From assembly GCA_018267725.1 (NCBI GenBank), contig JAFDXY010000009.1, positions 434,001-498,000 on the forward strand: a stretch of 64,000 bases of DNA, written 5' to 3'. Source of the stretch: Bacteroidota bacterium. Its GTDB lineage: Bacteria > Bacteroidota > Bacteroidia > Chitinophagales > Chitinophagaceae. Below, one piece after another: positions 1 through 64,000 of the stretch (position 1 is its first letter; each line of letters opens with the position of its first letter). The notes under the pieces are model-generated. The model saw only the letters and a list, made by a program, of their open reading frames with translations, was not told where the DNA came from and did no database searches. The position numbers and the translations under genes are program-made.

Positions 1-575
1 TTCCATAAAGTAGTTGCAACAACTGTTGTTCCGTTTAGTTTTAATTCTAAATTTCCTTTGTTACAAATAATTTCAACTTCATTCCATTCTCCAACAGGTT
101 TTACGGTTTCTTTGCTGCAAGCAATTAAATCATACAAATCGCCTGCACGGTGTTTATGAATTTTCCCATCAGCGTGTCCATCATTATCTAATATTTGCAT
201 TTCCATTCCTGTTCTCCAACTTTCATCGTACTTTGGTGTTTCTTCATGCACATTAAAAATAATTCCGCTATTACCGTTTTTAGAAATTTTCCATTCTAAT
301 TTTAAATCATAATTTTCAAATTCTTCGTTGGTAACTAAATCTCCGCCTCCATTTGTTTGGTAAGATTTTTTTGAAGCAGCATCTAAATGAATACAACCAT
401 CTTCTACTTTCCAAGCTTTACCCGGATCTGTTTTTCCGTAGCTATGCCAACCTTGCAAAGTTTTTCCATCAAACAGTTTTATCCATTTATTTTTATTGTT
501 TTCTTTTTTAGGTACTGCTATAAAAGCAGTAGTTGCAGCAAATAATACTGCAACTACTAAAGTTAATTTTTTCAC
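1..575 (-). CDS. 3-keto-disaccharide hydrolase domain (DUF1080) protein, C-terminus cut by window edge
   Basis: About 191 codons are visible; the rest lies off the left edge. The start is a GTG at 573-575, because the frame upstream reaches a stop at 606-608 with no ATG. The N-terminus KKLTLVVAVLFAATTAFIA is a signal peptide, so the protein is exported. The mature part begins with KLFDGKTLQGWHSYG, the typical opening of the DUF1080 (PF06439) beta-sandwich, followed by GDLVTNEEFENYDLKLEW and the segment NGNSGIIFNVHEE. Family knowledge: DUF1080 proteins hydrolyse or lyse 3-keto-glycosides. It starts 5 bases after the cytochrome c stop, so the two are probably co-transcribed. Context (GMC dehydrogenase, Gfo/Idh enzyme, sugar isomerases) supports a keto-sugar pathway. 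Confidence 0.88.
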   Translation of the reverse strand, partial: MKKLTLVVAVLFAATTAFIAVPKKENNKNKWIKLFDGKTLQGWHSYGKTDPGKAWKVEDGCIHLDAASKKSYQTNGGGDLVTNEEFENYDLKLEWKISKNGNSGIIFNVHEETPKYDESWRTGMEMQILDNDGHADGKIHKHRAGDLYDLIACSKETVKPVGEWNEVEIICNKGNLELKLNGTTVVATTLW

Positions 576-580
576 TTTAT

Positions 581-979
581 TTATTTCTTTAATAAAAGAA
601 TATATTTAACCATTTGTTCTGCATCTGCTTGTGAAACTGCAGCATGAGGAGTCATAGCAACAGTACCCCAAACACCTGAACCGCCTTTAATAATTTTTTC
701 TGCTAAATGTGCTACATCTTTATCAGTATATTTATTAGCAACATCTTTGTACGGAGGCCCAATTAATTTTTCTTCTACTTTATGGCAAGTTAAACAGTCG
801 TTTTTAGCAACTAATTCTAAGCCTTTTTGATAATCGGGATTGTCAGATGGATCTGCCGATGCAGTAGGTGCAGCATTATCGGTAGCAGGTTTTGCAGCAT
901 CATCTTTTTTAGCTCCTGTTGAGTTATTGCCACAAGCATACATTGCAAAAGCAGCAAGCAAAATAAAAATCTTTTTCAT
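581..979 (-). CDS. Lipoprotein cytochrome c (single heme, class I type)
   Basis: A 132-residue protein with a lipoprotein signal (MKKIFILLAAFAMYAC, lipidated Cys16), a low-complexity Ala/Asp/Thr linker to about residue 48, then a compact cytochrome domain. The heme c motif CLTCH is at residues 62-66. A downstream Met109 in VAMTPH is the likely sixth heme ligand. It would sit membrane-anchored in the periplasm and carry electrons. Small cytochromes like this often accept electrons from GMC-type sugar dehydrogenases; one is encoded at 5680-7359. That pairing is inference. It is probably the first gene of a two-gene unit with the downstream DUF1080 hydrolase. Confidence 0.9.
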   Translation of the reverse strand: MKKIFILLAAFAMYACGNNSTGAKKDDAAKPATDNAAPTASADPSDNPDYQKGLELVAKNDCLTCHKVEEKLIGPPYKDVANKYTDKDVAHLAEKIIKGGSGVWGTVAMTPHAAVSQADAEQMVKYILLLKK

Positions 980-1011
980 TTGATATTATTTGTTTTTGGT
1001 TATTAAAGACA

Positions 1012-1019
1012 CAAAATTA
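1012..1019 (-). promoter_or_regulatory. Candidate -7 box for the cytochrome c/DUF1080 unit
   Basis: The minus strand reads TAATTTTG here, fitting the Bacteroidota -7 consensus TAnnTTTG, about 33 bases upstream of the cytochrome start. A TTTG on the minus strand at 1036-1039 could be the -33 element (spacer 16, shorter than usual). It overlaps the end of the upstream gene. Confidence 0.45.
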
Positions 1020-1023
1020 CTGT

Positions 1024-2079
1024 TTATTGTAATCCCAAAATTTGTTTATTAAAATTTTCATTGGTATTGGTTGATGCAAAATCATCAAACGCTTTTTCAG
1101 TAACTTTTATAATATGGTTTTTAATAAATGCAGCTCCTTCTTTAGCCCCATCTTCATTGTTTTTTATACAACACTCCCACTCTAATACGGCCCACCCTTT
1201 ATAACCATATTGTGCCAATTTACTAAAAACACTTTTAAAATTTACCTGCCCATCTCCCAATGAACGAAACCTTCCGGCTCTGTTTAACCAATTTTGATAT
1301 CCGCCATAAACACCTTGTTTTCCTGTTGAATTAAACTCTGCATCTTTTACATGAAACATTTTTATTCGTTCATGATAAAAATCTATATACTGCAAATAAT
1401 CTAAACATTGTAAAATGAAATGAGAAGGATCGTACAACAAACAAGCACGTTTATGATTGTTTACTTTTTCTAAAAACATTTCATAACTAATACCATCGTG
1501 CAAATCTTCTCCTGCATGAATTTCATAACACAAATCAACACCACACTCATCAAACACATTTAAAATAGGTAGCCATCTATTGGCTAATTCTGTAAAACCT
1601 GTTTCAACCAAACCCATAGGGCGTTGCGGCCACGGATAAACCGTATGCCATAACAATGCACCACTAAATGTTGCATGTGCATTTAACCCTAAATTTTTTG
1701 ATGCGTGTGCTGCATACTTTAATTGTTGTACCGCCCATTGTGTTCTTGCATTGTAATTACCACGAATATTTTCCGGAGCAAAACCATCAAACAAAGTATT
1801 ATAAGCAGGATTAACTGCAACTAATTGACCTTGTAAATGTGTTGATAGTTCTGTTATTTCTAAACCATAACTATTTACCAGCCCTTTCAGTTCATCGCAA
1901 TAAGTTTTACTCTCGGCAGCTTTTTGTAAATCAATACACCTACTATCCCAAGTAGGAATTTGAATTCCTTTAAAACCCAAGTCAGATGCCCATTTGCAAA
2001 TACTTATTAAAGAATTAAATGGAGCTTCTTCACTCATAAACTGAGCTAAAAAAACAGCGGGTCCTTTTATTGTTGTCAT
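1024..2079 (-). CDS. Sugar phosphate isomerase/epimerase family protein (TIM barrel)
   Basis: Start chosen at the ATG at 2079 (MTTIKGPAVFLAQF), giving 351 residues. The longer open frame adds 23 residues that look like translated leader, and homologous proteins as I know them begin at this motif. No signal peptide is seen, so it is cytoplasmic. The family is the AP-endonuclease-2-like TIM barrel (PF01261). Visible conserved stretches include GFKGIQIPTWDSR, CYEIHAGEDLHDGISYEMF, LLYDPSHFILQ, MFHVKDAEF and AVLEWEC, whose Glu, Asp, His and Glu residues form the usual divalent-metal site. The substrate is unknown. It lies next to the Gfo/Idh gene, and such pairs usually interconvert keto-sugars or inositols. 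Confidence 0.85.
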   Translation of the reverse strand: MTTIKGPAVFLAQFMSEEAPFNSLISICKWASDLGFKGIQIPTWDSRCIDLQKAAESKTYCDELKGLVNSYGLEITELSTHLQGQLVAVNPAYNTLFDGFAPENIRGNYNARTQWAVQQLKYAAHASKNLGLNAHATFSGALLWHTVYPWPQRPMGLVETGFTELANRWLPILNVFDECGVDLCYEIHAGEDLHDGISYEMFLEKVNNHKRACLLYDPSHFILQCLDYLQYIDFYHERIKMFHVKDAEFNSTGKQGVYGGYQNWLNRAGRFRSLGDGQVNFKSVFSKLAQYGYKGWAVLEWECCIKNNEDGAKEGAAFIKNHIIKVTEKAFDDFASTNTNENFNKQILGLQ

Positions 2080-2197
2080 ATTTTTTATGTTATCGGCTTT
2101 TATAATGCTATTAAACTTTAGTTGCGTCGCACACTTGTGCAGCAACAATTCTAATTAACAAATAATATTTTATTCTTCATCAACATATTATTTTATT

Positions 2198-3355
2198 TTA
2201 TACTATAAATTTCATCCACTTTTCATTAGCTTTTGATGATGCTACAACATTTTCAATAAATGCCATTCCTCTTATTCCTTCTTCAATTCCCGGAAAATCT
2301 AACCATTCATTTTTTATATTTTCATTATTTGCTTTTGCTTTAACAGTTAATGCAAAATTTTTATATAAGTTGGCAAATGCTTCTAAATAACCTTCAGGGT
2401 GCCCCGCAGGAACTCTGGCATTGTGTGCAGCATAGCTTGAAACATAACTCGTGCCTGCACGTAATATTTCTTTAGGTTTATCTAACCATTTTAATTGCAA
2501 GGTATTGTTATCGCTTTGTTGCCATTCAAGCCCGCCTTTTTCTCCATATATTTTTATTTTAATATTATTTTCTTCTCCGGCGGCAATTTGTGTGGCAGAT
2601 AAAACACCACTTGCTCCATTATTAAATTTTAATAATACATCTCCATCATCATCTAACAATCTTCCTTGCACATAAGTATTTAAGTTGGCACAAATTTCTG
2701 TTACTTGCAAGCCGCTAACATATTCTGCCAAATTAAAAGCATGTGTACCAATATCTCCCATACAACCTGCAATACCACTGCGTTTGGGGTCTGTACGCCA
2801 AGTAGCTTGTTTATTATTTTCTCCTTCTAAAAAAGTACTTAACCAACCTTGTGGATACTCAACATAAACTTTTCTTATTTTTCCTAATACACCATTAGCA
2901 ATTAATTGTTTAGCTTCTTTAACCATTGGATAACCAGTGTAAGTATGTGTTAAGCAAAATGTTCTGCCGGTTTTTTCAACAACTTTTTTTAACTCTTTTG
3001 CTTCTTGTAAGTTTAAAGTCATTGGTTTATCTAACACTACATCAAAGCCGTTTTCCATAGCCATTTTTGCCGGATGAAAATGTACATGGTTAGGTGTTAC
3101 AATGCTTACAAAATTCATTCTCATATTTTCGGGCAATGCTTTTTCTTTTTCAATCATTTCTTGATAAGTAGCATATATTCTGTTGGATAGAAGGAATAAT
3201 TCTTCTCCGCTTTGTTTAGATTTTTGGGCATTGCTGCTAAATGCACCGCACACTAATTCAATTTGGCCATCCATTAAAGCAGCTAATCTGTGTACAGCAC
3301 CAATAAATGCACCAATGCCGCCGCCAATCATTCCCATTCTTAGTTTTGTTTGCAT
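2198..3355 (-). CDS. Gfo/Idh/MocA family NAD(P)-dependent oxidoreductase
   Basis: A 385-residue cytoplasmic enzyme. The Rossmann nucleotide-binding loop GMIGGGIGAFIGAVHR lies at residues 8-23. TPNHVHFHPAKMAMENG and VLDKPMTLN carry the family's (E/D)KP-type lysine, and GDIGTHAFNLAEY carries the conserved catalytic His. The C-terminal alpha/beta domain begins near residue 140. Members oxidise or reduce a ring hydroxyl or keto group of sugars, inositols or glycosides. In this cluster it could reduce a 3-keto sugar after cleavage by the DUF1080 enzyme; that is inference from neighbours. It is 118 bases upstream of the TIM-barrel gene on the same strand and divergent from the transporter gene. Confidence 0.92.
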   Translation of the reverse strand: MQTKLRMGMIGGGIGAFIGAVHRLAALMDGQIELVCGAFSSNAQKSKQSGEELFLLSNRIYATYQEMIEKEKALPENMRMNFVSIVTPNHVHFHPAKMAMENGFDVVLDKPMTLNLQEAKELKKVVEKTGRTFCLTHTYTGYPMVKEAKQLIANGVLGKIRKVYVEYPQGWLSTFLEGENNKQATWRTDPKRSGIAGCMGDIGTHAFNLAEYVSGLQVTEICANLNTYVQGRLLDDDGDVLLKFNNGASGVLSATQIAAGEENNIKIKIYGEKGGLEWQQSDNNTLQLKWLDKPKEILRAGTSYVSSYAAHNARVPAGHPEGYLEAFANLYKNFALTVKAKANNENIKNEWLDFPGIEEGIRGMAFIENVVASSKANEKWMKFIV

Positions 3356-3490
3356 ATTATTTTTTTGTGGCTTTAAATTTCGGAATTATTACACGATACT
3401 GTTAAGATTTTTTTTTGAAAAAGAATGTATAACTAATTGCTTCTTTCAAATAAAAATTTACATTTAGTGCTTACATACACTATTTTACTT

Positions 3491-4708
3491 ATGAAACCAT
3501 CCATCAGATTTCAACTTTCATTTATGATGTTCCTTAATTTTTTTATTTGGGGAGCATGGTTTGTAACACTTGGAACTTTTTTACAAAATAATTTAAGTGC
3601 TACCGGGGCAGAAAGCGGTTCTGTTTTTTCAACCCAATCTTGGGGTGCTATTATTGCACCTTTTATTATTGGATTAATTGCAGACAGATATTTTAATGCA
3701 GAAAAAATTTTAGCAGTATTGCATATTGTTGGCGGTATAATAATGTACCAAATGTATAAAGCAGATACAGTTAGTGTTTTTTATCCGTATGTATTGGCTT
3801 ATATGATTTTGTTTATGCCAACATTAGCATTGGTAAATTCAATTTCATTCAACCAAATTAAAGATCCTGAAAAAGAATTTTCAAACATTAGAGTTTGGGG
3901 AACCATTGGCTGGATTGCAGCAGGCTTATTAATTAGTTATGTTTTTTTATGGGACTCTGTAGATAATATAAAAACAGGAGCATTAAAAAATACATTTTTA
4001 TTAGCTGCTGTTGCATCGGTAATTTTAGGCGTGTTTAGTTTTACGTTACCAAAAACTCCGCCCAAAATATCTAAAAATACTACTATAAAATTTTCAGATA
4101 TTTTAGGATTAGATGCTTTAAAATTATTGAAAGATAAAAACTTCTTTATTTTCTTTATTGCTTCCATTCTTATTTGTATTCCGTTGGCTTTTTATTATCA
4201 AAATGCTAATCAATTTCTATCAAATATTGGTGTAAACAATCCTACCGGAAAAATGACCATTGGCCAAGCTTCTGAAGTTTTATTTTTATTGGCATTACCT
4301 GTTTTCTTTAAAAAATTTGGATTTAAAAAAACCATTTTAGTAGGCATGTTGGCTTGGGCATTGCGTTATGCTTTATTTGCTTATGGTAATGCAAACGATT
4401 TAAGTTTTATGTTGATAATAGGTATTGCATTGCATGGAGTTTGTTATGATTTCTTTTTTGTATCGGGTCAAATTTATACCGATTCAAAAGCAGGCATTGA
4501 ATATAAAAGTGCTGCACAAGGTTTAATTACATTGGCTACTTATGGTGTAGGAATGTTAATTGGATTTAAAGTAGCGGGGTTAATAACAGATAATTATACA
4601 ACTGCAAAAGATGTATTTAATTGGAAAATGATTTGGATTATTCCAGCGGGTATTGCATTTGTTGTGTTTTTATTATTCTCATTATTTTTTAAAAGCAACA
4701 AAAAATAA
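3491..4708 (+). CDS. MFS transporter, nucleoside:H+ symporter (NupG/XapB-like) type
   Basis: Start chosen at the ATG at 3491 (MKPSIRFQLSFMMFLNFF), giving 405 residues; the longer frame only adds untranslated leader. About twelve hydrophobic segments are visible. The first, QLSFMMFLNFFIWGAWFVTLGTFL, and GLIADRYFNAEKIL are characteristic of the nucleoside:H+ symporter family (PF03825). Despite the family name, Bacteroidota copies often sit in sugar or keto-sugar clusters, as here. It probably imports the product of the periplasmic oxidation steps; the substrate cannot be read from the sequence. The next gene starts 2 bases after its stop, which indicates one transcript. Confidence 0.88.
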   Translation: MKPSIRFQLSFMMFLNFFIWGAWFVTLGTFLQNNLSATGAESGSVFSTQSWGAIIAPFIIGLIADRYFNAEKILAVLHIVGGIIMYQMYKADTVSVFYPYVLAYMILFMPTLALVNSISFNQIKDPEKEFSNIRVWGTIGWIAAGLLISYVFLWDSVDNIKTGALKNTFLLAAVASVILGVFSFTLPKTPPKISKNTTIKFSDILGLDALKLLKDKNFFIFFIASILICIPLAFYYQNANQFLSNIGVNNPTGKMTIGQASEVLFLLALPVFFKKFGFKKTILVGMLAWALRYALFAYGNANDLSFMLIIGIALHGVCYDFFFVSGQIYTDSKAGIEYKSAAQGLITLATYGVGMLIGFKVAGLITDNYTTAKDVFNWKMIWIIPAGIAFVVFLLFSLFFKSNKK

Positions 4709-4710
4709 TT

Positions 4711-5589
4711 ATGTCATCAAGAAGAGAAGCTATTAAAAATATTGCTGTTGGTGCAGTAGGCATAACTTCTATACCATCTTTTGCATTAGCAGCAAAAACA
4801 TCTTCATCAACAAAAAAAGAAATGTTGAAAGGAAATATTAATCACTCTGTTTGTAGATGGACTTATGGAAGTATGCCATTAGAAGATTTATGTATTGCAG
4901 CAAAAAAAATTGGTTTAAAAGCAATTGATTTAGTTGGCCCGAAAGAGTGGCATATATTACAAAAACATGGTTTATATTCTTCTATGTGCAATGGTGCCGA
5001 AATTAATTTAACCGATGGTTGGGCAGATAAAAAATATCATACACAACTTATAAAAAATTATACCGAGCATATTAATTTAGTTGCCAATGCAGGTTATAAA
5101 AATTTAATATGTTTTAGTGGAAGCAGAAGAGGCATGAACGATGAAACAGGTTGGAATAACTGTATTGAAGGGTTAAAACAAATTATGCCTTTGGCAGAAA
5201 AAAAAGGTGTAACAATTGTAATGGAATTACTAAACAGCAAAGTAGATCATAAAGATTACATGTGCGATAAAACACCTTGGGGCGTAGAATTATGCAAACG
5301 TTTAGGTTCTTCAAACTTTAAATTGCTGTACGATATTTACCACATGCAAATTGATGAAGGAGATGTTATTGCAACCATTCAAAAATATCACGAGCATATT
5401 ACACACTATCATACAGCAGGTGTGCCTGGCAGGCATGAAATTGAAGAAATACAAGAATTAAACTATCCTGCAATTATGAAAGCCATTATAGCAACAGGTT
5501 TTAAAGGATATGTTGCACAAGAATTTATTCCAACAAGAGAAGATAAATTAGCTTCATTAAATATTGCTGTAAAAATTTGTGATGTATAA
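4711..5589 (+). CDS. Hydroxypyruvate isomerase-like TIM-barrel protein with Tat-like signal
   Basis: A 292-residue protein. The N-terminus MSSRREAIKNIAVGAVGITSIPSFALAA looks like a twin-arginine signal, so a periplasmic location is likely. The rest is an AP-endonuclease-2-like barrel: HSVCRWTYGSMPLEDLC, AIDLVGPKEW, VMELLNSKVDH (metal Glu), KLLYDIYHMQIDEGD (Asp and His), HYHTAGVPGRHEI and YVAQEF (last metal Glu). These resemble hydroxypyruvate isomerase (Hyi-type) proteins. Real hydroxypyruvate isomerases act in the cytoplasm, so an exported copy probably isomerises or epimerises another small sugar or keto-sugar. It follows the transporter by 2 bases. Confidence 0.82.
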   Translation: MSSRREAIKNIAVGAVGITSIPSFALAAKTSSSTKKEMLKGNINHSVCRWTYGSMPLEDLCIAAKKIGLKAIDLVGPKEWHILQKHGLYSSMCNGAEINLTDGWADKKYHTQLIKNYTEHINLVANAGYKNLICFSGSRRGMNDETGWNNCIEGLKQIMPLAEKKGVTIVMELLNSKVDHKDYMCDKTPWGVELCKRLGSSNFKLLYDIYHMQIDEGDVIATIQKYHEHITHYHTAGVPGRHEIEEIQELNYPAIMKAIIATGFKGYVAQEFIPTREDKLASLNIAVKICDV

Positions 5590-5679
5590 AACAAAAAAGA
5601 TAGAAGAAAAAGATAATGTATAATAGTTGAATTAAAATTTCTATTTAAACAATATTTCTAACGATAAACAATATTATTT

Positions 5680-7359
5680 ATGGCCGAAAATACTTACGAT
5701 GCAATTGTAATTGGTTCAGGCATTAGCGGCGGTTGGGCTGCCAAAGAACTTACAGAAAAAGGTTTAAAAGTTTTAATGTTAGAGCGTGGCAGAAATATAG
5801 AACATATTAAAGATTACGTTAATACAAATAAAGACCCATGGGAATTTCCGCACCGTGGCGGACGTACTCAAAAAATAATTCAAGAATATCCCGTTCTTAA
5901 AAGAGATTATCCTTTAAACGAAGCCAATTTAGATTTTTGGGCAAGCGATAAAGATTGCCCCTATACCGAAATAAAACGCTTTGATTGGTTTAGAGGTTAT
6001 CAAGTTGGTGGACGCTCTTTAATGTGGGGCAGACAAAGTTATCGTTGGAGCGATTTAGATTTTGAAGCCAATGCAAAAGATGGTATTGCAACCGATTGGC
6101 CTGTGCGTTATGCAGATATTGCCCCATGGTATTCTTACGTAGAAAAATTTGCAGGCATTAGTGGTAGCAAAGAAAATCTTCCGCAATTACCCGACGGAGA
6201 ATTTATGCCGGCAATGGATATGACTTGTGTTGAGAAAGATGTTGCACAACGCATTAAAAAATATTATAATAATAAAAGAACAATGATTATTGGTCGTGTT
6301 GCCAATATCACTGTTCCACATGAAGGCAGAACTAATTGTCAGTATAGAAATAAATGTTGGTTAGGTTGCCCGTTCGGTGGATATTTCAGCACACAATCTG
6401 CCACACTTCCTGCTGCACAAAAAACAGGAAACTTAACATTAAGGCCTTTTAGTATTGTAACAAAAATTTTATACGATAAAGACAAAAAGAAAGCAACAGG
6501 TGTTGAAGTGTTAGATGCAGAAACAAATAAAACTTATACTTACAACAGCAAAATTGTTTTCTTAAATGCATCAACATTAAACAGTACCTGGGTTTTAATG
6601 AATAGTGCAACAAATATTTGGCCTGATGGTTTAGGAAGCAGTAGCGGACAATTAGGAAAAAATTTAATGGACCACCACCTTGGCGTGGGTGCAAGCGGAA
6701 CTGTTGATGGCTATGAAGATAAATATTATTACGGCCGAAGACCAAATGGTGTTTACATTCCGAGATACAGAAATTTATTTGGAGATAAAAGAGATTATTT
6801 GCGTGGCTTCGGTTATCAAGGCGGCGGCGGCAGGCAAGGTTGGAGCAGAGAAATTGCAGAATTAAATATTGGTGTAGATTTAAAAGAAGCTTTAGCTGAA
6901 CCGGGCGGATGGTCTATGGGTATTGGTGGATTTGGAGAAATGTTGCCAGACCAAAACAACAAAATTTGGATTGATAAAACTAAAAAAGATAAATGGGGTT
7001 TAAACATATTAGCAATTGATTGTGAACTAAAAGACAATGAGTTAAAAATGCGTAAAGACATGATGAATGATGCTATTGAAATGTTAGAAGCAGCAGGTGT
7101 AAAAAATGTAAAAGGAAATGATGGAGACGGAACACCCGGCAGAGGCATACACGAAATGGGTACAGCACGTATGGGTAAAGATGCAAAAACATCTGTACTT
7201 AATAAATGGAATCAGGTGTGGGATGCACCCAATGTTTTTGTAACAGATGGTTCATTCATGGCAAGTTCTTCATGTGTAAATCCATCATTAAGTTATATGG
7301 CATTTACTGCAAGAGCTGCAGACTATGCAGTAACCGAATTAAAAAAAGGAAATCTTTAA
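5680..7359 (+). CDS. GMC-family FAD sugar dehydrogenase, large (catalytic) subunit
   Basis: A 559-residue flavoprotein. The FAD loop VIGSGISGGWAAKELTEKG is at residues 10-28, and GGRSLMWGRQ is a GMC family FAD motif. HEMGTARMG begins at His491 and CVNPSLSYMAF contains Asn534; these give the usual His/Asn active-site pair. Three cysteines spaced C220-x5-C226-x3-C230 resemble the iron-sulfur ligand cluster of bacterial FAD-glucose dehydrogenase large subunits. No signal peptide is present. The next gene encodes a subunit-3-type small subunit with a Tat signal, so this protein is probably exported as a folded complex with it. Likely role: periplasmic oxidation of a sugar or glycoside, perhaps at C3. 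Confidence 0.9.
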   Translation: MAENTYDAIVIGSGISGGWAAKELTEKGLKVLMLERGRNIEHIKDYVNTNKDPWEFPHRGGRTQKIIQEYPVLKRDYPLNEANLDFWASDKDCPYTEIKRFDWFRGYQVGGRSLMWGRQSYRWSDLDFEANAKDGIATDWPVRYADIAPWYSYVEKFAGISGSKENLPQLPDGEFMPAMDMTCVEKDVAQRIKKYYNNKRTMIIGRVANITVPHEGRTNCQYRNKCWLGCPFGGYFSTQSATLPAAQKTGNLTLRPFSIVTKILYDKDKKKATGVEVLDAETNKTYTYNSKIVFLNASTLNSTWVLMNSATNIWPDGLGSSSGQLGKNLMDHHLGVGASGTVDGYEDKYYYGRRPNGVYIPRYRNLFGDKRDYLRGFGYQGGGGRQGWSREIAELNIGVDLKEALAEPGGWSMGIGGFGEMLPDQNNKIWIDKTKKDKWGLNILAIDCELKDNELKMRKDMMNDAIEMLEAAGVKNVKGNDGDGTPGRGIHEMGTARMGKDAKTSVLNKWNQVWDAPNVFVTDGSFMASSSCVNPSLSYMAFTARAADYAVTELKKGNL

Positions 7360-7430
7360 AATATAAAATAATTAGTTAAAAGCAATTTTCTTTCGTGCAC
7401 ATTAATCATAACCTATAATTAATAAAATTT

Positions 7431-8048
7431 ATGGAAAGAAGAGAACTCTTAAAAATGATTGCCTTAGCAACCGGTAGTGTAATGATTGGTAGCGAGTTTT
7501 TATTAAGTGGTTGCACAAACAACAAACCTACAAATGCTTTATTCAGCAATAATGATATTTTATTTTTAGATGAAGTAGGCGAAACCATTATTCCTGCTAC
7601 ATCTACACCAGGTGCAAAAGCTGCCGAAATTGGAAAGTTTATGCAAATAATGGTAACAGATTGTTATACAGAAACAGATCAAAAAGCATTTGTTGAGGGC
7701 ATTAAAAAATTAGACGAAGCTTGTAATAAAATGCACAATACAAGTTTTATGAAAGCAACATCTGAGCAAAGAAAAACTTTATTAATTGCATTAGATAAAG
7801 AAGCAAAAGTTTATCAAAAAGAAAAAGGTGAGAAAGAAAAAGATGAAAGAGCAAAAGCCAATAAAGAGCATGATAAAACTTTTGTATTTGCTCCCAATCA
7901 TTATTTTACTATGATGAAACAATTAACACTTTATGGTTTCTTTACTTCAAAACCAGGAGCAACACAAGCCATACGTTATGTAGCTGTGCCGGGTAAATGG
8001 GAAGCCTGTATTCCTTATAAAAAAGGAGATAAAGTTTGGGCAACATAA
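7431..8048 (+). CDS. Gluconate 2-dehydrogenase subunit 3 family protein (small subunit of the GMC dehydrogenase)
   Basis: A 205-residue protein of PF13618 type. It begins MERRELLKMIALATGSVMIG, with a twin Arg followed by a hydrophobic segment typical of Tat signals, and then LLSGC, a possible lipobox. The mature part has LDEVGETIIPATSTPGAKAAEIG, a hallmark of the family, and NHYFTMMKQLTLYGFFTSKPGA near the C-terminus. Family knowledge: this subunit stabilises the GMC flavoprotein and supplies the export signal. It lies 71 bases after the GMC gene on the same strand. A Lys/Glu-rich insertion around residues 124-144 is likely a surface loop. Confidence 0.9.
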   Translation: MERRELLKMIALATGSVMIGSEFLLSGCTNNKPTNALFSNNDILFLDEVGETIIPATSTPGAKAAEIGKFMQIMVTDCYTETDQKAFVEGIKKLDEACNKMHNTSFMKATSEQRKTLLIALDKEAKVYQKEKGEKEKDERAKANKEHDKTFVFAPNHYFTMMKQLTLYGFFTSKPGATQAIRYVAVPGKWEACIPYKKGDKVWAT

Positions 8049-8118
8049 TATATTAATAATAAAAATATTAATTATTCAACTTCATCTAAACCTTAGTTTT
8101 AATCTCAATTCATTTTTT

Positions 8119-8991
8119 ATGCAACACTCAAGAAGAAATTTTATAAAACTCAGTGGTCTTTCTGCTTTAGCATTATCATCTCCCATAAAAAAATTATCTC
8201 TCTTAAATAATAATTTTTCTACCAAACATATAGATGCATTTGGTATTCAGTTATGGACAGTTAAAGAAGATATGGCAACCAACCCAAAAGATACATTAAA
8301 ACAATTAGCCAACTATGGTTACAAACAAATTGAAAGTTTTGAAGGAAAAGAAGGAATTTTTTGGGGAATGAAAAACACCGAGTTTAAAAAATATTTAGAT
8401 GATATAGGAACAAAAATTGTTGCAACACATTGCGATATTTCTAAAGACTTTGAGAAGAAAGCAGCCGAAGCCGCAGCTATTGATATGAAATATTTAATAT
8501 GCCCTTGGGTTGGCTCGCAAAAGCGTATTGATGATTTTAAAAAAATTGCAGACGAGTTTAATAAATGTGGCGAAATATGTAAAAAAAATGGAATACGTTT
8601 TGCTTATCACAATCACGATTATTCATTTAAGCCTGTTGATGGGCAATTACCACAAGATGTTTTAATAAATAATACCGATGCAAGTTTGGTAGATTTTGAA
8701 ATGGATATTTATTGGGTAGTTGTTGCAGGGCAAAACCCTGAAGAGTGGTTAAAGAAATATAAAAATCGTTTTAGAAGTTGCCATGTAAAAGATAGATTAA
8801 AAAACCCGCCTGCTAATGCAGGGCAAGGCTCTTGTACTTTAGGTTATGGAAGTATTGATTTTACTAAAATATTAAAAACAGCCAAAACCAACGGCATGCA
8901 ATATTATATTGTAGAGCAAGAAGCATTTAATGCACCGCCTTTAAAATGTGTAGAAGCTAACGCAACCTATATGAAAGCATTGAGTATATAA
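8119..8991 (+). CDS. Sugar phosphate isomerase/epimerase family protein with Tat-like signal
   Basis: A 290-residue protein. MQHSRRNFIKLSGLSALALSS carries an RRNF twin-arginine motif, so it is probably exported. The barrel part shows GIQLWTVKEDM, YKQIESFEGKEG, GIRFAYHNHDYSF (metal residues), VDFEMDIYWVVVAGQNPEEWL, CHVKDRL, LGYGSIDFTKILKTA and YYIVEQEAF. This arrangement is common in Bacteroidota proteins next to Gfo/Idh enzymes and GMC dehydrogenases. It is the third TIM-barrel isomerase-like protein of the cluster and the second with a Tat signal. Its substrate is unknown. It ends the cluster; the following gap is full of dispersed repeats. Confidence 0.85.
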   Translation: MQHSRRNFIKLSGLSALALSSPIKKLSLLNNNFSTKHIDAFGIQLWTVKEDMATNPKDTLKQLANYGYKQIESFEGKEGIFWGMKNTEFKKYLDDIGTKIVATHCDISKDFEKKAAEAAAIDMKYLICPWVGSQKRIDDFKKIADEFNKCGEICKKNGIRFAYHNHDYSFKPVDGQLPQDVLINNTDASLVDFEMDIYWVVVAGQNPEEWLKKYKNRFRSCHVKDRLKNPPANAGQGSCTLGYGSIDFTKILKTAKTNGMQYYIVEQEAFNAPPLKCVEANATYMKALSI

Positions 8992-9008
8992 TAAATGTAT
9001 TCGTTTTG

Positions 9009-9077
9009 TGTCATTCTGAGTGGAGCAAAGAATCTGCTCTTGCAACAGAGAGATGTTTCGCTTTGCTCAACATGACA
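9009..9077. repeat. Dispersed intergenic repeat, imperfect inverted structure (GTCATTCTGAG type)
   Basis: The element contains GTCATTCTGAG (9010-9020), GAGCAAAG (9023-9030), then CTTTGCTC (9061-9068) and ATGACA (9072-9077), so the two ends can pair. Related units lie at 23782-23865, 29148-29174 and 34353-34416. It is non-coding and more GC-rich than its surroundings. Confidence 0.75.
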
Positions 9078-9135
9078 AACGAAGAAACAGATTGCTTCGC
9101 CTTCGGCTCGCAATGATGTGGAGAGGTTTTAACAG

Positions 9136-9183
9136 AGATTTCTCGTCGCTCCGATTATTGGAGTCATACTCCTCGAAAAGACG
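9136..9183 (+). repeat. 48-bp direct repeat, copy 1
   Basis: This 48-base unit recurs exactly 100 bases downstream at 9236-9283 with a single mismatch (T at 9149 against C at 9249). The spacer holds another palindromic motif, TGTCATGTCGAGCTTGTCGA, of the kind scattered through Bacteroidota genomes. The whole gap 8992-9391 (400 bases) holds only these repeats and the serS promoter region. Confidence 0.85.
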
Positions 9184-9235
9184 ATTCTGTCATGTCGAGC
9201 TTGTCGAGACATCTCATCAACATAAACCTCCCAAC

Positions 9236-9283
9236 AGATTTCTCGTCGCTCCGATTATCGGAGTCATACTCCTCGAAAAGACG
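9236..9283 (+). repeat. 48-bp direct repeat, copy 2
   Basis: Second copy of the unit at 9136-9183, offset by 100 bases with one mismatch. It lies about 80 bases upstream of the likely serS -7 box. Confidence 0.85.
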
Positions 9284-9364
9284 GCATCGAAAAAAATAAA
9301 CACGCTATTCATACAATCAATTTCTTCCTTTCATACACTTCAATTACAACAAAGTTTTACAAAC

Positions 9365-9372
9365 TATATTTG
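9365..9372 (+). promoter_or_regulatory. Candidate -7 box for serS
   Basis: TATATTTG fits the Bacteroidota -7 consensus TAnnTTTG exactly and lies 20 bases upstream of the serS ATG. No clear -33 TTTG is visible at the expected distance. Confidence 0.5.
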
Positions 9373-9391
9373 CAAAAAATATTGATTGAAT

Positions 9392-10663
9392 ATGTTACAA
9401 GTGCAAGCGTTAAGAAACAATGTGCAGACTGCCAAAGAAAAATTAACAAAAAGAAATTTTACGCAATTAAATTTAATTGATGAAGTAGTTGCATTAGATG
9501 ATGAAAGAAAAAAAATTCAGTCAGGGTTCGATACTATTCAATCAAAAATAAATACTGCTTCTAAAGAAATTGGCGGCTTAATGAAGCAAGGTAAAAAAGA
9601 AGAAGCAGAACAATTAAAACAAGAAGTTGCCAATGCAAAAACAGAAGTAGCTACATTAAATGAACAATTAATTGTAACCGAAAAAAGTTTACAAGAAAAA
9701 TTAGTATTGCTTCCTAACCTTCCCGCAGAAATTGTTCCCGCAGGAAAATCTGCCGAAGATAATATTACTGTTAAAGAAGCAGGAATAAAACCAACGCTTC
9801 ATGCCAATGCAAAACCACATTGGGATTTAATTACACAATATAATTTAGTAGATTTTGAAACAGGTTCAAAGCTTACTGGGCGTGGGTTTCCGCTTTACAA
9901 AGGTAAAGGTGCAAAATTACAAAGAGCTTTAATTCAGTTGTTTTTAGATTATAATATTGAAGCAGGTTACACAGAATTTTTACCACCGTTTATGGTAAAT
10001 AAAGATAGTGCTTTTGCAACCGGACAATTGCCTGATAAAGAAGGGCAAATGTATCATGTAACTGCCGATGAGTTTTATTTAATTCCAACAGCAGAAGTTC
10101 CGGTAACAAATATTTATAGAGATGTTATTTTGAAAGAAACAGATTTGCCTGTTAAAATGACTGCATACTCACCTTGCTTTAGAAGAGAAGCAGGAAGTTT
10201 TGGTGCAGATGTTCGCGGATTAAACAGAGTGCATCAATTTGAAAAAGTAGAAATTATTCAATTAACACAACCGGAAAAAAGTTATACTGCTTTAGATGAA
10301 ATGGTTGCACATGTTGAAGGTTTATTAAACAAATTAGAATTGCCTTATCGTATTTTACGTTTGTGTGGCGGAGATATGGGTTTTACTTCTGCCTTAACTT
10401 ATGATTTTGAAGTGTATAGTGCAGCACAACAAAAATGGTTAGAAGTAAGTAGTGTAAGTAATTTTGAAAACTATCAAGCAAATCGTTTAAAAGCACGTTA
10501 TAAAAATGCAGAAGGTAAAACACAATTGGTGCATACACTTAATGGAAGCTCGTTAGCATTGCCACGCATTTATGCTGCGTTAATAGAAAATAATCAAACA
10601 GAAAAAGGTATTAATATACCTAAAGCATTGCAACCTTATTTTGGAAGTGAAGTAATTAATTAA
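9392..10663 (+). CDS. serS: Serine--tRNA ligase
   Basis: Start chosen at the ATG at 9392 (MLQVQALRNN), the usual SerRS beginning; a TTG two codons earlier is less likely. This gives 423 residues, a normal length. The N-terminal coiled-coil arm that grips the long variable arm of tRNA-Ser spans about residues 25-110 and is rich in Lys, Glu and Gln. The class II catalytic core follows: TAEVPVTNIYRD, CFRREAGSFGADVRGLNRVH (motif 2) and LNGSSLALPRIYAALIENNQ (motif 3). It charges tRNA-Ser and tRNA-Sec-type substrates in the cytoplasm. It stands alone, with its own promoter. Confidence 0.97.
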   Translation: MLQVQALRNNVQTAKEKLTKRNFTQLNLIDEVVALDDERKKIQSGFDTIQSKINTASKEIGGLMKQGKKEEAEQLKQEVANAKTEVATLNEQLIVTEKSLQEKLVLLPNLPAEIVPAGKSAEDNITVKEAGIKPTLHANAKPHWDLITQYNLVDFETGSKLTGRGFPLYKGKGAKLQRALIQLFLDYNIEAGYTEFLPPFMVNKDSAFATGQLPDKEGQMYHVTADEFYLIPTAEVPVTNIYRDVILKETDLPVKMTAYSPCFRREAGSFGADVRGLNRVHQFEKVEIIQLTQPEKSYTALDEMVAHVEGLLNKLELPYRILRLCGGDMGFTSALTYDFEVYSAAQQKWLEVSSVSNFENYQANRLKARYKNAEGKTQLVHTLNGSSLALPRIYAALIENNQTEKGINIPKALQPYFGSEVIN

Positions 10664-10691
10664 TTGAATTTATGTAAGCAATAATTTTAAA

Positions 10692-11987
10692 TTATTTTTT
10701 TCTGCTTGCAATTTCTTCAATGGCTTTTACCAATTTATCTAAATCTTTTAGTGTTGTATAAACATGTGGTGTAACACGTACGCAACTAATATTTTCCCAT
10801 ACAATACCTACTGTATGAATTTTATAATCGTTCATTAAAGCTGCATCTAATTCTTGTGGTTTCATTCCATCAATACTTACACCGCAAATAGCACAAGCGT
10901 ATGCAGGTTTTAAAGAAGTATGTAATTTAACTTTAGGAATATCTTTTACTTTTTCTGCCCAATAATTTTTTAAATATCTAATGCGTTCTTCTTTTCTTTT
11001 GCTACCCATTCCATTTTGAAAATTAACGGCTTCACCAATTGCTTGCTCAATAGCAAAGCTGCGTGTGCCAAGGGTTTCAAACTTTCGTATATTGCTACTT
11101 TGTGGTTCTCCGTTGCAAGTTAATGGCCAAATTTTTTCAATCTTCTCTTTCTTAATCCACATCATTCCACTACCAATTGGGGCACTTAAAAATTTGTGTA
11201 ACGATGTGCCAAAATAATCGCAATGCAAATCGGGTATTTTATAATCTAATAAACCAAAACTATGTGCAGCATCGCAAACAATTTCAATTCCGTATTTGTG
11301 TGCCATATCTGCAATTTTTTTTACAGGCATAATTTGCCCAACCCAATTTATTACATGTGTTACATGAATAATTTTTGTTTTAGGTGTTATGTTTTTTTCA
11401 AATTCTTTTACAATAGTTTCATCATCTTCTATTGGAAAATTAAAACTAATTTGGTTGTACACAATTCCTTCTCGCAAAGCTCTTTGTTTGTAAGCTTGAA
11501 TCATGTTTGGATAATCTTGTTTGGTGCCAATAACTTCATCTCCTGCTTTTAAATTCAAACCATAAATAATAGTATTTAATGCCTCGGTTGAATTTCGGTT
11601 AATGGCAATTTCTTCGGCATTGCAACCTGCTAAGTCTGCTAATTTTTGTCTTAATGGTTCTCTGCCCATATCTAATATTCGCCACATATAATACGATGGG
11701 CCTTCATTACATAATTTATTATATCTATCTAATGCTTCTTGCACTAAACGTGGTGCGGGGCTTACACCTCCGTTATTTAAAATAATAATATTTGGATTAA
11801 CAGTATATGATTGTTGAATAATGCTCCAATAATCTTCATCGCTTGCTAATGCTGATGCAGATAAATGTTTTTTGTTTTGAATTGCGTTTTCAAAACTTTC
11901 TGCATGTAATTGGTTAAATAAACTGTTTGCAGAAAATGCACCTGCCAACAAACTTACTTGTTGTATAAATCTTCTTCTGTTTTGCAT
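10692..11987 (-). CDS. Class V aminotransferase family protein (isopenicillin-N epimerase-like) with Tat-like signal
   Basis: A 431-residue PLP enzyme. MQNRRRFIQQVSLLAGAFSANSLF has a twin-arginine-type start, so export is likely, which is unusual for a PLP enzyme but common for this Bacteroidota subfamily. PLP-related motifs include AINRNSTEALNTIIYGL, VCDAAHSFGLLDY (cofactor Asp) and CDYFGTSLHKFLSAPIGSG, where the Lys of LHK is the Schiff-base residue. CNGEPQSSNIRKFETLGTR is typical of the CsdA/epimerase-like group. Substrate unknown; it could be a cysteine-lyase- or epimerase-type enzyme. It converges on serS with a 28-base gap. Confidence 0.85.
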   Translation of the reverse strand: MQNRRRFIQQVSLLAGAFSANSLFNQLHAESFENAIQNKKHLSASALASDEDYWSIIQQSYTVNPNIIILNNGGVSPAPRLVQEALDRYNKLCNEGPSYYMWRILDMGREPLRQKLADLAGCNAEEIAINRNSTEALNTIIYGLNLKAGDEVIGTKQDYPNMIQAYKQRALREGIVYNQISFNFPIEDDETIVKEFEKNITPKTKIIHVTHVINWVGQIMPVKKIADMAHKYGIEIVCDAAHSFGLLDYKIPDLHCDYFGTSLHKFLSAPIGSGMMWIKKEKIEKIWPLTCNGEPQSSNIRKFETLGTRSFAIEQAIGEAVNFQNGMGSKRKEERIRYLKNYWAEKVKDIPKVKLHTSLKPAYACAICGVSIDGMKPQELDAALMNDYKIHTVGIVWENISCVRVTPHVYTTLKDLDKLVKAIEEIASRKK

Positions 11988-12036
11988 AATAAAAACTTAT
12001 AAGCAAGAAAGGTAGCAATTTTATTTTGGGAGGTTT

Positions 12037-12044
12037 TATCTTTG
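12037..12044 (+). promoter_or_regulatory. Candidate -7 box for the 12064 small gene
   Basis: TATCTTTG matches TAnnTTTG and lies 20 bases before the ATG. No -33 element is evident. Confidence 0.4.
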
Positions 12045-12063
12045 TACCGAAATTTTTTTTGAG

Positions 12064-12297
12064 ATGAGGCAGTTTTGTTATTCTATTGTATTTGTTTTTT
12101 GCTTTTTGTTTTTTACTTTTTATACTGTGGTTGCACAATGTTCTATTTGCACAAAAACAGCAGAGCAATTGGGTGAAGGGCCAGCATCAGCTTTAAATTC
12201 GGCTATTGTATATTTAATGGCAGCACCAATACTTGTTGTTTTTTTTATTGGCTATAAATGGTGGAAAAATGAAAAACGACTTAATGGTAACGGATAA
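12064..12297 (+). CDS. Small membrane protein with CSIC motif, function unknown
   Basis: A 77-residue protein. The signal or first membrane segment covers residues 4-24 and ends VVAQ. The motif CSICTKTAEQLGEG follows, then a second membrane segment (AIVYLMAAPILVVFFIGYKWW) and a short basic tail. I recall similar short proteins with this Cys-x2-Cys motif in other Bacteroidota, but no function is known to me. Two Cys just outside the membrane could bind metal or form a disulfide. The hydrophobic core of its signal segment is encoded by a 7-base tandem array (12095-12122). It converges with galE, whose stop is 3 bases away. Confidence 0.75.
   Translation: MRQFCYSIVFVFCFLFFTFYTVVAQCSICTKTAEQLGEGPASALNSAIVYLMAAPILVVFFIGYKWWKNEKRLNGNG
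12095..12122 (+). repeat. Heptamer tandem array in the signal segment of the 12064 gene
   Basis: Four consecutive 7-mers: TTTTTTG, CTTTTTG, TTTTTTA, CTTTTTA. They encode about residues 11-20 (VFCFLFFTFY). T-richness alone could give some of this, but the alternation of C/T and G/A at fixed positions keeps a strict 7-base period. Confidence 0.6.
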
Positions 12298-12300
12298 GTA

Positions 12301-13353
12301 TTAATTTAATGCAGCTTGTTGTTTTAATAAATCTTGTTCATGTTTTAATTTAAGTTCCCAGTTCCAAGCGGTTTGCATCATTTCTTTTAATCCGTATTTT
12401 ATTTTCCAACCTAATTGTTCTACTGCTAAATTATTATTGGCATAAATAGCTACCACATCTCCGGGGCGGCGTGGGCCAATTTCATAATTTAATTTAATGC
12501 CTGTAACAGTTTCAAACATTTTAATGGCTTCTAATACGGTAACACCATCGCCGGTGCCTAAATTAAAAATATCTGTTTTGGTTTTATTTTTATTGTTTAA
12601 TAAATATTGCAACGCTAAAGTGTGTGCATGGGCAATATCGCACACATGAATAAAATCTCTAATGCAACTTCCATCTCTTGTTGCATAATCACTTCCATGC
12701 ACAAACATTTTATCTATTTTACCAATAGCCGTTTGTGTAATTACCGGAATTAAATTCATTGGTTTACCTAAAGGAAGTTCTCCTATTTCGCAAGAAGGAT
12801 GTGCACCAACAGGGTTAAAATATCTTAATAAAATTGAATTTGTTTTTTCAATGAAAGAAAAATCTGCAATAGTAGTTTCGCCCATTTGTTTGGTTGCACC
12901 ATAAGGGCTTTCGGCTTTTTTGGTAGGAGATTTTTCTGTTACAGGAATTTCATCGGGGCTGCCATAAACGGTGCAAGAAGAAGAAAAAACAAAATAAGGT
13001 ATAGCAAATTCTTTTACACATTTTAATAAATTAATTAACCCAAACATATTATTCTCATAATACATTAAAGGTTGTTCTACACTTTCTCCAACTGCTTTAT
13101 ATGCTGCAAAATGAATGATGCCTTTTATATCTTCGTTCTCTTGAAAAATAGCATGTGTTTCTTCAAAATTTTTTAAATCAACTTTATAGTTTTTTATTTT
13201 CTTTCCGGTTATTTTTTCAATACCTACTAATGCTATTTGTGAGGAACGTGAATTATCATCAACAGAAATAACATCAAAACCGTTTTCAATTAAATCTACA
13301 ATGGTGTGTGAGCCTATAAAACCACAACCTCCGGTAACTAAAATTTTATTCAT
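12301..13353 (-). CDS. galE: UDP-glucose 4-epimerase
   Basis: A 350-residue short-chain dehydrogenase/reductase of the extended type. The NAD loop GGCGFIGSHTIVDL is at residues 8-21. FSSSCTVYG carries the catalytic Ser/Thr and SPYGATKQMGE the Tyr-x3-Lys pair. RYFNPVGAHPS, LIPVITQTAIGK and DYATRDGSCIRDFIHVCDIA are GalE substrate-binding segments. It interconverts UDP-glucose and UDP-galactose in the cytoplasm, feeding galactose use and surface polysaccharide synthesis. Length and motif order are normal for GalE. Confidence 0.95.
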   Translation of the reverse strand: MNKILVTGGCGFIGSHTIVDLIENGFDVISVDDNSRSSQIALVGIEKITGKKIKNYKVDLKNFEETHAIFQENEDIKGIIHFAAYKAVGESVEQPLMYYENNMFGLINLLKCVKEFAIPYFVFSSSCTVYGSPDEIPVTEKSPTKKAESPYGATKQMGETTIADFSFIEKTNSILLRYFNPVGAHPSCEIGELPLGKPMNLIPVITQTAIGKIDKMFVHGSDYATRDGSCIRDFIHVCDIAHAHTLALQYLLNNKNKTKTDIFNLGTGDGVTVLEAIKMFETVTGIKLNYEIGPRRPGDVVAIYANNNLAVEQLGWKIKYGLKEMMQTAWNWELKLKHEQDLLKQQAALN

Positions 13354-13421
13354 GCTATAAAATTACGGCAGCAAAATAAGTTATTGTAATAAAATTTGAT
13401 TGTATAATTTTTATTACTGTT

Positions 13422-14462
13422 TTATACAAACATTTTTATAATGTAATAAAAAATGGCAGATAATATAGCAGTAACCGGCATGGTTAAAACCCAAGCCCAC
13501 AAAAGGTTTACGGTTACACCCCAACGTACTGCACTTAAACGTTTGGTTGCACCTACACCTATAATACTTCCGGTAATGGTATGTGTAGTTGAAACGGGTA
13601 TGCCTAAATGTTCGGTTAAATAAAGTGTTATGGCACCAGAGGTATCTGCACACACCCCTTCTAACGGAGTAATTTTTGTAATTTTTGTGCCCATGGTTTT
13701 TACAATTTTCCAACCACCGCTTAATGTACCAAGGCCAATAGCAATAAAACTACACAACGGAACCCAACTATAGTGTTGTACAAATTCATTAAAACTCATA
13801 TTATGCCCCAACGAAGCTTCATAATATATAATGGCTGCACCAATTATACCCATTACTTTCTGAGCATCATTACCACCATGCCCTAAACTAAAAGCTGCCG
13901 ATGCTACTAACTGAAATTTTTTAAATTTTGCTTCTGCTTTATACGGATTACTTTTCTTAAAAATATGCACTACCAAAATGGTAATAAAAAATGCAATTGC
14001 CATACCTATTAAAGGAGCTAAAAAAATAAAGAAGAATATAGGAATTACTTTAGCATAATTAACAACATCTATTCCGCCTTTTGATAAACCATGTGCATAT
14101 GCAATAGCTGCACCCATAAAACCACCTAATAAAGTATGAGAAGAGCTGGAAGGAATACCAAACCACCAAGTAATAAGATTCCATGTAATGGCTGCAAGTA
14201 AGCCTGCCAATATAACTTCTAATGTTATAAAATGTTCGTTAACAGATTTGGCAATAGTGTTACCAATTTTAAATTCTCCTATTAAATATTTTGATATAAA
14301 AAAAGCTGCAAAGTTGAATAATGCTGCCCACAACACAGCCTGAAAAGGTGTTAGTACTTTTGTAGAAACAATATTGGTAATAGAATTGGCAGCATCATGA
14401 AAGCCATTAATATAATCAAAAATAAAAGCAAGTATTATTATAACAATAAGAAGTGTAAACAT
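13422..14462 (-). CDS. pit: Inorganic phosphate transporter, PiT family
   Basis: A 346-residue membrane protein with about ten hydrophobic segments. The PiT signature appears twice: FDYINGFHDAANSITNIVST near the N-terminus and LGHGGNDAQKVMGIIG at about residues 200-215. GIPSSSSHTLLGG and GIPVSTTHTITGSIIGVG are the paired Ser/His-rich loops of the family. It moves phosphate, as metal-phosphate with H+ or Na+, across the inner membrane. It lies just downstream of the DUF47 gene on the same strand, the standard pairing for low-affinity phosphate uptake. Confidence 0.95.
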   Translation of the reverse strand: MFTLLIVIIILAFIFDYINGFHDAANSITNIVSTKVLTPFQAVLWAALFNFAAFFISKYLIGEFKIGNTIAKSVNEHFITLEVILAGLLAAITWNLITWWFGIPSSSSHTLLGGFMGAAIAYAHGLSKGGIDVVNYAKVIPIFFFIFLAPLIGMAIAFFITILVVHIFKKSNPYKAEAKFKKFQLVASAAFSLGHGGNDAQKVMGIIGAAIIYYEASLGHNMSFNEFVQHYSWVPLCSFIAIGLGTLSGGWKIVKTMGTKITKITPLEGVCADTSGAITLYLTEHLGIPVSTTHTITGSIIGVGATKRLSAVRWGVTVNLLWAWVLTMPVTAILSAIFYYIIKMFV

Positions 14463-14468
14463 ATTTTT

Positions 14469-14496
14469 AAGTTATAAATTATGAGTTATGATTTTA
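14469..14496. repeat. Heptamer tandem array between DUF47 and pit genes
   Basis: Units AAGTTAT, AAATTAT, GAGTTAT, GATTTTA. A second, oppositely oriented set (CATCATT, CATAATT, CAACATT) lies at 14523-14543, with a hairpin between them, so the gap is a nested inverted structure. Confidence 0.6.
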
Positions 14497-14519
14497 ATAA
14501 ATGAAAGCGTTTCATTTAT
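14497..14519. repeat. Perfect inverted repeat, 10-base arms, in the DUF47-pit gap
   Basis: ATAAATGAAA, loop GCG, TTTCATTTAT. It would form a tight hairpin in the transcript between the DUF47 gene and pit. No T-run follows on the minus strand, so it is not a standard terminator; it may act as an RNA stability or attenuation element (inference). Confidence 0.7.
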
Positions 14520-14522
14520 CTG

Positions 14523-14543
14523 CATCATTCATAATTCAACATT
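14523..14543. repeat. Heptamer array, inverted partner of 14469-14496
   Basis: Units CATCATT, CATAATT, CAACATT, directly before the DUF47 stop. They are roughly complementary to the array on the other side of the hairpin. Confidence 0.55.
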
Positions 14544-14545
14544 GT

Positions 14546-15193
14546 TTAAGCGTATTTAATTATGATAGATTCAATGGCATTGGCTGCATCTTCACACTTA
14601 TCGGTAGCTGCTTCTAATGCCTGATAAATTTCTCTTTTTTTAATTACTTCTTTTGCATCATTTTCTTGCTGAAAAAGCATTTCAATACTCATATCAAACA
14701 CATCATCTGCTTGGTTTTCTATACTGTTTACTTTTACTAAAGCTTCCGTCATTTTTCGTAAATCTTTCATATCACGCAAGCCGTAAACAGCCGTTTTAAT
14801 TTCGGTACAACCTTGGCAAATTAAGTCTGCCATTTTTTGAATACCAATATCGTTAGGGTTTACTTTGTAGAAATTAATTTTTTTTGAAGAAGCAAAAATA
14901 TAATCGCAAATATCATCTAATGAAGTAGCAAGGTGGTGAATATCTTCACGATCAAAAGGTGTAATAAAATTTCTACCTAACTCAGTAAAAATTTTATGTG
15001 TTTGGTCATCATTACGATGTTCTAAATCTTCAATTTGTTTAATAATAGGAGCTCTTTTATCATAATCAGGTTCGGCAACTACTTTCTTCAATACCATTCC
15101 CATTTCTTCTACCGTTTCGGCAACCTGTTCAAATAATTCGTAAAACACTTTGTTTTTAGGCATAAATATTCTGCCAATAGTGTTAATACCCAT
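14546..15193 (-). CDS. DUF47 (PhoU-like) phosphate transport regulator
   Basis: A 215-residue, largely helical protein of PF01865. FYELFEQVAETVEEMGMVLKKV, IEDLEHRNDDQTHKIFTELGRNFITPFDREDIHHLATSLDDICDYI and DKCEDAANAIESIIIKYA carry the repeated acidic E/DxxxD motifs that bind metal in PhoU-like bundles. It is a cytoplasmic partner of the PiT transporter downstream and is thought to control its activity. TATTTTTG on the minus strand at 15209-15216 is a good candidate -7 box, 15 bases upstream of the start. Confidence 0.93.
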   Translation of the reverse strand: MGINTIGRIFMPKNKVFYELFEQVAETVEEMGMVLKKVVAEPDYDKRAPIIKQIEDLEHRNDDQTHKIFTELGRNFITPFDREDIHHLATSLDDICDYIFASSKKINFYKVNPNDIGIQKMADLICQGCTEIKTAVYGLRDMKDLRKMTEALVKVNSIENQADDVFDMSIEMLFQQENDAKEVIKKREIYQALEAATDKCEDAANAIESIIIKYA

Positions 15194-15208
15194 AGTAAGA
15201 ATTTAAAA

Positions 15209-15216
15209 CAAAAATA
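15209..15216 (-). promoter_or_regulatory. Candidate -7 box for the DUF47-pit operon
   Basis: On the minus strand the bases read TATTTTTG (TAnnTTTG). The start codon lies 15 bases downstream. The -33 region is not obvious. Confidence 0.4.
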
Positions 15217-15368
15217 AAGGTATCATTTGTATCTAAAGAATACAAGTAAGAATTAATGATTTGATAACATTGAAAAAATAATAGCAACACTACTTAATAC
15301 ACAAATAATATTGCCTTAATAATTTGGTAACATAGCCAGGCAACCTTTGCGGCAAAATAAAAAACGCT

Positions 15369-18300
15369 ATGTTTAAAAAACTATTCTTGGCTTTGCAATT
15401 GCTTGTAGCAACTTCTATTTTATATGCTCAAGAAACAACTGCTACGCTAACGGGGCACGTGTTAGACAATAAAAAAAGTTTAATTATCGGTGCAATTATT
15501 ACAGTAAAACATCAACCAACCGGTTTTACCACAACTACACAAACCAATAACAAAGGTATTTTTGTAATTCCGAATTTAAAACCTGGCGGGCCTTATACTA
15601 TTAAAATTTCTAATTTAGGTTTTAAAGAAGAAACATATAACGATGTTACTTTAAACTTAGGAACTAACCCTGATTTAGATATTATATTAACAAATGCCTC
15701 TGCCGAATTAAAAGAAGTAGTAGTAACAGCAGCAGGCAAAAAAACATTAACAGGTTTGGTTGTTGGCGGAAAACAAATGCAAACATTACCAACATTAGGC
15801 AGAAGCTTATCAGATTTTACTCGTTTAACTCCACAATCAAACAACAACTCTTTTGCCGGAAGCAATTTTCGTTATAACAATTTAACTATTGATGGTGCAA
15901 TTAATAACGATGCTATTGGTTTTAGCAACTCGTTTGGTGGTGTAAGTGGCGGCGGGCAAAGTGGTGCAGCCGGTGCAGGCACACGTACCAACCCTTATAG
16001 TTTAGATGTAATTCAAGAAGTACAAGTACAATTAGCCCCTTACGATGTTAAGTTAGGAAATTTTACAGGAGGCTCAGTAAACGCCGTAACTAAAAGCGGT
16101 GGTAATAATTTTCATGGTTCTATTTATGGATATGGAAGAAATAAAACTTTAATGGGAAAAAGTATTGATGGTCAAAAAAAATCTATTGGTTCAGATTTTT
16201 ATGATTACCAGTACGGAGCTACAGTAAGCGGACCAATTGTAAAAAATAAACTTTTTTTTATTGTGAATTTTGAACAAACAAGAAGACAAGAACCAACTTT
16301 TTACAATGCCGGAGACCCAGGTGCAGCCATAACTTTAACCGATGCACAATTAATTAAAAACAAATTACAATCTGTTTACGGTTACGATGCCGGAAGTTAT
16401 GACCCTTACAAAATTTTTACTAACAGCAATAAATTATTTGCACGTTTAGATTTTAATATTAATAATAAAAGCACTTTAATGTTACGTGCAATTTATACCA
16501 ATGGTTGGGGAAATAATTTAGAACGTTCAACAACAAATTTTCAGTTTTCTTCAACAGATTTTACACAATACACCAAGAACTTAAATTTAGTTGCCGAGTT
16601 AAAAACAAAAATTTCAAACACACTAAACAATCAACTTAATGTAAGTTATATTAATGTGCATGAATACAGAGATTTTCCGGGTGCACTTTCTCCGTTTATG
16701 GATATTGGTGGCGGTAGTGTTTGGGCAGGTACGTGGAGAGAAGCTTCTATATATAATATGAAACAATCTACTTTTGAAATTAGCGATAATGTTACTTTAA
16801 CTAAAGGTATTCATAAATTTACTTTTGGTACACATAACGAATTTTATAATTTAACTTACGGATTTATTAACTCTTGGAACGGGCGTTGGGAATATGCAAA
16901 CGTTAATAATTTTTTAGCTGATAAACCAAGCCGTATTCGTGGTGCATTTTCTACAGACCCTAAATTACCAAACAATAGAAATTCAATTTACAATAATCCA
17001 CCTGCACCTTTTAGCGTTGCATTATTAAGTGTGTATGGGCAAGATGAAATTTCAATAAGCAAAAAATTCAAACTTACTCCGGGCTTGCGTATAGATTATT
17101 CTTATGTAGGAACTCAACCCGGTGTAGATGCATCTTTAAATTCAATAACAGATTATGTTTCAGCAAATGCAACCTATACACATACACCATTTAATCAATT
17201 AACCAATACATGGTTGGGTAAAGCAATTTTATCTCCACGTTTAGGTTTTACTTATAATATAAAAGATAATGGCTCTTTAGTTTTACGTGGCGGAACAGGA
17301 ATATTTGTAGGAAGAATGCCTTTTGCTTGGTTAGGTTATAACTACACATTAACAGGCAATACTTATGGTAATATAGATTACAAGCCAACAAACGGTAGTG
17401 TAGTGCCTTTAGCAATTAACCCTTTATATTTAAAAGATACTGTAAGTAAATATGGCGGAGCTTCTGCAAGTAATACAAGAGAGGTTGATGTAATTGATAA
17501 CAATTTTAAAATGCCAAGAGTATGGCGTAGCAATATTGCCGTAGATTATAAATTTGGAAAAGGTTATAAATTAACTGTAGATTTCTTATACACCAAAACA
17601 ATATATGATGTAAAGTTTCAGCAAATAAATATTAAAGATCAAGTTGAATATTTTACAACCGGCCCAACACAATCTCCTGTTTATGTAGGCGGTAAAATGT
17701 ATGGTAATTATTCTAATATATATTTTTTAACCAATACAACGCAAGGTTATCGTTATAACTTAACAGCACAACTAAGCAAAACAACCAACAATTTAATATT
17801 AGGAAGTCATTTACTTAATTTAAATTGGAGTGCTGCTTATACTTACGGAATGAGTAAAGATGTAAGCAACGGCATTCGTAATTCATGGCAATCTAATTAC
17901 GAAGTAAACCCTGCTGTTTCTGCTGAAAATGCAGGATTAGCTTATTCAAATTTTGATTTACGCCACCGCATTGTAGCTACATTAAGCACAAGCTTAGTTT
18001 GGAATTCAATGAATACAAGTTCATTAACTTTTTTCTATAGCGGCCAATCAGGAAGCCCATACAGTGTTGTGTATAATGCAAGTGGTGCACCTTTTGGAAA
18101 TGCTGCCAATGCAAACCTTCCTTATATTCCTAAAAATCAAAACGATATTAGGTTGGTTGATAACGGTTCTTATACTGCTGCACAACAATGGGCAGATTTA
18201 AACAACTTTATTAACGGAGATAATTATTTAAAAACAAGAAGAGGTGAATACGCAGAACGTAATGCTTTACGCACACCTTGGAATCATGAATTAGATTTAA

Positions 18301-18617
18301 AACTAATGCATGAATTTAGATTAAGTAAAACTAATAAATCAAAAACATTACAATTAAGTTTAGATATTTTTAATGTATTGAATTTATTGAATAACAATTG
18401 GGGACATATTACATTTGTTACCAACACAAATAATTACACAGTTAATTTATTAAACTTTAAAACCGATGCAAACAATATTGCACCGGGCAAACCAAGCAGC
18501 GGATATTTACCAACATTTACGTTTAATAAACCAACAGGCTTAAACAATCAATATTATACGGTTGATCCTATAAACTCACGTTGGCAAGGGCAGTTGGGAA
18601 TAAAATATAATTTTTAA
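15369..18617 (+). CDS. Oar-like TonB-dependent outer-membrane receptor with carboxypeptidase-regulatory N-domain
   Basis: 1082 residues. A signal peptide (residues 1-20, ending LYAQ) is followed by a carboxypeptidase-regulatory/Cna-B-like sandwich, TATLTGHVLDNKKSLIIGAI to about residue 105. A TonB plug follows with LTGLVVGGKQMQTLPTLGRSL and NLTIDGAINNDAIGF. The rest is an outer-membrane beta-barrel ending in the aromatic LGIKYNF. The plug wording (GRSL..FTRLTPQ, QEVQVQLAPYDVKLGNFTGGSVNAVTKSG) is that of the Oar subfamily. It may import or secrete a peptide or protein ligand; the substrate is unknown. No SusD-like partner is nearby, which argues against a classic glycan locus. Confidence 0.9.
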   Translation: MFKKLFLALQLLVATSILYAQETTATLTGHVLDNKKSLIIGAIITVKHQPTGFTTTTQTNNKGIFVIPNLKPGGPYTIKISNLGFKEETYNDVTLNLGTNPDLDIILTNASAELKEVVVTAAGKKTLTGLVVGGKQMQTLPTLGRSLSDFTRLTPQSNNNSFAGSNFRYNNLTIDGAINNDAIGFSNSFGGVSGGGQSGAAGAGTRTNPYSLDVIQEVQVQLAPYDVKLGNFTGGSVNAVTKSGGNNFHGSIYGYGRNKTLMGKSIDGQKKSIGSDFYDYQYGATVSGPIVKNKLFFIVNFEQTRRQEPTFYNAGDPGAAITLTDAQLIKNKLQSVYGYDAGSYDPYKIFTNSNKLFARLDFNINNKSTLMLRAIYTNGWGNNLERSTTNFQFSSTDFTQYTKNLNLVAELKTKISNTLNNQLNVSYINVHEYRDFPGALSPFMDIGGGSVWAGTWREASIYNMKQSTFEISDNVTLTKGIHKFTFGTHNEFYNLTYGFINSWNGRWEYANVNNFLADKPSRIRGAFSTDPKLPNNRNSIYNNPPAPFSVALLSVYGQDEISISKKFKLTPGLRIDYSYVGTQPGVDASLNSITDYVSANATYTHTPFNQLTNTWLGKAILSPRLGFTYNIKDNGSLVLRGGTGIFVGRMPFAWLGYNYTLTGNTYGNIDYKPTNGSVVPLAINPLYLKDTVSKYGGASASNTREVDVIDNNFKMPRVWRSNIAVDYKFGKGYKLTVDFLYTKTIYDVKFQQINIKDQVEYFTTGPTQSPVYVGGKMYGNYSNIYFLTNTTQGYRYNLTAQLSKTTNNLILGSHLLNLNWSAAYTYGMSKDVSNGIRNSWQSNYEVNPAVSAENAGLAYSNFDLRHRIVATLSTSLVWNSMNTSSLTFFYSGQSGSPYSVVYNASGAPFGNAANANLPYIPKNQNDIRLVDNGSYTAAQQWADLNNFINGDNYLKTRRGEYAERNALRTPWNHELDLKLMHEFRLSKTNKSKTLQLSLDIFNVLNLLNNNWGHITFVTNTNNYTVNLLNFKTDANNIAPGKPSSGYLPTFTFNKPTGLNNQYYTVDPINSRWQGQLGIKYNF

Positions 18618-18642
18618 TCAGCAGCAGTTTTTAATATAGCAA

Positions 18643-18683
18643 ACAACACAAAGCCCTCAGCAATTGGGGGCTTTGTTGTTTTT
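18643..18683 (+). terminator. Rho-independent terminator after the TonB receptor
   Basis: CAAAGCCC and GGGCTTTG form the core stem, with CAGCAATTGG around the loop, followed by a T-rich run to 18683. It overlaps the stop codon of the converging lptC gene, so it may stop both transcripts. Confidence 0.85.
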
Positions 18684-19269
18684 AGTAAGTACTATCAGGC
18701 ACAATAATTACACTTTCTTTTCCTGTAAATTTTTTACCAACATTAAACATTTTAACTTCTTTAAAATCTTGTGTACTTTCAAAACCAATGGCAGTTACTT
18801 TTTGTCGGCCGGGTTGGCTAAGTGTTATTAATTTATCGGTATAATATTTTCCTGTGTTCTGATCCCAATATAATTCATTCGTCCAAAGTGTATCTTTTTT
18901 TACGGTAAAAGCAATTACACTATCTCTAAGCAATACTTTATTTTCTCCTTCTAAATAACGGCCGTATTTAGCAAATAATTGACTTTCAATATTTCCGGTG
19001 CTATCAAAAAAATTTACATGCAATGTTTTAGGAAAAACTACACGAGGTGTATCAAACAAATAACGCTGCATATAAGGTGCCGTTAATGCTGCTTTTATTT
19101 TTCCTGCATTGCTTAAATAATTTTCAATTTTATATCCTTCTTCAACTCCTATTTTTTTAGTATCAATAGATTTTGTAAAATCAATATCGCTTTGTTTATT
19201 TTCACAAGCAATAAAAAAAATTATTGCCAACAAAAAAAACAGTTTATTAAAAATAGAATAGCTTTTCAA
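18682..19269 (-). CDS. lptC: LPS export lipoprotein LptC
   Basis: A 195-residue protein with a hydrophobic N-terminus ending IIFFIAC, a lipobox (Cys22). Bacteroidota LptC proteins are often lipoprotein-like. The domain (PF06835) is seen in EGYKIENYLSNAGKIKAALTAPYMQRY, VVFPKTLHVNFFDSTGNIESQLFAKYGRYLEGENKVLLRDSV and TNELYWDQNTGKYYTDKLITL. It belongs to the trans-envelope LptB2FGC-A-DE bridge that delivers lipopolysaccharide to the outer membrane. It stands alone here, converging with the TonB receptor. Confidence 0.88.
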   Translation of the reverse strand: MKSYSIFNKLFFLLAIIFFIACENKQSDIDFTKSIDTKKIGVEEGYKIENYLSNAGKIKAALTAPYMQRYLFDTPRVVFPKTLHVNFFDSTGNIESQLFAKYGRYLEGENKVLLRDSVIAFTVKKDTLWTNELYWDQNTGKYYTDKLITLSQPGRQKVTAIGFESTQDFKEVKMFNVGKKFTGKESVIIVPDSTY

Positions 19270-19341
19270 ATTTGTTTATGTTTCTATTATGCTTAAATTG
19301 AGTATGCAAATATCTTTAAATCAACTCAATAAAACGCAAAG

Positions 19342-19369
19342 TTGCTTTTTTGAAAACATATTAACTTTG
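19342..19369 (+). promoter_or_regulatory. Candidate promoter for the 19396 lipoprotein gene
   Basis: TAACTTTG at 19362-19369 matches the -7 consensus, and TTG at 19342-19344 with a 17-base spacer fits the -33 element. The start codon is 26 bases downstream of the -7 box. Confidence 0.5.
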
Positions 19370-19395
19370 TTTTTGATAAAATAAATAACAACAGC

Positions 19396-19788
19396 ATGAA
19401 AAAGAAAACAATTCAATTATGTGTAATGGCAGCAGTAATTATTTTTACAAGTTCTTGCTCGCAAAGAATAGTAGGTACTTGGACTGTACAACGTTACGAA
19501 ACCTTAACACCAGGGCAGCCAGGCGTTGCATTAAGCAATATTGGTACAGTAGAATTTAAACCCAACGGAACGGGCGAAAAAAATTTAAACTATACGGTTC
19601 TTGGTATTACAAGAAATGATCAATCTCCTTTTAAATGGAATTGGAGTGCAGATAAATATGTTTCTATTAATAGTGATGGTTCAGATTTTTCTAAAACTTG
19701 GATTATTGTACAGAACAAAAAGAAATTTCAAAAATGGAAATCTACCGATGGTACAAATGCTGTACAAGTTATAGAATTAAAAAAATAA
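19396..19788 (+). CDS. Small lipoprotein, lipocalin-like fold probable
   Basis: A 130-residue protein: MKKKTIQLCVMAAVIIFTSSC is a lipoprotein signal (Cys21). The start of the mature domain, RIVGTWTVQRYE, resembles the G-x-W motif at the beginning of lipocalin-like domains in Bacteroidota. Repeated beta-strand patterns (NIGTVEFKPNGTGEKNLNYTV, FKWNWSADKYVSIN, KTWIIVQNKKKFQKWKST) support a small barrel. No catalytic residues are apparent. It probably sits on the inner or outer membrane facing the periplasm. The ligand is unknown. Confidence 0.75.
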   Translation: MKKKTIQLCVMAAVIIFTSSCSQRIVGTWTVQRYETLTPGQPGVALSNIGTVEFKPNGTGEKNLNYTVLGITRNDQSPFKWNWSADKYVSINSDGSDFSKTWIIVQNKKKFQKWKSTDGTNAVQVIELKK

Positions 19789-19884
19789 ATATACTGCTTA
19801 ATGTAAAATAAAATTGTATTGCCGTTATTACCACTTAAAAGTATAACACCAAATTTTGCATTACCAATATTTAAAATGCAAACA

Positions 19885-20370
19885 ATGAAATCAGCAATTT
19901 TTATACTACTAATTTTTACGTTATTTGCTTGCAACCAACAAACAAATAATAAACAAGATTTACAAACTAAAATTGATAGTTTGCAATTAAAATTGAATAG
20001 CAGTTATAAACCCGGATTTGGTGAGTTTATGAGCAGCATTCAAATTCATCATGAAAAACTTTGGTTTGCCGGAATAAATAAAAACTGGAAGTTGGCAGAT
20101 TTTGAAATTAATGAAATAAAAGAAAGCTTAGATGATATTAAAAAATTTTGCACCGATAGACCGGAAATCAAGTTTATTGATATGATTAATGAGCCTTTAG
20201 AAAATATCAGCAATGCTATTCAGAAAAAAAATGATACAGATTTTAAAAACAATTACACATTATTAACAACCACTTGCAACCGTTGCCATCAACAAACACA
20301 ACATGAATTTAATGTAATTACAACTCCTACAACTCCACCATTTAGTAATCAAGTTTTTAAATTAAAATGA
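19885..20370 (+). CDS. Lipoprotein with a single C-terminal CxxCH heme motif
   Basis: Start chosen at the ATG at 19885 (MKSAIFILLIFTLFAC), 161 residues, with a lipobox at Cys16; an ATG at 19876 is possible. The frame can extend to 19819 but that part is leader. After a short Gln/Asn-rich linker come helical stretches. The sequence TTTCNRCHQQT lies about 30 residues from the end. A single CxxCH near the C-terminus of a helical protein recalls cytochrome c-prime or cytochrome-b562-like bundles, but I cannot confirm the fold. It follows the lipocalin-like gene by about 95 bases and may share its transcript. Confidence 0.7.
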   Translation: MKSAIFILLIFTLFACNQQTNNKQDLQTKIDSLQLKLNSSYKPGFGEFMSSIQIHHEKLWFAGINKNWKLADFEINEIKESLDDIKKFCTDRPEIKFIDMINEPLENISNAIQKKNDTDFKNNYTLLTTTCNRCHQQTQHEFNVITTPTTPPFSNQVFKLK

Positions 20371-20424
20371 GTATAATATTAGTTGCTTTAATTAATAAGG
20401 CAATTAACGTATAATAAATTTTTA

Positions 20425-21489
20425 TTAATTATTATTAGCCATTTTTTCTGTGTTTTCTGCTACTTGCAATGCCTCAATAAATTCTTCAATTTCTCCATTA
20501 ATAACTGCATCTAAATTGTAAGAGGTTAAACCAATACGGTGGTCTGTAACTCTACCCTGTGGCCAATTGTAGGTTCTAATTTTTGCACTTCTGTCTCCTG
20601 TGCTTACTAATGTTTTACGTTGGCGTGCAATTTCTTCTTCTTGTTTGCGTACTTGTTCTTCGTACAATTTGGTACGCAACATAGTCATTGCTTTTTCGCG
20701 GTTACCTAACTGTGTTCTTTCGGTTTGGCAAACAACCACAGTGCCTGTGGGAATATGTGTTAAGAAAACTTTTGTTTCTACTTTGTTTACGTTTTGTCCG
20801 CCGGCACCACCGCTTCGGGCAGTTTCCATTTTTACATCACTTTCTCTCAATTCAAAATCTACTTCTTCAGCTTCAGGAATTACGGCAACCGTAGCAGCAC
20901 TTGTATGCACACGCCCTTGCGTTTCGGTATTGGGTACGCGTTGCACACGATGTACGCCGCTTTCAAATTTTAAAGTTCCGTAAACATCTTCTCCGGTTAC
21001 TTCAACTACAACTTCTTTATAACCGCCTACTGTTCCTTCGCTTTCACTTACAACAGCTGTTTTCCAACCTTTTTTAGAACAGTAACGCAAATACATTCCT
21101 AATAAATCTCCTGCAAATAAACTTGCTTCATCTCCACCGGTTCCGGCACGTATTTCAAGAATAGCATTTTTATCGTCTTGCGGATCTTTAGGTATTAACA
21201 ATTTTGTTAATATTTTTTCTAAAGTTTCTTTTTTTATTTCTAATTCTGGCAATTCCATTTTTGCCAATTCTCTCATATCCTCATCATTACTATTTAAACT
21301 TTCTTTAGCAAAATCATAATCGGCTGCAACTCTTTTATATTCTTCAAAAGGTTGTACAATTTTTTCTAAAGAGCGATACTCTTTACTAAGCCTACCAAAT
21401 TCTTTTTGGTTATTAATAATTTCAGGATTGGTTAAGGCAACACCAATTTGTTCAAATCTTGCTTTTATAGCTTCCAACTTATCAATCAT
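20425..21489 (-). CDS. prfA: Peptide chain release factor 1
   Basis: Start chosen at the ATG at 21489 ([16 protein letters not shown]), giving 354 residues, the normal RF1 length; the open frame extends 23 codons further but that part is leader. The catalytic GGQ motif appears in [12 protein letters not shown]. The RF1 character is supported by [24 protein letters not shown]; the tripeptide region just before it is the usual stop-recognition domain. It reads UAA and UAG stops. A TACTTTTG box on the minus strand at 21509-21516 is a good -7 element 20 bases upstream. Confidence 0.97.
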
Positions 21490-21508
21490 AACACATTTTT
21501 CAAGTTGG

Positions 21509-21516
21509 CAAAAGTA
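21509..21516 (-). promoter_or_regulatory. Candidate -7 box for prfA
   Basis: The minus strand reads TACTTTTG, an exact TAnnTTTG match, 20 bases before the chosen start. It supports the ATG at 21489 over the longer frame. Confidence 0.45.
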
Positions 21517-21552
21517 ACTGATAGCAGCAATAAAAATACATTCTACTATATA

Positions 21553-21587
21553 GTACAAAAAACAAAACCATCTTTTCAGATGGTTTT
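21553..21587 (-). terminator. Rho-independent terminator after the 21609 membrane protein gene
   Basis: AAAACCATCT (21564-21573) and AGATGGTTTT (21578-21587) form a perfect 10-base stem with a TTTC loop. On the minus strand the stem is followed by a T-rich run (GTTTTTTG). It separates this gene from prfA. Confidence 0.85.
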
Positions 21588-21608
21588 ATATAAATTATAA
21601 AGAGAAAA

Positions 21609-22028
21609 TTATACTGCTTTTGGTTTTTTTCTGCCTAACCACCAACCAAGAAAAATACCTAAAATTGCACCGTACACAGCATTTACGCCAATATCTACCA
21701 ACATTAATTTTCTGCCAAATAAATTATATTGGGCATACATAAACGAATCAAAACAAAGTTGTGTTAGCACTGCTATAATTGCTCCGGCAAGCCAACCTTT
21801 TGCAACAGAATTAATATTAGCTGCCACAAATACATACGCCATTAATAACGCATACGCAAAAGAGCCAATGGCTAAAAATAGCATATCGGGGTTGCCTTTT
21901 TCCATGCCTGCATAATGCATCATGTGTTGGTTGTAGTAGCTCATTAGCAATACACCCATTATAAGCCAGCCCAATAAAAAATTTACTACGCCGGTAAGTA
22001 AGCCGGCAATGATGGTTTTTGTGTTCAT
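21609..22028 (-). CDS. Small four-helix membrane protein, function unknown
   Basis: A 139-residue protein with four hydrophobic segments: near residues 5-30 (IIAGLLTGVVNFLLGWLIMG), 48-70, 80-95 and 110-133 (VDIGVNAVYGAILGIFLGWW). It ends in a basic tail, RKKPKAV, probably cytoplasmic. A Met/His-rich loop (SYYNQHMMHYAGMEKG) lies between the first two segments. I do not recognise a characterised family. It has its own terminator, so it is a single-gene unit. Confidence 0.7.
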   Translation of the reverse strand: MNTKTIIAGLLTGVVNFLLGWLIMGVLLMSYYNQHMMHYAGMEKGNPDMLFLAIGSFAYALLMAYVFVAANINSVAKGWLAGAIIAVLTQLCFDSFMYAQYNLFGRKLMLVDIGVNAVYGAILGIFLGWWLGRKKPKAV

Positions 22029-22195
22029 AATTTTTTTGTTTTAGGGTACGAAAAAAATAACAGAGAAAAATAAAAAACATTTTTGGTAAATGCAAGTACA
22101 CAGCCTTAATGATATTCACAGAATTAGAAATAATGCTTACTTTCAAACTTCAACGCCATTATAATAATTGCTTTGTAAGCTCATAATTTTTTACA

Positions 22196-23770
22196 ATGAA
22201 AAATATTATTCTATCATCTTTCTTCTATCTCCTATCTTCTGTTTTACATGCACAACAAGCAGATATTTTAATTAAAAACGGAAAAATTTTAAACGGCAGC
22301 GGTAACAGTTGGTTTTATGGAGATATTGCCATTAAAGGAGAAAAAATTATTGCCATTGGGCATTTGAATAATTATACTTCTTCCAAAACTATTGATGCTA
22401 CGGGTTTAATAGTTGCTCCGGGTTTTATTGATGTACACACACATATTGAAGGCGATGAAAAGAAAAATCCAACGGCAGATAATTTTATTTACGATGGTGT
22501 TACAACCGTTATTACAGGCAATTGTGGCTCATCAGAAGTTGATTTAAAAAAATATTTTTCTTTTATTGATAGTCTTCATCTTTCTATAAACGTTGCTTCT
22601 TTAATTGGCCATAACGATGTTAGAAAAGCCGTAATGGGCAGAGCTATGAGAGACCCCAATGAAAATGAAATGAAAAAAATGGAAGCCTTAGTAGAGCAAG
22701 CCATGAAAGATGGTGCAGTAGGCTTTAGTACGGGTTTAATCTATATTCCCGGTACATACAGCAAAACCGATGAAGTAATTAATTTGGCAAAAGCTGCTGC
22801 AAAATATCATGGCGTTTATGCAAGCCACATGCGAGATGAAGGCGACAGCGTTACACAAGCTATTGATGAAGCTATTAATATAGGAAGGCAAGCACGTATG
22901 CCTGTTGAAATTTCTCATTTTAAATTAAGTGGCCAACAAAATTGGGGAAGAAGTAAAGAAACAATTCCTATGATTATTAAAGCAAGAGAAGAAGGATTAG
23001 ATGTTACTATTGATCAATATCCTTACACCGCAAGTTCAACATCATTAAGTACACTTTTACCCGATTGGATTTTAGCAGACTCACAAGATTCTATTGTTGC
23101 ACGTTTAAACAGAAAAGAAGTACAAAAAGAAGTTACTACTTATTTGCTGGCAAAATTGAAAAAAAGAAAACTAAAACATTTTAGCTATCCGGTAGTTGCT
23201 TATTTTAAATACGATACAACATTAAACGGAAAAAGTATTGAAGAAGTAAATACAATGAAAGGGAGAAAACACAATGCCAAAGAAGAAATTATTACCATAA
23301 TGGAAATGATGAAACAAGGCGGTGCAAGCATGGTTTTTCATGGCATGAGTGAAGAAGATATAAAAAACATTATGCAATATCCTTATAATATGTTTGCTTG
23401 CGATGCAAGCATTAGAGTTTATGGAGAAGGCAATCCACACCCACGCGGATACGGCACCAATGCACGTGTATTAAGCAAATATGTAAGAGACGAAAAAGTA
23501 ATTTCATTAGAAGAAGCCATTAGAAGAATGACCAGTTTACCGGCACAAAAATTTCAGTTAAAAGATAGAGGTTTATTACAACAAGGTTTTGCTGCCGATA
23601 TTGTTATTTTTAATGCAGCCGAAGTAAAAGATAATGCTACTTACCAAAAACCACATCAATATTCAACAGGTTTTAAATATGTAATTGTAAACGGAAAAAT
23701 TACAATTGATGAAAGCAAACACAACGGAACAAGAAATGGAAAAGTATTAAGATTAACAGATTATCAATAA
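22196..23770 (+). CDS. N-acyl-D-amino-acid deacylase family amidohydrolase (exported)
   Basis: A 524-residue protein. The signal peptide ends at SSVLHAQ near residue 20. The amidohydrolase core begins ADILIKNGKILNGSGNSWFYGDIAIKGEKI. DVHTHIEGDE holds the HxH metal pair, VTTVITGNCGSS is the D-aminoacylase-type Cys segment, and YASHMRDEGDSV and VEISHFKLSG carry further metal His. The C-terminal small beta domain ends FKYVIVNGKITID. It would release D-amino acids or related compounds from N-acyl forms in the periplasm. It heads a group of four rightward hydrolase genes. The hydrophobic core of its signal is encoded by a heptamer array. Confidence 0.88.
   Translation: MKNIILSSFFYLLSSVLHAQQADILIKNGKILNGSGNSWFYGDIAIKGEKIIAIGHLNNYTSSKTIDATGLIVAPGFIDVHTHIEGDEKKNPTADNFIYDGVTTVITGNCGSSEVDLKKYFSFIDSLHLSINVASLIGHNDVRKAVMGRAMRDPNENEMKKMEALVEQAMKDGAVGFSTGLIYIPGTYSKTDEVINLAKAAAKYHGVYASHMRDEGDSVTQAIDEAINIGRQARMPVEISHFKLSGQQNWGRSKETIPMIIKAREEGLDVTIDQYPYTASSTSLSTLLPDWILADSQDSIVARLNRKEVQKEVTTYLLAKLKKRKLKHFSYPVVAYFKYDTTLNGKSIEEVNTMKGRKHNAKEEIITIMEMMKQGGASMVFHGMSEEDIKNIMQYPYNMFACDASIRVYGEGNPHPRGYGTNARVLSKYVRDEKVISLEEAIRRMTSLPAQKFQLKDRGLLQQGFAADIVIFNAAEVKDNATYQKPHQYSTGFKYVIVNGKITIDESKHNGTRNGKVLRLTDYQ
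22209..22243 (+). repeat. Heptamer array in the signal-peptide region of the D-aminoacylase gene
   Basis: Five 7-mers, TTCTATC, ATCTTTC, TTCTATC, TCCTATC, TTCTGTT, starting 13 bases after the A of the start codon. The unit TTCTATC repeated gives the peptide cycle FYLLSSI in any frame. Here it encodes about residues 5-16. Confidence 0.75.
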
Positions 23771-23781
23771 ATAAAAAATAT

Positions 23782-23865
23782 CGTCATTCTGAACTTGCCT
23801 GCCTACGGCAGACGAAGTGAAGAATCTGATTAATAAAATAACAGATATTTCACCTCATTCAACAT
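23782..23865. repeat. Dispersed intergenic repeat (GTCATTCTGA type)
   Basis: CGTCATTCTGAAC at the left and a decayed right arm with AGATATTTCACC...CATTCAACAT, related to the units at 9009, 29148 and 34353. An inner hairpin CTGCC-TAC-GGCAG sits in the left half. It fills the gap between two hydrolase genes. Confidence 0.7.
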
Positions 23866-23885
23866 AAAGGCATAAATCAAACATT

Positions 23886-25400
23886 ATGAAAAAAACAATA
23901 CTAACTTCTATCTTCTTCCTTCTAACTTCTTTTTTAATTGCACAAAGCACTCCAACATTTGTAAAAGATAGTTTAGATAATTATGTAACCAATGCTTTAC
24001 AACAATGGCAAATACCCGGTGCAGCAGTTTGTATTATTAAAGATGGGAAAATAGTAACAATGAAAGGTTATGGCGTAAGAGAATTAGGCGGCAACGATAA
24101 AGTAGATGAAAATACTTTGTTTATGATTGGCTCTAACACCAAAGCCTTTACAGCAACGCTTTTAGCAACATTGGCAGCAGAAAAAAAATTATCGTTAGAT
24201 GATAAAGCCATTAAATGGTTGCCCGAATTTAAAATGAAAGATGAATGGGTTACTAAAGAAGTTACAGTTAGAGATTTATTATGCCATCGTTTAGGAATGA
24301 TGACTTTTCAAGGAGATTTTATGTTCTTCGATACCAAACTTTCTTCATCAGATATTCTACAAAAATTTTCACGCTTAACACCCGTATATAGTTTTCGTTC
24401 AACTTGGGGTTATACCAACACTGCATTTCTTGCAGGCGGTTTAATTGCAGGCAATGCAGCAAACTCAACTTGGCAAGATTTAATAAGAACAAAAATTTTT
24501 CAGCCATTAGGTATGAATAGAAGTTTAGCATTATCTGCCGAAATAGTACATGCAACCAATAAAGCAACTGCACATACTATGCAAGGCACTACACTTATAA
24601 AAACACCTTACGGTGCATTAGATAATATTGCACCCGCAGGTTCAATAAGTTCTTCTGTAAATGATTTAAGCAAATGGGTAACCATGTTGTTAAACAATGG
24701 CAAGTATGATGGTAAACAAATTATTCCGTTCAGTGCTATTCAACAAACAAGATTTCCAAATTCAATAATAGGTAACGGAAATGTTTTATTTAATTCAGGG
24801 CATTTTATGTTATACGGGTTAGGTTGGATGTTGGAAGAATATGGTGGGAAAAAAATTGTATCGCATACAGGTGGTGTAAACGGTTTTGTTACAAGCGTTA
24901 CTTTAATTCCGGAAGATAATTTAGGCATTATTGTTTTAACCAATACCGATGCTAATAATTTTTATGAAGCATTAAAGTGGGAAATTATGGATGCGTATTT
25001 TAATTATCCTTATCGTAATTATAGTAAAATTTATTTTAATGCGTTTGAAAAAGAATTACAAGCAGAACAAAATTCAATTCAGAAAAAAAGAGATACTGTT
25101 GCTATGCATTTACCTGTTGCATTAGCTTTAGAAAAATTTACAGGCGAGTATGAAAATGACCCTTACGGCACCTTAAAAATTGTAAAAGAAGGAGATCGTT
25201 TAAAAGTTTTATTTCAACATCATACAATGACTGGTAAGCTGGAAGCCTTATCTGGCAATCGTTTCCTTTGTACTTATAGCAATCCTATTTGGGGCGTTAT
25301 GGAAATTCCTTTTACAATAGAAAATAATCAAGTACAATCTGTAACCATAAAAGTGGCAGGCTCTGTAGATTATATGCCTTACGAGTTTAAAAAGAAATAA
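23886..25400 (+). CDS. Serine hydrolase, beta-lactamase class C family, with C-terminal DUF3471-type domain
   Basis: 504 residues with a signal peptide ending FLIAQ. The catalytic SxxK is Ser83-Asn-Thr-Lys86 in FMIGSNTKAFTATL. YTNTAFLAGG contains the YxN-type Tyr, and SHTGGVNGF is the third active-site motif. The penicillin-binding-like domain runs to about residue 365. A separate C-terminal lipocalin-like part (FTGEYENDPYGTLKIVKEGD) matches the DUF3471 layout. It is a periplasmic D-Ala-peptidase- or esterase-like enzyme; substrate unknown. The hydrophobic core of its signal shares DNA repeats with the flanking genes. Confidence 0.9.
   Translation: MKKTILTSIFFLLTSFLIAQSTPTFVKDSLDNYVTNALQQWQIPGAAVCIIKDGKIVTMKGYGVRELGGNDKVDENTLFMIGSNTKAFTATLLATLAAEKKLSLDDKAIKWLPEFKMKDEWVTKEVTVRDLLCHRLGMMTFQGDFMFFDTKLSSSDILQKFSRLTPVYSFRSTWGYTNTAFLAGGLIAGNAANSTWQDLIRTKIFQPLGMNRSLALSAEIVHATNKATAHTMQGTTLIKTPYGALDNIAPAGSISSSVNDLSKWVTMLLNNGKYDGKQIIPFSAIQQTRFPNSIIGNGNVLFNSGHFMLYGLGWMLEEYGGKKIVSHTGGVNGFVTSVTLIPEDNLGIIVLTNTDANNFYEALKWEIMDAYFNYPYRNYSKIYFNAFEKELQAEQNSIQKKRDTVAMHLPVALALEKFTGEYENDPYGTLKIVKEGDRLKVLFQHHTMTGKLEALSGNRFLCTYSNPIWGVMEIPFTIENNQVQSVTIKVAGSVDYMPYEFKKK
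23899..23933 (+). repeat. Heptamer array in the signal-peptide region of the beta-lactamase family gene
   Basis: Five 7-mers, TACTAAC, TTCTATC, TTCTTCC, TTCTAAC, TTCTTTT, starting exactly 13 bases after the A of the start codon, as in the genes at 22196 and 25409. Confidence 0.78.
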
Positions 25401-25408
25401 TATATATT

Positions 25409-26590
25409 ATGAAAAAAATTATTCTAACTTCTATCTCCTATCTTCTTGTTTCTTTTTTAATTGCACAAAATTTTCAACGCATACATAACAAAGCAATTTT
25501 AGTAGATACACATAATGATATTTTAGAGCAATGTATTGGCAAACATTTAAGTATTGATGATGATTTAAAAGGAAAAACACAAACCGATTTAATGCGTTTA
25601 AAACAAGGCGGTGTTAGTGTTCAACTATTTTCTGTATGGTGTGATGGGCACGAAAAAAAACCATATCAATTAGCAAATATTGAAATGGATACATTAGATG
25701 CCGTTATAAGTAGAAACTTAAACAGCATTGTAAAAGTTGCTAATTATAAAGCATTATTAAAAGCAGTTAAACAACATAAAATTGCTGCAATGTTTGGTGT
25801 AGAAGGCGGCCACATGATAGAAGATGATTTAACCAAATTAGAAACATTGTATAAAAGAGGTGCAAGATATCTTACACTTACATGGAACAACTCTACAAGC
25901 TGGGCTACCAGTGCATTTGAAGAAACACACGATAGTATTTTAAAAGCAAAAAATCAACCCAAAGGCTTAAATGATTTTGGAAAACAAGTTGTAAAAAAAA
26001 TGAACGAATTAGGAATGTTGGTAGATATTTCTCATGTAGGCGAACAAACTTTTTGGGATGTTATTAATACAACCACTAAACCTGTAATTGCATCGCATAG
26101 TAGTGTGTATGCAATTTGCCCGGTATCAAGAAATTTAAAAGACGATCAAATAAAAGCAGTTGCAAAAAACGGTGGTGTTATTCAAGTAAATTTTTATTCT
26201 GGTTTTTTAGATAGCAGTTTTGAAAAACGCAGCAAATTGTTTGAAGCAAAACATAAAGTAGAAAAAGATTCATTAAGAAAAATAAATCCTGAGCCTTATT
26301 TCTTTCAAGAATATTTATTTAAAAAATATCCTGATGAAGTTAAAAGCCTTCGCCCACCTTTATCTTTATTAATTGAACATATAGATTATATTGTAAAATT
26401 AGTTGGTATAGATTATGTAGGTTTAGGTTCAGATTTTGATGGCATTAGTTCATCGCCACAACAATTAGATGATGTTACTTCTTATCCGTTAATTACAAAA
26501 GCCCTATTAGACAAGGGTTACAGCAAAAAAGATGTTTACAAAATTTTAGGCGGAAATTTTTTAAGAGTATTCAAAGCAAATGAGCAGTAG
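25409..26590 (+). CDS. Membrane dipeptidase family (M19) peptidase, exported
   Basis: 393 residues, starting 8 bases after the previous stop. The signal peptide ends VSFLIAQ. The metal site is visible in VDTHNDILEQC (His and Asp), GVEGGHMIED (bridging Glu), DISHVGEQTFWDV and IASHSSVYAICP (His pair), and GLGSDFDGI (Asp). Family members cleave dipeptides, including those with D-residues, using two zinc ions. With the D-aminoacylase and SxxK hydrolase upstream it would break down short, D-residue-containing peptides such as cell-wall fragments; this is inference. Length and motif order are normal. Confidence 0.93.
   Translation: MKKIILTSISYLLVSFLIAQNFQRIHNKAILVDTHNDILEQCIGKHLSIDDDLKGKTQTDLMRLKQGGVSVQLFSVWCDGHEKKPYQLANIEMDTLDAVISRNLNSIVKVANYKALLKAVKQHKIAAMFGVEGGHMIEDDLTKLETLYKRGARYLTLTWNNSTSWATSAFEETHDSILKAKNQPKGLNDFGKQVVKKMNELGMLVDISHVGEQTFWDVINTTTKPVIASHSSVYAICPVSRNLKDDQIKAVAKNGGVIQVNFYSGFLDSSFEKRSKLFEAKHKVEKDSLRKINPEPYFFQEYLFKKYPDEVKSLRPPLSLLIEHIDYIVKLVGIDYVGLGSDFDGISSSPQQLDDVTSYPLITKALLDKGYSKKDVYKILGGNFLRVFKANEQ
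25422..25456 (+). repeat. Heptamer array in the signal-peptide region of the dipeptidase gene
   Basis: Five 7-mers, TTCTAAC, TTCTATC, TCCTATC, TTCTTGT, TTCTTTT, starting 13 bases after the A of the start codon. The stretch that follows, TTAATTGCACAAA, is identical to that in the gene at 23886. Confidence 0.8.
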
Positions 26591-26607
26591 TATTAAACTG
26601 TAATAAG

Positions 26608-26615
26608 TATTTTTG
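26608..26615 (+). promoter_or_regulatory. Candidate -7 box for nagA
   Basis: TATTTTTG fits TAnnTTTG. The perfect 12-base palindrome AGCTTTAAAGCT lies between it and the start, at 26631-26642, and could be a repressor site (inference). Confidence 0.4.
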
Positions 26616-26655
26616 AAAAATTTTTCACAAAGCTTTAAAGCTGTTTAATCACATC

Positions 26656-27747
26656 ATGCAAAAAATATTTTCAGCCAATAAAATTTTTACCGGAAATAAA
26701 TGGTTATACAATCATTCTATTATTACAGAAAATGAAATAATTATAGCTGTTGTACCAACCAACTCAATTAGCACATCTGCACATCAAAAAAATTTCACAT
26801 CTATTGTTCCTGCGTTTATTGATATACAGATATATGGTGGGCATGGAAAATTATTTTCTGTTTATCAAAACACAGATGCACTTTTTGAGTTAAATAAATA
26901 TTGCAGTAATGGTGGTGCTTTACATTTTTGCCCAACAGTTGCAACAAACAGTATAGATGTATTTTTAAAATGTATTGATGCAGTAAAAGAATATTGGCAC
27001 AAAGGCGGCAAAGGCTGTATAGGCTTGCATTTGGAAGGTCCTTGGTTAAATAAAATTAAACGCGGAGCACATATTGAAAATTTTATTCATTCTCCAACAG
27101 TTGAAGAAGTAAAAGCATTATTAGAATATGGAAAAGATGTAATAAAAATTATAACCATAGCACCAGAAGTTTGCAGTACTGAAGTTGTAAAACTTATTCA
27201 ATCATACAATATTGTTATATCTGCGGGGCATAGCAATGCAACTTATGCAGAAGCTACTAATGCTTTTAATAACGGTATTCCAACAGTTACCCATTTGTTT
27301 AATGCAATGAGTGCATTGCAACACAGAGAGCCCGGTTTGGTTGGTGCAGTGTTTAATCATTCAAATGTAAAAGCAAGTATTATTCCCGATGGATACCATG
27401 TTGATTATGCAGCAATAACTATTGCAAAAAAAATAATGCAAGAAAGATTGTTTGTAATTACCGATGCCGTAACCGATACAACCGAAGGCCCTTACCCGCA
27501 TGAATTAAATGGAGATAAATATGTAAGCAGTGGTATATTAAGCGGTAGTGCTTTAACTATGACTAAAGCAGTAAAAAATTTAGTAGAACATTGCAATATT
27601 GAATTAGATGAAGCTTTGCGTATGTGTAGCCTGTACCCCGCACAGGTTGTGGGTTTGAACAATAAGTTAGGGAAAATTGAAAACGGTTTTAAAGCTTGTT
27701 TAATTGCATTGAATGATGAGTTAACTAATGCAACTATTGTTTGCTAA
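26656..27747 (+). CDS. nagA: N-acetylglucosamine-6-phosphate deacetylase
   Basis: 363 residues, no signal peptide, so cytoplasmic. FIDIQIYGGHGKLFS replaces the HxH metal pair found in other amidohydrolases, as is usual in NagA. LHLEGPWLN supplies the metal Glu, SAGHSNATYAEA and THLFNAMSALQHREPG the His residues, and ITDAVTDTTEGPY the catalytic Asp. It removes acetate from GlcNAc-6-phosphate to give GlcN-6-phosphate, entering amino-sugar use or cell-wall recycling. It has its own likely promoter, so it may not share a transcript with the periplasmic hydrolases upstream, though the theme fits. Confidence 0.9.
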   Translation: MQKIFSANKIFTGNKWLYNHSIITENEIIIAVVPTNSISTSAHQKNFTSIVPAFIDIQIYGGHGKLFSVYQNTDALFELNKYCSNGGALHFCPTVATNSIDVFLKCIDAVKEYWHKGGKGCIGLHLEGPWLNKIKRGAHIENFIHSPTVEEVKALLEYGKDVIKIITIAPEVCSTEVVKLIQSYNIVISAGHSNATYAEATNAFNNGIPTVTHLFNAMSALQHREPGLVGAVFNHSNVKASIIPDGYHVDYAAITIAKKIMQERLFVITDAVTDTTEGPYPHELNGDKYVSSGILSGSALTMTKAVKNLVEHCNIELDEALRMCSLYPAQVVGLNNKLGKIENGFKACLIALNDELTNATIVC

Positions 27748-27758
27748 ACAGCAATTAA

Positions 27759-29099
27759 TTAAGCTAATAATTTTTCAATGGCTTGATGAACTTTTTCAAA
27801 ATTAAACGAAGCAATTACTTCATTCATCATCTGCTGAATTTTATCGTTGCATAAATTACCAATTGTTCCTTCGTGTGTATGATTTATTTGTGTAGAATAA
27901 TTAAACTTGCCTGCTTCAATTTCTAAACCAACTTTTTTATAAGCATCTCTAAAAGGCATTCCTTGTAAAACTAATTTATTTACTTCTTCTACACTAAATG
28001 CATATTTATATTTTTCGTTATTCATAATATTTTCTTTTACAGAAATATTAGCCAACATTAAAGTTGCCATTTCAATACAACTGTTTAAAGTTTCAAATGC
28101 AGGAAACAAATGTTCTTTTAATAATTGCAAATCTCTATGATAACCACTTGGCAAATTAGTAGTCATAATAGTTATTTCATTAGGCAATGCTTTTATTCTG
28201 TTACAATGGCTTCTTATTAATTCAAAAACATCGGGGTTTTTTTTATGAGGCATAATGCTGCTGCCTGTTGTAAGTTCTGTAGGAAAAGAAACAAAATCAA
28301 AATTCTGATTTAAGTACAAACATATATCCATACTTAATTTTGCTAATGTATCTGCAACGTTTGCTAATGCTTGTGCCACAACTCTTTCAGCTTTACCACG
28401 CCCCATTTGTGCATACACAACATTATAATTCAAATTTGCAAAACCCAATAATTCTGTAGTTAATGTTCTGTTTATTGGAAATGAAGAACCATAACCTGCT
28501 GCACTGCCTAAAGGATTTTTATTTACAATTTTATATGCAGCTTGTAAAGTTGTAACATCATCTACCAAACTTTCTGCATACGCACCAAACCATAAACCAA
28601 ATGATGATGGCATGGCTAATTGCAAATGCGTATACCCCGGTAATAAATTGTTTTTATATTTTTCACTTTGATTAATAAGTAATTGAAAAAAAGGTTGAAT
28701 ATTATTTACTAATTTTTCTAATTCGTTTCTTAAAAATAATTTTATATCAACCAATACTTGATCATTACGGCTTCTTGCAGAGTGAATTTTTTTTCCGGTG
28801 TCTCCTAATTTTTCAGTTAATAAAAATTCTATTTGTGAATGAACATCTTCAACATTAGGATGAATGGTGAATGGTGAATGGTGAGTGGGTTGTGTAGTTT
28901 TATAAATCTCCTTTAGTTCTATTAATAAAGTATTTTTTTCTTCATTGGTTAGTAACCCAATGGTAGCAAGCATTGTAGCGTGTGCTATGTTTCCCAACAC
29001 ATCAAAAGGAGCAAGTAGCAAATCCATTTCACGGTCTTTACCAACCGTAAAATTTTCTACTGTTTTATTTACATCAATATCTTTTTGCCAAAGCTTCAT
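27759..29099 (-). CDS. argH: Argininosuccinate lyase
   Basis: 446 residues of the fumarase/aspartase superfamily. SARSRNDQVLVDIKLFLRNE and GYTHLQLAMPSSFGLWFGAY are ArgH motifs, and the signature loop is TGSSIMPHKKNPDVFELIR (catalytic Ser). It splits argininosuccinate into arginine and fumarate, the last step of the operon's pathway. Around residues 70-81 there is an extra TQPTHHSPFTIHP segment just before VEDVHSQIEF. It is encoded by a heptamer array (28861-28888) and is missing from ArgH proteins I know. It lies in the N-terminal part, away from the catalytic loop. The last gene of the leftward arginine operon. Confidence 0.95.
   Translation of the reverse strand: MKLWQKDIDVNKTVENFTVGKDREMDLLLAPFDVLGNIAHATMLATIGLLTNEEKNTLLIELKEIYKTTQPTHHSPFTIHPNVEDVHSQIEFLLTEKLGDTGKKIHSARSRNDQVLVDIKLFLRNELEKLVNNIQPFFQLLINQSEKYKNNLLPGYTHLQLAMPSSFGLWFGAYAESLVDDVTTLQAAYKIVNKNPLGSAAGYGSSFPINRTLTTELLGFANLNYNVVYAQMGRGKAERVVAQALANVADTLAKLSMDICLYLNQNFDFVSFPTELTTGSSIMPHKKNPDVFELIRSHCNRIKALPNEITIMTTNLPSGYHRDLQLLKEHLFPAFETLNSCIEMATLMLANISVKENIMNNEKYKYAFSVEEVNKLVLQGMPFRDAYKKVGLEIEAGKFNYSTQINHTHEGTIGNLCNDKIQQMMNEVIASFNFEKVHQAIEKLLA
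28861..28888 (-). repeat. Heptamer array inside argH
   Basis: Plus-strand units TGAATGG, TGAATGG, TGAATGG, TGAGTGG; in the coding direction CCATTCA-type units. The array encodes HHSPFTIH-like residues. The same unit, in the same reading phase, occurs in the NadR-like gene at 60915-60942. Confidence 0.85.
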
Positions 29100-29147
29100 A
29101 ATAAATATTTATCATGTTTAGTAAAGTAAGAAATTTCATTTATAAAA

Positions 29148-29174
29148 AGATTTCTCACTGCGTTCGAAATGACG
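29148..29174 (-). repeat. Dispersed intergenic repeat, half element
   Basis: The minus strand reads CGTCATTTCGAACGCAGTGA then GAAATCT, a half of the palindromic family seen at 34353-34416. It lies in the gap between the small membrane-protein gene and argH. Confidence 0.7.
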
Positions 29175-29230
29175 TTATATATTTTTTTAAATCATTAAAT
29201 AAACTTATCTATTTTATTATAGATTCCCAA

Positions 29231-29464
29231 TTAACTTTTTTTCTTAAAAAAATTCAACAGCTCATTACTAATAATAAGCTTATCGCCTGATTGCATTTTT
29301 ATTTTTTTAACTGTTGGTGAAATAAATGCAGTAACTATTGCAACTGTTATAAATACCCATTCGGTTTTCTCTACCTTAAAAAAATATAGCGTTTCAATTA
29401 TAGCAATATAAATTGCTATGTATATTAAAACTGTAAACAAAAAAGCTTTAACTGTTTTAGACAT
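29231..29464 (-). CDS. Small two-helix membrane protein in the arginine operon, unknown
   Basis: 77 residues. Two hydrophobic segments, residues 6-30 (KAFLFTVLIYIAIYIAIIETLYFF) and 35-50 (WVFITVAIVTAFISPTV), then a charged C-terminal tail ending LLNFFKKKS. It starts 2 bases after the argE-type gene ends, so it should be co-transcribed. I do not recognise the family. It could be an accidental passenger or a membrane factor related to amino-acid flux; nothing in the sequence decides this. Confidence 0.65.
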   Translation of the reverse strand: MSKTVKAFLFTVLIYIAIYIAIIETLYFFKVEKTEWVFITVAIVTAFISPTVKKIKMQSGDKLIISNELLNFFKKKS

Positions 29465-29466
29465 AA

Positions 29467-30540
29467 TTATATAATTTGATTTAACAACTGAATATACAAA
29501 TCAATTCCTTGTTTTATTTCATCAACAAAAATAAATTCATCTGCGGTATGGCTTCTTGCACTATCTCCGGGGCCAATTTTTAATGTTGGAAAATTCATTA
29601 ATGCTTTATCGCTTGTTGTTGGAGAACCGTAATAACTTCTTCCTAATTTAATACCCGATTGTACAATAAGATGGTTTTTTGAAATAGAAGTTGAACGCAT
29701 TCTAAAACTTCTTGGTTTTATTTCTGAACTTATGTTTGATTGAATAATATTTAAAACTTCTTCAAATGTATATAATTCGTTTACTCTTATATCTACCACA
29801 AAACTACATTGCGATGGCACAACATTGTGTTGTTTGTTTTCTGTGTTAATACTTGTAACAGTCATTTTCATTGGCCCCAATAAATCACTCACTTTATTAA
29901 ATTGATAATTCGTAAACCAATTAATATCTTTCACAGCTTTGTATAAAGCATTGTCTCCTTCTTCTCTTGCAGCGTGGCCGGGTTTGCCATGTGTCGTACA
30001 ATCTAATACCAGCAAGCCTTTTTCGGCTATTGCCATATTCATTTGTGTAGGCTCTCCTACAATTCCAAATTCAATTTTTGGTAATTGAGGTAGTAAAATT
30101 TCAATACCATTTTTCCCACTTATTTCTTCTTCGGCAGTTGCAGCAATAATAAAATTATATTTTAAATTTTCTTTATTATAGAAATGAAGAAACACATTAA
30201 TTAACGAAACCAAACAACCGCCTGCATCATTGCTGCCCAAGCCAAATAATTTTCCATCTTGCTCAACAGCTTCAAAAGGATTGAGTGTGTATGCTTTGTT
30301 AGGCTTAACCGTATCGTGATGTGAGTTTAATAAAATGGTTGGCTTGCTTTCATCAAAAAATTTATTCTTTGCCCAAATATTATTTAAGTATTTGTGTGTT
30401 GTAATATTTTTTGATTCTAAAAGCAACTGAATAATTTCTGCAGTTTTATCTTCTTCTTTACTTAAAGAAGGAGTTGCAATAAGTTGTTTTAATAAATTAA
30501 CAGCATTGGTATATAATATGTTTAGCTCTTGTTCTGTCAT
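29467..30540 (-). CDS. argE: M20 family deacylase, probable N-acylcitrulline/N-acylornithine deacylase (ArgE-type)
   Basis: 357 residues, co-catalytic zinc peptidase family M20. ILLNSHHDTVKPNK contains the first metal His and Asp, AAEEEISGKNG the catalytic Glu pair, and GIVGEPTQM and SHTADEFIFVD (metal His) complete the site. A dimerisation domain lies near residues 165-275. With an N-acylornithine carbamoyltransferase in the same operon, the acyl group is probably removed at the citrulline stage rather than from ornithine. That is established for this pathway variant, but the exact acyl group (acetyl or succinyl) is inference. Its ATG overlaps argB by 4 bases. Confidence 0.88.
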   Translation of the reverse strand: MTEQELNILYTNAVNLLKQLIATPSLSKEEDKTAEIIQLLLESKNITTHKYLNNIWAKNKFFDESKPTILLNSHHDTVKPNKAYTLNPFEAVEQDGKLFGLGSNDAGGCLVSLINVFLHFYNKENLKYNFIIAATAEEEISGKNGIEILLPQLPKIEFGIVGEPTQMNMAIAEKGLLVLDCTTHGKPGHAAREEGDNALYKAVKDINWFTNYQFNKVSDLLGPMKMTVTSINTENKQHNVVPSQCSFVVDIRVNELYTFEEVLNIIQSNISSEIKPRSFRMRSTSISKNHLIVQSGIKLGRSYYGSPTTSDKALMNFPTLKIGPGDSARSHTADEFIFVDEIKQGIDLYIQLLNQII

Positions 30541-31376
30541 TGCATAATACTTGTTCCGCTTTTACCGTCAATTAAATTTTGTAATTCTTCAGCCTTACCA
30601 ATTATAACTTTATTAACGCCACTTTGCAAAGCTTCAAAAGCATTATCTAATTTAGGAATCATGCCTTCGAATATTTTTTTCTCTTTTTTTAATTGACTAT
30701 AAAACTCCGGATTAATAGATTTAATTACAGTTGATTCGTTATTCACATCTAACAAAACACCTGCTTTTTCAAAAGAATAAATTAAGGTTACATTATACAA
30801 TTTACTCATTGCTTTTGCAGTTTCTTGTGCAATAGTATCGGCATTGGTGTTTAGTAATTGTCCTTTATCATCAACAGTTATAGGTGCTAATACCACAGCA
30901 ATTTTTTGTTGCAATAAATTTTGAATGAATAATGTATTTACTTCATCAACATCTCCAACATAACCATAATCAATTCCATTTTTTAATGGGCGTTTGTGTG
31001 CTTTTATAATATTACCATCTGCACCAGTTAATCCAACTGCATTGCAATTATGTGATTGTAGTTTTGCAACAATATTTTTATTAATGTAACCGGCATATAC
31101 CATGGTTACAATTTTTAATGTTTCACTATCTGTTATTCTTCTGCCATCAATCATTTGTTGTTCAACATTCAATTCTTTAGCAAGCTTTGTTGCTAATTTT
31201 CCGCCACCATGAATTAAAATTTTATTTCCTTGAATAGCAATAAATGATTGTATGAATGATGCTAATTTATTTTCATCATCTATAATATTTCCTCCAATTT
31301 TTATAATAAAAAGAGCTTCTCTACCCTGCAAAGGATGGTTATTAAAAAGTTCTTTTTTATTTATTATATCACTCAT
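30537..31376 (-). CDS. argB: N-acylglutamate kinase (ArgB)
   Basis: 279 residues of the amino-acid kinase family. FIIKIGGNIIDDENKL is the first glycine-rich loop, LIHGGGKLATKLAKELN the second, and GLTGADGNIIKAHKR the effector or substrate loop. LNTNADTIAQETAKAMSK is the nucleotide-binding segment and EGMIPKLDNAFEALQSGV the C-terminal hallmark of ArgB. It phosphorylates N-acetyl- or N-succinylglutamate with ATP, the second step of the pathway. It overlaps argE by 4 bases and follows argF by 12, showing tight coupling. Confidence 0.95.
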   Translation of the reverse strand: MSDIINKKELFNNHPLQGREALFIIKIGGNIIDDENKLASFIQSFIAIQGNKILIHGGGKLATKLAKELNVEQQMIDGRRITDSETLKIVTMVYAGYINKNIVAKLQSHNCNAVGLTGADGNIIKAHKRPLKNGIDYGYVGDVDEVNTLFIQNLLQQKIAVVLAPITVDDKGQLLNTNADTIAQETAKAMSKLYNVTLIYSFEKAGVLLDVNNESTVIKSINPEFYSQLKKEKKIFEGMIPKLDNAFEALQSGVNKVIIGKAEELQNLIDGKSGTSIMQ

Positions 31377-31388
31377 TCTTTTCTTGTT

Positions 31389-32372
31389 TTAAGCTCCTCC
31401 TTTGAAGAAGTTTGAGGAGGCTAAAATTTCGCTCAACACCGCTTGTGCAGCCCACACACGGTTGCTTGCTTGTTGTGTAACTAAGCTATTGGCACTGTCT
31501 AATATTTCATCACTCAACTCTACATTTCTTCTTACAGGTAAGCAATGCATCACTTTAGCATTATTTGTTATTTGTAATTTTTCATTAGTAAGCATCCAAC
31601 TTGGATCGTTCTCGTAAACTTTCCCATAATCATTAAATGTGCTCCAATTTTTTACATAAACATAATCTGCATTTTTTAAAGCTTCATCTTGATTATGCAT
31701 TATAATTGCTCCTTTAGTAAAACGTTCATCTAATTCATAATCTTGAGGATGCGTAATTACAAAATCTGCTTCCTTCCATGTATTTATCCATTGAGAAAAA
31801 CTATTTGCAACGCACTGTGGCAAAGGTTTTACATGCGGTGCCCATGTAAGAACAATTTTAGGTCGGTCATTGATAGTCAATAGTTTTCTATCTTCTTGTA
31901 TGGTTATAATGTCTGTTAAACTTTGCAACGGATGCAATGTTGCACTTTCTAAACTTACCACCGGAACACCTGCATATTTTATAAATTGATGAATATATAA
32001 TTCACTATAATCATCTTCTTTATTTTTTAAAGAAGGAAAAGTTCTGATAGCTAATACATCAAAATATTTTCCCAATATTGGTGCTGCATCTTTTATATGT
32101 TCTACCGTATTGCCACTCATAATAGCACCTTCTTCAAATTCTAAAGCCCATCCTTCTTTATCTACATTAAAAACAATTGCTTCCATACCTAAGTTACTTG
32201 CAGCAACTTGTGTGCTTAAACGTGTTCGTAAACTTGGATTTAAAAACAATAAACCAATTCTTTTCCCTGCTCCCAAATGCTTATCTGCAAAGGGGTTTGC
32301 TTTGTATGCTAATGCTTTTGCAACTAAACTATTAATATTGTTTACATCATTTACAGAAATAAATTGTTTCAT
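31389..32372 (-). CDS. argF: N-acylornithine carbamoyltransferase (acetyl- or succinyl-type)
   Basis: 327 residues. It has LNPSLRTRLSTQVAASNLG in place of the STRTR loop of ordinary ornithine carbamoyltransferases, plus MHCLPVRRNVELSD near the C-terminus; both mark the N-acylornithine type known from Xanthomonas and Bacteroides. In NTVEHIKDA, Val occupies the position that, as I recall, is Glu in the acetylornithine enzyme, which favours the succinyl form; treat this as tentative. It carbamoylates N-acylornithine to N-acylcitrulline. A possible decayed heptamer array (31863-31883) encodes residues within LLTINDRPK, before the conserved VLTWAPHVKPLPQ. Confidence 0.9.
   Translation of the reverse strand: MKQFISVNDVNNINSLVAKALAYKANPFADKHLGAGKRIGLLFLNPSLRTRLSTQVAASNLGMEAIVFNVDKEGWALEFEEGAIMSGNTVEHIKDAAPILGKYFDVLAIRTFPSLKNKEDDYSELYIHQFIKYAGVPVVSLESATLHPLQSLTDIITIQEDRKLLTINDRPKIVLTWAPHVKPLPQCVANSFSQWINTWKEADFVITHPQDYELDERFTKGAIIMHNQDEALKNADYVYVKNWSTFNDYGKVYENDPSWMLTNEKLQITNNAKVMHCLPVRRNVELSDEILDSANSLVTQQASNRVWAAQAVLSEILASSNFFKGGA
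31863..31883 (-). repeat. Possible decayed heptamer array inside argF
   Basis: Plus-strand units TCGGTCA, TTGATAG, TCAATAG. Weaker than the arrays in argH and argC, but in an equivalent loop context. Confidence 0.35.
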
Positions 32373-32395
32373 TTCTTATCTGCTTAAAAAAGTTA

Positions 32396-33172
32396 TTAGT
32401 TGTATTTTGAATATTCAAATTGCCTTGCTGTAGATAAATAGAAATAACTGTTTATCTGTTCATTTAATTTATTGATGAGTTGTAGAATTTCGGTTTTTTG
32501 TTTTTGTTTTTCTGATGCTGTTGCTTCTTTATTCAACTCAATTCTATCTTCAGAATCTTGTTGTAATGCTTGAAGAAATAATTGTTTTTGTTTCTCGAAT
32601 TTTAATGCCGAATCTTCTGAGCGTTGCAAATGATAAAGTGTTATAGCATATTCTGCATACGCAAGAATACGTTGATCCATGTGCAAGTAAAAAGTGCCTG
32701 CACCATTAATTCCTATATGAATATTATTAATGGTTTCGTAAATATCAATTAATTTTTTTCTTTCAACTTTATATTTATCTATTCCATTTTGAATGCTTAA
32801 AAAATAAGCATAGAAATTATAAAAAATATCTTGACCCGCTTCGCTTGAAAAACCTAAAAACAAAGTATCTGTTGTAGGGATTTTTCTTTGATTAAAAACC
32901 ATATCAGGATCTAAAGCATATTGAGAACTGAATAAACCTGAATAATTTTTTTCTAAATAATTTAATTCTTGTTTAGTAATAACAGTTGTATCTCCAAAGG
33001 CATTAATAAACACAACCGAATCTTTTTGAAACAGAAAATTATATACACTATCTCTTGTGTATTTTTCTGTTGCTAACGAATCTGTATTTGCGTTTTTTAG
33101 TTTAGTTTGTTTTTCAGTTTGCGTGCAACTAAAAAAAATAAATGCAATAAGAATTAACAATAATTTTTTCAT
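32396..33172 (-). CDS. Unknown lipoprotein embedded in the arginine operon
   Basis: 258 residues. MKKLLLILIAFIFFSC is a lipoprotein signal with Cys16. After a Lys/Thr/Asn-rich linker comes a mixed region (SVYNFLFQKDSVVFINAFGDTTVITKQELNYLEKNYSGLF). The second half is helical and rich in Gln, Glu and Lys, with likely coiled coil in residues 180-235. It lies 8 bases after argD and 23 before argF on the same strand, so it is almost certainly part of the transcript. I recognise no family. It may be a passenger, or a periplasmic factor linked to amino-acid state. No catalytic motif is visible. Confidence 0.75.
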   Translation of the reverse strand: MKKLLLILIAFIFFSCTQTEKQTKLKNANTDSLATEKYTRDSVYNFLFQKDSVVFINAFGDTTVITKQELNYLEKNYSGLFSSQYALDPDMVFNQRKIPTTDTLFLGFSSEAGQDIFYNFYAYFLSIQNGIDKYKVERKKLIDIYETINNIHIGINGAGTFYLHMDQRILAYAEYAITLYHLQRSEDSALKFEKQKQLFLQALQQDSEDRIELNKEATASEKQKQKTEILQLINKLNEQINSYFYLSTARQFEYSKYN

Positions 33173-33180
33173 ATAAGGGT

Positions 33181-34338
33181 TTAAACTGTTACCATTTCTG
33201 TTTTTAATTCTGCAATGGCTTCTTGCAATACTTCTAAAAATTCATCTACTTGTTTTCTGCTAATGGCTAATGATGGTAATAAACGAATTACATTGGGTTT
33301 TGCTTCTCCAGTAAATACATTAAAACTTTGTAATAGTTTTTTCTTCAAATCTTTTATTTCTTCAGGCACATCAAAACCAATCATTAAACCTTTGCCACGA
33401 ACATTTTTTATTGCATCAATATTTTTTAATTTATTCATTAAATACATACCGCGTTGCTTTGCCATTTCAATTAAATTTTCTTGTTCAATAACTTCTAAAA
33501 CAGCCAGTGCCGCAGCACATGCCAAATGGTTGCCACCAAAGGTTGTACCCAACATACCATGCTTGGGTTTAATATGTGGTGCAATTAAAATACCACCAAT
33601 AGGAAAGCCGTTGCCCATGCCTTTTGCCATTGTATAAATATCGGCATTTACTTCTGCATAATCATGCGAGAAAAATTTTCCGCTTCTGCCATAACCACAT
33701 TGTACACTATCTGCAACATAAACAGCATTATATTCATTACATAAATTTCTTATTAATTTTAAAAATGATATAGATGCAATGTTAATACCGCCCACGCCTT
33801 GTATGCCTTCAACAATTACTGCTGCAATTTTATTTCCATTTTCATTAAAACATTGTTGCAATGCTTTTTCGTCGTTAAACGGAAGAAAAATAATATTATC
33901 TGTTTCATTTACCGGAGCAACAATATTTTTATTATCGGTTGCTGCAACAGCTAATGATGTTCTGCCATGAAATGATTTTGAAAATGCAATTATTTTTTTT
34001 CTGTTGGTATGAAATGATGCAAGCTTTAATGCGTTTTCATTTGCTTCTGCACCACTGTTACAAAGAAATAATTGATAATCTTCTTTACCACTAATCTTTC
34101 CTAATTTTTCTGCTAATTGTTGTTGAATAGGTATTACAACAGAGTTTGAATAGAATGCAATTTTTTCTAATTGTTCTTCAATTTTTTTTACCCAATGCGG
34201 ATGTGTATGTCCAATACTAATTACTGCATGGCCACCATACATATCTAAATATTGCACACCATTTTCGTCCCAAACATAAGAGCCGAGAGCTTTTGTAATG
34301 GTAATGTTGTTTAAAGGGTAAACATCAAAAAGAATCAT
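33181..34338 (-). CDS. argD: Acylornithine aminotransferase (ArgD-type)
   Basis: 385 residues, class III PLP aminotransferase. LFLCNSGAEANENALKLA binds the phosphate, AFSKSFHGRTSLAVAATDN is a substrate segment, VYVADSVQCGYGRSGKFF holds the cofactor Asp, and IYTMAKGMGNGFPIGG the Schiff-base Lys. MLGTTFGGNHLACAAALAVL completes the active site. It transaminates N-acylglutamate semialdehyde to N-acylornithine. Length and motifs are normal. It follows argC across a dispersed intergenic repeat. Confidence 0.93.
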   Translation of the reverse strand: MILFDVYPLNNITITKALGSYVWDENGVQYLDMYGGHAVISIGHTHPHWVKKIEEQLEKIAFYSNSVVIPIQQQLAEKLGKISGKEDYQLFLCNSGAEANENALKLASFHTNRKKIIAFSKSFHGRTSLAVAATDNKNIVAPVNETDNIIFLPFNDEKALQQCFNENGNKIAAVIVEGIQGVGGINIASISFLKLIRNLCNEYNAVYVADSVQCGYGRSGKFFSHDYAEVNADIYTMAKGMGNGFPIGGILIAPHIKPKHGMLGTTFGGNHLACAAALAVLEVIEQENLIEMAKQRGMYLMNKLKNIDAIKNVRGKGLMIGFDVPEEIKDLKKKLLQSFNVFTGEAKPNVIRLLPSLAISRKQVDEFLEVLQEAIAELKTEMVTV

Positions 34339-34352
34339 AAGTATAAGTTTGT

Positions 34353-34416
34353 TATCATTCTGAGCAAAGCGAAGAATCTTTTAAATTATAGATGTCTCAC
34401 TTCGTTCGACATGACG
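34353..34416. repeat. Dispersed palindromic repeat between argC and argD
   Basis: Left TCATTCTGAGC...AAGAATCT, right AGATGTCTCACTTCGTTCGA then CATGACG. The ends are complementary in part. The element ends exactly at the argC stop codon (TTA at 34417-34419 on the plus strand), inside the operon. Confidence 0.8.
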
Positions 34417-35412
34417 TTAAAAATAATTTGCTTTAAGTTTTAAACCTTCATCTTCATCCAATCCAAACATTAAATTCATATTCTGCAAAGCCTGTCCCGA
34501 TGCACCTTTTAAAAGATTATCGGTTGCCGAATGAACAATAATTTTGTTTTCTTGTTTCTCAATATGAATTAAACATTTGTTGGTATTTACTACTTGCTTT
34601 AAATCTATCATTGTATTACTTACATGCGTAAATTTTGCATCTTTATAAAAGCTATTGTATAATTCTTTTACTTCTTCTAACGATAAAGAGGAATCAATTA
34701 CAGATGAAACATAAATACCTCTTGTAAAATCTCCTCGCCAAGGAACAAAATGTACGCCTCCATTTGAAGTTGGAAAATTATTTTGAAGCTGAAGTAATGA
34801 TTGATGTATTTCTTTTATATGTTGATGATTTAATGTTTTGTATGCAGAAATATTATTAGCACGCCAACTAAAATGCGATGTGGCATTTAAACTTTGCCCC
34901 GCACCCGTACTGCCTGTAATGCCCGTTGTATATACATCTCCAAGAATTCCTGCTTTTGCCAATGGCAATAAACCTAATTGAATACATGTTGCAAAACAAC
35001 CCGGATTAGCAATATTGTTTGCAGATTTAATTTGTGTTTTATTTAATTCAGGAAGGCCGTAAACAAACTGTCGACCGTCGACCGTCGACTGTGGGCTAAG
35101 TCTAAAATCTTGCGATAAATCAATAATTTTTATTTTTTCATTAATTGTATTTGCTTCTAAAAATTTGCGAGCATCTCCATGCCCAACACATAAAAACAAA
35201 ACAGCCTCATCCCAACCTTCTCCAAAGGAGAAGGAGTCTGAAAATTTTAAATCTGTTTCACCAATTAAATCTTTATGTACTTCATAAACAAATTTGTTTG
35301 CATTACTATTACTGTTTATAAAAGTAATTTTTACATACGGATGATTAATTAATAAACGAATTAATTCTCCGCCGGTATAACCTGCTCCACCTATAATGCC
35401 TGCTTTAATCAT
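34417..35412 (-). CDS. argC: N-acyl-gamma-glutamyl-phosphate reductase
   Basis: 331 residues. The NADP loop GIIGGAGYTGGELIRLL is at residues 5-21. IANPGCFATCIQLGLLPLA contains the catalytic Cys, and GITGSTGAGQSLNATSHFSWRANN and HRH-like HQHIKEIHQSL follow. It reduces N-acyl-glutamyl phosphate to the semialdehyde. Two stretches look inserted: residues 59-70 (DSFSFGEGWDEA), encoded by a hairpin repeat, and residues 107-115 (PQSTVDGRQ), encoded by a GTCGACC heptamer array in front of FVYGLPEL. The reading frame is intact across both. Confidence 0.93.
   Translation of the reverse strand: MIKAGIIGGAGYTGGELIRLLINHPYVKITFINSNSNANKFVYEVHKDLIGETDLKFSDSFSFGEGWDEAVLFLCVGHGDARKFLEANTINEKIKIIDLSQDFRLSPQSTVDGRQFVYGLPELNKTQIKSANNIANPGCFATCIQLGLLPLAKAGILGDVYTTGITGSTGAGQSLNATSHFSWRANNISAYKTLNHQHIKEIHQSLLQLQNNFPTSNGGVHFVPWRGDFTRGIYVSSVIDSSLSLEEVKELYNSFYKDAKFTHVSNTMIDLKQVVNTNKCLIHIEKQENKIIVHSATDNLLKGASGQALQNMNLMFGLDEDEGLKLKANYF
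35070..35089 (-). repeat. Heptamer array (GTCGACC) inside argC
   Basis: Three GTCGAC hexamers at 35070, 35077 and 35084, exactly 7 bases apart. The array is unusually GC-rich for this window. In the coding direction it gives STVDGR, part of the frame-independent peptide cycle GRRSTVD. Confidence 0.85.
35202..35240 (-). repeat. Hairpin-forming dispersed repeat inside argC
   Basis: CCTTCTCC (35216-35223), loop AAA, GGAGAAGG (35227-35234), preceded by CCTCATCCCAA. I recall this motif as a common intergenic repeat in Bacteroidota. Here it is inside the coding sequence and read as FSFGEGWDEA. Confidence 0.75.
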
Positions 35413-35432
35413 AATGTTATACGTTTTAATAA

Positions 35433-36626
35433 TTATTCGTTACTCTCTTTCACTTTAGTATAAATTACTGTTTGGTTTCCGAATATTTTACTAAAGCCTC
35501 TTACATCTTCTCCTGTAAATCCGGTATTCATTTCACCATATTTTCCAAACTTGCTACTCATTAAATCATATTTACTTTCAATACCAATTATTTGAAAATG
35601 ATAGGGCTTCAACAACACAAAAGCATCGCCAGTAACTTGTTGCTGAGAGTTTTCTAAATAGGCTTCAATATCTCTCATTACAGGATCTAAAATTTGCCCC
35701 TCATGCAACCAATTGCCATAAAACTGAGCCAATGTATCTTTCCAATTTAATTGCCATTTAGTTAATATATGTTTTTCTAATGCATGGTGTGCTTTTAAAA
35801 TAACCATAGGAGCTGCGGCTTCAAAACCCACACGGCCTTTAATGCCAATAATGGTATCGCCCACATGAATGTCTCTTCCAATGCCATAAGGACCTGCCAA
35901 TGTTTGTAAATATTGAATTGCTTCTGTTGGATGATTAAAAATTTTATCATCAACTTCAAACAATTCTCCTTTAATAAAATGTAATTTCACTTCTCTGCTT
36001 CCAGATTCGGTAACTTGTGTTGGCCAAGCTTCTTCTGGCAATAAACCTTTGCTGTTTAATGTTTCTTTGCCACCAACACTTGTTCCCCATAAGCCTTTGT
36101 TTATTGAATAAACAGCTTTGTCAAAATTCATTTCAACACCTTTACTTTTTAAATAAGTAATCTCTTCCTCTCGGCTTAATTTTAAATCACGTATTGGTGT
36201 AATAATTTCAACTCCGGGAATCATGATATTAAAAATCATATCAAAACGTACTTGATCATTTCCTGCTCCTGTGCTTCCGTGTGCAACTGCATCGGCATTT
36301 AATTTTTTTGCATGCTCGGCAATATGCAATGCTTGCGATAATCTTTCGGCACTTACACTTAAAGGATAGGTGTTGTTTTTTAAAACGTTTCCAAAAATTA
36401 AATACTTAATAATTTTATCGTAATAACCTTTAACTGCATTTACAGTTGTATGTGTTTTTACACCTAATGTATAAGCATGTGTTTCAATTTTTTGTAATTC
36501 ATCATTGTTAAAACCTCCGGTGTTTACAATAATGCTATGCACTTCATAACCTTTTTCTTCAAAATGTTTTACGCAGAATGTGGTATCTAAACCGCCGCTA
36601 AAACCTAATACAACTTTCTTGCTCAT
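35433..36626 (-). CDS. argG: Argininosuccinate synthase
   Basis: 397 residues. The ATP pyrophosphatase loop VVLGFSGGLDTTFCVKHFEEKG is near residues 5-26. VAHGSTGAGNDQVRFD is the citrulline/aspartate-binding segment, ITPIRDLKLSREEEITYLKSKG and SINKGLWGTSVGGKE further ArgG markers. It joins citrulline and aspartate using ATP. The sequence is full length and undisturbed. It lies 26 bases after the GNAT gene and 20 before argC. Confidence 0.95.
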   Translation of the reverse strand: MSKKVVLGFSGGLDTTFCVKHFEEKGYEVHSIIVNTGGFNNDELQKIETHAYTLGVKTHTTVNAVKGYYDKIIKYLIFGNVLKNNTYPLSVSAERLSQALHIAEHAKKLNADAVAHGSTGAGNDQVRFDMIFNIMIPGVEIITPIRDLKLSREEEITYLKSKGVEMNFDKAVYSINKGLWGTSVGGKETLNSKGLLPEEAWPTQVTESGSREVKLHFIKGELFEVDDKIFNHPTEAIQYLQTLAGPYGIGRDIHVGDTIIGIKGRVGFEAAAPMVILKAHHALEKHILTKWQLNWKDTLAQFYGNWLHEGQILDPVMRDIEAYLENSQQQVTGDAFVLLKPYHFQIIGIESKYDLMSSKFGKYGEMNTGFTGEDVRGFSKIFGNQTVIYTKVKESNE

Positions 36627-36652
36627 TGTTTGTTGTTTTATTAAATATTTTT

Positions 36653-37339
36653 TTAATGAAAGAAGATAGAAAAGAGAACACTTAATTTTCCGTTACCGTT
36701 TTTATTTTTTCGAAATAATTGTTTTATGCGTAATAACCGTTCGTATAACTTAGATTTTTTTTCAAAATTTTCTGTTGTTTCTTTTGAAGTGTAATGGTCT
36801 GCAGGATCAAAAAGCATTGCAGTGCACATGCAATTCTTTCTGTCTTTACTCATTAAAATATCGTAATTAATACAACTTTTGCAGCCTGCCCAAAAATCTT
36901 CATCATCAGTTAATTCACTGTAGGTAACGGGCTCGTAACCTAACTCGCTATTAATTTTCATTACAGCCAAGCCTGTTGTTAAACCAAAAATTTTTGCAGT
37001 TGGATATTTCTCTCTCGATAAATCAAATATTCTTTTTTTAATTTGTTTGGCTACGCCGCTTTTTCTGTATTCGGGAGATACTATTAAACCACTATTGGCT
37101 ACAAATTTTCCGTGGCTCCATTCTTCAATATAACAAAAGCCAACCCACTCTGCATTATTTGTTAAGGCAATAACTGCTTTGCCTTCTAACATTTTTTTTG
37201 CAACATAATCTGGTGAGCGTTTGGCAATACCCGTGCCCCTTGCTTTGGCACTGGCTTCCATTTCATCTGTTATTTGCTGGGCATAATGTGTATCGGCAAT
37301 ATTGGCTACACGTATAATAATTTTTTGTTGATTGTTCAC
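36653..37339 (-). CDS. GNAT N-acyltransferase, probable first enzyme of arginine synthesis
   Basis: 228 residues with a GTG start at 37339; the frame above reaches a stop without an ATG. The GNAT fold shows in GLIVSPEYRKSGVAKQIKKRIFDL (acyl-CoA loop) and AVMKINSELGYEPVTYSEL. A Cys-rich part, CKSCINYDILMSKDRKNCMC, follows. As first gene of an operon that lacks argA and argJ, it is probably the glutamate acetyl- or succinyltransferase; this is inference from position. The last residues (220-228, SVLFSIFFH) are encoded by a heptamer array and look like an added tail. Confidence 0.85.
   Translation of the reverse strand: MNNQQKIIIRVANIADTHYAQQITDEMEASAKARGTGIAKRSPDYVAKKMLEGKAVIALTNNAEWVGFCYIEEWSHGKFVANSGLIVSPEYRKSGVAKQIKKRIFDLSREKYPTAKIFGLTTGLAVMKINSELGYEPVTYSELTDDEDFWAGCKSCINYDILMSKDRKNCMCTAMLFDPADHYTSKETTENFEKKSKLYERLLRIKQLFRKNKNGNGKLSVLFSIFFH
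36658..36678 (-). repeat. Heptamer array at the 3' end of the arginine-operon GNAT gene
   Basis: Plus-strand units GAAAGAA, GATAGAA, AAGAGAA; coding-strand TTCTCTT, TTCTATC, TTCTTTC. The middle unit equals the core unit of the signal-peptide arrays at 22209, 23899 and 25422. Confidence 0.65.
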
Positions 37340-37381
37340 TGCTGTTGCAACTTTGAGAAATTTTAAAATCTGTTAATGATA

Positions 37382-37401
37382 ATCAATCTAAATAGATTGA
37401 T
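37382..37401. promoter_or_regulatory. Palindrome, candidate operator of the arginine operon
   Basis: ATCAATCTA, AA, TAGATTGAT: 9-base perfect arms around two bases, 43-62 bases upstream of the GTG start of the GNAT gene. The position and symmetry fit a repressor or activator site. Which protein would bind is not known. Confidence 0.5.
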
Positions 37402-37652
37402 GAAGCGACACTATTGGCTTACAAAAGTGTATTAGATTCGTGGTCGTCGCAATAAAAAAAGAAAACAATTGTTACCCACTGTGCATAAAACACTTGCTTG
37501 TGTAGTATGTAAATTAATAATGTTATGGGTGTTATACTTTTTCAACTTCAGTTTAAAATAAAGGTGAACACAATATTTTTTTTGAGGGCGTAAAATTATA
37601 ATAGTTTATGCTTATATGCTTATTTTTTTTGTAAAACTTTAATTAAGTGCAT

Positions 37653-37686
37653 TAATTAAAAAGCCGTTCTGCATTGCAAAACGGCT
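37653..37686 (-). terminator. Rho-independent terminator of the 37720 outer-membrane gene
   Basis: AGCCGTT (37662-37668) and AACGGCT (37680-37686) form the stem. On the minus strand it is followed by TTTTTAATTAA. It separates the outer-membrane protein gene from the arginine operon. Confidence 0.85.
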
Positions 37687-37719
37687 GTATTGTATAATTT
37701 AAATAGTGTAAATGTTTTT

Positions 37720-40560
37720 TTAATTTCCTCTTCTTCCTCCACCAAAACCGCCACCACCAAAGTTTCCGCCGCCCATGCCGCCGCCAAAAAAGCCCGGCAT
37801 GTGTCTTTGACCTTGTTGACCTTGAGCAAAGTTTCTTAAATTAAACGTAAAGGTTAGCATTACATAACGTGTTAATACGTTTGAGCGTGTATCTGTTACA
37901 TAGTTTGATGTAACAGTACGTGAAACGCTTTGGTTTTGGTTTAACAAATCAAAACAACTAAGGCGTAATTCTCCTGCTTTGTTTTTTAAGAATTGTTTAG
38001 CAATAGATGGAGAAAGCAAAGGCACACTTGCATTATAACCATTAGCACCGTTATCGTAATAAGTGTAATCTAAATTAAATGCTACTATCCAACCACTTTT
38101 GGTATAATAAGTTGCATCGGTAGAAAGGCCGTAAGAAAAATAATTAAGATTGGTGTTTGGGTTTGCATCGTTTCTGGCAATGGTATAATTTATTTTACCG
38201 CTAAAATTCATATCAAAATTATCTTTCAAATTGGTAGTCCATTTAATTGTTTCGCCCAAATTAGTGTTGCGTGTATAGTTATGAGTAAAATTATTGATTG
38301 CTGCATTAGCAGAATCCGCTATTAAATTTTGAGCTTGTGTGTAACCAATATTTGTTTGAAAATTTAAATTTGATTTTGGTTTTTTTAGTGGAATGCCATA
38401 CAAAAAGAAACCATTAACATTATACGTGCCATTTAAGTTGGTATAAGTAGTTGTTCTACCTCCGTTAGATTTTAAAATTACTTGATTTTGAATATCGTTT
38501 GTAATCATAGAAGCATTTAATGATGCCATTAACACTCTTTGCGTTAGCGGATCAAATGAATTAAACAATGCTCTTATTGAATGTGTAAACTGAGGTTTTA
38601 AATTAGGGTTACCAATTTGAAAATTAATAGAATCTGAAGTTGTTGCAATAGGTTGTAACTGTGCTACACTTGGCTGCCCCGTGCTTCCGTTATAAAAAAT
38701 TCTTAATGCTTTAGACCTACTGAAATTGTACACAAAATTTGCATTAGGCGTAAAGTTTACATAGTTGTGTGCAACTGTAATATTTTTTGTTATGTTATCG
38801 CTTCTATAATCGGTAAATCTTATTCCTGTACCAATATTAAAATTATATTTCTGTTGTTGCATTCTATAACTTAATGTAAGGTTATTTGAGGTAGAATTAA
38901 AGTTATAAGAGTTGCTGTATAAGCTATCAAATCTAGTATAACCATGTGTTGAATTATCAAACCTATATGTATTGTTTACAGATTTATTTTCATTATATGA
39001 AAAATTATATCTGAATTCTAATATTTGGTTTTTACCTATTGGTTCTGTATAAGAAAGCGTAGGGCTAAATGTGTAAGAACGAGAGGTATCGGTATAATAC
39101 TGATTAATAGTATCTGTTTTTACAAAAGGTTTATAAAAAGAATTGATAGAATAGTTATTGCCATAGCCTTGGTTTAAACTATTAGAAAAATTTAAATCAA
39201 GAGAAATAGTTCTGTATTTTTTTGCGAATTTGTGTCTTAATTGAAGGTTAGCTCCGTTTATATTATATCCGCTATTTATACTTGAACTGTTTCTGGTAGA
39301 AGTATATATTGGAACGCCAAAACCATTGCTTACTGTACTTGTAGAAGAGTTTCCGCTTGGTGTACTATTTTGAATAGTAATATTGGGGCGAAATACTAAT
39401 GAATTATTTCCTGCACTATCTAATTTAGATTCAATATTTAAATTAATTCTGTGATTGTTTACGGCACCTAAAGAATAAGAGCCGCTATTGCTAATGTTTG
39501 ATGAATCTGTATTAGGAAAAAAAGTTTGTTGCAAACTATTGGTTGATGTAACAGTTCTTTGATTGTTGTAGAAATAACTTCCACTAACATCTGTATTTTT
39601 TCCCCAATTATCTCTATAATTTAAACCGCCTGCCCAAGTTGTTGTAATTCCCGGGTTGTTTGAACCGCCACCACCGCCGCCGCCAAAACCACCACGGCCA
39701 CCACCAATATTTTGCGAATTAAAATTTTGTGCATTTATATTATTGCCTTCTCCTATTATTGAAATTTGTTGGTTACCATTAAATCTATGAAGGTTCATAT
39801 TGCCATTATAAGTTTCTGCAGAACCTGCACCTACAACGGCTTTACCAAAATAGCCTGTACTTTTATCTTTTTTAGTAGTAATGTTAAGTGTTTTAACTCT
39901 GTTACCATCATCAAACCCTGTGAATTTAGATTGATCACTTAAATCATCAAATACCTGAATTTTATCAATCATATCAGGAGGTAAATTTCTTGTTGCAGTT
40001 CGGGGGTCATCACCAAAAAATCTTTTTCCGTTTACTAATACACGAGATACTGTTTCGCCTTGTGCTTTAATAGTTCCGCTTTTATCTACTTCCATTCCGG
40101 GCAGCTTATTAATTAAATCTTCTGCAACAGCATTTGGTTTTGTTTTAAAACTGCTGGCATTAAATTCAACTGTATCGCCTTTCATTCTTACCGGAGATTC
40201 TTTTACAACAACTGTAGGTAAATCATCTGCTTTAGTTTTCATATACACATTACCTAAATTAATAATATTATTTGCTGCAGATAATGTTATTGTTTTAAAA
40301 TAAGGAGCATAACCTTGAAAAGAAACACGTAATAAATAAGTTTTAAAAACAATTCCACGCATTTCAAAACTGCCATCTTCTTTTGCTAATGTGTATTGTT
40401 CTAAAGTTGAATCTTTAGGGCTTAATATTACAATTGAAGCATCTTTTAATGATTGTTTGCTACTTGTATCTACCAGCTTTCCTTTAAGTGTGCCACTGTT
40501 TTGTGCAAACAATGCATTTGCAGAAATTAAGAGTACAATTGGTAATAAAATTTTTTTCAT
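37720..40560 (-). CDS. Outer-membrane beta-barrel protein (TonB-receptor-like) with glycine-rich tail
   Basis: 946 residues. The signal peptide ends NALFAQ. A carboxypeptidase-regulatory domain (SGTLKGKLVDTSSKQSLKDASI) is followed by a plug-like part with NKLPGMEVDKSGTIKAQGE and VLVNGKRFFGDDPRTATRNLPPDMIDKIQVFDD. A long barrel of the Bacteroidota outer-membrane beta-barrel family (OMP_b-brl_3-like) follows. Two Gly-rich stretches stand out: about residues 285-300 (GGGRGGFGGGGGGG) and the final 25 residues (FFGGGMGGGNFGGGGFGGG). Such proteins are common in Chitinophagaceae; their ligand is usually unknown. No SusD partner is present. -7 box TATTTTTG on the minus strand at 40585-40592. Confidence 0.88.
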   Translation of the reverse strand: MKKILLPIVLLISANALFAQNSGTLKGKLVDTSSKQSLKDASIVILSPKDSTLEQYTLAKEDGSFEMRGIVFKTYLLRVSFQGYAPYFKTITLSAANNIINLGNVYMKTKADDLPTVVVKESPVRMKGDTVEFNASSFKTKPNAVAEDLINKLPGMEVDKSGTIKAQGETVSRVLVNGKRFFGDDPRTATRNLPPDMIDKIQVFDDLSDQSKFTGFDDGNRVKTLNITTKKDKSTGYFGKAVVGAGSAETYNGNMNLHRFNGNQQISIIGEGNNINAQNFNSQNIGGGRGGFGGGGGGGSNNPGITTTWAGGLNYRDNWGKNTDVSGSYFYNNQRTVTSTNSLQQTFFPNTDSSNISNSGSYSLGAVNNHRINLNIESKLDSAGNNSLVFRPNITIQNSTPSGNSSTSTVSNGFGVPIYTSTRNSSSINSGYNINGANLQLRHKFAKKYRTISLDLNFSNSLNQGYGNNYSINSFYKPFVKTDTINQYYTDTSRSYTFSPTLSYTEPIGKNQILEFRYNFSYNENKSVNNTYRFDNSTHGYTRFDSLYSNSYNFNSTSNNLTLSYRMQQQKYNFNIGTGIRFTDYRSDNITKNITVAHNYVNFTPNANFVYNFSRSKALRIFYNGSTGQPSVAQLQPIATTSDSINFQIGNPNLKPQFTHSIRALFNSFDPLTQRVLMASLNASMITNDIQNQVILKSNGGRTTTYTNLNGTYNVNGFFLYGIPLKKPKSNLNFQTNIGYTQAQNLIADSANAAINNFTHNYTRNTNLGETIKWTTNLKDNFDMNFSGKINYTIARNDANPNTNLNYFSYGLSTDATYYTKSGWIVAFNLDYTYYDNGANGYNASVPLLSPSIAKQFLKNKAGELRLSCFDLLNQNQSVSRTVTSNYVTDTRSNVLTRYVMLTFTFNLRNFAQGQQGQRHMPGFFGGGMGGGNFGGGGFGGGRRGN

Positions 40561-40584
40561 GCGAAATAGTTTTTATATCGGGTT

Positions 40585-40592
40585 CAAAAATA
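40585..40592 (-). promoter_or_regulatory. Candidate -7 box for the 37720 gene
   Basis: The minus strand reads TATTTTTG, 24 bases upstream of the start codon. The rest of the 268-base gap up to mutY is AT-rich and shows nothing else I can name. Confidence 0.45.
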
Positions 40593-40828
40593 AAAAAGAG
40601 ATTTACAACATATTTTTATTTGTATGGGCGGCAAGCTACATTGATATATTATTGTAATAAATGAAAATCGGTAATACATGTACTGCAATAGGTAAGGTTT
40701 TAAGAAATAACTATTAGCCGATACATTCATTATTTTCCCCGACAAGAATATTTTTATACCACAAAAAATATAGTTTTCAAATATCTATAAAAAAAATACT
40801 TTATGCTGAAGAGATGTAGAATGTTTTG

Positions 40829-41887
40829 TTAAAATAAATTATTCTGAAAGTATTCATTTAAAAGTTTTGGGAAAGCAAGTTGTTTTAATTCTTCTATTTT
40901 TTTCCATTGATGTTTTTGTAAAACAGTTGGTATTTTTTTTAATTTAATTTTTATTATTTGTGCTTTTATTTGTTGATGCGTTAATTGCTGTGTTATAACA
41001 GAAGATGTATGTTCCATAACTGCTGTATTAATATTTAATTGTTCTTTTAGCCATTGTTGTATGGTTTCGGTATTCCAATATTGTTGCTCGTTACATTCTA
41101 ATAAATATAACTCATACAAGTTTTGCCAAATATCTTTTGCTATTCGTTTTTGCACTAACACTTTACTATTACATTCAAATAAAAAATAATATAACCATCG
41201 GCGTTTTTTAGTAATTGTTTTTTCTTTAACAGGTAATTTATTTACGCTACCATTATTATATGCCATACAATTTTTTTGTAATACACAATGGCTGCATAAT
41301 GGTTTTAATGGTTTACAAACAGTTGCACCAAAATCCATAATGGCTTGGTTGTATTTACCTGCATTTTGTTTATTTAAAACTTTATTGGCAAGTGCAGTAA
41401 ATTGTTTTTTGCCTTCGGTAGAATCAATAGCAGTTTCAATTTCAAAATATCTTGCTAATACTCTAAATACATTTCCATCTATAACTGCATAAGGTAAATT
41501 ATATGCAAAAGATGCAATAGCTGCTGCAGTGTATGGTCCAACGCCTTTTAATGTAACTATTTCGTTATAGGTCTCCGGGAATTTTCCGTTATAATTTTTT
41601 ACAATTAATCTTGCAGTAAACAATAAATTTTTACATCGGTTATAATAACCCAACCCTTCCCACAATTTAAAAACATCTTCATCTTTTGCTTTAGCTAAAT
41701 AAAAAATTGTAGGATATTTTTGAATAAATTTTTCGTAATAACTCCAACCTTGTTCTACACGTGTTTGTTGTAAAATAATTTCACTCAACCAAATTTTATA
41801 CGGATCTTTTTCTTCTTTCCATGGCATCACTCTTTTATTTTTTGTTTTATGCCACAACATTAGGTTATCAGTAAATTTATTAATCAT
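40829..41887 (-). CDS. mutY: A/G-specific adenine glycosylase
   Basis: Start chosen at the ATG at 41887 (MINKFTDNLMLWH), 352 residues; the open frame adds nine residues upstream that look like leader. LSEIILQQTRVEQGWSYYEKF carries the catalytic Glu, LKGVGPYTAAAIASFAYNLP the helix-hairpin-helix, and VIDGNVFRVLARY the catalytic Asp. The 4Fe-4S cluster ligands are in CKPLKPLCSHCVLQKNC (C-x6-C-x2-C-x5-C). A NUDIX-like C-terminal domain reads 8-oxoG. It removes A mispaired with 8-oxoguanine. It is divergent from an HU gene. Confidence 0.95.
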   Translation of the reverse strand: MINKFTDNLMLWHKTKNKRVMPWKEEKDPYKIWLSEIILQQTRVEQGWSYYEKFIQKYPTIFYLAKAKDEDVFKLWEGLGYYNRCKNLLFTARLIVKNYNGKFPETYNEIVTLKGVGPYTAAAIASFAYNLPYAVIDGNVFRVLARYFEIETAIDSTEGKKQFTALANKVLNKQNAGKYNQAIMDFGATVCKPLKPLCSHCVLQKNCMAYNNGSVNKLPVKEKTITKKRRWLYYFLFECNSKVLVQKRIAKDIWQNLYELYLLECNEQQYWNTETIQQWLKEQLNINTAVMEHTSSVITQQLTHQQIKAQIIKIKLKKIPTVLQKHQWKKIEELKQLAFPKLLNEYFQNNLF

Positions 41888-41989
41888 TACTAACAAAGAT
41901 GGCATCTTAAACAATAATGATTTAAAAAATAATGTGTGAATATTTTTTGTTTAATTTTACGTTTTTCCTAAACCAATAAACTTTCTGCA

Positions 41990-42286
41990 ATGCGAAAAAT
42001 AGATCTTGTAAATATTATTTCAGACAAAACCGGTATTCCTAAAATTGATGTATTGGTTACCATAGAATCTCTTGTTACAGAAATTAAAGAGAACATGCTT
42101 AAAGGCGAAAATATTTATATACGTGGTTTTGGAAGTTTTATAAATAAAAAAAAGGCAGCTAAAATTGGCAGAAACATTCGTACCAATACTGCCATACAAA
42201 TTCCCACACACTATGTTCCGGCTTTTAAACCATCGCCAGAATTTACTGCCGAAATAAAGCAAACAGTAAAACCAAAAGAAGAGTAA
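41990..42286 (+). CDS. HU/IHF family DNA-binding protein
   Basis: 98 residues. RKIDLVNIISDKTGIPKIDV and KGENIYIRGFGSFINKKKAAKIGRNIRTN are the dimer helices and the start of the DNA-gripping arms of the HU/IHF fold. IPTHYVPAFKPSPEF closes the fold. A C-terminal tail (KQTVKPKEE) extends past the usual end. It bends DNA and packs the nucleoid. It differs clearly from the second HU copy at 51239 and may be an IHF-like partner. Confidence 0.92.
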   Translation: MRKIDLVNIISDKTGIPKIDVLVTIESLVTEIKENMLKGENIYIRGFGSFINKKKAAKIGRNIRTNTAIQIPTHYVPAFKPSPEFTAEIKQTVKPKEE

Positions 42287-42305
42287 CTTTGCCAAAATTT
42301 TTTTA

Positions 42306-43148
42306 GTGAAGAAACAACAATTACTTATTACAGCTATTGGATTTATTTTAATTATAGTTTTATTCTTTTTTGTTAAAACGGCTCCTCCTTCTACAACAAA
42401 AAAAGCAGTAGAACCGGTTGCCAATAATACCACTATTCAGTTTAGCGATATTCTTGCCGAAGCAAAAAAGAAAATAACCATTCAGCAAAATGATAGGCTT
42501 GCCGGCTTAGAAAATGCAGTTACAAGAGGCAATGTAAAAGAAGATAAAATTCACGTTTACCACCAATTAGCAAGGTTTTGGGGAGATAGTGCTGGAATGT
42601 TTATTCCTTACATTTATTATACTGCCGAAGCTGCCAAGTTGGAAAATTCGGAAAAATCCCTCACATTTGCCGCCCAACAAATGGTAAACAGATTGTTGGT
42701 TGTAAGCGATGCTACCATGCAAAACTGGTTGGCAAGCAATGCAAAAGTTCTTTTAGATAAAGCAATAGAAATCAATCCCAATAACGATTCCAGCAAAATA
42801 AGCTTAGGAGCATGTTACATGTTTGGCAATATTTCAAACAACCCAATGCAAGGCATTTTAACGGTTAGAGAAATAGCACAAAAAAATCCAAACAACCTAT
42901 ATGCACACTTAGTTTTAGGTTTAGGTGGAAAAAAAAGCAATCAATATGATAAAGCTGCCGAACATTTTTTAGCTATAATTAAACAACAGCCAAAAAATAT
43001 AGATGCCATATTAAATGCAGCCGAATGTTATGAGTTAATGCACAACAAAACCGAAGCCATAAAGTGGTACACAGTTGCAAAAAAATTGATTACTAATAAT
43101 GCTGATGCTATTAAAGAAATTGATACACGTATTAACGAATTAAAATAA
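42306..43148 (+). CDS. Membrane-anchored TPR-repeat protein
   Basis: 280 residues with a GTG start at 42306, 19 bases after the HU stop. The N-terminal segment LLITAIGFILIIVLFFFV anchors it in the membrane, with the rest probably periplasmic. Three tetratricopeptide-type repeats are visible toward the C-terminus: AIEINPNNDSSKISLGACYMF, AQKNPNNLYAHLVLGLGGKK and IKQQPKNIDAILNAAECYEL. It is probably a scaffold. The spacing suggests it is co-transcribed with the HU gene. Confidence 0.85.
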   Translation: MKKQQLLITAIGFILIIVLFFFVKTAPPSTTKKAVEPVANNTTIQFSDILAEAKKKITIQQNDRLAGLENAVTRGNVKEDKIHVYHQLARFWGDSAGMFIPYIYYTAEAAKLENSEKSLTFAAQQMVNRLLVVSDATMQNWLASNAKVLLDKAIEINPNNDSSKISLGACYMFGNISNNPMQGILTVREIAQKNPNNLYAHLVLGLGGKKSNQYDKAAEHFLAIIKQQPKNIDAILNAAECYELMHNKTEAIKWYTVAKKLITNNADAIKEIDTRINELK

Positions 43149-43175
43149 TTTTTTAACTATTTAAATTAGACAGAG

Positions 43176-43268
43176 ATGCCTTGTGGTAAGAAAAGAAAAC
43201 GTCATAAAATTGCGACACATAAACGCAAAAAACGTTTAAGAAAAAACCGTCATAAGAAAAAGAAATAA
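43176..43268 (+). CDS. AURKAIP1/COX24-domain (mS38-like) small basic protein
   Basis: 30 residues, starting MPCGKKRKRHKIATHKRKKR. More than half of the residues are Lys, Arg or His. This matches the Bacteroidota small protein named AURKAIP1/COX24 domain-containing, a relative of mitochondrial ribosomal protein mS38. A ribosomal role is inferred from that family. It lies just upstream of the RNase G gene, another ribosome-maturation factor, and ends in a strong hairpin. It is too short for ordinary gene finders. Confidence 0.85.
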   Translation: MPCGKKRKRHKIATHKRKKRLRKNRHKKKK

Positions 43269-43287
43269 TTCTTAATGACATTAAAAT

Positions 43288-43328
43288 AATAAAGTTTCGT
43301 TGCACTACTACCGTAACGAAACTTTATT
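43288..43328 (+). terminator. Long perfect hairpin after the small basic protein gene
   Basis: AATAAAGTTTCGTT (43288-43301) pairs perfectly with AACGAAACTTTATT (43315-43328), a 14-base stem, and the right arm ends T-rich. It would terminate transcription before rng or set its own RNA boundary. Confidence 0.8.
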
Positions 43329-43424
43329 TACTACCGCTTAAAATGTTTGCCGCTTACCTTATTCCTGCAACTTTACCTTCCTAATTTCTTTCTGGCAAAT
43401 ATTCTTCTGAGGTGTATTGAAAAA

Positions 43425-43444
43425 ATCTGTTAGTAATAACAGAT
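43425..43444 (+). promoter_or_regulatory. Hairpin in the rng 5' region
   Basis: ATCTGTTA, loop GTAA, TAACAGAT, ending 28 bases before the TTG start. It could affect rng translation or be cut by RNase G itself; inference only. Confidence 0.4.
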
Positions 43445-43472
43445 GTGATTATGTATTTAAAAGTTGCAAATT

Positions 43473-45017
43473 TTGAACAAAGAATTAATAATTAACGCAG
43501 CCCCTTCTGGTGTAGAAATTGCTTTGCTGGAAGATAAAAAATTAGTAGAGCTGCACAACGAAAAGGCCGATGCAATTTTTGCAGTAGGCGATTTATATTT
43601 AGGAAAAGTAAAAAAACTAATTCCAGGTTTAAATGCCGCTTTTGTAGATGTAGGTTTTGAAAAAGATGCATTTCTGCATTATACCGATTTATCTCCTTTT
43701 GCCAAATCTATTTTAAAGTTTACACAAACTTCTATGCAAGAAGGCGATGCCTTTGATTTTGGAAAATTTGAAATTGAACCCGAAATAATTAAAACCGGAA
43801 AAATTAATGAAGTACTTAACAGCAAGCCCAATATTTTAGTACAAATTTTAAAAGAACCCATTGCTGCTAAAGGACCTCGTTTAAGTTGCGAATTAAGTTT
43901 ACCCGGAAGATTTGTAGTACTTACGCCATTTAATGAAATAGTTGCCGTATCAAAAAAAATACATTCGGCAGATGAAAGAAAAAGATTACAAAAAATTGTA
44001 GAAGCTATTCGCCCAAAAGGATTTGGTGTAATTGTACGAACTGCTGCCGAAGGTAAAAGCACATCTGAACTACATCAAGATTTATTAGAATTGCAAACCA
44101 CATGGAAAAATATTCAGCATAATTTAAAAGATGCCGTAGCACCTACCAAAATATTAAGTGAGCAAGATAAAACCACCAGCATTTTACGCGATTTATTAAA
44201 TGCAGATTTTAACAATATTATAATTAACGATAAAAATATATATAACGATACCAGAAATTATTTACAACGTATTGCTCCAGATAAAGAAAATATCGTTTCG
44301 TATTATAACAATGGCTCTCCAGTATTTGATCATTACGGTATTACCAAACAAGTAAAAAGTTCTTTTGGCAAAACAGTAAACTTACCAAGCGGAGCTTATT
44401 TAATTATTGAACATACCGAAGCTTTACATGTTATAGATGTAAACAGCGGTTATAAAAGCGTTAGCAACAACCAAGAAGAAAATGCTTTACAAACTAATTT
44501 AGAAGCTGCGGCAGAAATAGCAAGGCAGTTACGTTTAAGAGATATTGGCGGCATTATTGTGATTGATTTTATTGATATGAAACTTCCTGATAATAAAAAG
44601 AAACTACAGGAAGCAATGGAAGAAATGATGAATGCCGACAGAGCCAAACATGCAGTACTGCCCATTTCTAAATTTGGATTAATGCAAATTACAAGGCAAC
44701 GTATGCGGCCAGAAGTAAATATTAATACTTCTGAACTTTGTCCAAGTTGCGGCGGTACAGGTAAAGTAACTTCAACTTTATTGTTAGAAGATGAAATTGA
44801 AAAACGTTTACATTATTTATCTACACATTCATATACCAATTTGTTATTAATTGTTCATCCAATTGTTTATTCTCATTTAACAAAAGGTATTTTCAATTCT
44901 ATTTATAAAAAATGGAAACGTAAATACAAAGTAAAATTAATATTAGAAAAAAATAACAACTATCAATTAATAGAATATCGTTTTTTTAATGAACATGATG
45001 ATGAGATAAAATTTTAA
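43473..45017 (+). CDS. rng: Ribonuclease G/E family
   Basis: 514 residues if started at TTG 43473 (MNKELIINAAPSGVEIALLED), which fits the family; another TTG nine bases earlier is possible, and no in-frame ATG exists. An S1 domain occupies residues 25-130 (VGDLYLGKVKKLIPGLNAAFVDVGFEKDAFLHY). The catalytic Asp residues are in VIDVNSGYKS and GGIIVIDFIDM, and the zinc-link Cys pair is in CPSCGGTGKV. It processes 16S rRNA 5' ends and mRNAs. The unusual start lies inside a 14-codon ORF (43451-43495, other frame), which might couple their translation. Confidence 0.93.
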   Translation: MNKELIINAAPSGVEIALLEDKKLVELHNEKADAIFAVGDLYLGKVKKLIPGLNAAFVDVGFEKDAFLHYTDLSPFAKSILKFTQTSMQEGDAFDFGKFEIEPEIIKTGKINEVLNSKPNILVQILKEPIAAKGPRLSCELSLPGRFVVLTPFNEIVAVSKKIHSADERKRLQKIVEAIRPKGFGVIVRTAAEGKSTSELHQDLLELQTTWKNIQHNLKDAVAPTKILSEQDKTTSILRDLLNADFNNIIINDKNIYNDTRNYLQRIAPDKENIVSYYNNGSPVFDHYGITKQVKSSFGKTVNLPSGAYLIIEHTEALHVIDVNSGYKSVSNNQEENALQTNLEAAAEIARQLRLRDIGGIIVIDFIDMKLPDNKKKLQEAMEEMMNADRAKHAVLPISKFGLMQITRQRMRPEVNINTSELCPSCGGTGKVTSTLLLEDEIEKRLHYLSTHSYTNLLLIVHPIVYSHLTKGIFNSIYKKWKRKYKVKLILEKNNNYQLIEYRFFNEHDDEIKF

Positions 45018-45031
45018 TACATTCAAACATA

Positions 45032-48000
45032 TTATTGTTCTTCTTTATCTTCTGTTTCTTCTAACTTACCATTATTGCTGCGTTTTAATTTTACAACCGG
45101 ATTATTTTGTGTACCCGTAACTGAAAACGGAATACCAAAAATTCCTAATGGAGGTAAGCCAATTCTTCCTTTCAAATTTAACTTACCATCAAAACTTACT
45201 TGACCTTCAAACCTTGGCCTGAAGCCAAATACACGCATTTTTACTTTTTCAATTGTAATAATATTATTGGCAATGGTTGTATGAATATCAACTTTTGATA
45301 AATCGGGATTATTAAGGCTATCTCTATTGGTTGCTTTACTAACTGCCGAAAAAAGTTTAAACCCTTTTACTTTTATTTTTTGTAATGATAATGTTCCGCC
45401 ACCTTGTATAGAAGGATATACCGGAAACATATTGGCACCTAATCTTCCTTTTAATTTATAATCAATAGAAACAATGCCTTTGCAATAAGCAGCAGCAGAT
45501 GCCATATCATGAAAAATTTTAATTTCTTTATAAGCACGTTCTATATTAAAATCTGTTGCTTTAATATTATATTCAAACAATGCTTTAGTTGGTGTAATGC
45601 TTTTATACATTGCATTCATATTAGCTTTTGTTCCAATAACATCAAAACCTGTTTCATTTAATTTAAGTATTCCTGAATCAATTACTAATTGCCCTTTAAA
45701 ATTATTAAGTTTAATATCGTTATAATTTATTTTATTAGCAGTAGTATTTACCGTTACCGATAAATTTGTTGGAACCATTACAACGCCTGTTGCAGGTGCA
45801 CTTTTAGAAGTATCGCCTGCATAAGCCATAAACTCATTTACATTAATTATTTTAGAAGTTAAAGTAATTTCTCCGTGCAATGTTTCTTTATCTTTCATTG
45901 CATAGTTAATAATGTTATTAAGATATCCATTAATTAATAAATCTGAGTTGCCGTAATTGGTTGCAATATTTTGTAGCCAAATTTTATCTTGTTCAAAACG
46001 AAGTATTCCATCTTTTATAAAAAATGGTTTAGGAAAATAATCTGTTGTTACAGCAAAATCTTTTAACACCAATGTTCCACTGTTATATAATTTATCAAAT
46101 TTTTTTGCTATTGCATTTGCTTGTGTGCCTTGTAAAGAAAGGTTTGCTTTAATGAATCCTTTTACATCAATACCTTTTTTAGAAAATACTTTATAAATTT
46201 TTCCAACATCAATGGTGCCGTTGCTTTTTATATTGTAATTTATATTGTTTAAATTTTTTATATCTGCTTGCAATAAAAACGGCTGCCCTTCAAACATAAA
46301 GCTGACGGGCTTTACAGCTATTACCAAATCTTTTAACGAGCCTTGTTTGCTTACAATAGTTGCGGCTATATTAATTTTTTCAATTGGGTTTACATAATAT
46401 TTTGTTTGAACTTTTCCATCATTCAAATTCAAATCAACAACAGTAACAGGGAATATTTTTTTAGCAATATTGAAATTTCCTTTAGCAATTAAATTGGCAA
46501 TTAATTTTCCTTTCAAATCAATATCAGTTAAAGGATAAAATTCTTTAATGCTTGCCAAATTTACGTTTGATTGAATATTAGCATCAATAGGCATGTTTAC
46601 ATTTCCACCTGCTTTTATATAACCTTTAATAAAATTTCCTGCTGCAAGTGCATTAATATTTTCAATAGAAAAAACAGTATGACTAAAATTATTATCGGCA
46701 CAAGATGCATTAATATTAAAACTAATATTTTCAATAGGTTTAGTAACCGATTTGTATTTTAAAAAACCATTACTAAAAGAAGATTGTAAATTAAAAGAAG
46801 GAATACTTGCCACAACAGTATCTGTTTTTCTTATTCCGCTATGTATAATTTTTGTATAATAATTTCCGTTTGCATTAAACTTACATTTGTAATTTCCTCT
46901 TACATCAAACTCTTTAATACCTGTTGCTTCAAATAATTTTTCTGCATCTAAATCCGCATCTGCAAAGGCTTTTACGTTAATATGGTTTACACCAACCGTA
47001 TGCAATGCTGCATTTAAATAACTTTTATCAACCGTAAAATGCAAAGTATCTAAATCAATTTTTAAACTATCGGTATTTAATTGCGGAAGTTTTGCAGAAA
47101 ATTTGAATAATAAATTTTTTAAAGATGCCGGTGCTTTTTCATAATCTAAATATCCATCAAATACATTAAATGAGAATTGTAAACTGGGCATTATGTTTTT
47201 AGAAGCAATGTATTGCCCCGCTAATGCTGCATCAATTTCTGTTTTACCTTTTGCATCCATTTTTTCAAACCAAGGCATATAAGCCGGCGGAACAGCACTT
47301 AACACATCATACAAATCTGTATTTACAGAACTAAGTTTAAAATTCATGTTATAGCCATCTTTCATAAATTCAAACTTTCCGTTAAAACTAAATGGTAATT
47401 TGTTTAGTACTAAATCGTTTTTTTCAAAAATGAATGATAACGAGTTGGTGTTTATTTTAGTAACTAAATTGGCTTGCATTTTTTTTGAACCTATGTAATG
47501 TTTGCCATTATAGTTTAAATTAAAAGAATCTGTTTTTATAGAAGATGCTAAATCAAAAATGGCTTTACTTAAATTTCCTTTTCCTAAATAATTAATATTT
47601 CTTGCATCAATTAAAATAGGAATTGACCTATCATTATAAGTAAGGTTACTTTTATCTATTTGAATGCGTTCTATTTTTAATGATGCACTGCTTGAATCGT
47701 TTGCCTGCTTTGATTTTGCAGCAGTATCAGCATTATAAATATTATAGTTTGGCAAACCATCTGCACTAACTTGTACATTAATATTGCTGTGTGTTAAATA
47801 AATTTCATCAATAGTTATTTGTGAAGAAAAAACGCTGGCAAGGTTAATACCTAATGCAATTTCTTTTGCATTAATTAAAGTATCGTTTGCAAATGGTTTA
47901 GAACCTTTTAATGAACAATCGTACAAGGTTAATGTTAAAGATGGAAAGTGATTAAAAAAAGATAATCTTGCTTTAGAAAAATTTAATTCTGTTGTAATAG

Positions 48001-48148
48001 CATTGTTTGCCCAGGTTTTAATTTTTTTTGAAACAAAATTTGGAAATAAAAAAGGCAGCAAAAACATTAATGCTAAAATGCTACCTATAGTTATGCCAAA
48101 TATTTTTAAAATTTTTTTTACCAATTTAGAAACAGTAAATCTTTTCAT
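45032..48148 (-). CDS. AsmA family envelope protein
   Basis: 1038 residues. The N-terminal membrane anchor (ILKIFGITIGSILALMFLLPFLFP) is followed by a very long beta-rich, repetitive region, the usual AsmA/TamB-like layout for bridging the two membranes. Typical AsmA pieces are INAKEIALGINLASVFSSQITIDEIYL near the N-terminus and a C-terminal AsmA domain (SIQGGGTLSLQKIKVKG, GLPPLGIFGIPFSVTGTQNNP). It probably takes part in phospholipid or outer-membrane protein homeostasis. It converges on rng with a 14-base gap. Confidence 0.88.
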   Translation of the reverse strand: MKRFTVSKLVKKILKIFGITIGSILALMFLLPFLFPNFVSKKIKTWANNAITTELNFSKARLSFFNHFPSLTLTLYDCSLKGSKPFANDTLINAKEIALGINLASVFSSQITIDEIYLTHSNINVQVSADGLPNYNIYNADTAAKSKQANDSSSASLKIERIQIDKSNLTYNDRSIPILIDARNINYLGKGNLSKAIFDLASSIKTDSFNLNYNGKHYIGSKKMQANLVTKINTNSLSFIFEKNDLVLNKLPFSFNGKFEFMKDGYNMNFKLSSVNTDLYDVLSAVPPAYMPWFEKMDAKGKTEIDAALAGQYIASKNIMPSLQFSFNVFDGYLDYEKAPASLKNLLFKFSAKLPQLNTDSLKIDLDTLHFTVDKSYLNAALHTVGVNHINVKAFADADLDAEKLFEATGIKEFDVRGNYKCKFNANGNYYTKIIHSGIRKTDTVVASIPSFNLQSSFSNGFLKYKSVTKPIENISFNINASCADNNFSHTVFSIENINALAAGNFIKGYIKAGGNVNMPIDANIQSNVNLASIKEFYPLTDIDLKGKLIANLIAKGNFNIAKKIFPVTVVDLNLNDGKVQTKYYVNPIEKINIAATIVSKQGSLKDLVIAVKPVSFMFEGQPFLLQADIKNLNNINYNIKSNGTIDVGKIYKVFSKKGIDVKGFIKANLSLQGTQANAIAKKFDKLYNSGTLVLKDFAVTTDYFPKPFFIKDGILRFEQDKIWLQNIATNYGNSDLLINGYLNNIINYAMKDKETLHGEITLTSKIINVNEFMAYAGDTSKSAPATGVVMVPTNLSVTVNTTANKINYNDIKLNNFKGQLVIDSGILKLNETGFDVIGTKANMNAMYKSITPTKALFEYNIKATDFNIERAYKEIKIFHDMASAAAYCKGIVSIDYKLKGRLGANMFPVYPSIQGGGTLSLQKIKVKGFKLFSAVSKATNRDSLNNPDLSKVDIHTTIANNIITIEKVKMRVFGFRPRFEGQVSFDGKLNLKGRIGLPPLGIFGIPFSVTGTQNNPVVKLKRSNNGKLEETEDKEEQ

Positions 48149-48193
48149 TCAATTAAATTATTTGTTGCAAGAAGTTTTGTTGTATTATATTTT

Positions 48194-48913
48194 TTATTCA
48201 AACCACCACCACCTTTTCTTATGTTTTTTATAATTATCAGAAACATATTTCTGTATATGCTCAATAGCATCATCAATATCATCGGTATATAAAACTAATT
48301 TTAAATCTTCGGGAGAAATAGTTCCTGCTTTACTCATTCCCTGAATGGTTTGCCACAATTCTGCATAAAATTCTTTCCCATATAAAACAATAGGAAAATT
48401 TTTTATGGTTCTTGTTTGTACCAATGTTAGTGTTTCAAAAAATTCATCCATTGTTCCAAAACCGCCGGGCATAATAACAAACGCATACGAATATTTTATC
48501 ATAACTGTTTTACGAACAAAAAAATGATTAAACGTTATACTGGTATGCACATAAGGGTTTGGCTTTTGTTCAAAAGGTAATTTTATATTACAACCTACAG
48601 ATGTTCCTCCGTTTTCAAAAGCACCTCTGTTAGCGGCTTCCATAATACCTGGCCCGCCGCCACTCATAGTTGTAAAACCTATATTGGCAATACGTTTACC
48701 AAACTCTCTAGCAGCAATATAATACTCATTATTTTCATCAAATCTTGCACTGCCAAAAACAGTAATACACGGGCCGGCAAAATGTAATTTTCTAAACCCT
48801 TTAATAAATTCTGAAGCTACTTTTAAAACAAATCTAAATTCAAACATTCTTGGCTTAGGTCCATCTAAATAAACATGCTCTTTCGCATTACCTACTTTTT
48901 CTATTTTACTCAT
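48194..48913 (-). CDS. LOG-family protein (TIGR00730, nucleotide 5'-monophosphate phosphoribohydrolase type)
   Basis: 239 residues. TMSGGGPGIMEAANRGA and the hallmark PGGFGTMDEFFETLTLVQT (PGGxGT-x2-E) are plainly visible. Proteins of this family, once called lysine decarboxylase-like, release the base from adenosine 5'-monophosphate-type cytokinin nucleotides; the bacterial role is often unclear. It lies 45 bases upstream of the AsmA gene, same strand, so co-transcription is possible. Confidence 0.9.
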   Translation of the reverse strand: MSKIEKVGNAKEHVYLDGPKPRMFEFRFVLKVASEFIKGFRKLHFAGPCITVFGSARFDENNEYYIAAREFGKRIANIGFTTMSGGGPGIMEAANRGAFENGGTSVGCNIKLPFEQKPNPYVHTSITFNHFFVRKTVMIKYSYAFVIMPGGFGTMDEFFETLTLVQTRTIKNFPIVLYGKEFYAELWQTIQGMSKAGTISPEDLKLVLYTDDIDDAIEHIQKYVSDNYKKHKKRWWWFE

Positions 48914-49013
48914 TTCATTATTTATTTAAAGCAAAGTACTTATAAACAAATTGTCTGCCAACTTCAAGCAATTAATTAACTTAATACTTTTGCAAAAAAT
49001 AATTTTATTATTC

Positions 49014-49826
49014 ATGAAGATGAAATTAAGTGTATTGCTAATTTTAAGTACAGCATTTTATACTACAATAACAGCACAAGTAAACAACAAAAAAAAACAC
49101 CGTAAAGGAGAGTTTTATTTTTCGTGGGGTTATAATAAAGAATGGTACACCAATAGCACTGTTCGGGTAATGCAACCCGCATTAGGTAACGATTATAAAT
49201 TAAAAAACATTTCAGCACATGATCATATTGGTTGGGATGAAGGGATTTTTAGTATTCCAATTTCTATTCCTCAATACAATTATCGTTTGGGTTTTTTAAT
49301 TAACAGAAAAAAGAATTTGTTTTTTGAAATTAATTTCGATCACACAAAATATATTATCTCTAATCAAGATGCTCATTTAGTTGGAACATTAAATAATAGA
49401 CAAGTTGATACAACCATTGCTTTTAACCAAGCCAACGGATTTCTTTATTATTTGAATAATGGAGCAAATTTTTTATTATTTAATTTAGTAAAACGTTATC
49501 AGTTACATGAATCGGCTAATAAAAATTTTAAAATAGATGGTTTTGTAAAAGGTGGAATTGGGCCAGTAATACCACATGTTGAAAATATGTTTTTCGGTAA
49601 ATCAAACGATCCTCATTTTCAAATTGGCGGATGGAACATTGGTGCAGAAGCCGCTATTAGAGCCACTTTCCTTAAATCTGTTTATGTAGAATTTGCAAAC
49701 AAGTTAGATTATGCAAGCTATACCGGTTTAGGTGTTTATCAAGGTAAAGCAAGGCAAATGTTTGGCACTTACGAATTAATTTTAAGTTTAGGTGTAACTA
49801 TTCCAACAGGTAAAAAAATAGAATAA
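49014..49826 (+). CDS. Exported outer-membrane beta-barrel protein, unknown
   Basis: 270 residues if started at the ATG at 49014 (MKMKLSVLLILSTAFYTTITAQ, a signal peptide); ATG 49020 is also possible, and the longer frame adds leader only. The body shows alternating aromatic beta strands (KGEFYFSWGYNKEWYTNSTVRV, NYRLGFLINRKKNLFFEINFDH, GGWNIGAEAAIRATFLKSVYVEFANK) and ends GTYELILSLGVTIPTG, typical of small Bacteroidota porin-like barrels. Function unknown. It is followed 38 bases later by exonuclease III. Confidence 0.78.
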   Translation: MKMKLSVLLILSTAFYTTITAQVNNKKKHRKGEFYFSWGYNKEWYTNSTVRVMQPALGNDYKLKNISAHDHIGWDEGIFSIPISIPQYNYRLGFLINRKKNLFFEINFDHTKYIISNQDAHLVGTLNNRQVDTTIAFNQANGFLYYLNNGANFLLFNLVKRYQLHESANKNFKIDGFVKGGIGPVIPHVENMFFGKSNDPHFQIGGWNIGAEAAIRATFLKSVYVEFANKLDYASYTGLGVYQGKARQMFGTYELILSLGVTIPTGKKIE

Positions 49827-49864
49827 TATTTTGTTGAATATCATTTAAATATATAAATAAAATT

Positions 49865-50635
49865 ATGCGTATCATTTCATACAACACCAACGGCATTCGT
49901 GCTGCAATAAAAAAAGGTTTTATAGATTGGTTAAAAACAAACCCTGCAGATATTATTTGTATTCAAGAAACCAAAGCCAATAAAGATGATGTTGAATATC
50001 ATTTAATTGAACAATTAGGTTATAGCAGCTATTGGTTTTCTGCACAAAAAAAAGGATATAGTGGCGTTGCAGTATTTACCAAAATAAAACCTGATAATAT
50101 AGAATTTGGTAATAAAATAGAACAAAGCGATTTTGAGGGAAGAGTTATTAGGCTTGACTTTGGTAAGCACACTTTAATTAACGCATACTTTCCCAGTGGC
50201 ACAAGTGGAGATGAAAGGCAAACATATAAATACCAATGGTTAGATGAATTTTTAGATTATTTAAACACATTAAAAAAAACAAGACCACAATTAATTATAA
50301 CCGGAGATTATAATATTGCACATACTGCTATTGATATACACGACCCAAAAGGCAATAAAAACTCATCAGGGTTTTTACCTGAAGAAAGAGCATGGATGGA
50401 TAAATTTTTAAGCAATGGCTTTGTTGATACATTTCGTTACATGCATCCTGAAGCAACGGGTGCATATAGTTGGTGGAGCCAACGTTTTCCCAGTGTACGC
50501 TTACAAAACAAAGGTTGGAGAATAGACTATATAAGCGTTACAGAGAATTTGAAAAATAAAATTGCAGATGCAAAAATATATCCTGATGTAAAACACAGCG
50601 ACCATTGCCCTATTTATGTTGAGCTAAAAAATTAA
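49865..50635 (+). CDS. xth: Exodeoxyribonuclease III
   Basis: 256 residues. SYNTNGIRAAIKKGFIDWL opens the endonuclease/exonuclease/phosphatase fold. CIQETKANKDD carries the metal Glu, GDYNIAHTAIDIHDPKGNKNS the catalytic Asp/Asn, and SDHCPIYVEL the final Asp-His. It nicks DNA at abasic sites in base excision repair. It has the normal length. The next gene begins 2 bases after its stop. Confidence 0.95.
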   Translation: MRIISYNTNGIRAAIKKGFIDWLKTNPADIICIQETKANKDDVEYHLIEQLGYSSYWFSAQKKGYSGVAVFTKIKPDNIEFGNKIEQSDFEGRVIRLDFGKHTLINAYFPSGTSGDERQTYKYQWLDEFLDYLNTLKKTRPQLIITGDYNIAHTAIDIHDPKGNKNSSGFLPEERAWMDKFLSNGFVDTFRYMHPEATGAYSWWSQRFPSVRLQNKGWRIDYISVTENLKNKIADAKIYPDVKHSDHCPIYVELKN

Positions 50636-50637
50636 CT

Positions 50638-50943
50638 ATGTTTATTTACAACGTAACAACACATGTGCATCATACTATTCATAAACAATGGTTGCAATGG
50701 ATGCAAGAAAAACATATACCCAATGTTATGGCAACCGAATGTTTTTCAAAACATCAATTTGTGCGTGTTTTAGAAACCGATGAAACCGAAGGTGTAACTT
50801 ATGCTATACAATATTTTGCAGAAAGCAAAGCATTATATAACCGCTATATAGAAAAATTTGCAACTACTTTAAGAAAAGAAACTACCGATAAATGGGGTAA
50901 TCAAATTATTGCTTTTCGCTCTTTAATGCAAGTTGTGAATTGA
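50638..50943 (+). CDS. DUF4286 family protein
   Basis: 101 residues. MFIYNVTTHVHHTIHKQWLQWMQEKHIPNV and VRVLETDETEGVTYAIQYF are characteristic of DUF4286, a small alpha/beta (ferredoxin-like) family in Bacteroidota. Function unknown. It is co-transcribed with exonuclease III, given the 2-base gap. No catalytic residues are apparent. Confidence 0.88.
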   Translation: MFIYNVTTHVHHTIHKQWLQWMQEKHIPNVMATECFSKHQFVRVLETDETEGVTYAIQYFAESKALYNRYIEKFATTLRKETTDKWGNQIIAFRSLMQVVN

Positions 50944-51176
50944 ATGTGGATAGATTTTGAACAATATTTTCTTAATCAACCAACTTCCCTATATTTCTTT
51001 CAAACCCTTACCAATAAAGGATTTCAGCATTAAAAGCTTTGAAACTATTGCTACCACTACATTTCAGCTATTTTTAAATTTCAAAGCATAACTTCTTAAA
51101 AAAAGAAATTCTCTTAAAACCCTTTATTTATAAAGGTTTCAACAATTAACAACAAATAAAATTTTAGTAAATAAAT

Positions 51177-51206
51177 TTTGTTGCCAAGTAAAAGCAACTA
51201 CATTTG
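51177..51206 (+). promoter_or_regulatory. Promoter of the second HU gene
   Basis: TTTG at 51177-51180 and TACATTTG at 51199-51206, spacer 18. This is the best match in the window to the full Bacteroidota promoter pattern. The start codon is 33 bases after the -7 box. The rest of the gap 50944-51176 is AT-rich with no other clear site. Confidence 0.75.
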
Positions 51207-51238
51207 TTACAGTTAAATAACTCATTAAAAAAACATCT

Positions 51239-51508
51239 ATGAACAAAGCTGAATTGATTGCAAAACTTGCCGATGATGCAGGCATCACAAAAACACAAGC
51301 TAATGCTACTTTAGATTCTTTTATTGAAGCAGTTACTAAAACTTTAAAAGGTGGTGGTAAAGTAACACTAGTTGGTTTTGGTACTTTCTCTGTTTCTAAA
51401 CGTGCTGCACGTACAGGCCGTAACCCACAAACAGGTGCTGCTATAAAAATTAAAGCAAAGAAAGTTGCTCGCTTTAAAGCAGGTAAAGAATTAAGTGCAA
51501 AACTTTAA
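51239..51508 (+). CDS. hup: HU family DNA-binding protein
   Basis: 89 residues: [46 protein letters not shown] and [13 protein letters not shown] form a standard HU protein. It is a full-length, highly basic, abundant nucleoid protein. It has a strong promoter and its own terminator. It is distinct from the longer HU-type protein at 41990. Confidence 0.96.
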
Positions 51509-51532
51509 TTCGCTGCAAGCAAAAAATTAAAG

Positions 51533-51560
51533 TCCTGCCATTAGGCAGGATTTTTTTATT
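51533..51560 (+). terminator. Rho-independent terminator after hup
   Basis: TCCTGCC, loop ATTA, GGCAGGA, then seven T (51551-51557). An A-run precedes the stem, so it could work in both directions. Confidence 0.92.
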
Positions 51561-51597
51561 TTTGCCGAATAAATTTATTAAATTAAAAAAAACAACA

Positions 51598-51705
51598 ATG
51601 GGTAGAGGCGACAAAAAAACTGCAAAAGGAAAGCGTTTTAAAGGGTCTTTTGGAAAAAGCAGGCCACATACAACAAAAAAACCTGCCACTAAAAAAACAG
51701 CTTAA
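51598..51705 (+). CDS. 30S ribosomal protein THX
   Basis: 35 residues, MGRGDKKTAKGKRFKGSFGK then a Lys/Thr-rich tail. The start MGRGDKKTAKGKR-x-KGS-x-GKSRP matches THX (bTHX), a tiny basic peptide that stabilises the head of the small subunit in Thermus; Bacteroidota carry similar sequences. It sits after the hup terminator, with its own terminator downstream. Confidence 0.88.
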   Translation: MGRGDKKTAKGKRFKGSFGKSRPHTTKKPATKKTA

Positions 51706-51730
51706 TACTATTTTGACAGTATAAGAAATT

Positions 51731-51766
51731 AAAGCTCAACCAACTTATGGATGAGCTTTTTATTTT
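51731..51766 (+). terminator. Terminator after the THX gene
   Basis: AAAGCTCA (51731-51738) pairs with TGAGCTTT (51752-51759), followed by T-rich TTATTTT. Confidence 0.8.
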
Positions 51767-51801
51767 ATGTTTAGCATTATGCTTTAGTATAAATTTATTT
51801 T

Positions 51802-52410
51802 ATGTTGTTGCACATTCATCCTGATAATCCCAATATACGCCACATTAAAACTGTGGTAGAATGTTTGTTAGATGGAGGTGTTATAATTTATCCAACCGAT
51901 ACTATTTATGGTTTAGGGTGCGATATTTTTCAGCATAAAGCCACAGAAAAAATTGCACGTATAAAAAATATTGAACCTACTAAAGCACAACTTAGTTTTA
52001 TTTGCTACGATCTTAGTAATTTAAGCAATTACACAAAAAGTATTTCTACCGCTTTATACCGCATATTAAAAAGTTATTTACCAGGTCCTTATACTTTTAT
52101 TTTACCTGCAAGTAAAGAAGTACCAAAAATTTTAAAGAGTAAAAAAAATACAATTGGTTTAAGAATACCCGATAATAATATTGCAAGAACTATTGTACAT
52201 GAATTACAACACCCGCTTTTATCTGCATCGTTACCGGGAGAAATGATAGAAGAATATACCGACCCTGAATTAATATATGAAAATTTTAAAAATATTGTTG
52301 ATATAGTAATTGATGGTGGTATTGGAGGAATGAAACCCTCTACTGTTATTGATTGTACTAATGAACCTTATAAAATATTAAGGCATGGTGCAGGTGAATG
52401 GAATGAATAA
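51802..52410 (+). CDS. Threonylcarbamoyl-AMP synthase (Sua5/YrdC family)
   Basis: 202 residues. VIIYPTDTIYGLGCDIFQ is the substrate-binding loop of the YrdC fold, and PGPYTFILPASKEVPK, IGLRIPDN and HPLLSASLPGE are further family segments. It makes the threonylcarbamoyl-AMP used for the t6A base at position 37 of tRNAs. This is the short form, without the extra Sua5 C-terminal domain. Confidence 0.93.
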   Translation: MLLHIHPDNPNIRHIKTVVECLLDGGVIIYPTDTIYGLGCDIFQHKATEKIARIKNIEPTKAQLSFICYDLSNLSNYTKSISTALYRILKSYLPGPYTFILPASKEVPKILKSKKNTIGLRIPDNNIARTIVHELQHPLLSASLPGEMIEEYTDPELIYENFKNIVDIVIDGGIGGMKPSTVIDCTNEPYKILRHGAGEWNE

Positions 52411-52448
52411 ATGTAAAAGATTTGCAAAAATATTTAGTAAAAAATAAT

Positions 52449-53300
52449 TTAATTTTTAGGGCAACGATAGGATTGTAAGTTAAAAGAAACGCCTATTTGA
52501 AAGGTTGCATAAGAATCTTTATGAGAACCTCCAACACCTCTTTGTCTTCCTTTAACACCAATAGGTGTATTGGTAGTTTCGTAACTTCTATCTTGCAATA
52601 AAAACCAAGTTGATGGATTTCCGTTTGCATCAACCGGAGAAAAAGCATCTGGAGCATATACACCACCAACATCATCTAAATAATTTGTATTGGTAAATCT
52701 GTACGATACTTCTGCAAAAATATTCATCCTTTCATTTAACGCTTTTTTAAACCCAATGGTTAAAGGGATGCACATAGCAACACTGCTATATGGTTTTAAG
52801 TTTGGATATAACGAACTTCCTTGCCCTTCTGTTCCTAATGGGCGTAAATAAATTTTTTCGCCATTTAAATAAGTGTACGGATCAAAATTAAAAGCACCAA
52901 TTCCTAAACCAACGTAAGGCGTAAAACTAAATTCAGGAAAGCCCGGAACAAATCTGAAAAAATTAAATATACCGCTTGCACTTATTTCCCAAACATTAGT
53001 ATTAAAACTTAAATTTCTAATTCGTTGTACAGGGTTTTCGCTGTATGCATCTGAGTATCCGAGCATACTATAACTTCCATTAATTTTTATAGAAATATAA
53101 TTATTAAGCTGTCTGTTATAAAAAATTCCAGCAGCAAATTTTGGTCTGTTTAAAGCTGCGGTGTTATTTAAATCTCCAAAATAATGTGCAGCACCAACAC
53201 TAATACCAAATTCTCCGGCATGCTCATAGGCATCATACATTTGTGCTTTTGAAAAGTTTGATGCAATTGTAAATACTATTAGAAAAATTAATTTTCGCAT
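52449..53300 (-). CDS. DUF6089 family outer-membrane beta-barrel protein
   Basis: 283 residues with signal peptide ending FSKAQ. HAGEFGISVGAAHYFGDLNNTAAL is the characteristic start of DUF6089 proteins, and SFTPYVGLGIGAFNFDPYTYLNG, LTIGFKKALNERMNIFAEVSYRFTNTNYLDDVGG and ATFQIGVSFNL are barrel strands. Such proteins are exported to the outer membrane; function unknown. It converges with sua5. Confidence 0.87.
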   Translation of the reverse strand: MRKLIFLIVFTIASNFSKAQMYDAYEHAGEFGISVGAAHYFGDLNNTAALNRPKFAAGIFYNRQLNNYISIKINGSYSMLGYSDAYSENPVQRIRNLSFNTNVWEISASGIFNFFRFVPGFPEFSFTPYVGLGIGAFNFDPYTYLNGEKIYLRPLGTEGQGSSLYPNLKPYSSVAMCIPLTIGFKKALNERMNIFAEVSYRFTNTNYLDDVGGVYAPDAFSPVDANGNPSTWFLLQDRSYETTNTPIGVKGRQRGVGGSHKDSYATFQIGVSFNLQSYRCPKN

Positions 53301-53396
53301 TTAACTATACAAATAAGATTGTAAATATAAAAGATAGGTATATACTATTTAAAAACAACTACGTTAAAGTTTTAAATAATTATATTGAAAGATACT

Positions 53397-54896
53397 TTAA
53401 AGGTTTGCCCAATTAAATCCATCTCTTGCAATTAATGCTTCGGCATCTTCGGGGCCCCAACTATCGGGTGCATAGTTAGGAAAATCTACCGGCGGTCTTG
53501 CTTCCCATGCTTCAATAATTGGCATAATAATTTTCCAAGCTGCTTCTACCTGATCATCTCTCATAAACAAAGTAGCATTGCCTTCCATTGCATCTAATAA
53601 TAATGTTTCATAAGCTTCAGGTTCATGTGTATTATCATAATCATTTTTATAACTGAATACCATATTTACGGGCATTAAAAAAATTCCTTGCCCGGGTTTT
53701 TTTGCTTGAAAACGTATGCGAACATCCATATCTGGTTGAATGCTTATGGTTAATCTATTATGCCTCCATGTTTCTGAGGCTTCGGGTGGAAAAGCAAAAT
53801 CGGGAGCTTGTTTAAACTGAATAGTTATGCGTGTAGTTTTTTCGTGCAAATGTTTTCCTGTTCTAACATAAAAAGGTACACCTTGCCAACGCCAGTTATC
53901 TACAAAAAATTTAACCGAAGCAAATGTTTCTGTGTTTGACTGAGGGTTTACATTATCTTCTTCTCTATATGCTTTTGTTTTTTCTCCTTTCATCCATCCT
54001 GCTGCATATTGCCCACGCACGGCACGTGCATGTACTTCTTCTTTTGTATATTTTCTAATAGCATTTAAAACATCTACTTTTTTATTTCTTATTTCATTGG
54101 CATCAAAACTTACAGGAGCTTCCATTGCAATCATACAAATTAATTGCAATATATGATTTTGAACCATATCTCTTAACGCTCCGCTTTTTTCATAATAACC
54201 ACCACGTTCTTCTACACCAACTATTTCTGCGTTGGTTATTTGTACATGATCAATATAATTTCTATTCCATATTGGTTCAAACAAAGCATTGGCAAAACGT
54301 AATGCTAAAATATTTTGAACAGTGCTTTTTCCAAGGTAATGGTCTATTCTATAAATCTGTTCTTCTTTAAATGTGTTTTTTAATAATATGTTTAGCTCGT
54401 GGGCACTTTGTAGGTTATGACCAAAAGGTTTTTCAATAACAATGCGTGTGCATGTAGTATTACCGCATAATTGAAGCTTACCTAAGTTTTGTACAATATC
54501 TGGAACTAATTGTGGTGCAACTGCTAAATAAAATAATATGTTTATTTCAGCATTCCATTCTTTTTGTTTTGCTTCTACAAATGCAGATAGTTGTTGGTAA
54601 GCTGTTGCATCTTCTCCATCCATTGCAATGTATTGTATCTTTTCACTAAAACTTTTCCATTCACCATTTCCATTATCTTGTCTTCTGCTAAATTGCTTTA
54701 TGCCATTGTATAATTTTTCTCTAAATTCTTCATTACTATATTTTGTTCTTCCTAAACCAACAACGGCAAATTGTTGGGGCAAATATTCATCAATAAATAA
54801 ATTATATAATGCGGGTGTAAGTTTTCTGTTGTTTAAATCTCCGCTTCCGCCAAAAATAAATACAATGGTTGGGGTAATATTGTTTTGTATTTCCAT
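53397..54896 (-). CDS. zwf: Glucose-6-phosphate 1-dehydrogenase
   Basis: 499 residues. The NADP loop [21 protein letters not shown] is near residues 12-33, and [15 protein letters not shown] carries the catalytic His and substrate Lys. [15 protein letters not shown] and [20 protein letters not shown] complete the signature. It oxidises glucose-6-phosphate and is the first step of the oxidative pentose-phosphate pathway. It follows gnd by 18 bases on the same strand; a lactonase (pgl) is not in this window. Confidence 0.96.
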
Positions 54897-54914
54897 AAAA
54901 AAAATTATTAAAAA

Positions 54915-56327
54915 TTAATCATTCCATTTTGTATGAAATATTCCTTCTTTATCAATACGTTGATAAGTATGTGCACCAAAATAATCACGCTGGGCTTGAA
55001 TTAGATTGGTTGGCATATTTGCAGTTGTGTATGCATTTAAGTATCCTAATGCACTCATTAAACCCGAAACAGCAATACCGTTTTCAGTAGCAGCAATAAT
55101 TATTTTTTGTAAATTATTTATTTTAGGTTGAATTAGTGCAGCAATATTTTTATCTAATAAAATGTTAGTTAAGTTGTTATTGTTTTGATAGGCTGTATAA
55201 AATTTTTCTAATAATGTTGAACGAATAATACAACCACCTCTCCAAATTTTTACAACATTGTTTAAAGGAATTTCTAAATTATATTCTGCTGATGCTTTAT
55301 GTAACATAGCCAAACCTTGAGCATAACACAAAACAGTAGCAACAAACAAAGCATCTTTACATTGATTAATAAAATCTTGTTTATTGTTTGAGTTAATGTT
55401 TGTTGAAGTGTTATAAATTTTTGATGCTGTTATGCGTTCACTTTTATACGCCGAAATATTTCTTAAACTTACGGCAATATCAATAGTAGGAATACCAATT
55501 CCAAGGTTCATTGCTTCTTGTGAAGTCCATTTACCAGTACCTTTTGAGCCTGCTTCGTCTAAAATCATATCTACCAAATCATTACCAGTAATATCATCTT
55601 TTTGTTTAAATATGTTAGCAGTTATTTCAATTAAAAAACTTTGTAATTCGTTTTTATCCCATGTTTTAAAAACTTCGTGCAATTCTTTATTGTTTAGTTG
55701 TATTCCGTTTTTTAATAAACTATATACTTCACTAATTAATTGCATAATTGCATATTCAATTCCGTTATGTACCATTTTTACATAATGCCCTGCAGCATTT
55801 TTGCCCATATATGCAACACAGGGTTCGTTATTAACTTTTGCAGCAATAGCTTCTAAAATAGGTTGCAAATGTTTCCATGCTTCAACATCTCCGCCGGGCA
55901 TAATACTTGGGCCAAATCTTGCACCTTTTTCTCCACCACTAACACCCATTCCCACAAAATGAATTTTCTTTTCTTCTAAATATTTTATACGGCGTAAAGT
56001 ATCTTCAAAAAAAGAATTTCCTCCATCTATAACAACATCTCCTTCATTTATTAATGGCAATAAACTTTCAATAACATCATCAACAGGTTTACCGGCAGGC
56101 ACCAACATCATTATACGGCGTGGCGTTTTTAATTGTTGCACCATTTCATTTAATGTAACTACGCCTTTTACATTTTGATTGTTGTTAGATTCTTGTTCTA
56201 ACGAAGCTGCTTTGGTTGCATCTTTATCAAAACCAATAACAGAGAATTTGTGGTCGGCCATATTCAATAATAAATTTCTACCCATTGTTCCCAAGCCTAT
56301 CATTCCAAAATCAAATTTGCTACTCAT
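54915..56327 (-). CDS. gnd: 6-phosphogluconate dehydrogenase, decarboxylating
   Basis: 470 residues. GMIGLGTMGRNLLLNMADHKF is the NADP site, GGNSFFEDTLRR, GVSGGEKGARFGPSIMPGG and YVKMVHNGIEYAIMQLISE (catalytic Lys and Asn) the substrate site, and DYFGAHTYQRIDKEG the C-terminal tail that swaps into the partner subunit. It makes ribulose-5-phosphate and NADPH. With zwf it gives the two oxidoreductases of the oxidative pentose-phosphate route. No strong -7 box is seen upstream. Confidence 0.96.
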   Translation of the reverse strand: MSSKFDFGMIGLGTMGRNLLLNMADHKFSVIGFDKDATKAASLEQESNNNQNVKGVVTLNEMVQQLKTPRRIMMLVPAGKPVDDVIESLLPLINEGDVVIDGGNSFFEDTLRRIKYLEEKKIHFVGMGVSGGEKGARFGPSIMPGGDVEAWKHLQPILEAIAAKVNNEPCVAYMGKNAAGHYVKMVHNGIEYAIMQLISEVYSLLKNGIQLNNKELHEVFKTWDKNELQSFLIEITANIFKQKDDITGNDLVDMILDEAGSKGTGKWTSQEAMNLGIGIPTIDIAVSLRNISAYKSERITASKIYNTSTNINSNNKQDFINQCKDALFVATVLCYAQGLAMLHKASAEYNLEIPLNNVVKIWRGGCIIRSTLLEKFYTAYQNNNNLTNILLDKNIAALIQPKINNLQKIIIAATENGIAVSGLMSALGYLNAYTTANMPTNLIQAQRDYFGAHTYQRIDKEGIFHTKWND

Positions 56328-56452
56328 TCTGCTAATATTTTATAATTGAAGATACTGCTTAGCCTTTAAAATTGTTTGTTATAAACTTAAGTATTACTTA
56401 TTTCGATAAATAACTTTTAAGTAATAAAACTACATTTATAAAAACAAAAATT

Positions 56453-56800
56453 ATGAGTGAATTAATAAATGAGTTTAACAATTACCGCACCAAAATGAAT
56501 GATGTTATTTTAAGTAAGAATAATTTAGTGATGAAACGTTTATGGAATTTAGATACCAATACTTATGAAGATGGTGCATTAAATAAAAAAACAAAAGAAA
56601 TGTTAGGATTGGTTGCCAGTATGGTTTTGCGTTGCGATGATTGTATTAAATATCATTTAGGTAAAGCTTATGAAACAGGTGTTAATACAGATGAGTTGTA
56701 CGAAATTTTTGCCGTTGCTAATATTGTTGGTGGAACTATTGTAGTACCACATACCAGAAGAGCAGCCGAATATTGGGAGGAGTTGAATAAGGAGAAATAA
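56453..56800 (+). CDS. Carboxymuconolactone decarboxylase family protein (AhpD-like)
   Basis: 115 residues, all helical. LGLVASMVLRCDDCIKYHLGKAYETGV holds the Cys-x2-Cys and His of the AhpD-like active site. This suggests a thiol peroxidase or reductase helper rather than a true decarboxylase. It is separated from the next gene by a heptamer array and a promoter. Confidence 0.88.
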   Translation: MSELINEFNNYRTKMNDVILSKNNLVMKRLWNLDTNTYEDGALNKKTKEMLGLVASMVLRCDDCIKYHLGKAYETGVNTDELYEIFAVANIVGGTIVVPHTRRAAEYWEELNKEK

Positions 56801-56807
56801 GTAAAAC

Positions 56808-56835
56808 TCAAGTGTCAATATTCAATAATCAATTG
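56808..56835 (+). repeat. Heptamer array between the AhpD-like gene and the oxidoreductase beta-subunit gene
   Basis: Units TCAAGTG, TCAATAT, TCAATAA, TCAATTG: the first four bases are constant and the last three vary. It starts 8 bases after the stop of the preceding gene. Confidence 0.6.
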
Positions 56836-56873
56836 AATAAAGAACATAACTATTTTTAATTCTTCATTACCTT

Positions 56874-56881
56874 TATCTTTG
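56874..56881 (+). promoter_or_regulatory. Candidate -7 box for the 2-oxoacid oxidoreductase beta-subunit gene
   Basis: TATCTTTG, an exact TAnnTTTG match, 20 bases before the ATG at 56902. It supports an independent transcript. Confidence 0.5.
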
Positions 56882-56901
56882 AATTGAATCATTTTAAGAT
56901 T

Positions 56902-57939
56902 ATGAGTACACAAACTAATGCCGCCGCTTTAACAGCTAAAGATTTTGCAACAGACCAGGAAGTACGTTGGTGCCCCGGTTGCGGAGATTATTCTATTCTT
57001 GCACAAGTACAAAAAGTAATGCCGGGTATTGGTGTTCCTAAAGAAAATATTGTAATTATTTCGGGCATTGGTTGCTCATCTCGTTTTCCTTATTACATGA
57101 ATACTTATGGTATGCACAGCATTCATGGGCGTGCTACTGCAATTGCAAGTGGCTTAAAAGCTGCAAGACCCGAACTAAGTGTTTGGATTGTAAGTGGCGA
57201 TGGTGATAGTATGAGTATTGGTGGCAACCATACCATTCATTTGCTTCGCAGAAATTTTGATGTAAATATGTTGGTGTTTAATAACCAAATTTATGGTTTA
57301 ACCAAAGGGCAATATTCTCCAACATCTGAAGAACACAAAATAACAAAATCAACTCCGTTTGGAAGTATTGATCATCCATTTAATCCGTTAGCATTAGCAA
57401 TGGGTGCAGATGCAAGTTTTATTGCACGTAGTATGGATAGAGACCCTAAACATTTACAAACTGTTCTTACAAGAGCACACCAACACAAAGGATCTTCTTT
57501 TGTTGAAATATATCAAAATTGCAATATATTTAATGATGGAGCTTTTGAAATTTTTACAGAAAAAGGAACCAAACAAGATACAGGTTTATACCTTGAACAA
57601 GGGCAGCCATTAGTATTTGGTGCTAACAAAAACAAAGGAATTAAGTTAGATGGATTAAACCCAGTTGTAGTTGAATTAGGAAATGGTATTAGTGCAGATG
57701 ATTTATGGATACATGATGAAAAAGATTTTTACAAAGCACAAATACTTATAAGAATGTTTGATAACCTCAATAAAAACGAAGGTTTTTACCCAAGGCCATT
57801 TGGTGTTTTCTATCAAACAGAACGTGCTTGCTACGAAGATGTAATGGCAATGCAAATTGAAGAAATTATTGCTACCAAAGGCAAAGGAAATTTAGATAAA
57901 TTATTACGCGGTAAAGAAGTTTGGGAAATAGTTGCTTAA
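56902..57939 (+). CDS. korB: 2-oxoacid:ferredoxin oxidoreductase, beta subunit
   Basis: 345 residues from the ATG at 56902; the frame extends to a TTG at 56884, less likely. RWCPGCGDYSIL and GIGCSSRFPYYM carry Fe-S cluster cysteines, SGDGDSMSIGGNH the thiamine diphosphate/Mg site, and YQNCNIFNDGAFE the last Cys. This is the beta half of a 2-oxoglutarate- or pyruvate-type synthase that couples oxidative decarboxylation to ferredoxin. The alpha half normally lies just upstream; here its place is taken by the AhpD-like gene. Confidence 0.92.
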   Translation: MSTQTNAAALTAKDFATDQEVRWCPGCGDYSILAQVQKVMPGIGVPKENIVIISGIGCSSRFPYYMNTYGMHSIHGRATAIASGLKAARPELSVWIVSGDGDSMSIGGNHTIHLLRRNFDVNMLVFNNQIYGLTKGQYSPTSEEHKITKSTPFGSIDHPFNPLALAMGADASFIARSMDRDPKHLQTVLTRAHQHKGSSFVEIYQNCNIFNDGAFEIFTEKGTKQDTGLYLEQGQPLVFGANKNKGIKLDGLNPVVVELGNGISADDLWIHDEKDFYKAQILIRMFDNLNKNEGFYPRPFGVFYQTERACYEDVMAMQIEEIIATKGKGNLDKLLRGKEVWEIVA

Positions 57940-57943
57940 TTAT

Positions 57944-58774
57944 TTAAAACGTAACATACAAACCAAATTCGGCATAAAAACTATTTTCTAATTTTTCGGT
58001 TCTAAAAATATTACCGCCGGGTGTTGTAACTTGTATAGGGCTTTGTGGAATAGCATAAGTTGGCGTAATGTATAAACCCCAACCCTTACCATCATAAGTT
58101 ATGGGTAACGATAATTCGTAATCTAACAACAAAACTCCATCTGCATTTTTAAATTGTACTAATTGGGGCAAAACTCTTCTTCTTTTTTTATCTATATTTT
58201 GAAAGTATTGTTTGTAATAATTTAATGTACCAATATTAGCTGTTATAGTTGGTGCAATAGCCCATGCGTTATTTTCATCTCCAAAATTAAAAGTGTGATA
58301 AACCGATGGAGTAAAAAGAAAATCGCTTTTATCGGAAAATAAAACACTTGCATCTCCACTAACAGAAATAATATTATTTTCATAACTAATACTTCCTCCT
58401 AAAGTTCCTTTTGAATCTCCACGCACCGAAGTACTGTTTGCATTATAAAAATATTTGCTTGCATAAATACTTCCATTAACTTGATTAGCAATTTTAAAAT
58501 CGTAGTCTGCATCAATAGAAACTAAATCTACACGTTGAGCGTTTGCACTGTTTAAATAATAAATAGAAGTACCAATATTAAAACCACTTTTATCGTAATA
58601 AGTAATTGATGGTATAATATAAGGAAGTATTGTAGAATCTTTTCTTCCGTTATAAACAGAATTAGTTAAATAACTACCTGATAATTTAAAATACGATTTA
58701 TCTTGACCAAACAAACCAACACATACAAATAATGAACTCGATAAAAATATACTGCAAATAGTTTTACGTTGCAT
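57944..58774 (-). CDS. Exported beta-barrel protein, unknown
   Basis: 276 residues. Signal peptide about residues 1-23, ending GLFGQ. The rest is beta-rich: YFKLSGSYLTNSVYNGRKDS, YDKSGFNIGTSIYYLNSANAQRVD, LGGSISYENNIISVSGDASVLFSDKSDF, and a final AEFGLYVTF with C-terminal Phe, typical of outer-membrane barrels. I do not recognise the family. It converges with korB with a 4-base gap. Inverted repeat TTTTAGT/ACTAAAA at 58782-58804 lies just upstream. Confidence 0.75.
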   Translation of the reverse strand: MQRKTICSIFLSSSLFVCVGLFGQDKSYFKLSGSYLTNSVYNGRKDSTILPYIIPSITYYDKSGFNIGTSIYYLNSANAQRVDLVSIDADYDFKIANQVNGSIYASKYFYNANSTSVRGDSKGTLGGSISYENNIISVSGDASVLFSDKSDFLFTPSVYHTFNFGDENNAWAIAPTITANIGTLNYYKQYFQNIDKKRRRVLPQLVQFKNADGVLLLDYELSLPITYDGKGWGLYITPTYAIPQSPIQVTTPGGNIFRTEKLENSFYAEFGLYVTF

Positions 58775-58873
58775 TGTTACATTTTAGTTTTACTAAGACT
58801 AAAAAAAAATATTTTAGTTTAAAGAAACCAAATGTTACACATAAGTATATACACAATCATTCATAAACAATAA

Positions 58874-58917
58874 GTTGTTCCAAGTAAATAAAATAATTAT
58901 TACTTACTCAGAACAAC
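58874..58917 (-). terminator. Possible terminator after osmC (imperfect inverted repeat)
   Basis: GTTGTTCCAAGTAA (58874-58887) and TTACTCAGAACAAC (58904-58917) pair with two mismatches over 14 bases. The T-run is weak, so this may be a different kind of hairpin. Confidence 0.45.
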
Positions 58918-58924
58918 AAAAAAA

Positions 58925-59335
58925 TTATAATAAAATTGCTTCAGAAGAAATAGCAGTGTTTAATAATTTGCTTATAGGGCAATTAGCTTCTGCATCTTTT
59001 ACTGCTGTATTAAATTGATCTTTATTTATGTTCTCAATTTTTCCTTCAACAATTAAATGTGATTTTGTAATTGAGCCATCTTTAAATTCTAATTCGCATT
59101 TAACATGTAATGCTTCGGGTGTAAAGCCTGCTGCACCTAATACAAAACTTAATTTCATGGCAAAACATCCTGCATGAGCTGCAGCTACTAATTCTTCAGG
59201 ATTAGTGCCTATGCCATTTTCAAAACGAGAAACAAATGAATATTGTGTATTACTTAACACACCGCTTTGTGTGCTTACAATTCCTTTACCTTCTTTGCCA
59301 GAACCGTTCCATACGGCAGTTGCTGTGCGTATCAT
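58925..59335 (-). CDS. osmC: OsmC family peroxiredoxin
   Basis: 136 residues. FENGIGTNPEELVAAAHAGCFAMKLSF carries the first catalytic Cys with the Glu and Arg environment of the family, and VKDAEANCPISKLLNTAI the second Cys. It reduces organic hydroperoxides with two cysteines in the cytoplasm. Full length. Single gene, divergent from pnuC. Confidence 0.93.
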   Translation of the reverse strand: MIRTATAVWNGSGKEGKGIVSTQSGVLSNTQYSFVSRFENGIGTNPEELVAAAHAGCFAMKLSFVLGAAGFTPEALHVKCELEFKDGSITKSHLIVEGKIENINKDQFNTAVKDAEANCPISKLLNTAISSEAILL

Positions 59336-59502
59336 ACTGATTAGTTTTAATGGTGATATAAAAATTAAAAATAACGAACCCTATAAAATTAAATTTACTT
59401 TACACGAAATTTATTTTTCAACTCAACTCATTAAAAAATATAGTTTTATAATTAACACTATCATACACAATTATCTTTACTTTAATTTAAAGATTAACTA
59501 TA

Positions 59503-60132
59503 ATGAATATTTGGCAAGACCTTACTAACGGATTACAAAACACAACATGGTACGAATATATTGCTGTGTTTGCAGGAATTGGAAGTGTTTGGTTAAGTAA
59601 AAAAGAAAATATTTGGGTGTACCCGATTGGATTAATAAATACAATTATTTATATCATCATAAGTTTTAAATACCATTTATTGGGCGAAGCAAGTGTAAAT
59701 TTTTATTACACAATAATGAGTATTTACGGTTGGTGGTTATGGACAAGGAAAGATAGAGTAAGCCACACAACTATTTTACATATTACTTATAGCAATAAAA
59801 AAGAATGGATACAGCAACTACTTTTTTTTACATCATTTTATATTGCTATTTATTTTGCTTTAACTGCTGCCAAAAAAAGTTTTGCAGAAGGTGCAATACC
59901 TTGGGCAGATGCGTTTGCAAGCTCTACAGCATACACAGGCATGTGGTTAATGGCTAAGAAAAAAGTAGAAAGTTGGTGGTGGTGGATAGCAACCAATATA
60001 GCATCTGTACCATTATATTTTGTAAAAACATTAGTGTTTACAAGCCTTCAATATGTAGTTATTTTAATTATTGCCATATTTGGTTTATTATCTTGGATGA
60101 AAAAAGCAAACGAACATTTAAACAAACAATAA
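59503..60132 (+). CDS. pnuC: Nicotinamide riboside/mononucleotide transporter
   Basis: 209 residues with about seven hydrophobic segments. EYIAVFAGIGSVWLSKKENIWVYPIGLINTIIY and VNFYYTIMSIYGWWLWTRKD are the PnuC family signature (SWEET-like fold), and KVESWWWWIATNIASVPLYF closes it. It takes up a nicotinamide nucleoside by facilitated diffusion, trapped by phosphorylation inside. The NadR-like kinase two genes on is the expected partner. Thiamine-type PnuT proteins look similar, but no TPP riboswitch lies upstream. Confidence 0.93.
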   Translation: MNIWQDLTNGLQNTTWYEYIAVFAGIGSVWLSKKENIWVYPIGLINTIIYIIISFKYHLLGEASVNFYYTIMSIYGWWLWTRKDRVSHTTILHITYSNKKEWIQQLLFFTSFYIAIYFALTAAKKSFAEGAIPWADAFASSTAYTGMWLMAKKKVESWWWWIATNIASVPLYFVKTLVFTSLQYVVILIIAIFGLLSWMKKANEHLNKQ

Positions 60133-60133
60133 C

Positions 60134-60682
60134 ATGTCATACTGCAACTATATTAAAACAATAACCGATAAAAATAATCTTAACAAAATTTATCACGATG
60201 AGTATTATGGTTTTCCGATAGAAGATGATAATGAATTATTTGGAAGATTAATTTTAGAAATAAACCAAGCAGGTTTAAGTTGGACAACTATTTTAAACAA
60301 ACAAGAAAATTTTCGTAAAGCTTATCATCATTTCAGCATAAAAAAAATTTCTTTGTATAAAGAAAAAGATATAACCCGTTTATTAAACGATGCAGGCATT
60401 ATTCGCAACAAACTAAAAATAAATGCAGCTATAGAAAATGCAAAAACTGTTTTATTACTTCAAAAAGAATTTGGTTCATTTAAAAATTGGTTGCAACATC
60501 ATCATCCTAAAACAAAAGAAGAATGGGTAAAAATATTTAAGCAACATTTTAAATTTACTGGTGGAGAAATTGTAAACGAATTTTTAATGAGCATTGGTTT
60601 TTTACATGGAGCACATACCGAAGATTGCATTATTTATAAAAAAGTATTGAAACATAAACCCGAATGGAGCAAAAAGAAATAA
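60134..60682 (+). CDS. tag: DNA-3-methyladenine glycosylase I
   Basis: 182 residues. Cys4 and His21 (MSYC..., IYHDEYYG) and the C-terminal HTEDC (H-x3-C) match the zinc ligands of Tag. LFGRLILEINQAGLSWTTILNKQENFRKAY is the conserved core with the catalytic Glu. It removes 3-methyladenine from DNA. It begins 1 base after pnuC ends and overlaps the next gene by 19 bases, so it is tightly coupled in a transport/NAD operon with no obvious shared pathway. Confidence 0.93.
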   Translation: MSYCNYIKTITDKNNLNKIYHDEYYGFPIEDDNELFGRLILEINQAGLSWTTILNKQENFRKAYHHFSIKKISLYKEKDITRLLNDAGIIRNKLKINAAIENAKTVLLLQKEFGSFKNWLQHHHPKTKEEWVKIFKQHFKFTGGEIVNEFLMSIGFLHGAHTEDCIIYKKVLKHKPEWSKKK

Positions 60683-61251
60683 AAAAAATTGTTGTTATTG
60701 GCCCTGAAAGCACAGGCAAAAGTACCTTATGTACTTTGTTGGCACAACACTATAAAACACAATGCTGTCCTGAGTTTGCAAGAGAATACTTATTGCAGCA
60801 TGGAACAAATTATTCTTTTGAAGATTTATTAACCATAGCAAAAGGGCAATTAGAATTAGAAGAGAAGTATATTGAAAACGTAAATCGTGAATCGTTAATT
60901 GTGAATAATGTAAACTCACCACTCACCACTCACCATTCACCATTACTCTTCATTGACACCGATATGTATGTAATGAAAGTTTGGTGCGAGTATGTGTTTG
61001 GTAAATGCCATCAATTTATTTTAGATGAAATTGTAAAAAGAAAATACCATTTGTATTTGCTTTGCAATATTGATTTGCCTTGGGTTAAAGATGAATTAAG
61101 AGAATACCCAAACGAGCAACCACGCAAAGAATTATACAAAATTTATAAAGACATACTCATCAATCAAAACACACCATGGGTTGATATAAGTGGTAATTAT
61201 GAAGAAAGATTACAAAAAGCAATAGAAACAATAAATAATATTATTTTATAA
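60664..61251 (+). CDS. NadR-like nicotinamide riboside kinase (P-loop ATPase)
   Basis: 195 residues. The Walker A loop GPESTGKSTL is at residues 13-22. CCPEFAREYL and the Walker B-type LLFIDTDMYVMKVW follow, with LPWVKDELREYPNEQPRKELYK at the end, matching the ribosylnicotinamide kinase part of NadR. It would phosphorylate nicotinamide riboside brought in by PnuC. About residues 73-94 (NVNRESLIVNN then VNSPLTTHHSP) are an insertion encoded by two heptamer arrays, placed between a helix and Walker B. The frame is intact. It overlaps tag by 19 bases and the converging mtgA by 11. Confidence 0.88.
   Translation: MEQKEIKKIVVIGPESTGKSTLCTLLAQHYKTQCCPEFAREYLLQHGTNYSFEDLLTIAKGQLELEEKYIENVNRESLIVNNVNSPLTTHHSPLLFIDTDMYVMKVWCEYVFGKCHQFILDEIVKRKYHLYLLCNIDLPWVKDELREYPNEQPRKELYKIYKDILINQNTPWVDISGNYEERLQKAIETINNIIL
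60886..60906 (+). repeat. Heptamer array 1 inside the NadR-like gene
   Basis: CGTGAAT, CGTTAAT, TGTGAAT. Pure copies of the first unit would create a TGA stop in this frame; the mixed units avoid it, reading RESLIVN. Confidence 0.7.
60915..60942 (+). repeat. Heptamer array 2 inside the NadR-like gene
   Basis: CTCACCA, CTCACCA, CTCACCA, TTCACCA, encoding SPLTTHHSP. The unit and reading phase match the array in argH (28861-28888). Confidence 0.88.
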
Positions 61252-61978
61252 TATTTAAAACATCTTCATCATCTTCAATATTATGCATTTCACGCAGTAT
61301 TTGCGGATACCTCCAAGCAACTCTGGTACTTGCAGGCACAACAGAAAATTTTTTAGGATTAGGTAAACAAGCAATAATTTTTGCAGCTTCTTCTCTACTT
61401 AAATCTTTTGCATGTTTATGAAAATATTGTTGTGCTGCTGCTTCAATACCAAAAATTCCGGGACCCATTTCAATAGTATTCAAATACACTTCTAAAATTC
61501 TTTTTTTACCCCAAACCAATTCTATTAAACCTGTAAAATAAAATTCAGGAAGTTTACGAATGTACTTGGTAACACCACTTCCTTGCCATAAAAAAACATT
61601 CTTAGCCGTTTGCTGAGAAATAGTACTTGCAGCACCACCCAAAGGAATTTTTGTTTTTCTATTTTTCTTTTTCTTCGGCGGGTTTAAACTTTTTTTAATC
61701 GCATCCCAATCAAATCCATTATGATCCGGAAAACTTTGGTCTTCACTTGCAATGGCCGCCAGCTTTACGTTGTACGATATTTCATTCCAACCAACATAAT
61801 CTCTTTTTAAACCATAAGTAAACGAATTTGCAATTTGCGTAACAGTTATTGGCGGCATTAACCAACGGCAAATAATGGTATATATTAATGATGTTGCAAA
61901 ACAAATTATAAAAGCTCTTTTAATAAACTTCCATAATTTCTTCAGGAAACTTTTTTTATTGTTTTGTTTTTGGTTCAT
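61241..61978 (-). CDS. mtgA: Monofunctional peptidoglycan glycosyltransferase
   Basis: 245 residues. One membrane anchor near residues 18-38 (FIICFATSLIYTIICRWL), then the GT51 domain: ASEDQSFPDHNGFDWDAI (catalytic Glu), GGAASTISQQTAKNVFLWQG, RKLPEFYFTGLIELVWGKKRILEVYLNTIEMGPGIFGIEAAAQQYF. It polymerises glycan strands from lipid II on the outer side of the inner membrane, without a transpeptidase domain. It converges on the NadR-like gene with an 11-base overlap. Confidence 0.95.
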   Translation of the reverse strand: MNQKQNNKKSFLKKLWKFIKRAFIICFATSLIYTIICRWLMPPITVTQIANSFTYGLKRDYVGWNEISYNVKLAAIASEDQSFPDHNGFDWDAIKKSLNPPKKKKNRKTKIPLGGAASTISQQTAKNVFLWQGSGVTKYIRKLPEFYFTGLIELVWGKKRILEVYLNTIEMGPGIFGIEAAAQQYFHKHAKDLSREEAAKIIACLPNPKKFSVVPASTRVAWRYPQILREMHNIEDDEDVLNIIK

Positions 61979-61989
61979 TATTTTTTTTT

Positions 61990-62058
61990 GTTACAAGCAT
62001 TTGTGTCTTATGGCATCGCTGGTTGCCACGCTCGGTTCAAAGTTCTGCTTTCATGGCA
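61990..62058. repeat. Compositionally distinct gap with a short direct repeat
   Basis: Part of the 80-base gap is GC-richer than its surroundings. ATGGCATC occurs at 62010-62017 and 62053-62060, bracketing TGGTTGCCACGCTCGG. It resembles a dispersed repeat, but no second copy is in the window, so this is tentative. Confidence 0.35.
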
Positions 62059-62613
62059 TCATTCACCCATTTTAATATTTTTTAATATGTACTTCTTCCC
62101 TAAAATTACTTTTGAAGGATGATTCCATTGTAAAATTTTTCCAAATAAAAATACGCCTGCTGCAATACTAATGTTGGTAATATTTTGTGTTGTAAAAAAA
62201 CTCTGATTTTGAATTAAACAATTAGCAGTATTTAAAACTATGTATCCTGCACCTGCTACCTGAAAAATTGCACCACTTGTTATAACGCCTAATTGCTGGT
62301 TTTTTAAAGGCAATGCATAAATTTGATTAATCTTATATTCCAGCAAACCCAATGCAACAGTATCTCTTACAGGCAAACCCCAAGCATTGCCCACTATTCT
62401 TGCTATTTTTTGATTTATAAAAATAGAATCGTTTCGTATTGCTTTTATTTCGCCTTCAATCCATTGTAAATTATCTAATTGAAAGGTTATGTATTTATTA
62501 GGAAAAAACGTTTCAATAGTTACTCCTTTCTTTTGTAAAACCATCCATTCTTTTGTTTGAGAAAATGTTGTAAGAAAAAATAAAATAAAAATTAAAGTAA
62601 GCAATTGTTTCAT
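62059..62613 (-). CDS. Exported small protein, unknown
   Basis: 184 residues. Signal peptide MKQLLTLIFILFFLTTFSQ. A beta-rich middle (EWMVLQKKGVTIETFFPNKYITFQLDNLQWIEGEIKAIRNDSIFIN) is followed by two weakly hydrophobic stretches (VITSGAIFQVAGAGYIVLN and ITNISIAAGVFLFGKIL) that could be membrane helices, and then a basic tail. I do not recognise a family. It lies between mtgA and lysE on the same strand; the gap to mtgA is repeat-like. Confidence 0.7.
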   Translation of the reverse strand: MKQLLTLIFILFFLTTFSQTKEWMVLQKKGVTIETFFPNKYITFQLDNLQWIEGEIKAIRNDSIFINQKIARIVGNAWGLPVRDTVALGLLEYKINQIYALPLKNQQLGVITSGAIFQVAGAGYIVLNTANCLIQNQSFFTTQNITNISIAAGVFLFGKILQWNHPSKVILGKKYILKNIKMGE

Positions 62614-62668
62614 TAACGAAAATTAATATCAAATTTTCATTAAACAGAAATTTAAAAGTTAAAACTTA

Positions 62669-63325
62669 TTAGTGTAGTTTATTGCCAAACTCTAAAACGC
62701 CATAAAGCAATGCAATACCAAAACCTATTAAAACCATACCCAGCAACTGATCTATGCGATGCATATTTTTAGGTGTAAGTTTAGATCTAATTTTTCCTGC
62801 CAATAAAACTTTGGCAATATCTGTTAATAAAACAACAGCTAAACAAGTACCAAATACAAGAAAACGATATTGAACAGGATGTGCAGTTGCTGCAGCATCT
62901 GCTAAAATTGCGGCACTCCATGCAAACCAAAATAATAAGGCACCGGGGTTTAAAATATTCATTAAATAACCTGAAAAAAATATTCCTAAAAGTTGGTGGT
63001 TTTTAAATGATGTAGGTTTTAAATGATCATCTCCTACTGAAGTTGGTTTTTTAAAAAACAGAGAATATACACCAAGTATCATTAAAAAAATACTTCCGCC
63101 TATGGCAATTGTTTTTTCATGTTTTAAAAGTGTTGCAAACAATGTTGCAAATGAATTGCATATTAAAACCATTGTAATATCGCTGGCAGAAATGCCTGCA
63201 ACAAAAATGTATCCTGCTTTGTGCCCTTTATTAATGCTTTGTTTTATTATAGAAAAAATAATTGGCCCCACTGATACTGAAAGCAATAAACCAAGTGCCA
63301 ATCCTTTTATCAAAGCTGCAAGCAT
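62669..63325 (-). CDS. LysE/RhtB family amino-acid exporter
   Basis: 218 residues with about six hydrophobic segments. GLALGLLLSVSVGPIIFSIIKQSINKGHKAGYIF opens the LysE family, and GYLMNILNPGALLFWFAWSA is its second hallmark with NPxAxLFW. It exports an amino acid or related small solute through the inner membrane; the substrate is unknown. It starts 21 bases after the GH3 gene ends on the same strand. Confidence 0.9.
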   Translation of the reverse strand: MLAALIKGLALGLLLSVSVGPIIFSIIKQSINKGHKAGYIFVAGISASDITMVLICNSFATLFATLLKHEKTIAIGGSIFLMILGVYSLFFKKPTSVGDDHLKPTSFKNHQLLGIFFSGYLMNILNPGALLFWFAWSAAILADAAATAHPVQYRFLVFGTCLAVVLLTDIAKVLLAGKIRSKLTPKNMHRIDQLLGMVLIGFGIALLYGVLEFGNKLH

Positions 63326-63346
63326 GCAATTATTTTTAATATATTT

Positions 63347-64000
63347 TTATACTAACTCTTTTTTTAAAAAATGTTGCCACTCTTGCAACATTTTACCTTT
63401 TAATACTCGCGGAAATTTATGTTGGCCACCAACTTTACCTTTTAGTTTCATAAAATCCATAAATTGTTGTGGCGTTAATACTTCTACAAAAATTTCTTTT
63501 AATGCACTTTTTCTTTCAACAGCATAATCATCATTCAACTGTTTTAATTTTTCGTCAATAATATTTTTTAATGCCTCTGCATTTACATTGTTATTGTTGC
63601 ATGCAATGTACCATTGGTGTGCAAAGAAATTATTGTAAGGTATTCCTGCAACAGTAAATTCGGGTATAGAAATATTTAATTCTTCACTTGCCAATTGTAT
63701 GGCTTTGTTCATATTATCTACACTTAAATGTTCTCCTACCAAACTTAAAAAATGTTTGGTTCTTCCTGTTATAATTATTTCACCACGTTCTTTATTTATA
63801 AACCTTATGGTATCTCCAATTAAATAACGCCACGCTCCGGCAGTAGTGCTTATTAGCAAAGCATAATCTTTATTTTCTTCTACTTCATGCACCATTAAAG
63901 CATTTGCGTTTGATAATAAATTTCCATCATTATCAAAATTATTATCATCAAAAGAAACAAATTCCATAAAAATATGTTCGTTCAAAACCAACTTCATTCC
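63347..64000 (-). CDS. GH3 family acyl-acid-amido-synthetase-like protein, N-terminus cut by window edge
   Basis: 218 codons visible, open through the right edge (reading GMKLVLN at the border). FMEFVSFDD, HEVEENKDYALLISTTAGAWRYLIGDTIRFI and ITGRTKHFLSLVGEHLSVDNM match the C-terminal half of GH3 proteins, which join acids to amines using ATP. The visible end has the small subdomain up to GGQHKFPRVLKGKMLQEWQHFL. Bacteroidota carry GH3-like genes of unknown substrate. The N-terminal half is outside the window, so activity cannot be judged. Confidence 0.88.
   Translation of the reverse strand, partial: GMKLVLNEHIFMEFVSFDDNNFDNDGNLLSNANALMVHEVEENKDYALLISTTAGAWRYLIGDTIRFINKERGEIIITGRTKHFLSLVGEHLSVDNMNKAIQLASEELNISIPEFTVAGIPYNNFFAHQWYIACNNNNVNAEALKNIIDEKLKQLNDDYAVERKSALKEIFVEVLTPQQFMDFMKLKGKVGGQHKFPRVLKGKMLQEWQHFLKKELV

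Follow-up and report, generated by a model that had tools for sequence, protein, structure and literature searches.

Three adjacent genes on the forward strand of the window (the whole 64,000-nucleotide stretch analysed here, G000 C31:434001-498000, from a Chitinophagaceae genome of 2.68 Mb with 31% GC in the sampled DNA) encode enzymes that are predicted to be secreted and that belong to three different families, as an earlier note on this DNA had stated. The first (AMI, 22196..23770) is a D-aminoacylase-like amidohydrolase (Pfam Amidohydro_3, E=2.3e-27), the second (SER, 23886..25400) an S12-type serine hydrolase with a DUF3471 domain (Pfam Beta-lactamase, E=8.4e-68), and the third (DIP, 25409..26590) an M19 membrane dipeptidase (Pfam Peptidase_M19, E=1.2e-104). 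From the ATG at 22196, 23886 and 25409, respectively, each translation opens with a predicted signal peptide (SP) of 19 residues, with n, h and c regions and with Q following the inferred cleavage site: MKNIILSSFFYLLSSVLHA before Q in AMI (22196..22255), where the c region ends in A, MKKTILTSIFFLLTSFLIA before Q in SER (23886..23945), and MKKIILTSISYLLVSFLIA before Q in DIP (25409..25468). All three fit the layout of Sec SPs of the SPase I type, i.e., MKK or MKN, a 12-residue core, and xxA before Q, as judged by eye and with a simple rule; the SP detector was likewise a crude rule rather than a dedicated predictor. L occupies position -3 in each of them, a residue less usual there for SPase I. 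On this layout, the three segments are predicted to work as export signals. The differing Pfam assignments rule out a homologous common domain behind them. Between the AMI and SER genes lies a palindromic REP-like element (23795-23830, GAACTTGCCTGCCTACGGCAGACGAAGTGAAGAATCT), whose 17-base tail had no second site among the loci analysed.

The hydrophobic core of each SP is written in five degenerate heptamers. The array of AMI (22209..22243; detected by TRF at 22209-22240) is of the TTCTATC type and reads TTCTATC ATCTTTC TTCTATC TCCTATC TTCTGTT, whereas those of SER (23899..23933; TRF 23905-23931) and DIP (25422..25456) are of the TTCTAAC/TTCTATC type and read TACTAAC TTCTATC TTCTTCC TTCTAAC TTCTTTT and TTCTAAC TTCTATC TCCTATC TTCTTGT TTCTTTT. 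Their general form is T[TC]CTA[AT]C-like, with adjacent units about 75% alike (about 16-17/21), and 12 bases ending in CAA directly follow each of them. The offset of 13 bases, the five units and the coding of residues 5-16, all claimed earlier, were confirmed on the sequence, although the common offset is largely explained by SP geometry because five units make 35 bases, about the length of a 12-residue hydrophobic region. Because 3 does not divide 7, any heptamer array free of stops encodes the same seven-residue cycle in every frame. The claim that TTCTATC reads FYLLSSI in any frame is true of a pure array, whereas one phase of the TTCTAAC variant contains a stop; in the window arrays, this variant occurs only in harmless phases, with TAA out of frame.

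The likeness between these starts is a property of the DNA. First, no other of 100 SP-like starts in 464 kb of the window's contig is as 7-periodic as those of AMI, SER and DIP. Second, synonymous resampling gives p_syn of 0.0012 for AMI and 0.0002 for both SER and DIP, so that the periodicity resides in the DNA rather than in the peptide; in the closest relative, G001, the periodicity of DIP and AMI falls short of significance once the peptide is allowed for (p 0.09 and 0.26). Third, nucleotides 10-60 of the three starts are identical at 38-42 of 51 positions, against a mean of 17.4 (sd 3.8) among 19,900 SP-start pairs sampled in G000, where the best unrelated pair reaches 35; no other non-homologous pair of this sample comes as close, and only one near-identical pair scores above them. 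This bears out the earlier statement that the DNA is alike from ATG to GCACAA, which is where the likeness begins and ends. Fourth, shared residues in G000 use identical codons in 11 of 13 cases (5.7 expected, p 0.002), and the rare codons ATC (5% of Ile in SPs) and CTA (7% of Leu) are used repeatedly, as the repeat requires. Across the SPs of four congeneric genomes (G000-G003), 10 of 555 reach at least 16/21 at period 7 and at most two do so at any other tested period, whereas 0.45 are expected from codon shuffling and 0.53 from synonymous resampling, and these two controls rule out chance or composition behind the SP arrays.

These arrays belong to a broader pattern. In 1.95 Mb sampled from the same four genomes, we counted 38 period-7 arrays at the strict threshold of at least 18/21, below which the window arrays of AMI, SER and DIP fall, against no more than three in all for each of the other periods between 4 and 13. 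Period 7 is the sole tandem period clearly enriched in the window's genus. At 16/21 or more, array density per Mb is 290 in intergenic DNA, 353 in SPs and 36 in other coding sequence, with no comparable SP excess at control periods in the same count of G000-G003. SP DNA thus resembles intergenic DNA in array density and exceeds other coding DNA about tenfold. The expectation that arrays cluster in SPs holds at this level, with the qualification that the AMI/SER/DIP cluster in G000-G003 supplies six of the ten SP arrays and only four lie outside it, so that much of the strongest SP enrichment is due to one cluster. Outside it, the excess is clear at the lower threshold, with 20 SPs reaching at least 14/21 (expectation for the whole set: 4 by codon shuffling, 8 by synonymous resampling), and modest at the top. 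Unrelated SPs are also 7-periodic, with other units, such as TTTTGCC and CACTTTT. Most arrays of the genus lie within genes, in frame, in variable protein segments. Units vary between loci and share a loose consensus, NRTRAAW (3.10, against 2.60, sd 0.11, for shuffled units), which, coming from unrelated loci of G000-G003, hints at a sequence bias in the array-forming process.

Of 119 genomes of the family, 47 contain arrays of the form (TTCACNN)3, with up to about 280 matches each, and a reversed control gives zero or far fewer in most of them. Array formation is thus family-wide but uneven, and the idea that the heptamer process is confined to the window's genus can be discarded. Many Chitinophagaceae genomes lack the motif, whereas its matches rise to about 280 in others (G012, G122, G007, G025), and such patchiness suggests that the process was gained and lost repeatedly. 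TTCTATC itself is not a widespread element, as its exact 17-base match was found only in G002 among the 119 family genomes. TTCTAWC is nearly confined to AMI, SER and DIP: when 558 SPs are ranked by likeness to it, nine of the first ten come from these genes. TTCTAWC arrays also occur in the genus outside SPs (26/26 bases identical in G003 C11).

Genes beyond the cluster carry heptamer arrays at internal positions. In the window, in-frame ATTCACC heptamers on the minus strand (28857-28889) encode THHSPFTIHP in the argininosuccinate lyase ArgH, and the same place holds AAATTCA heptamers in G001. In argC (35066-35094, minus strand), in-frame GTCGACG heptamers correspond to unrelated sequence of equal length in the G001 ortholog, and in the ornithine carbamoyltransferase gene, G001 has AAATTCA heptamers where G000 has other sequence of equal length. 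One gene is longer than its G001 ortholog by exactly 21 nt, or three ATTCACG units. Two arrays with different units (60875-60899 and 60912-60946) lie in a single gene for a 195-residue P-loop protein, whose G003 ortholog has an AAATAGA heptamer nearby.

The gene order AMI-SER-DIP is kept in G001 (an SZAS-36 MAG, 92-94% identical to the window genes), in L214 (a CAIRTF MAG, 78-81%), and in a sister lineage (G028, L215 and L217, and L216 as far as its contig reaches). In the sister lineage, the SPs of the three enzymes are gene-specific and lack arrays: SP DNA of the same gene is 0.64-0.92 identical between genomes (SER and DIP), against 0.47-0.61 for different genes within one genome, the exception being the AMI SP of G028, at only 0.47-0.53 to those of L215 and L217. 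The prediction that relatives would lack the arrays is borne out there, but not within the window's genus, where SPs no longer follow the gene and orthologs carry other heptamers. Between G000 and L214, mature SER is 0.80 identical and its SP DNA 0.49; the L214 SER SP is nearest to the AMI SP of G003 (0.80) and stands at 0.49-0.53 to its own SER orthologs. Likewise, DIP of G002 is 0.85 identical to that of G028 in the mature protein and 0.51 in SP DNA, and its SP is of the genus style, of the WTTCWGC type, and nearest to that of L214 SER (0.75). The G002 DIP gene (L045, C18:464631-465779) is 82-85% identical to the sister lineage and 69-71% to its own genus; given this affinity, it may have been exchanged between lineages and then given a new SP. 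The AMI SPs of L214 and G002 share an unusual MKKN..xLR start and equal length, after which one of them has TTCTATC heptamers and the other heptamers of the TTTCAGC type; the G002 AMI SP holds a nearly pure, slippage-prone array. The earlier note had named the same peptide with diverged codons as the sign of conservation at the protein level. This is partly the case in G001, where the SPs of SER and DIP are alike at 11 of 17 residues and identical codons occur at 4 of these 11 (5.1 expected), but not in G000, where the codons coincide as described above. In G001, the peptide likeness persists with codons at chance level, which fits an array that decays while selection maintains the peptide.

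We favour an explanation, with a probability of roughly 0.7, in which a lineage-wide process generates heptamers, hydrophobic arrays are kept as SP cores, the neighbours owe their shared flavour to common origin or local copying, and later decay blurs the repeats. It would involve 1) an ongoing mutational process that creates 7-base tandem arrays in weakly constrained DNA, namely intergenic regions, protein linkers and the hydrophobic regions of SPs, with slippage or repair synthesis as the putative source and a dedicated activity as another candidate; 2) arrays of the TTCTATC type giving a hydrophobic F/Y/L/L/S/S/I stretch, usable as an SP core wherever they landed, as the residue cycle is the same in all frames and only the net length counts; 3) replacement, in an ancestor shared by the window species with G001, of the SP cores of the three neighbouring enzymes by TTCTAWC arrays; 4) one of these arrays being most likely the source of the others by local copying, with the shared ends ATGAAAAAA and GCACAA as the limits of gene conversion; and 5) decay of the arrays by point mutation, with selection keeping a working SP. 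The earlier alternative, either a signal cassette copied between genes or repeats recruited as SPs, finds support on both sides, as the two are not mutually exclusive. The recruitment of repeat arrays as SP cores is well supported, by period 7 being the sole enriched tandem, by SP arrays at intergenic density and by array-free orthologs in the sister lineage. Copying between the three genes is likely, on indirect evidence: TTCTAWC is nearly confined to them, and the closest relative of an SP is often that of another gene. SPs that group with a different gene and not with their own orthologs, as gene conversion should leave them, are found in L214 SER and G002 DIP. We saw no conversion tract beyond the SP and no donor-recipient boundary, the likeness being confined to the segment from ATG to GCACAA; a tract bounded by shared ends would look alike, so that the missing flanks are compatible with copying. 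The rarity of TTCTAWC in other SPs and the grouping of SPs across genes make common origin and local copying the best explanation of the shared flavour. The three SPs might also have been recruited independently from a common vocabulary of units, in keeping with the TTCTAWC arrays outside SPs in G003 C11.

A more radical possibility, which we put forward tentatively, is that a lineage-specific, sequence-biased heptamer process (around NRTRAAW) rewrites weakly constrained DNA in place, mostly preserving its length, and repeatedly makes SPs and linkers de novo. It is doubtful that a ready-made signal cassette was instead duplicated among the three neighbours by recombination, its 7-base period being an incidental part of the history of the original. 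The standing of the three SPs as the closest non-homologous pairs, the confinement of the TTCTAWC flavour to the cluster, and an SP DNA identity across the three genes of G000 (0.75-0.82) that equals the identity of orthologs between G000 and G001 (0.69-0.84) all suit such a duplication, but the period recurs in unrelated SPs and genome-wide outside SPs, the orthologs of the three genes carry different heptamers, and the likeness stops exactly at the SP module, without a flanking tract. Convergence at the protein level, by which hydrophobic cores drawn from an AT-rich codon set come to look alike and periodic, is already disfavoured and improbable: SPs of Bacteroidota are stereotyped (MKK...AQ), and the periodicity of two G001 SPs is not significant beyond what their peptides impose, but synonymous resampling of the window genes, the excess of SP arrays over resampled expectation, the codon identity at shared residues and the repeated use of ATC and CTA all speak against it, and no such tail exists at other periods. 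That the arrays are contingency (phase-variation) elements, in which gain or loss of one unit frameshifts the enzyme, or translational-control sites bound by a regulator near the start codon, is very improbable: phase variation is frequent among bacterial simple sequence repeats (SSRs) close to N-termini (PMC4692102), a role as regulator sites has been proposed for TAACTGA heptamers near the start codons of Beggiatoaceae (PMC4679880), and the G002 AMI array is prone to slippage, but those of the window are too degenerate for ready slippage, units that differ among orthologs argue against a fixed binding site, and most arrays of the genus lie deep inside genes.

In prokaryotes, an excess of heptanucleotide repeats is already known, and polymerase-related slippage has been suggested for unit length 7 (Mrazek et al. 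2007, as relayed by PMC4679880 and PMC4692102). The arrays of the genus resemble the long heptanucleotide SSRs of that work, to the extent that it is relayed there, in the prominence of unit length 7 over other tandem repeats. They differ from them in forming peptide segments, predicted to be functional, and, whereas the relayed surveys find units in multiples of three likeliest inside genes, the short degenerate heptamers seen here are mostly intragenic and in frame. Long near-perfect arrays are prone to changes in copy number; the SP arrays of the window, at about 16-17/21, are not of this kind, and the G002 ortholog, at 19/21, comes nearer. TAACTGA direct repeats of marine Beggiatoaceae, Cyanobacteria and some Bacteroidetes are likewise dispersed through the genome, with some near start codons and, as their authors note, with survival mainly at protein ends (PMC4679880). 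They have, however, one fixed unit, mainly upstream of start codons, with stops in forward orientation, and are thought to be regulatory (PMC4679880), whereas the arrays of the genus have many units, are coding and replace SP cores; in the window, the units are TTCTAWC and lie within the coding region, not TAACTGA just upstream of the start. The GGGAATC and GGGGA(C/T)T heptamers of Xanthomonas and Nostoc are also dispersed, with at least four units, but they form G-quadruplexes and are under-represented in coding regions (PMC4692102). The known cases in Beggiatoaceae, Cyanobacteria and Xanthomonas are thus mainly intergenic and thought to be regulatory or quadruplex-forming (PMC4679880, PMC4692102). 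Low-complexity regions at protein termini also concentrate slippage-prone sequence at protein ends (PMC11285758), but they are amino-acid tracts, whereas the SPs of the genus are built on a 7-base unit that can be read in all frames. In the literature searched, outside which most subscription papers fall, we found no earlier report of heptamers as SP cores; within that literature, these SP cores are what is new here, bacterial heptanucleotide repeats being already known.

Our analysis points to a simple route by which export signals may be made and swapped, as a stop-free heptamer array near a start codon would provide a ready hydrophobic core. Arrays in the genus can be followed as they appear, change unit and decay at equivalent codons of orthologs, which also makes it a suitable system for asking why bacterial tandem repeats are dominated by heptamers. 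Should rewriting de novo prove true, export signals would be products of a DNA repeat process, not inherited modules.
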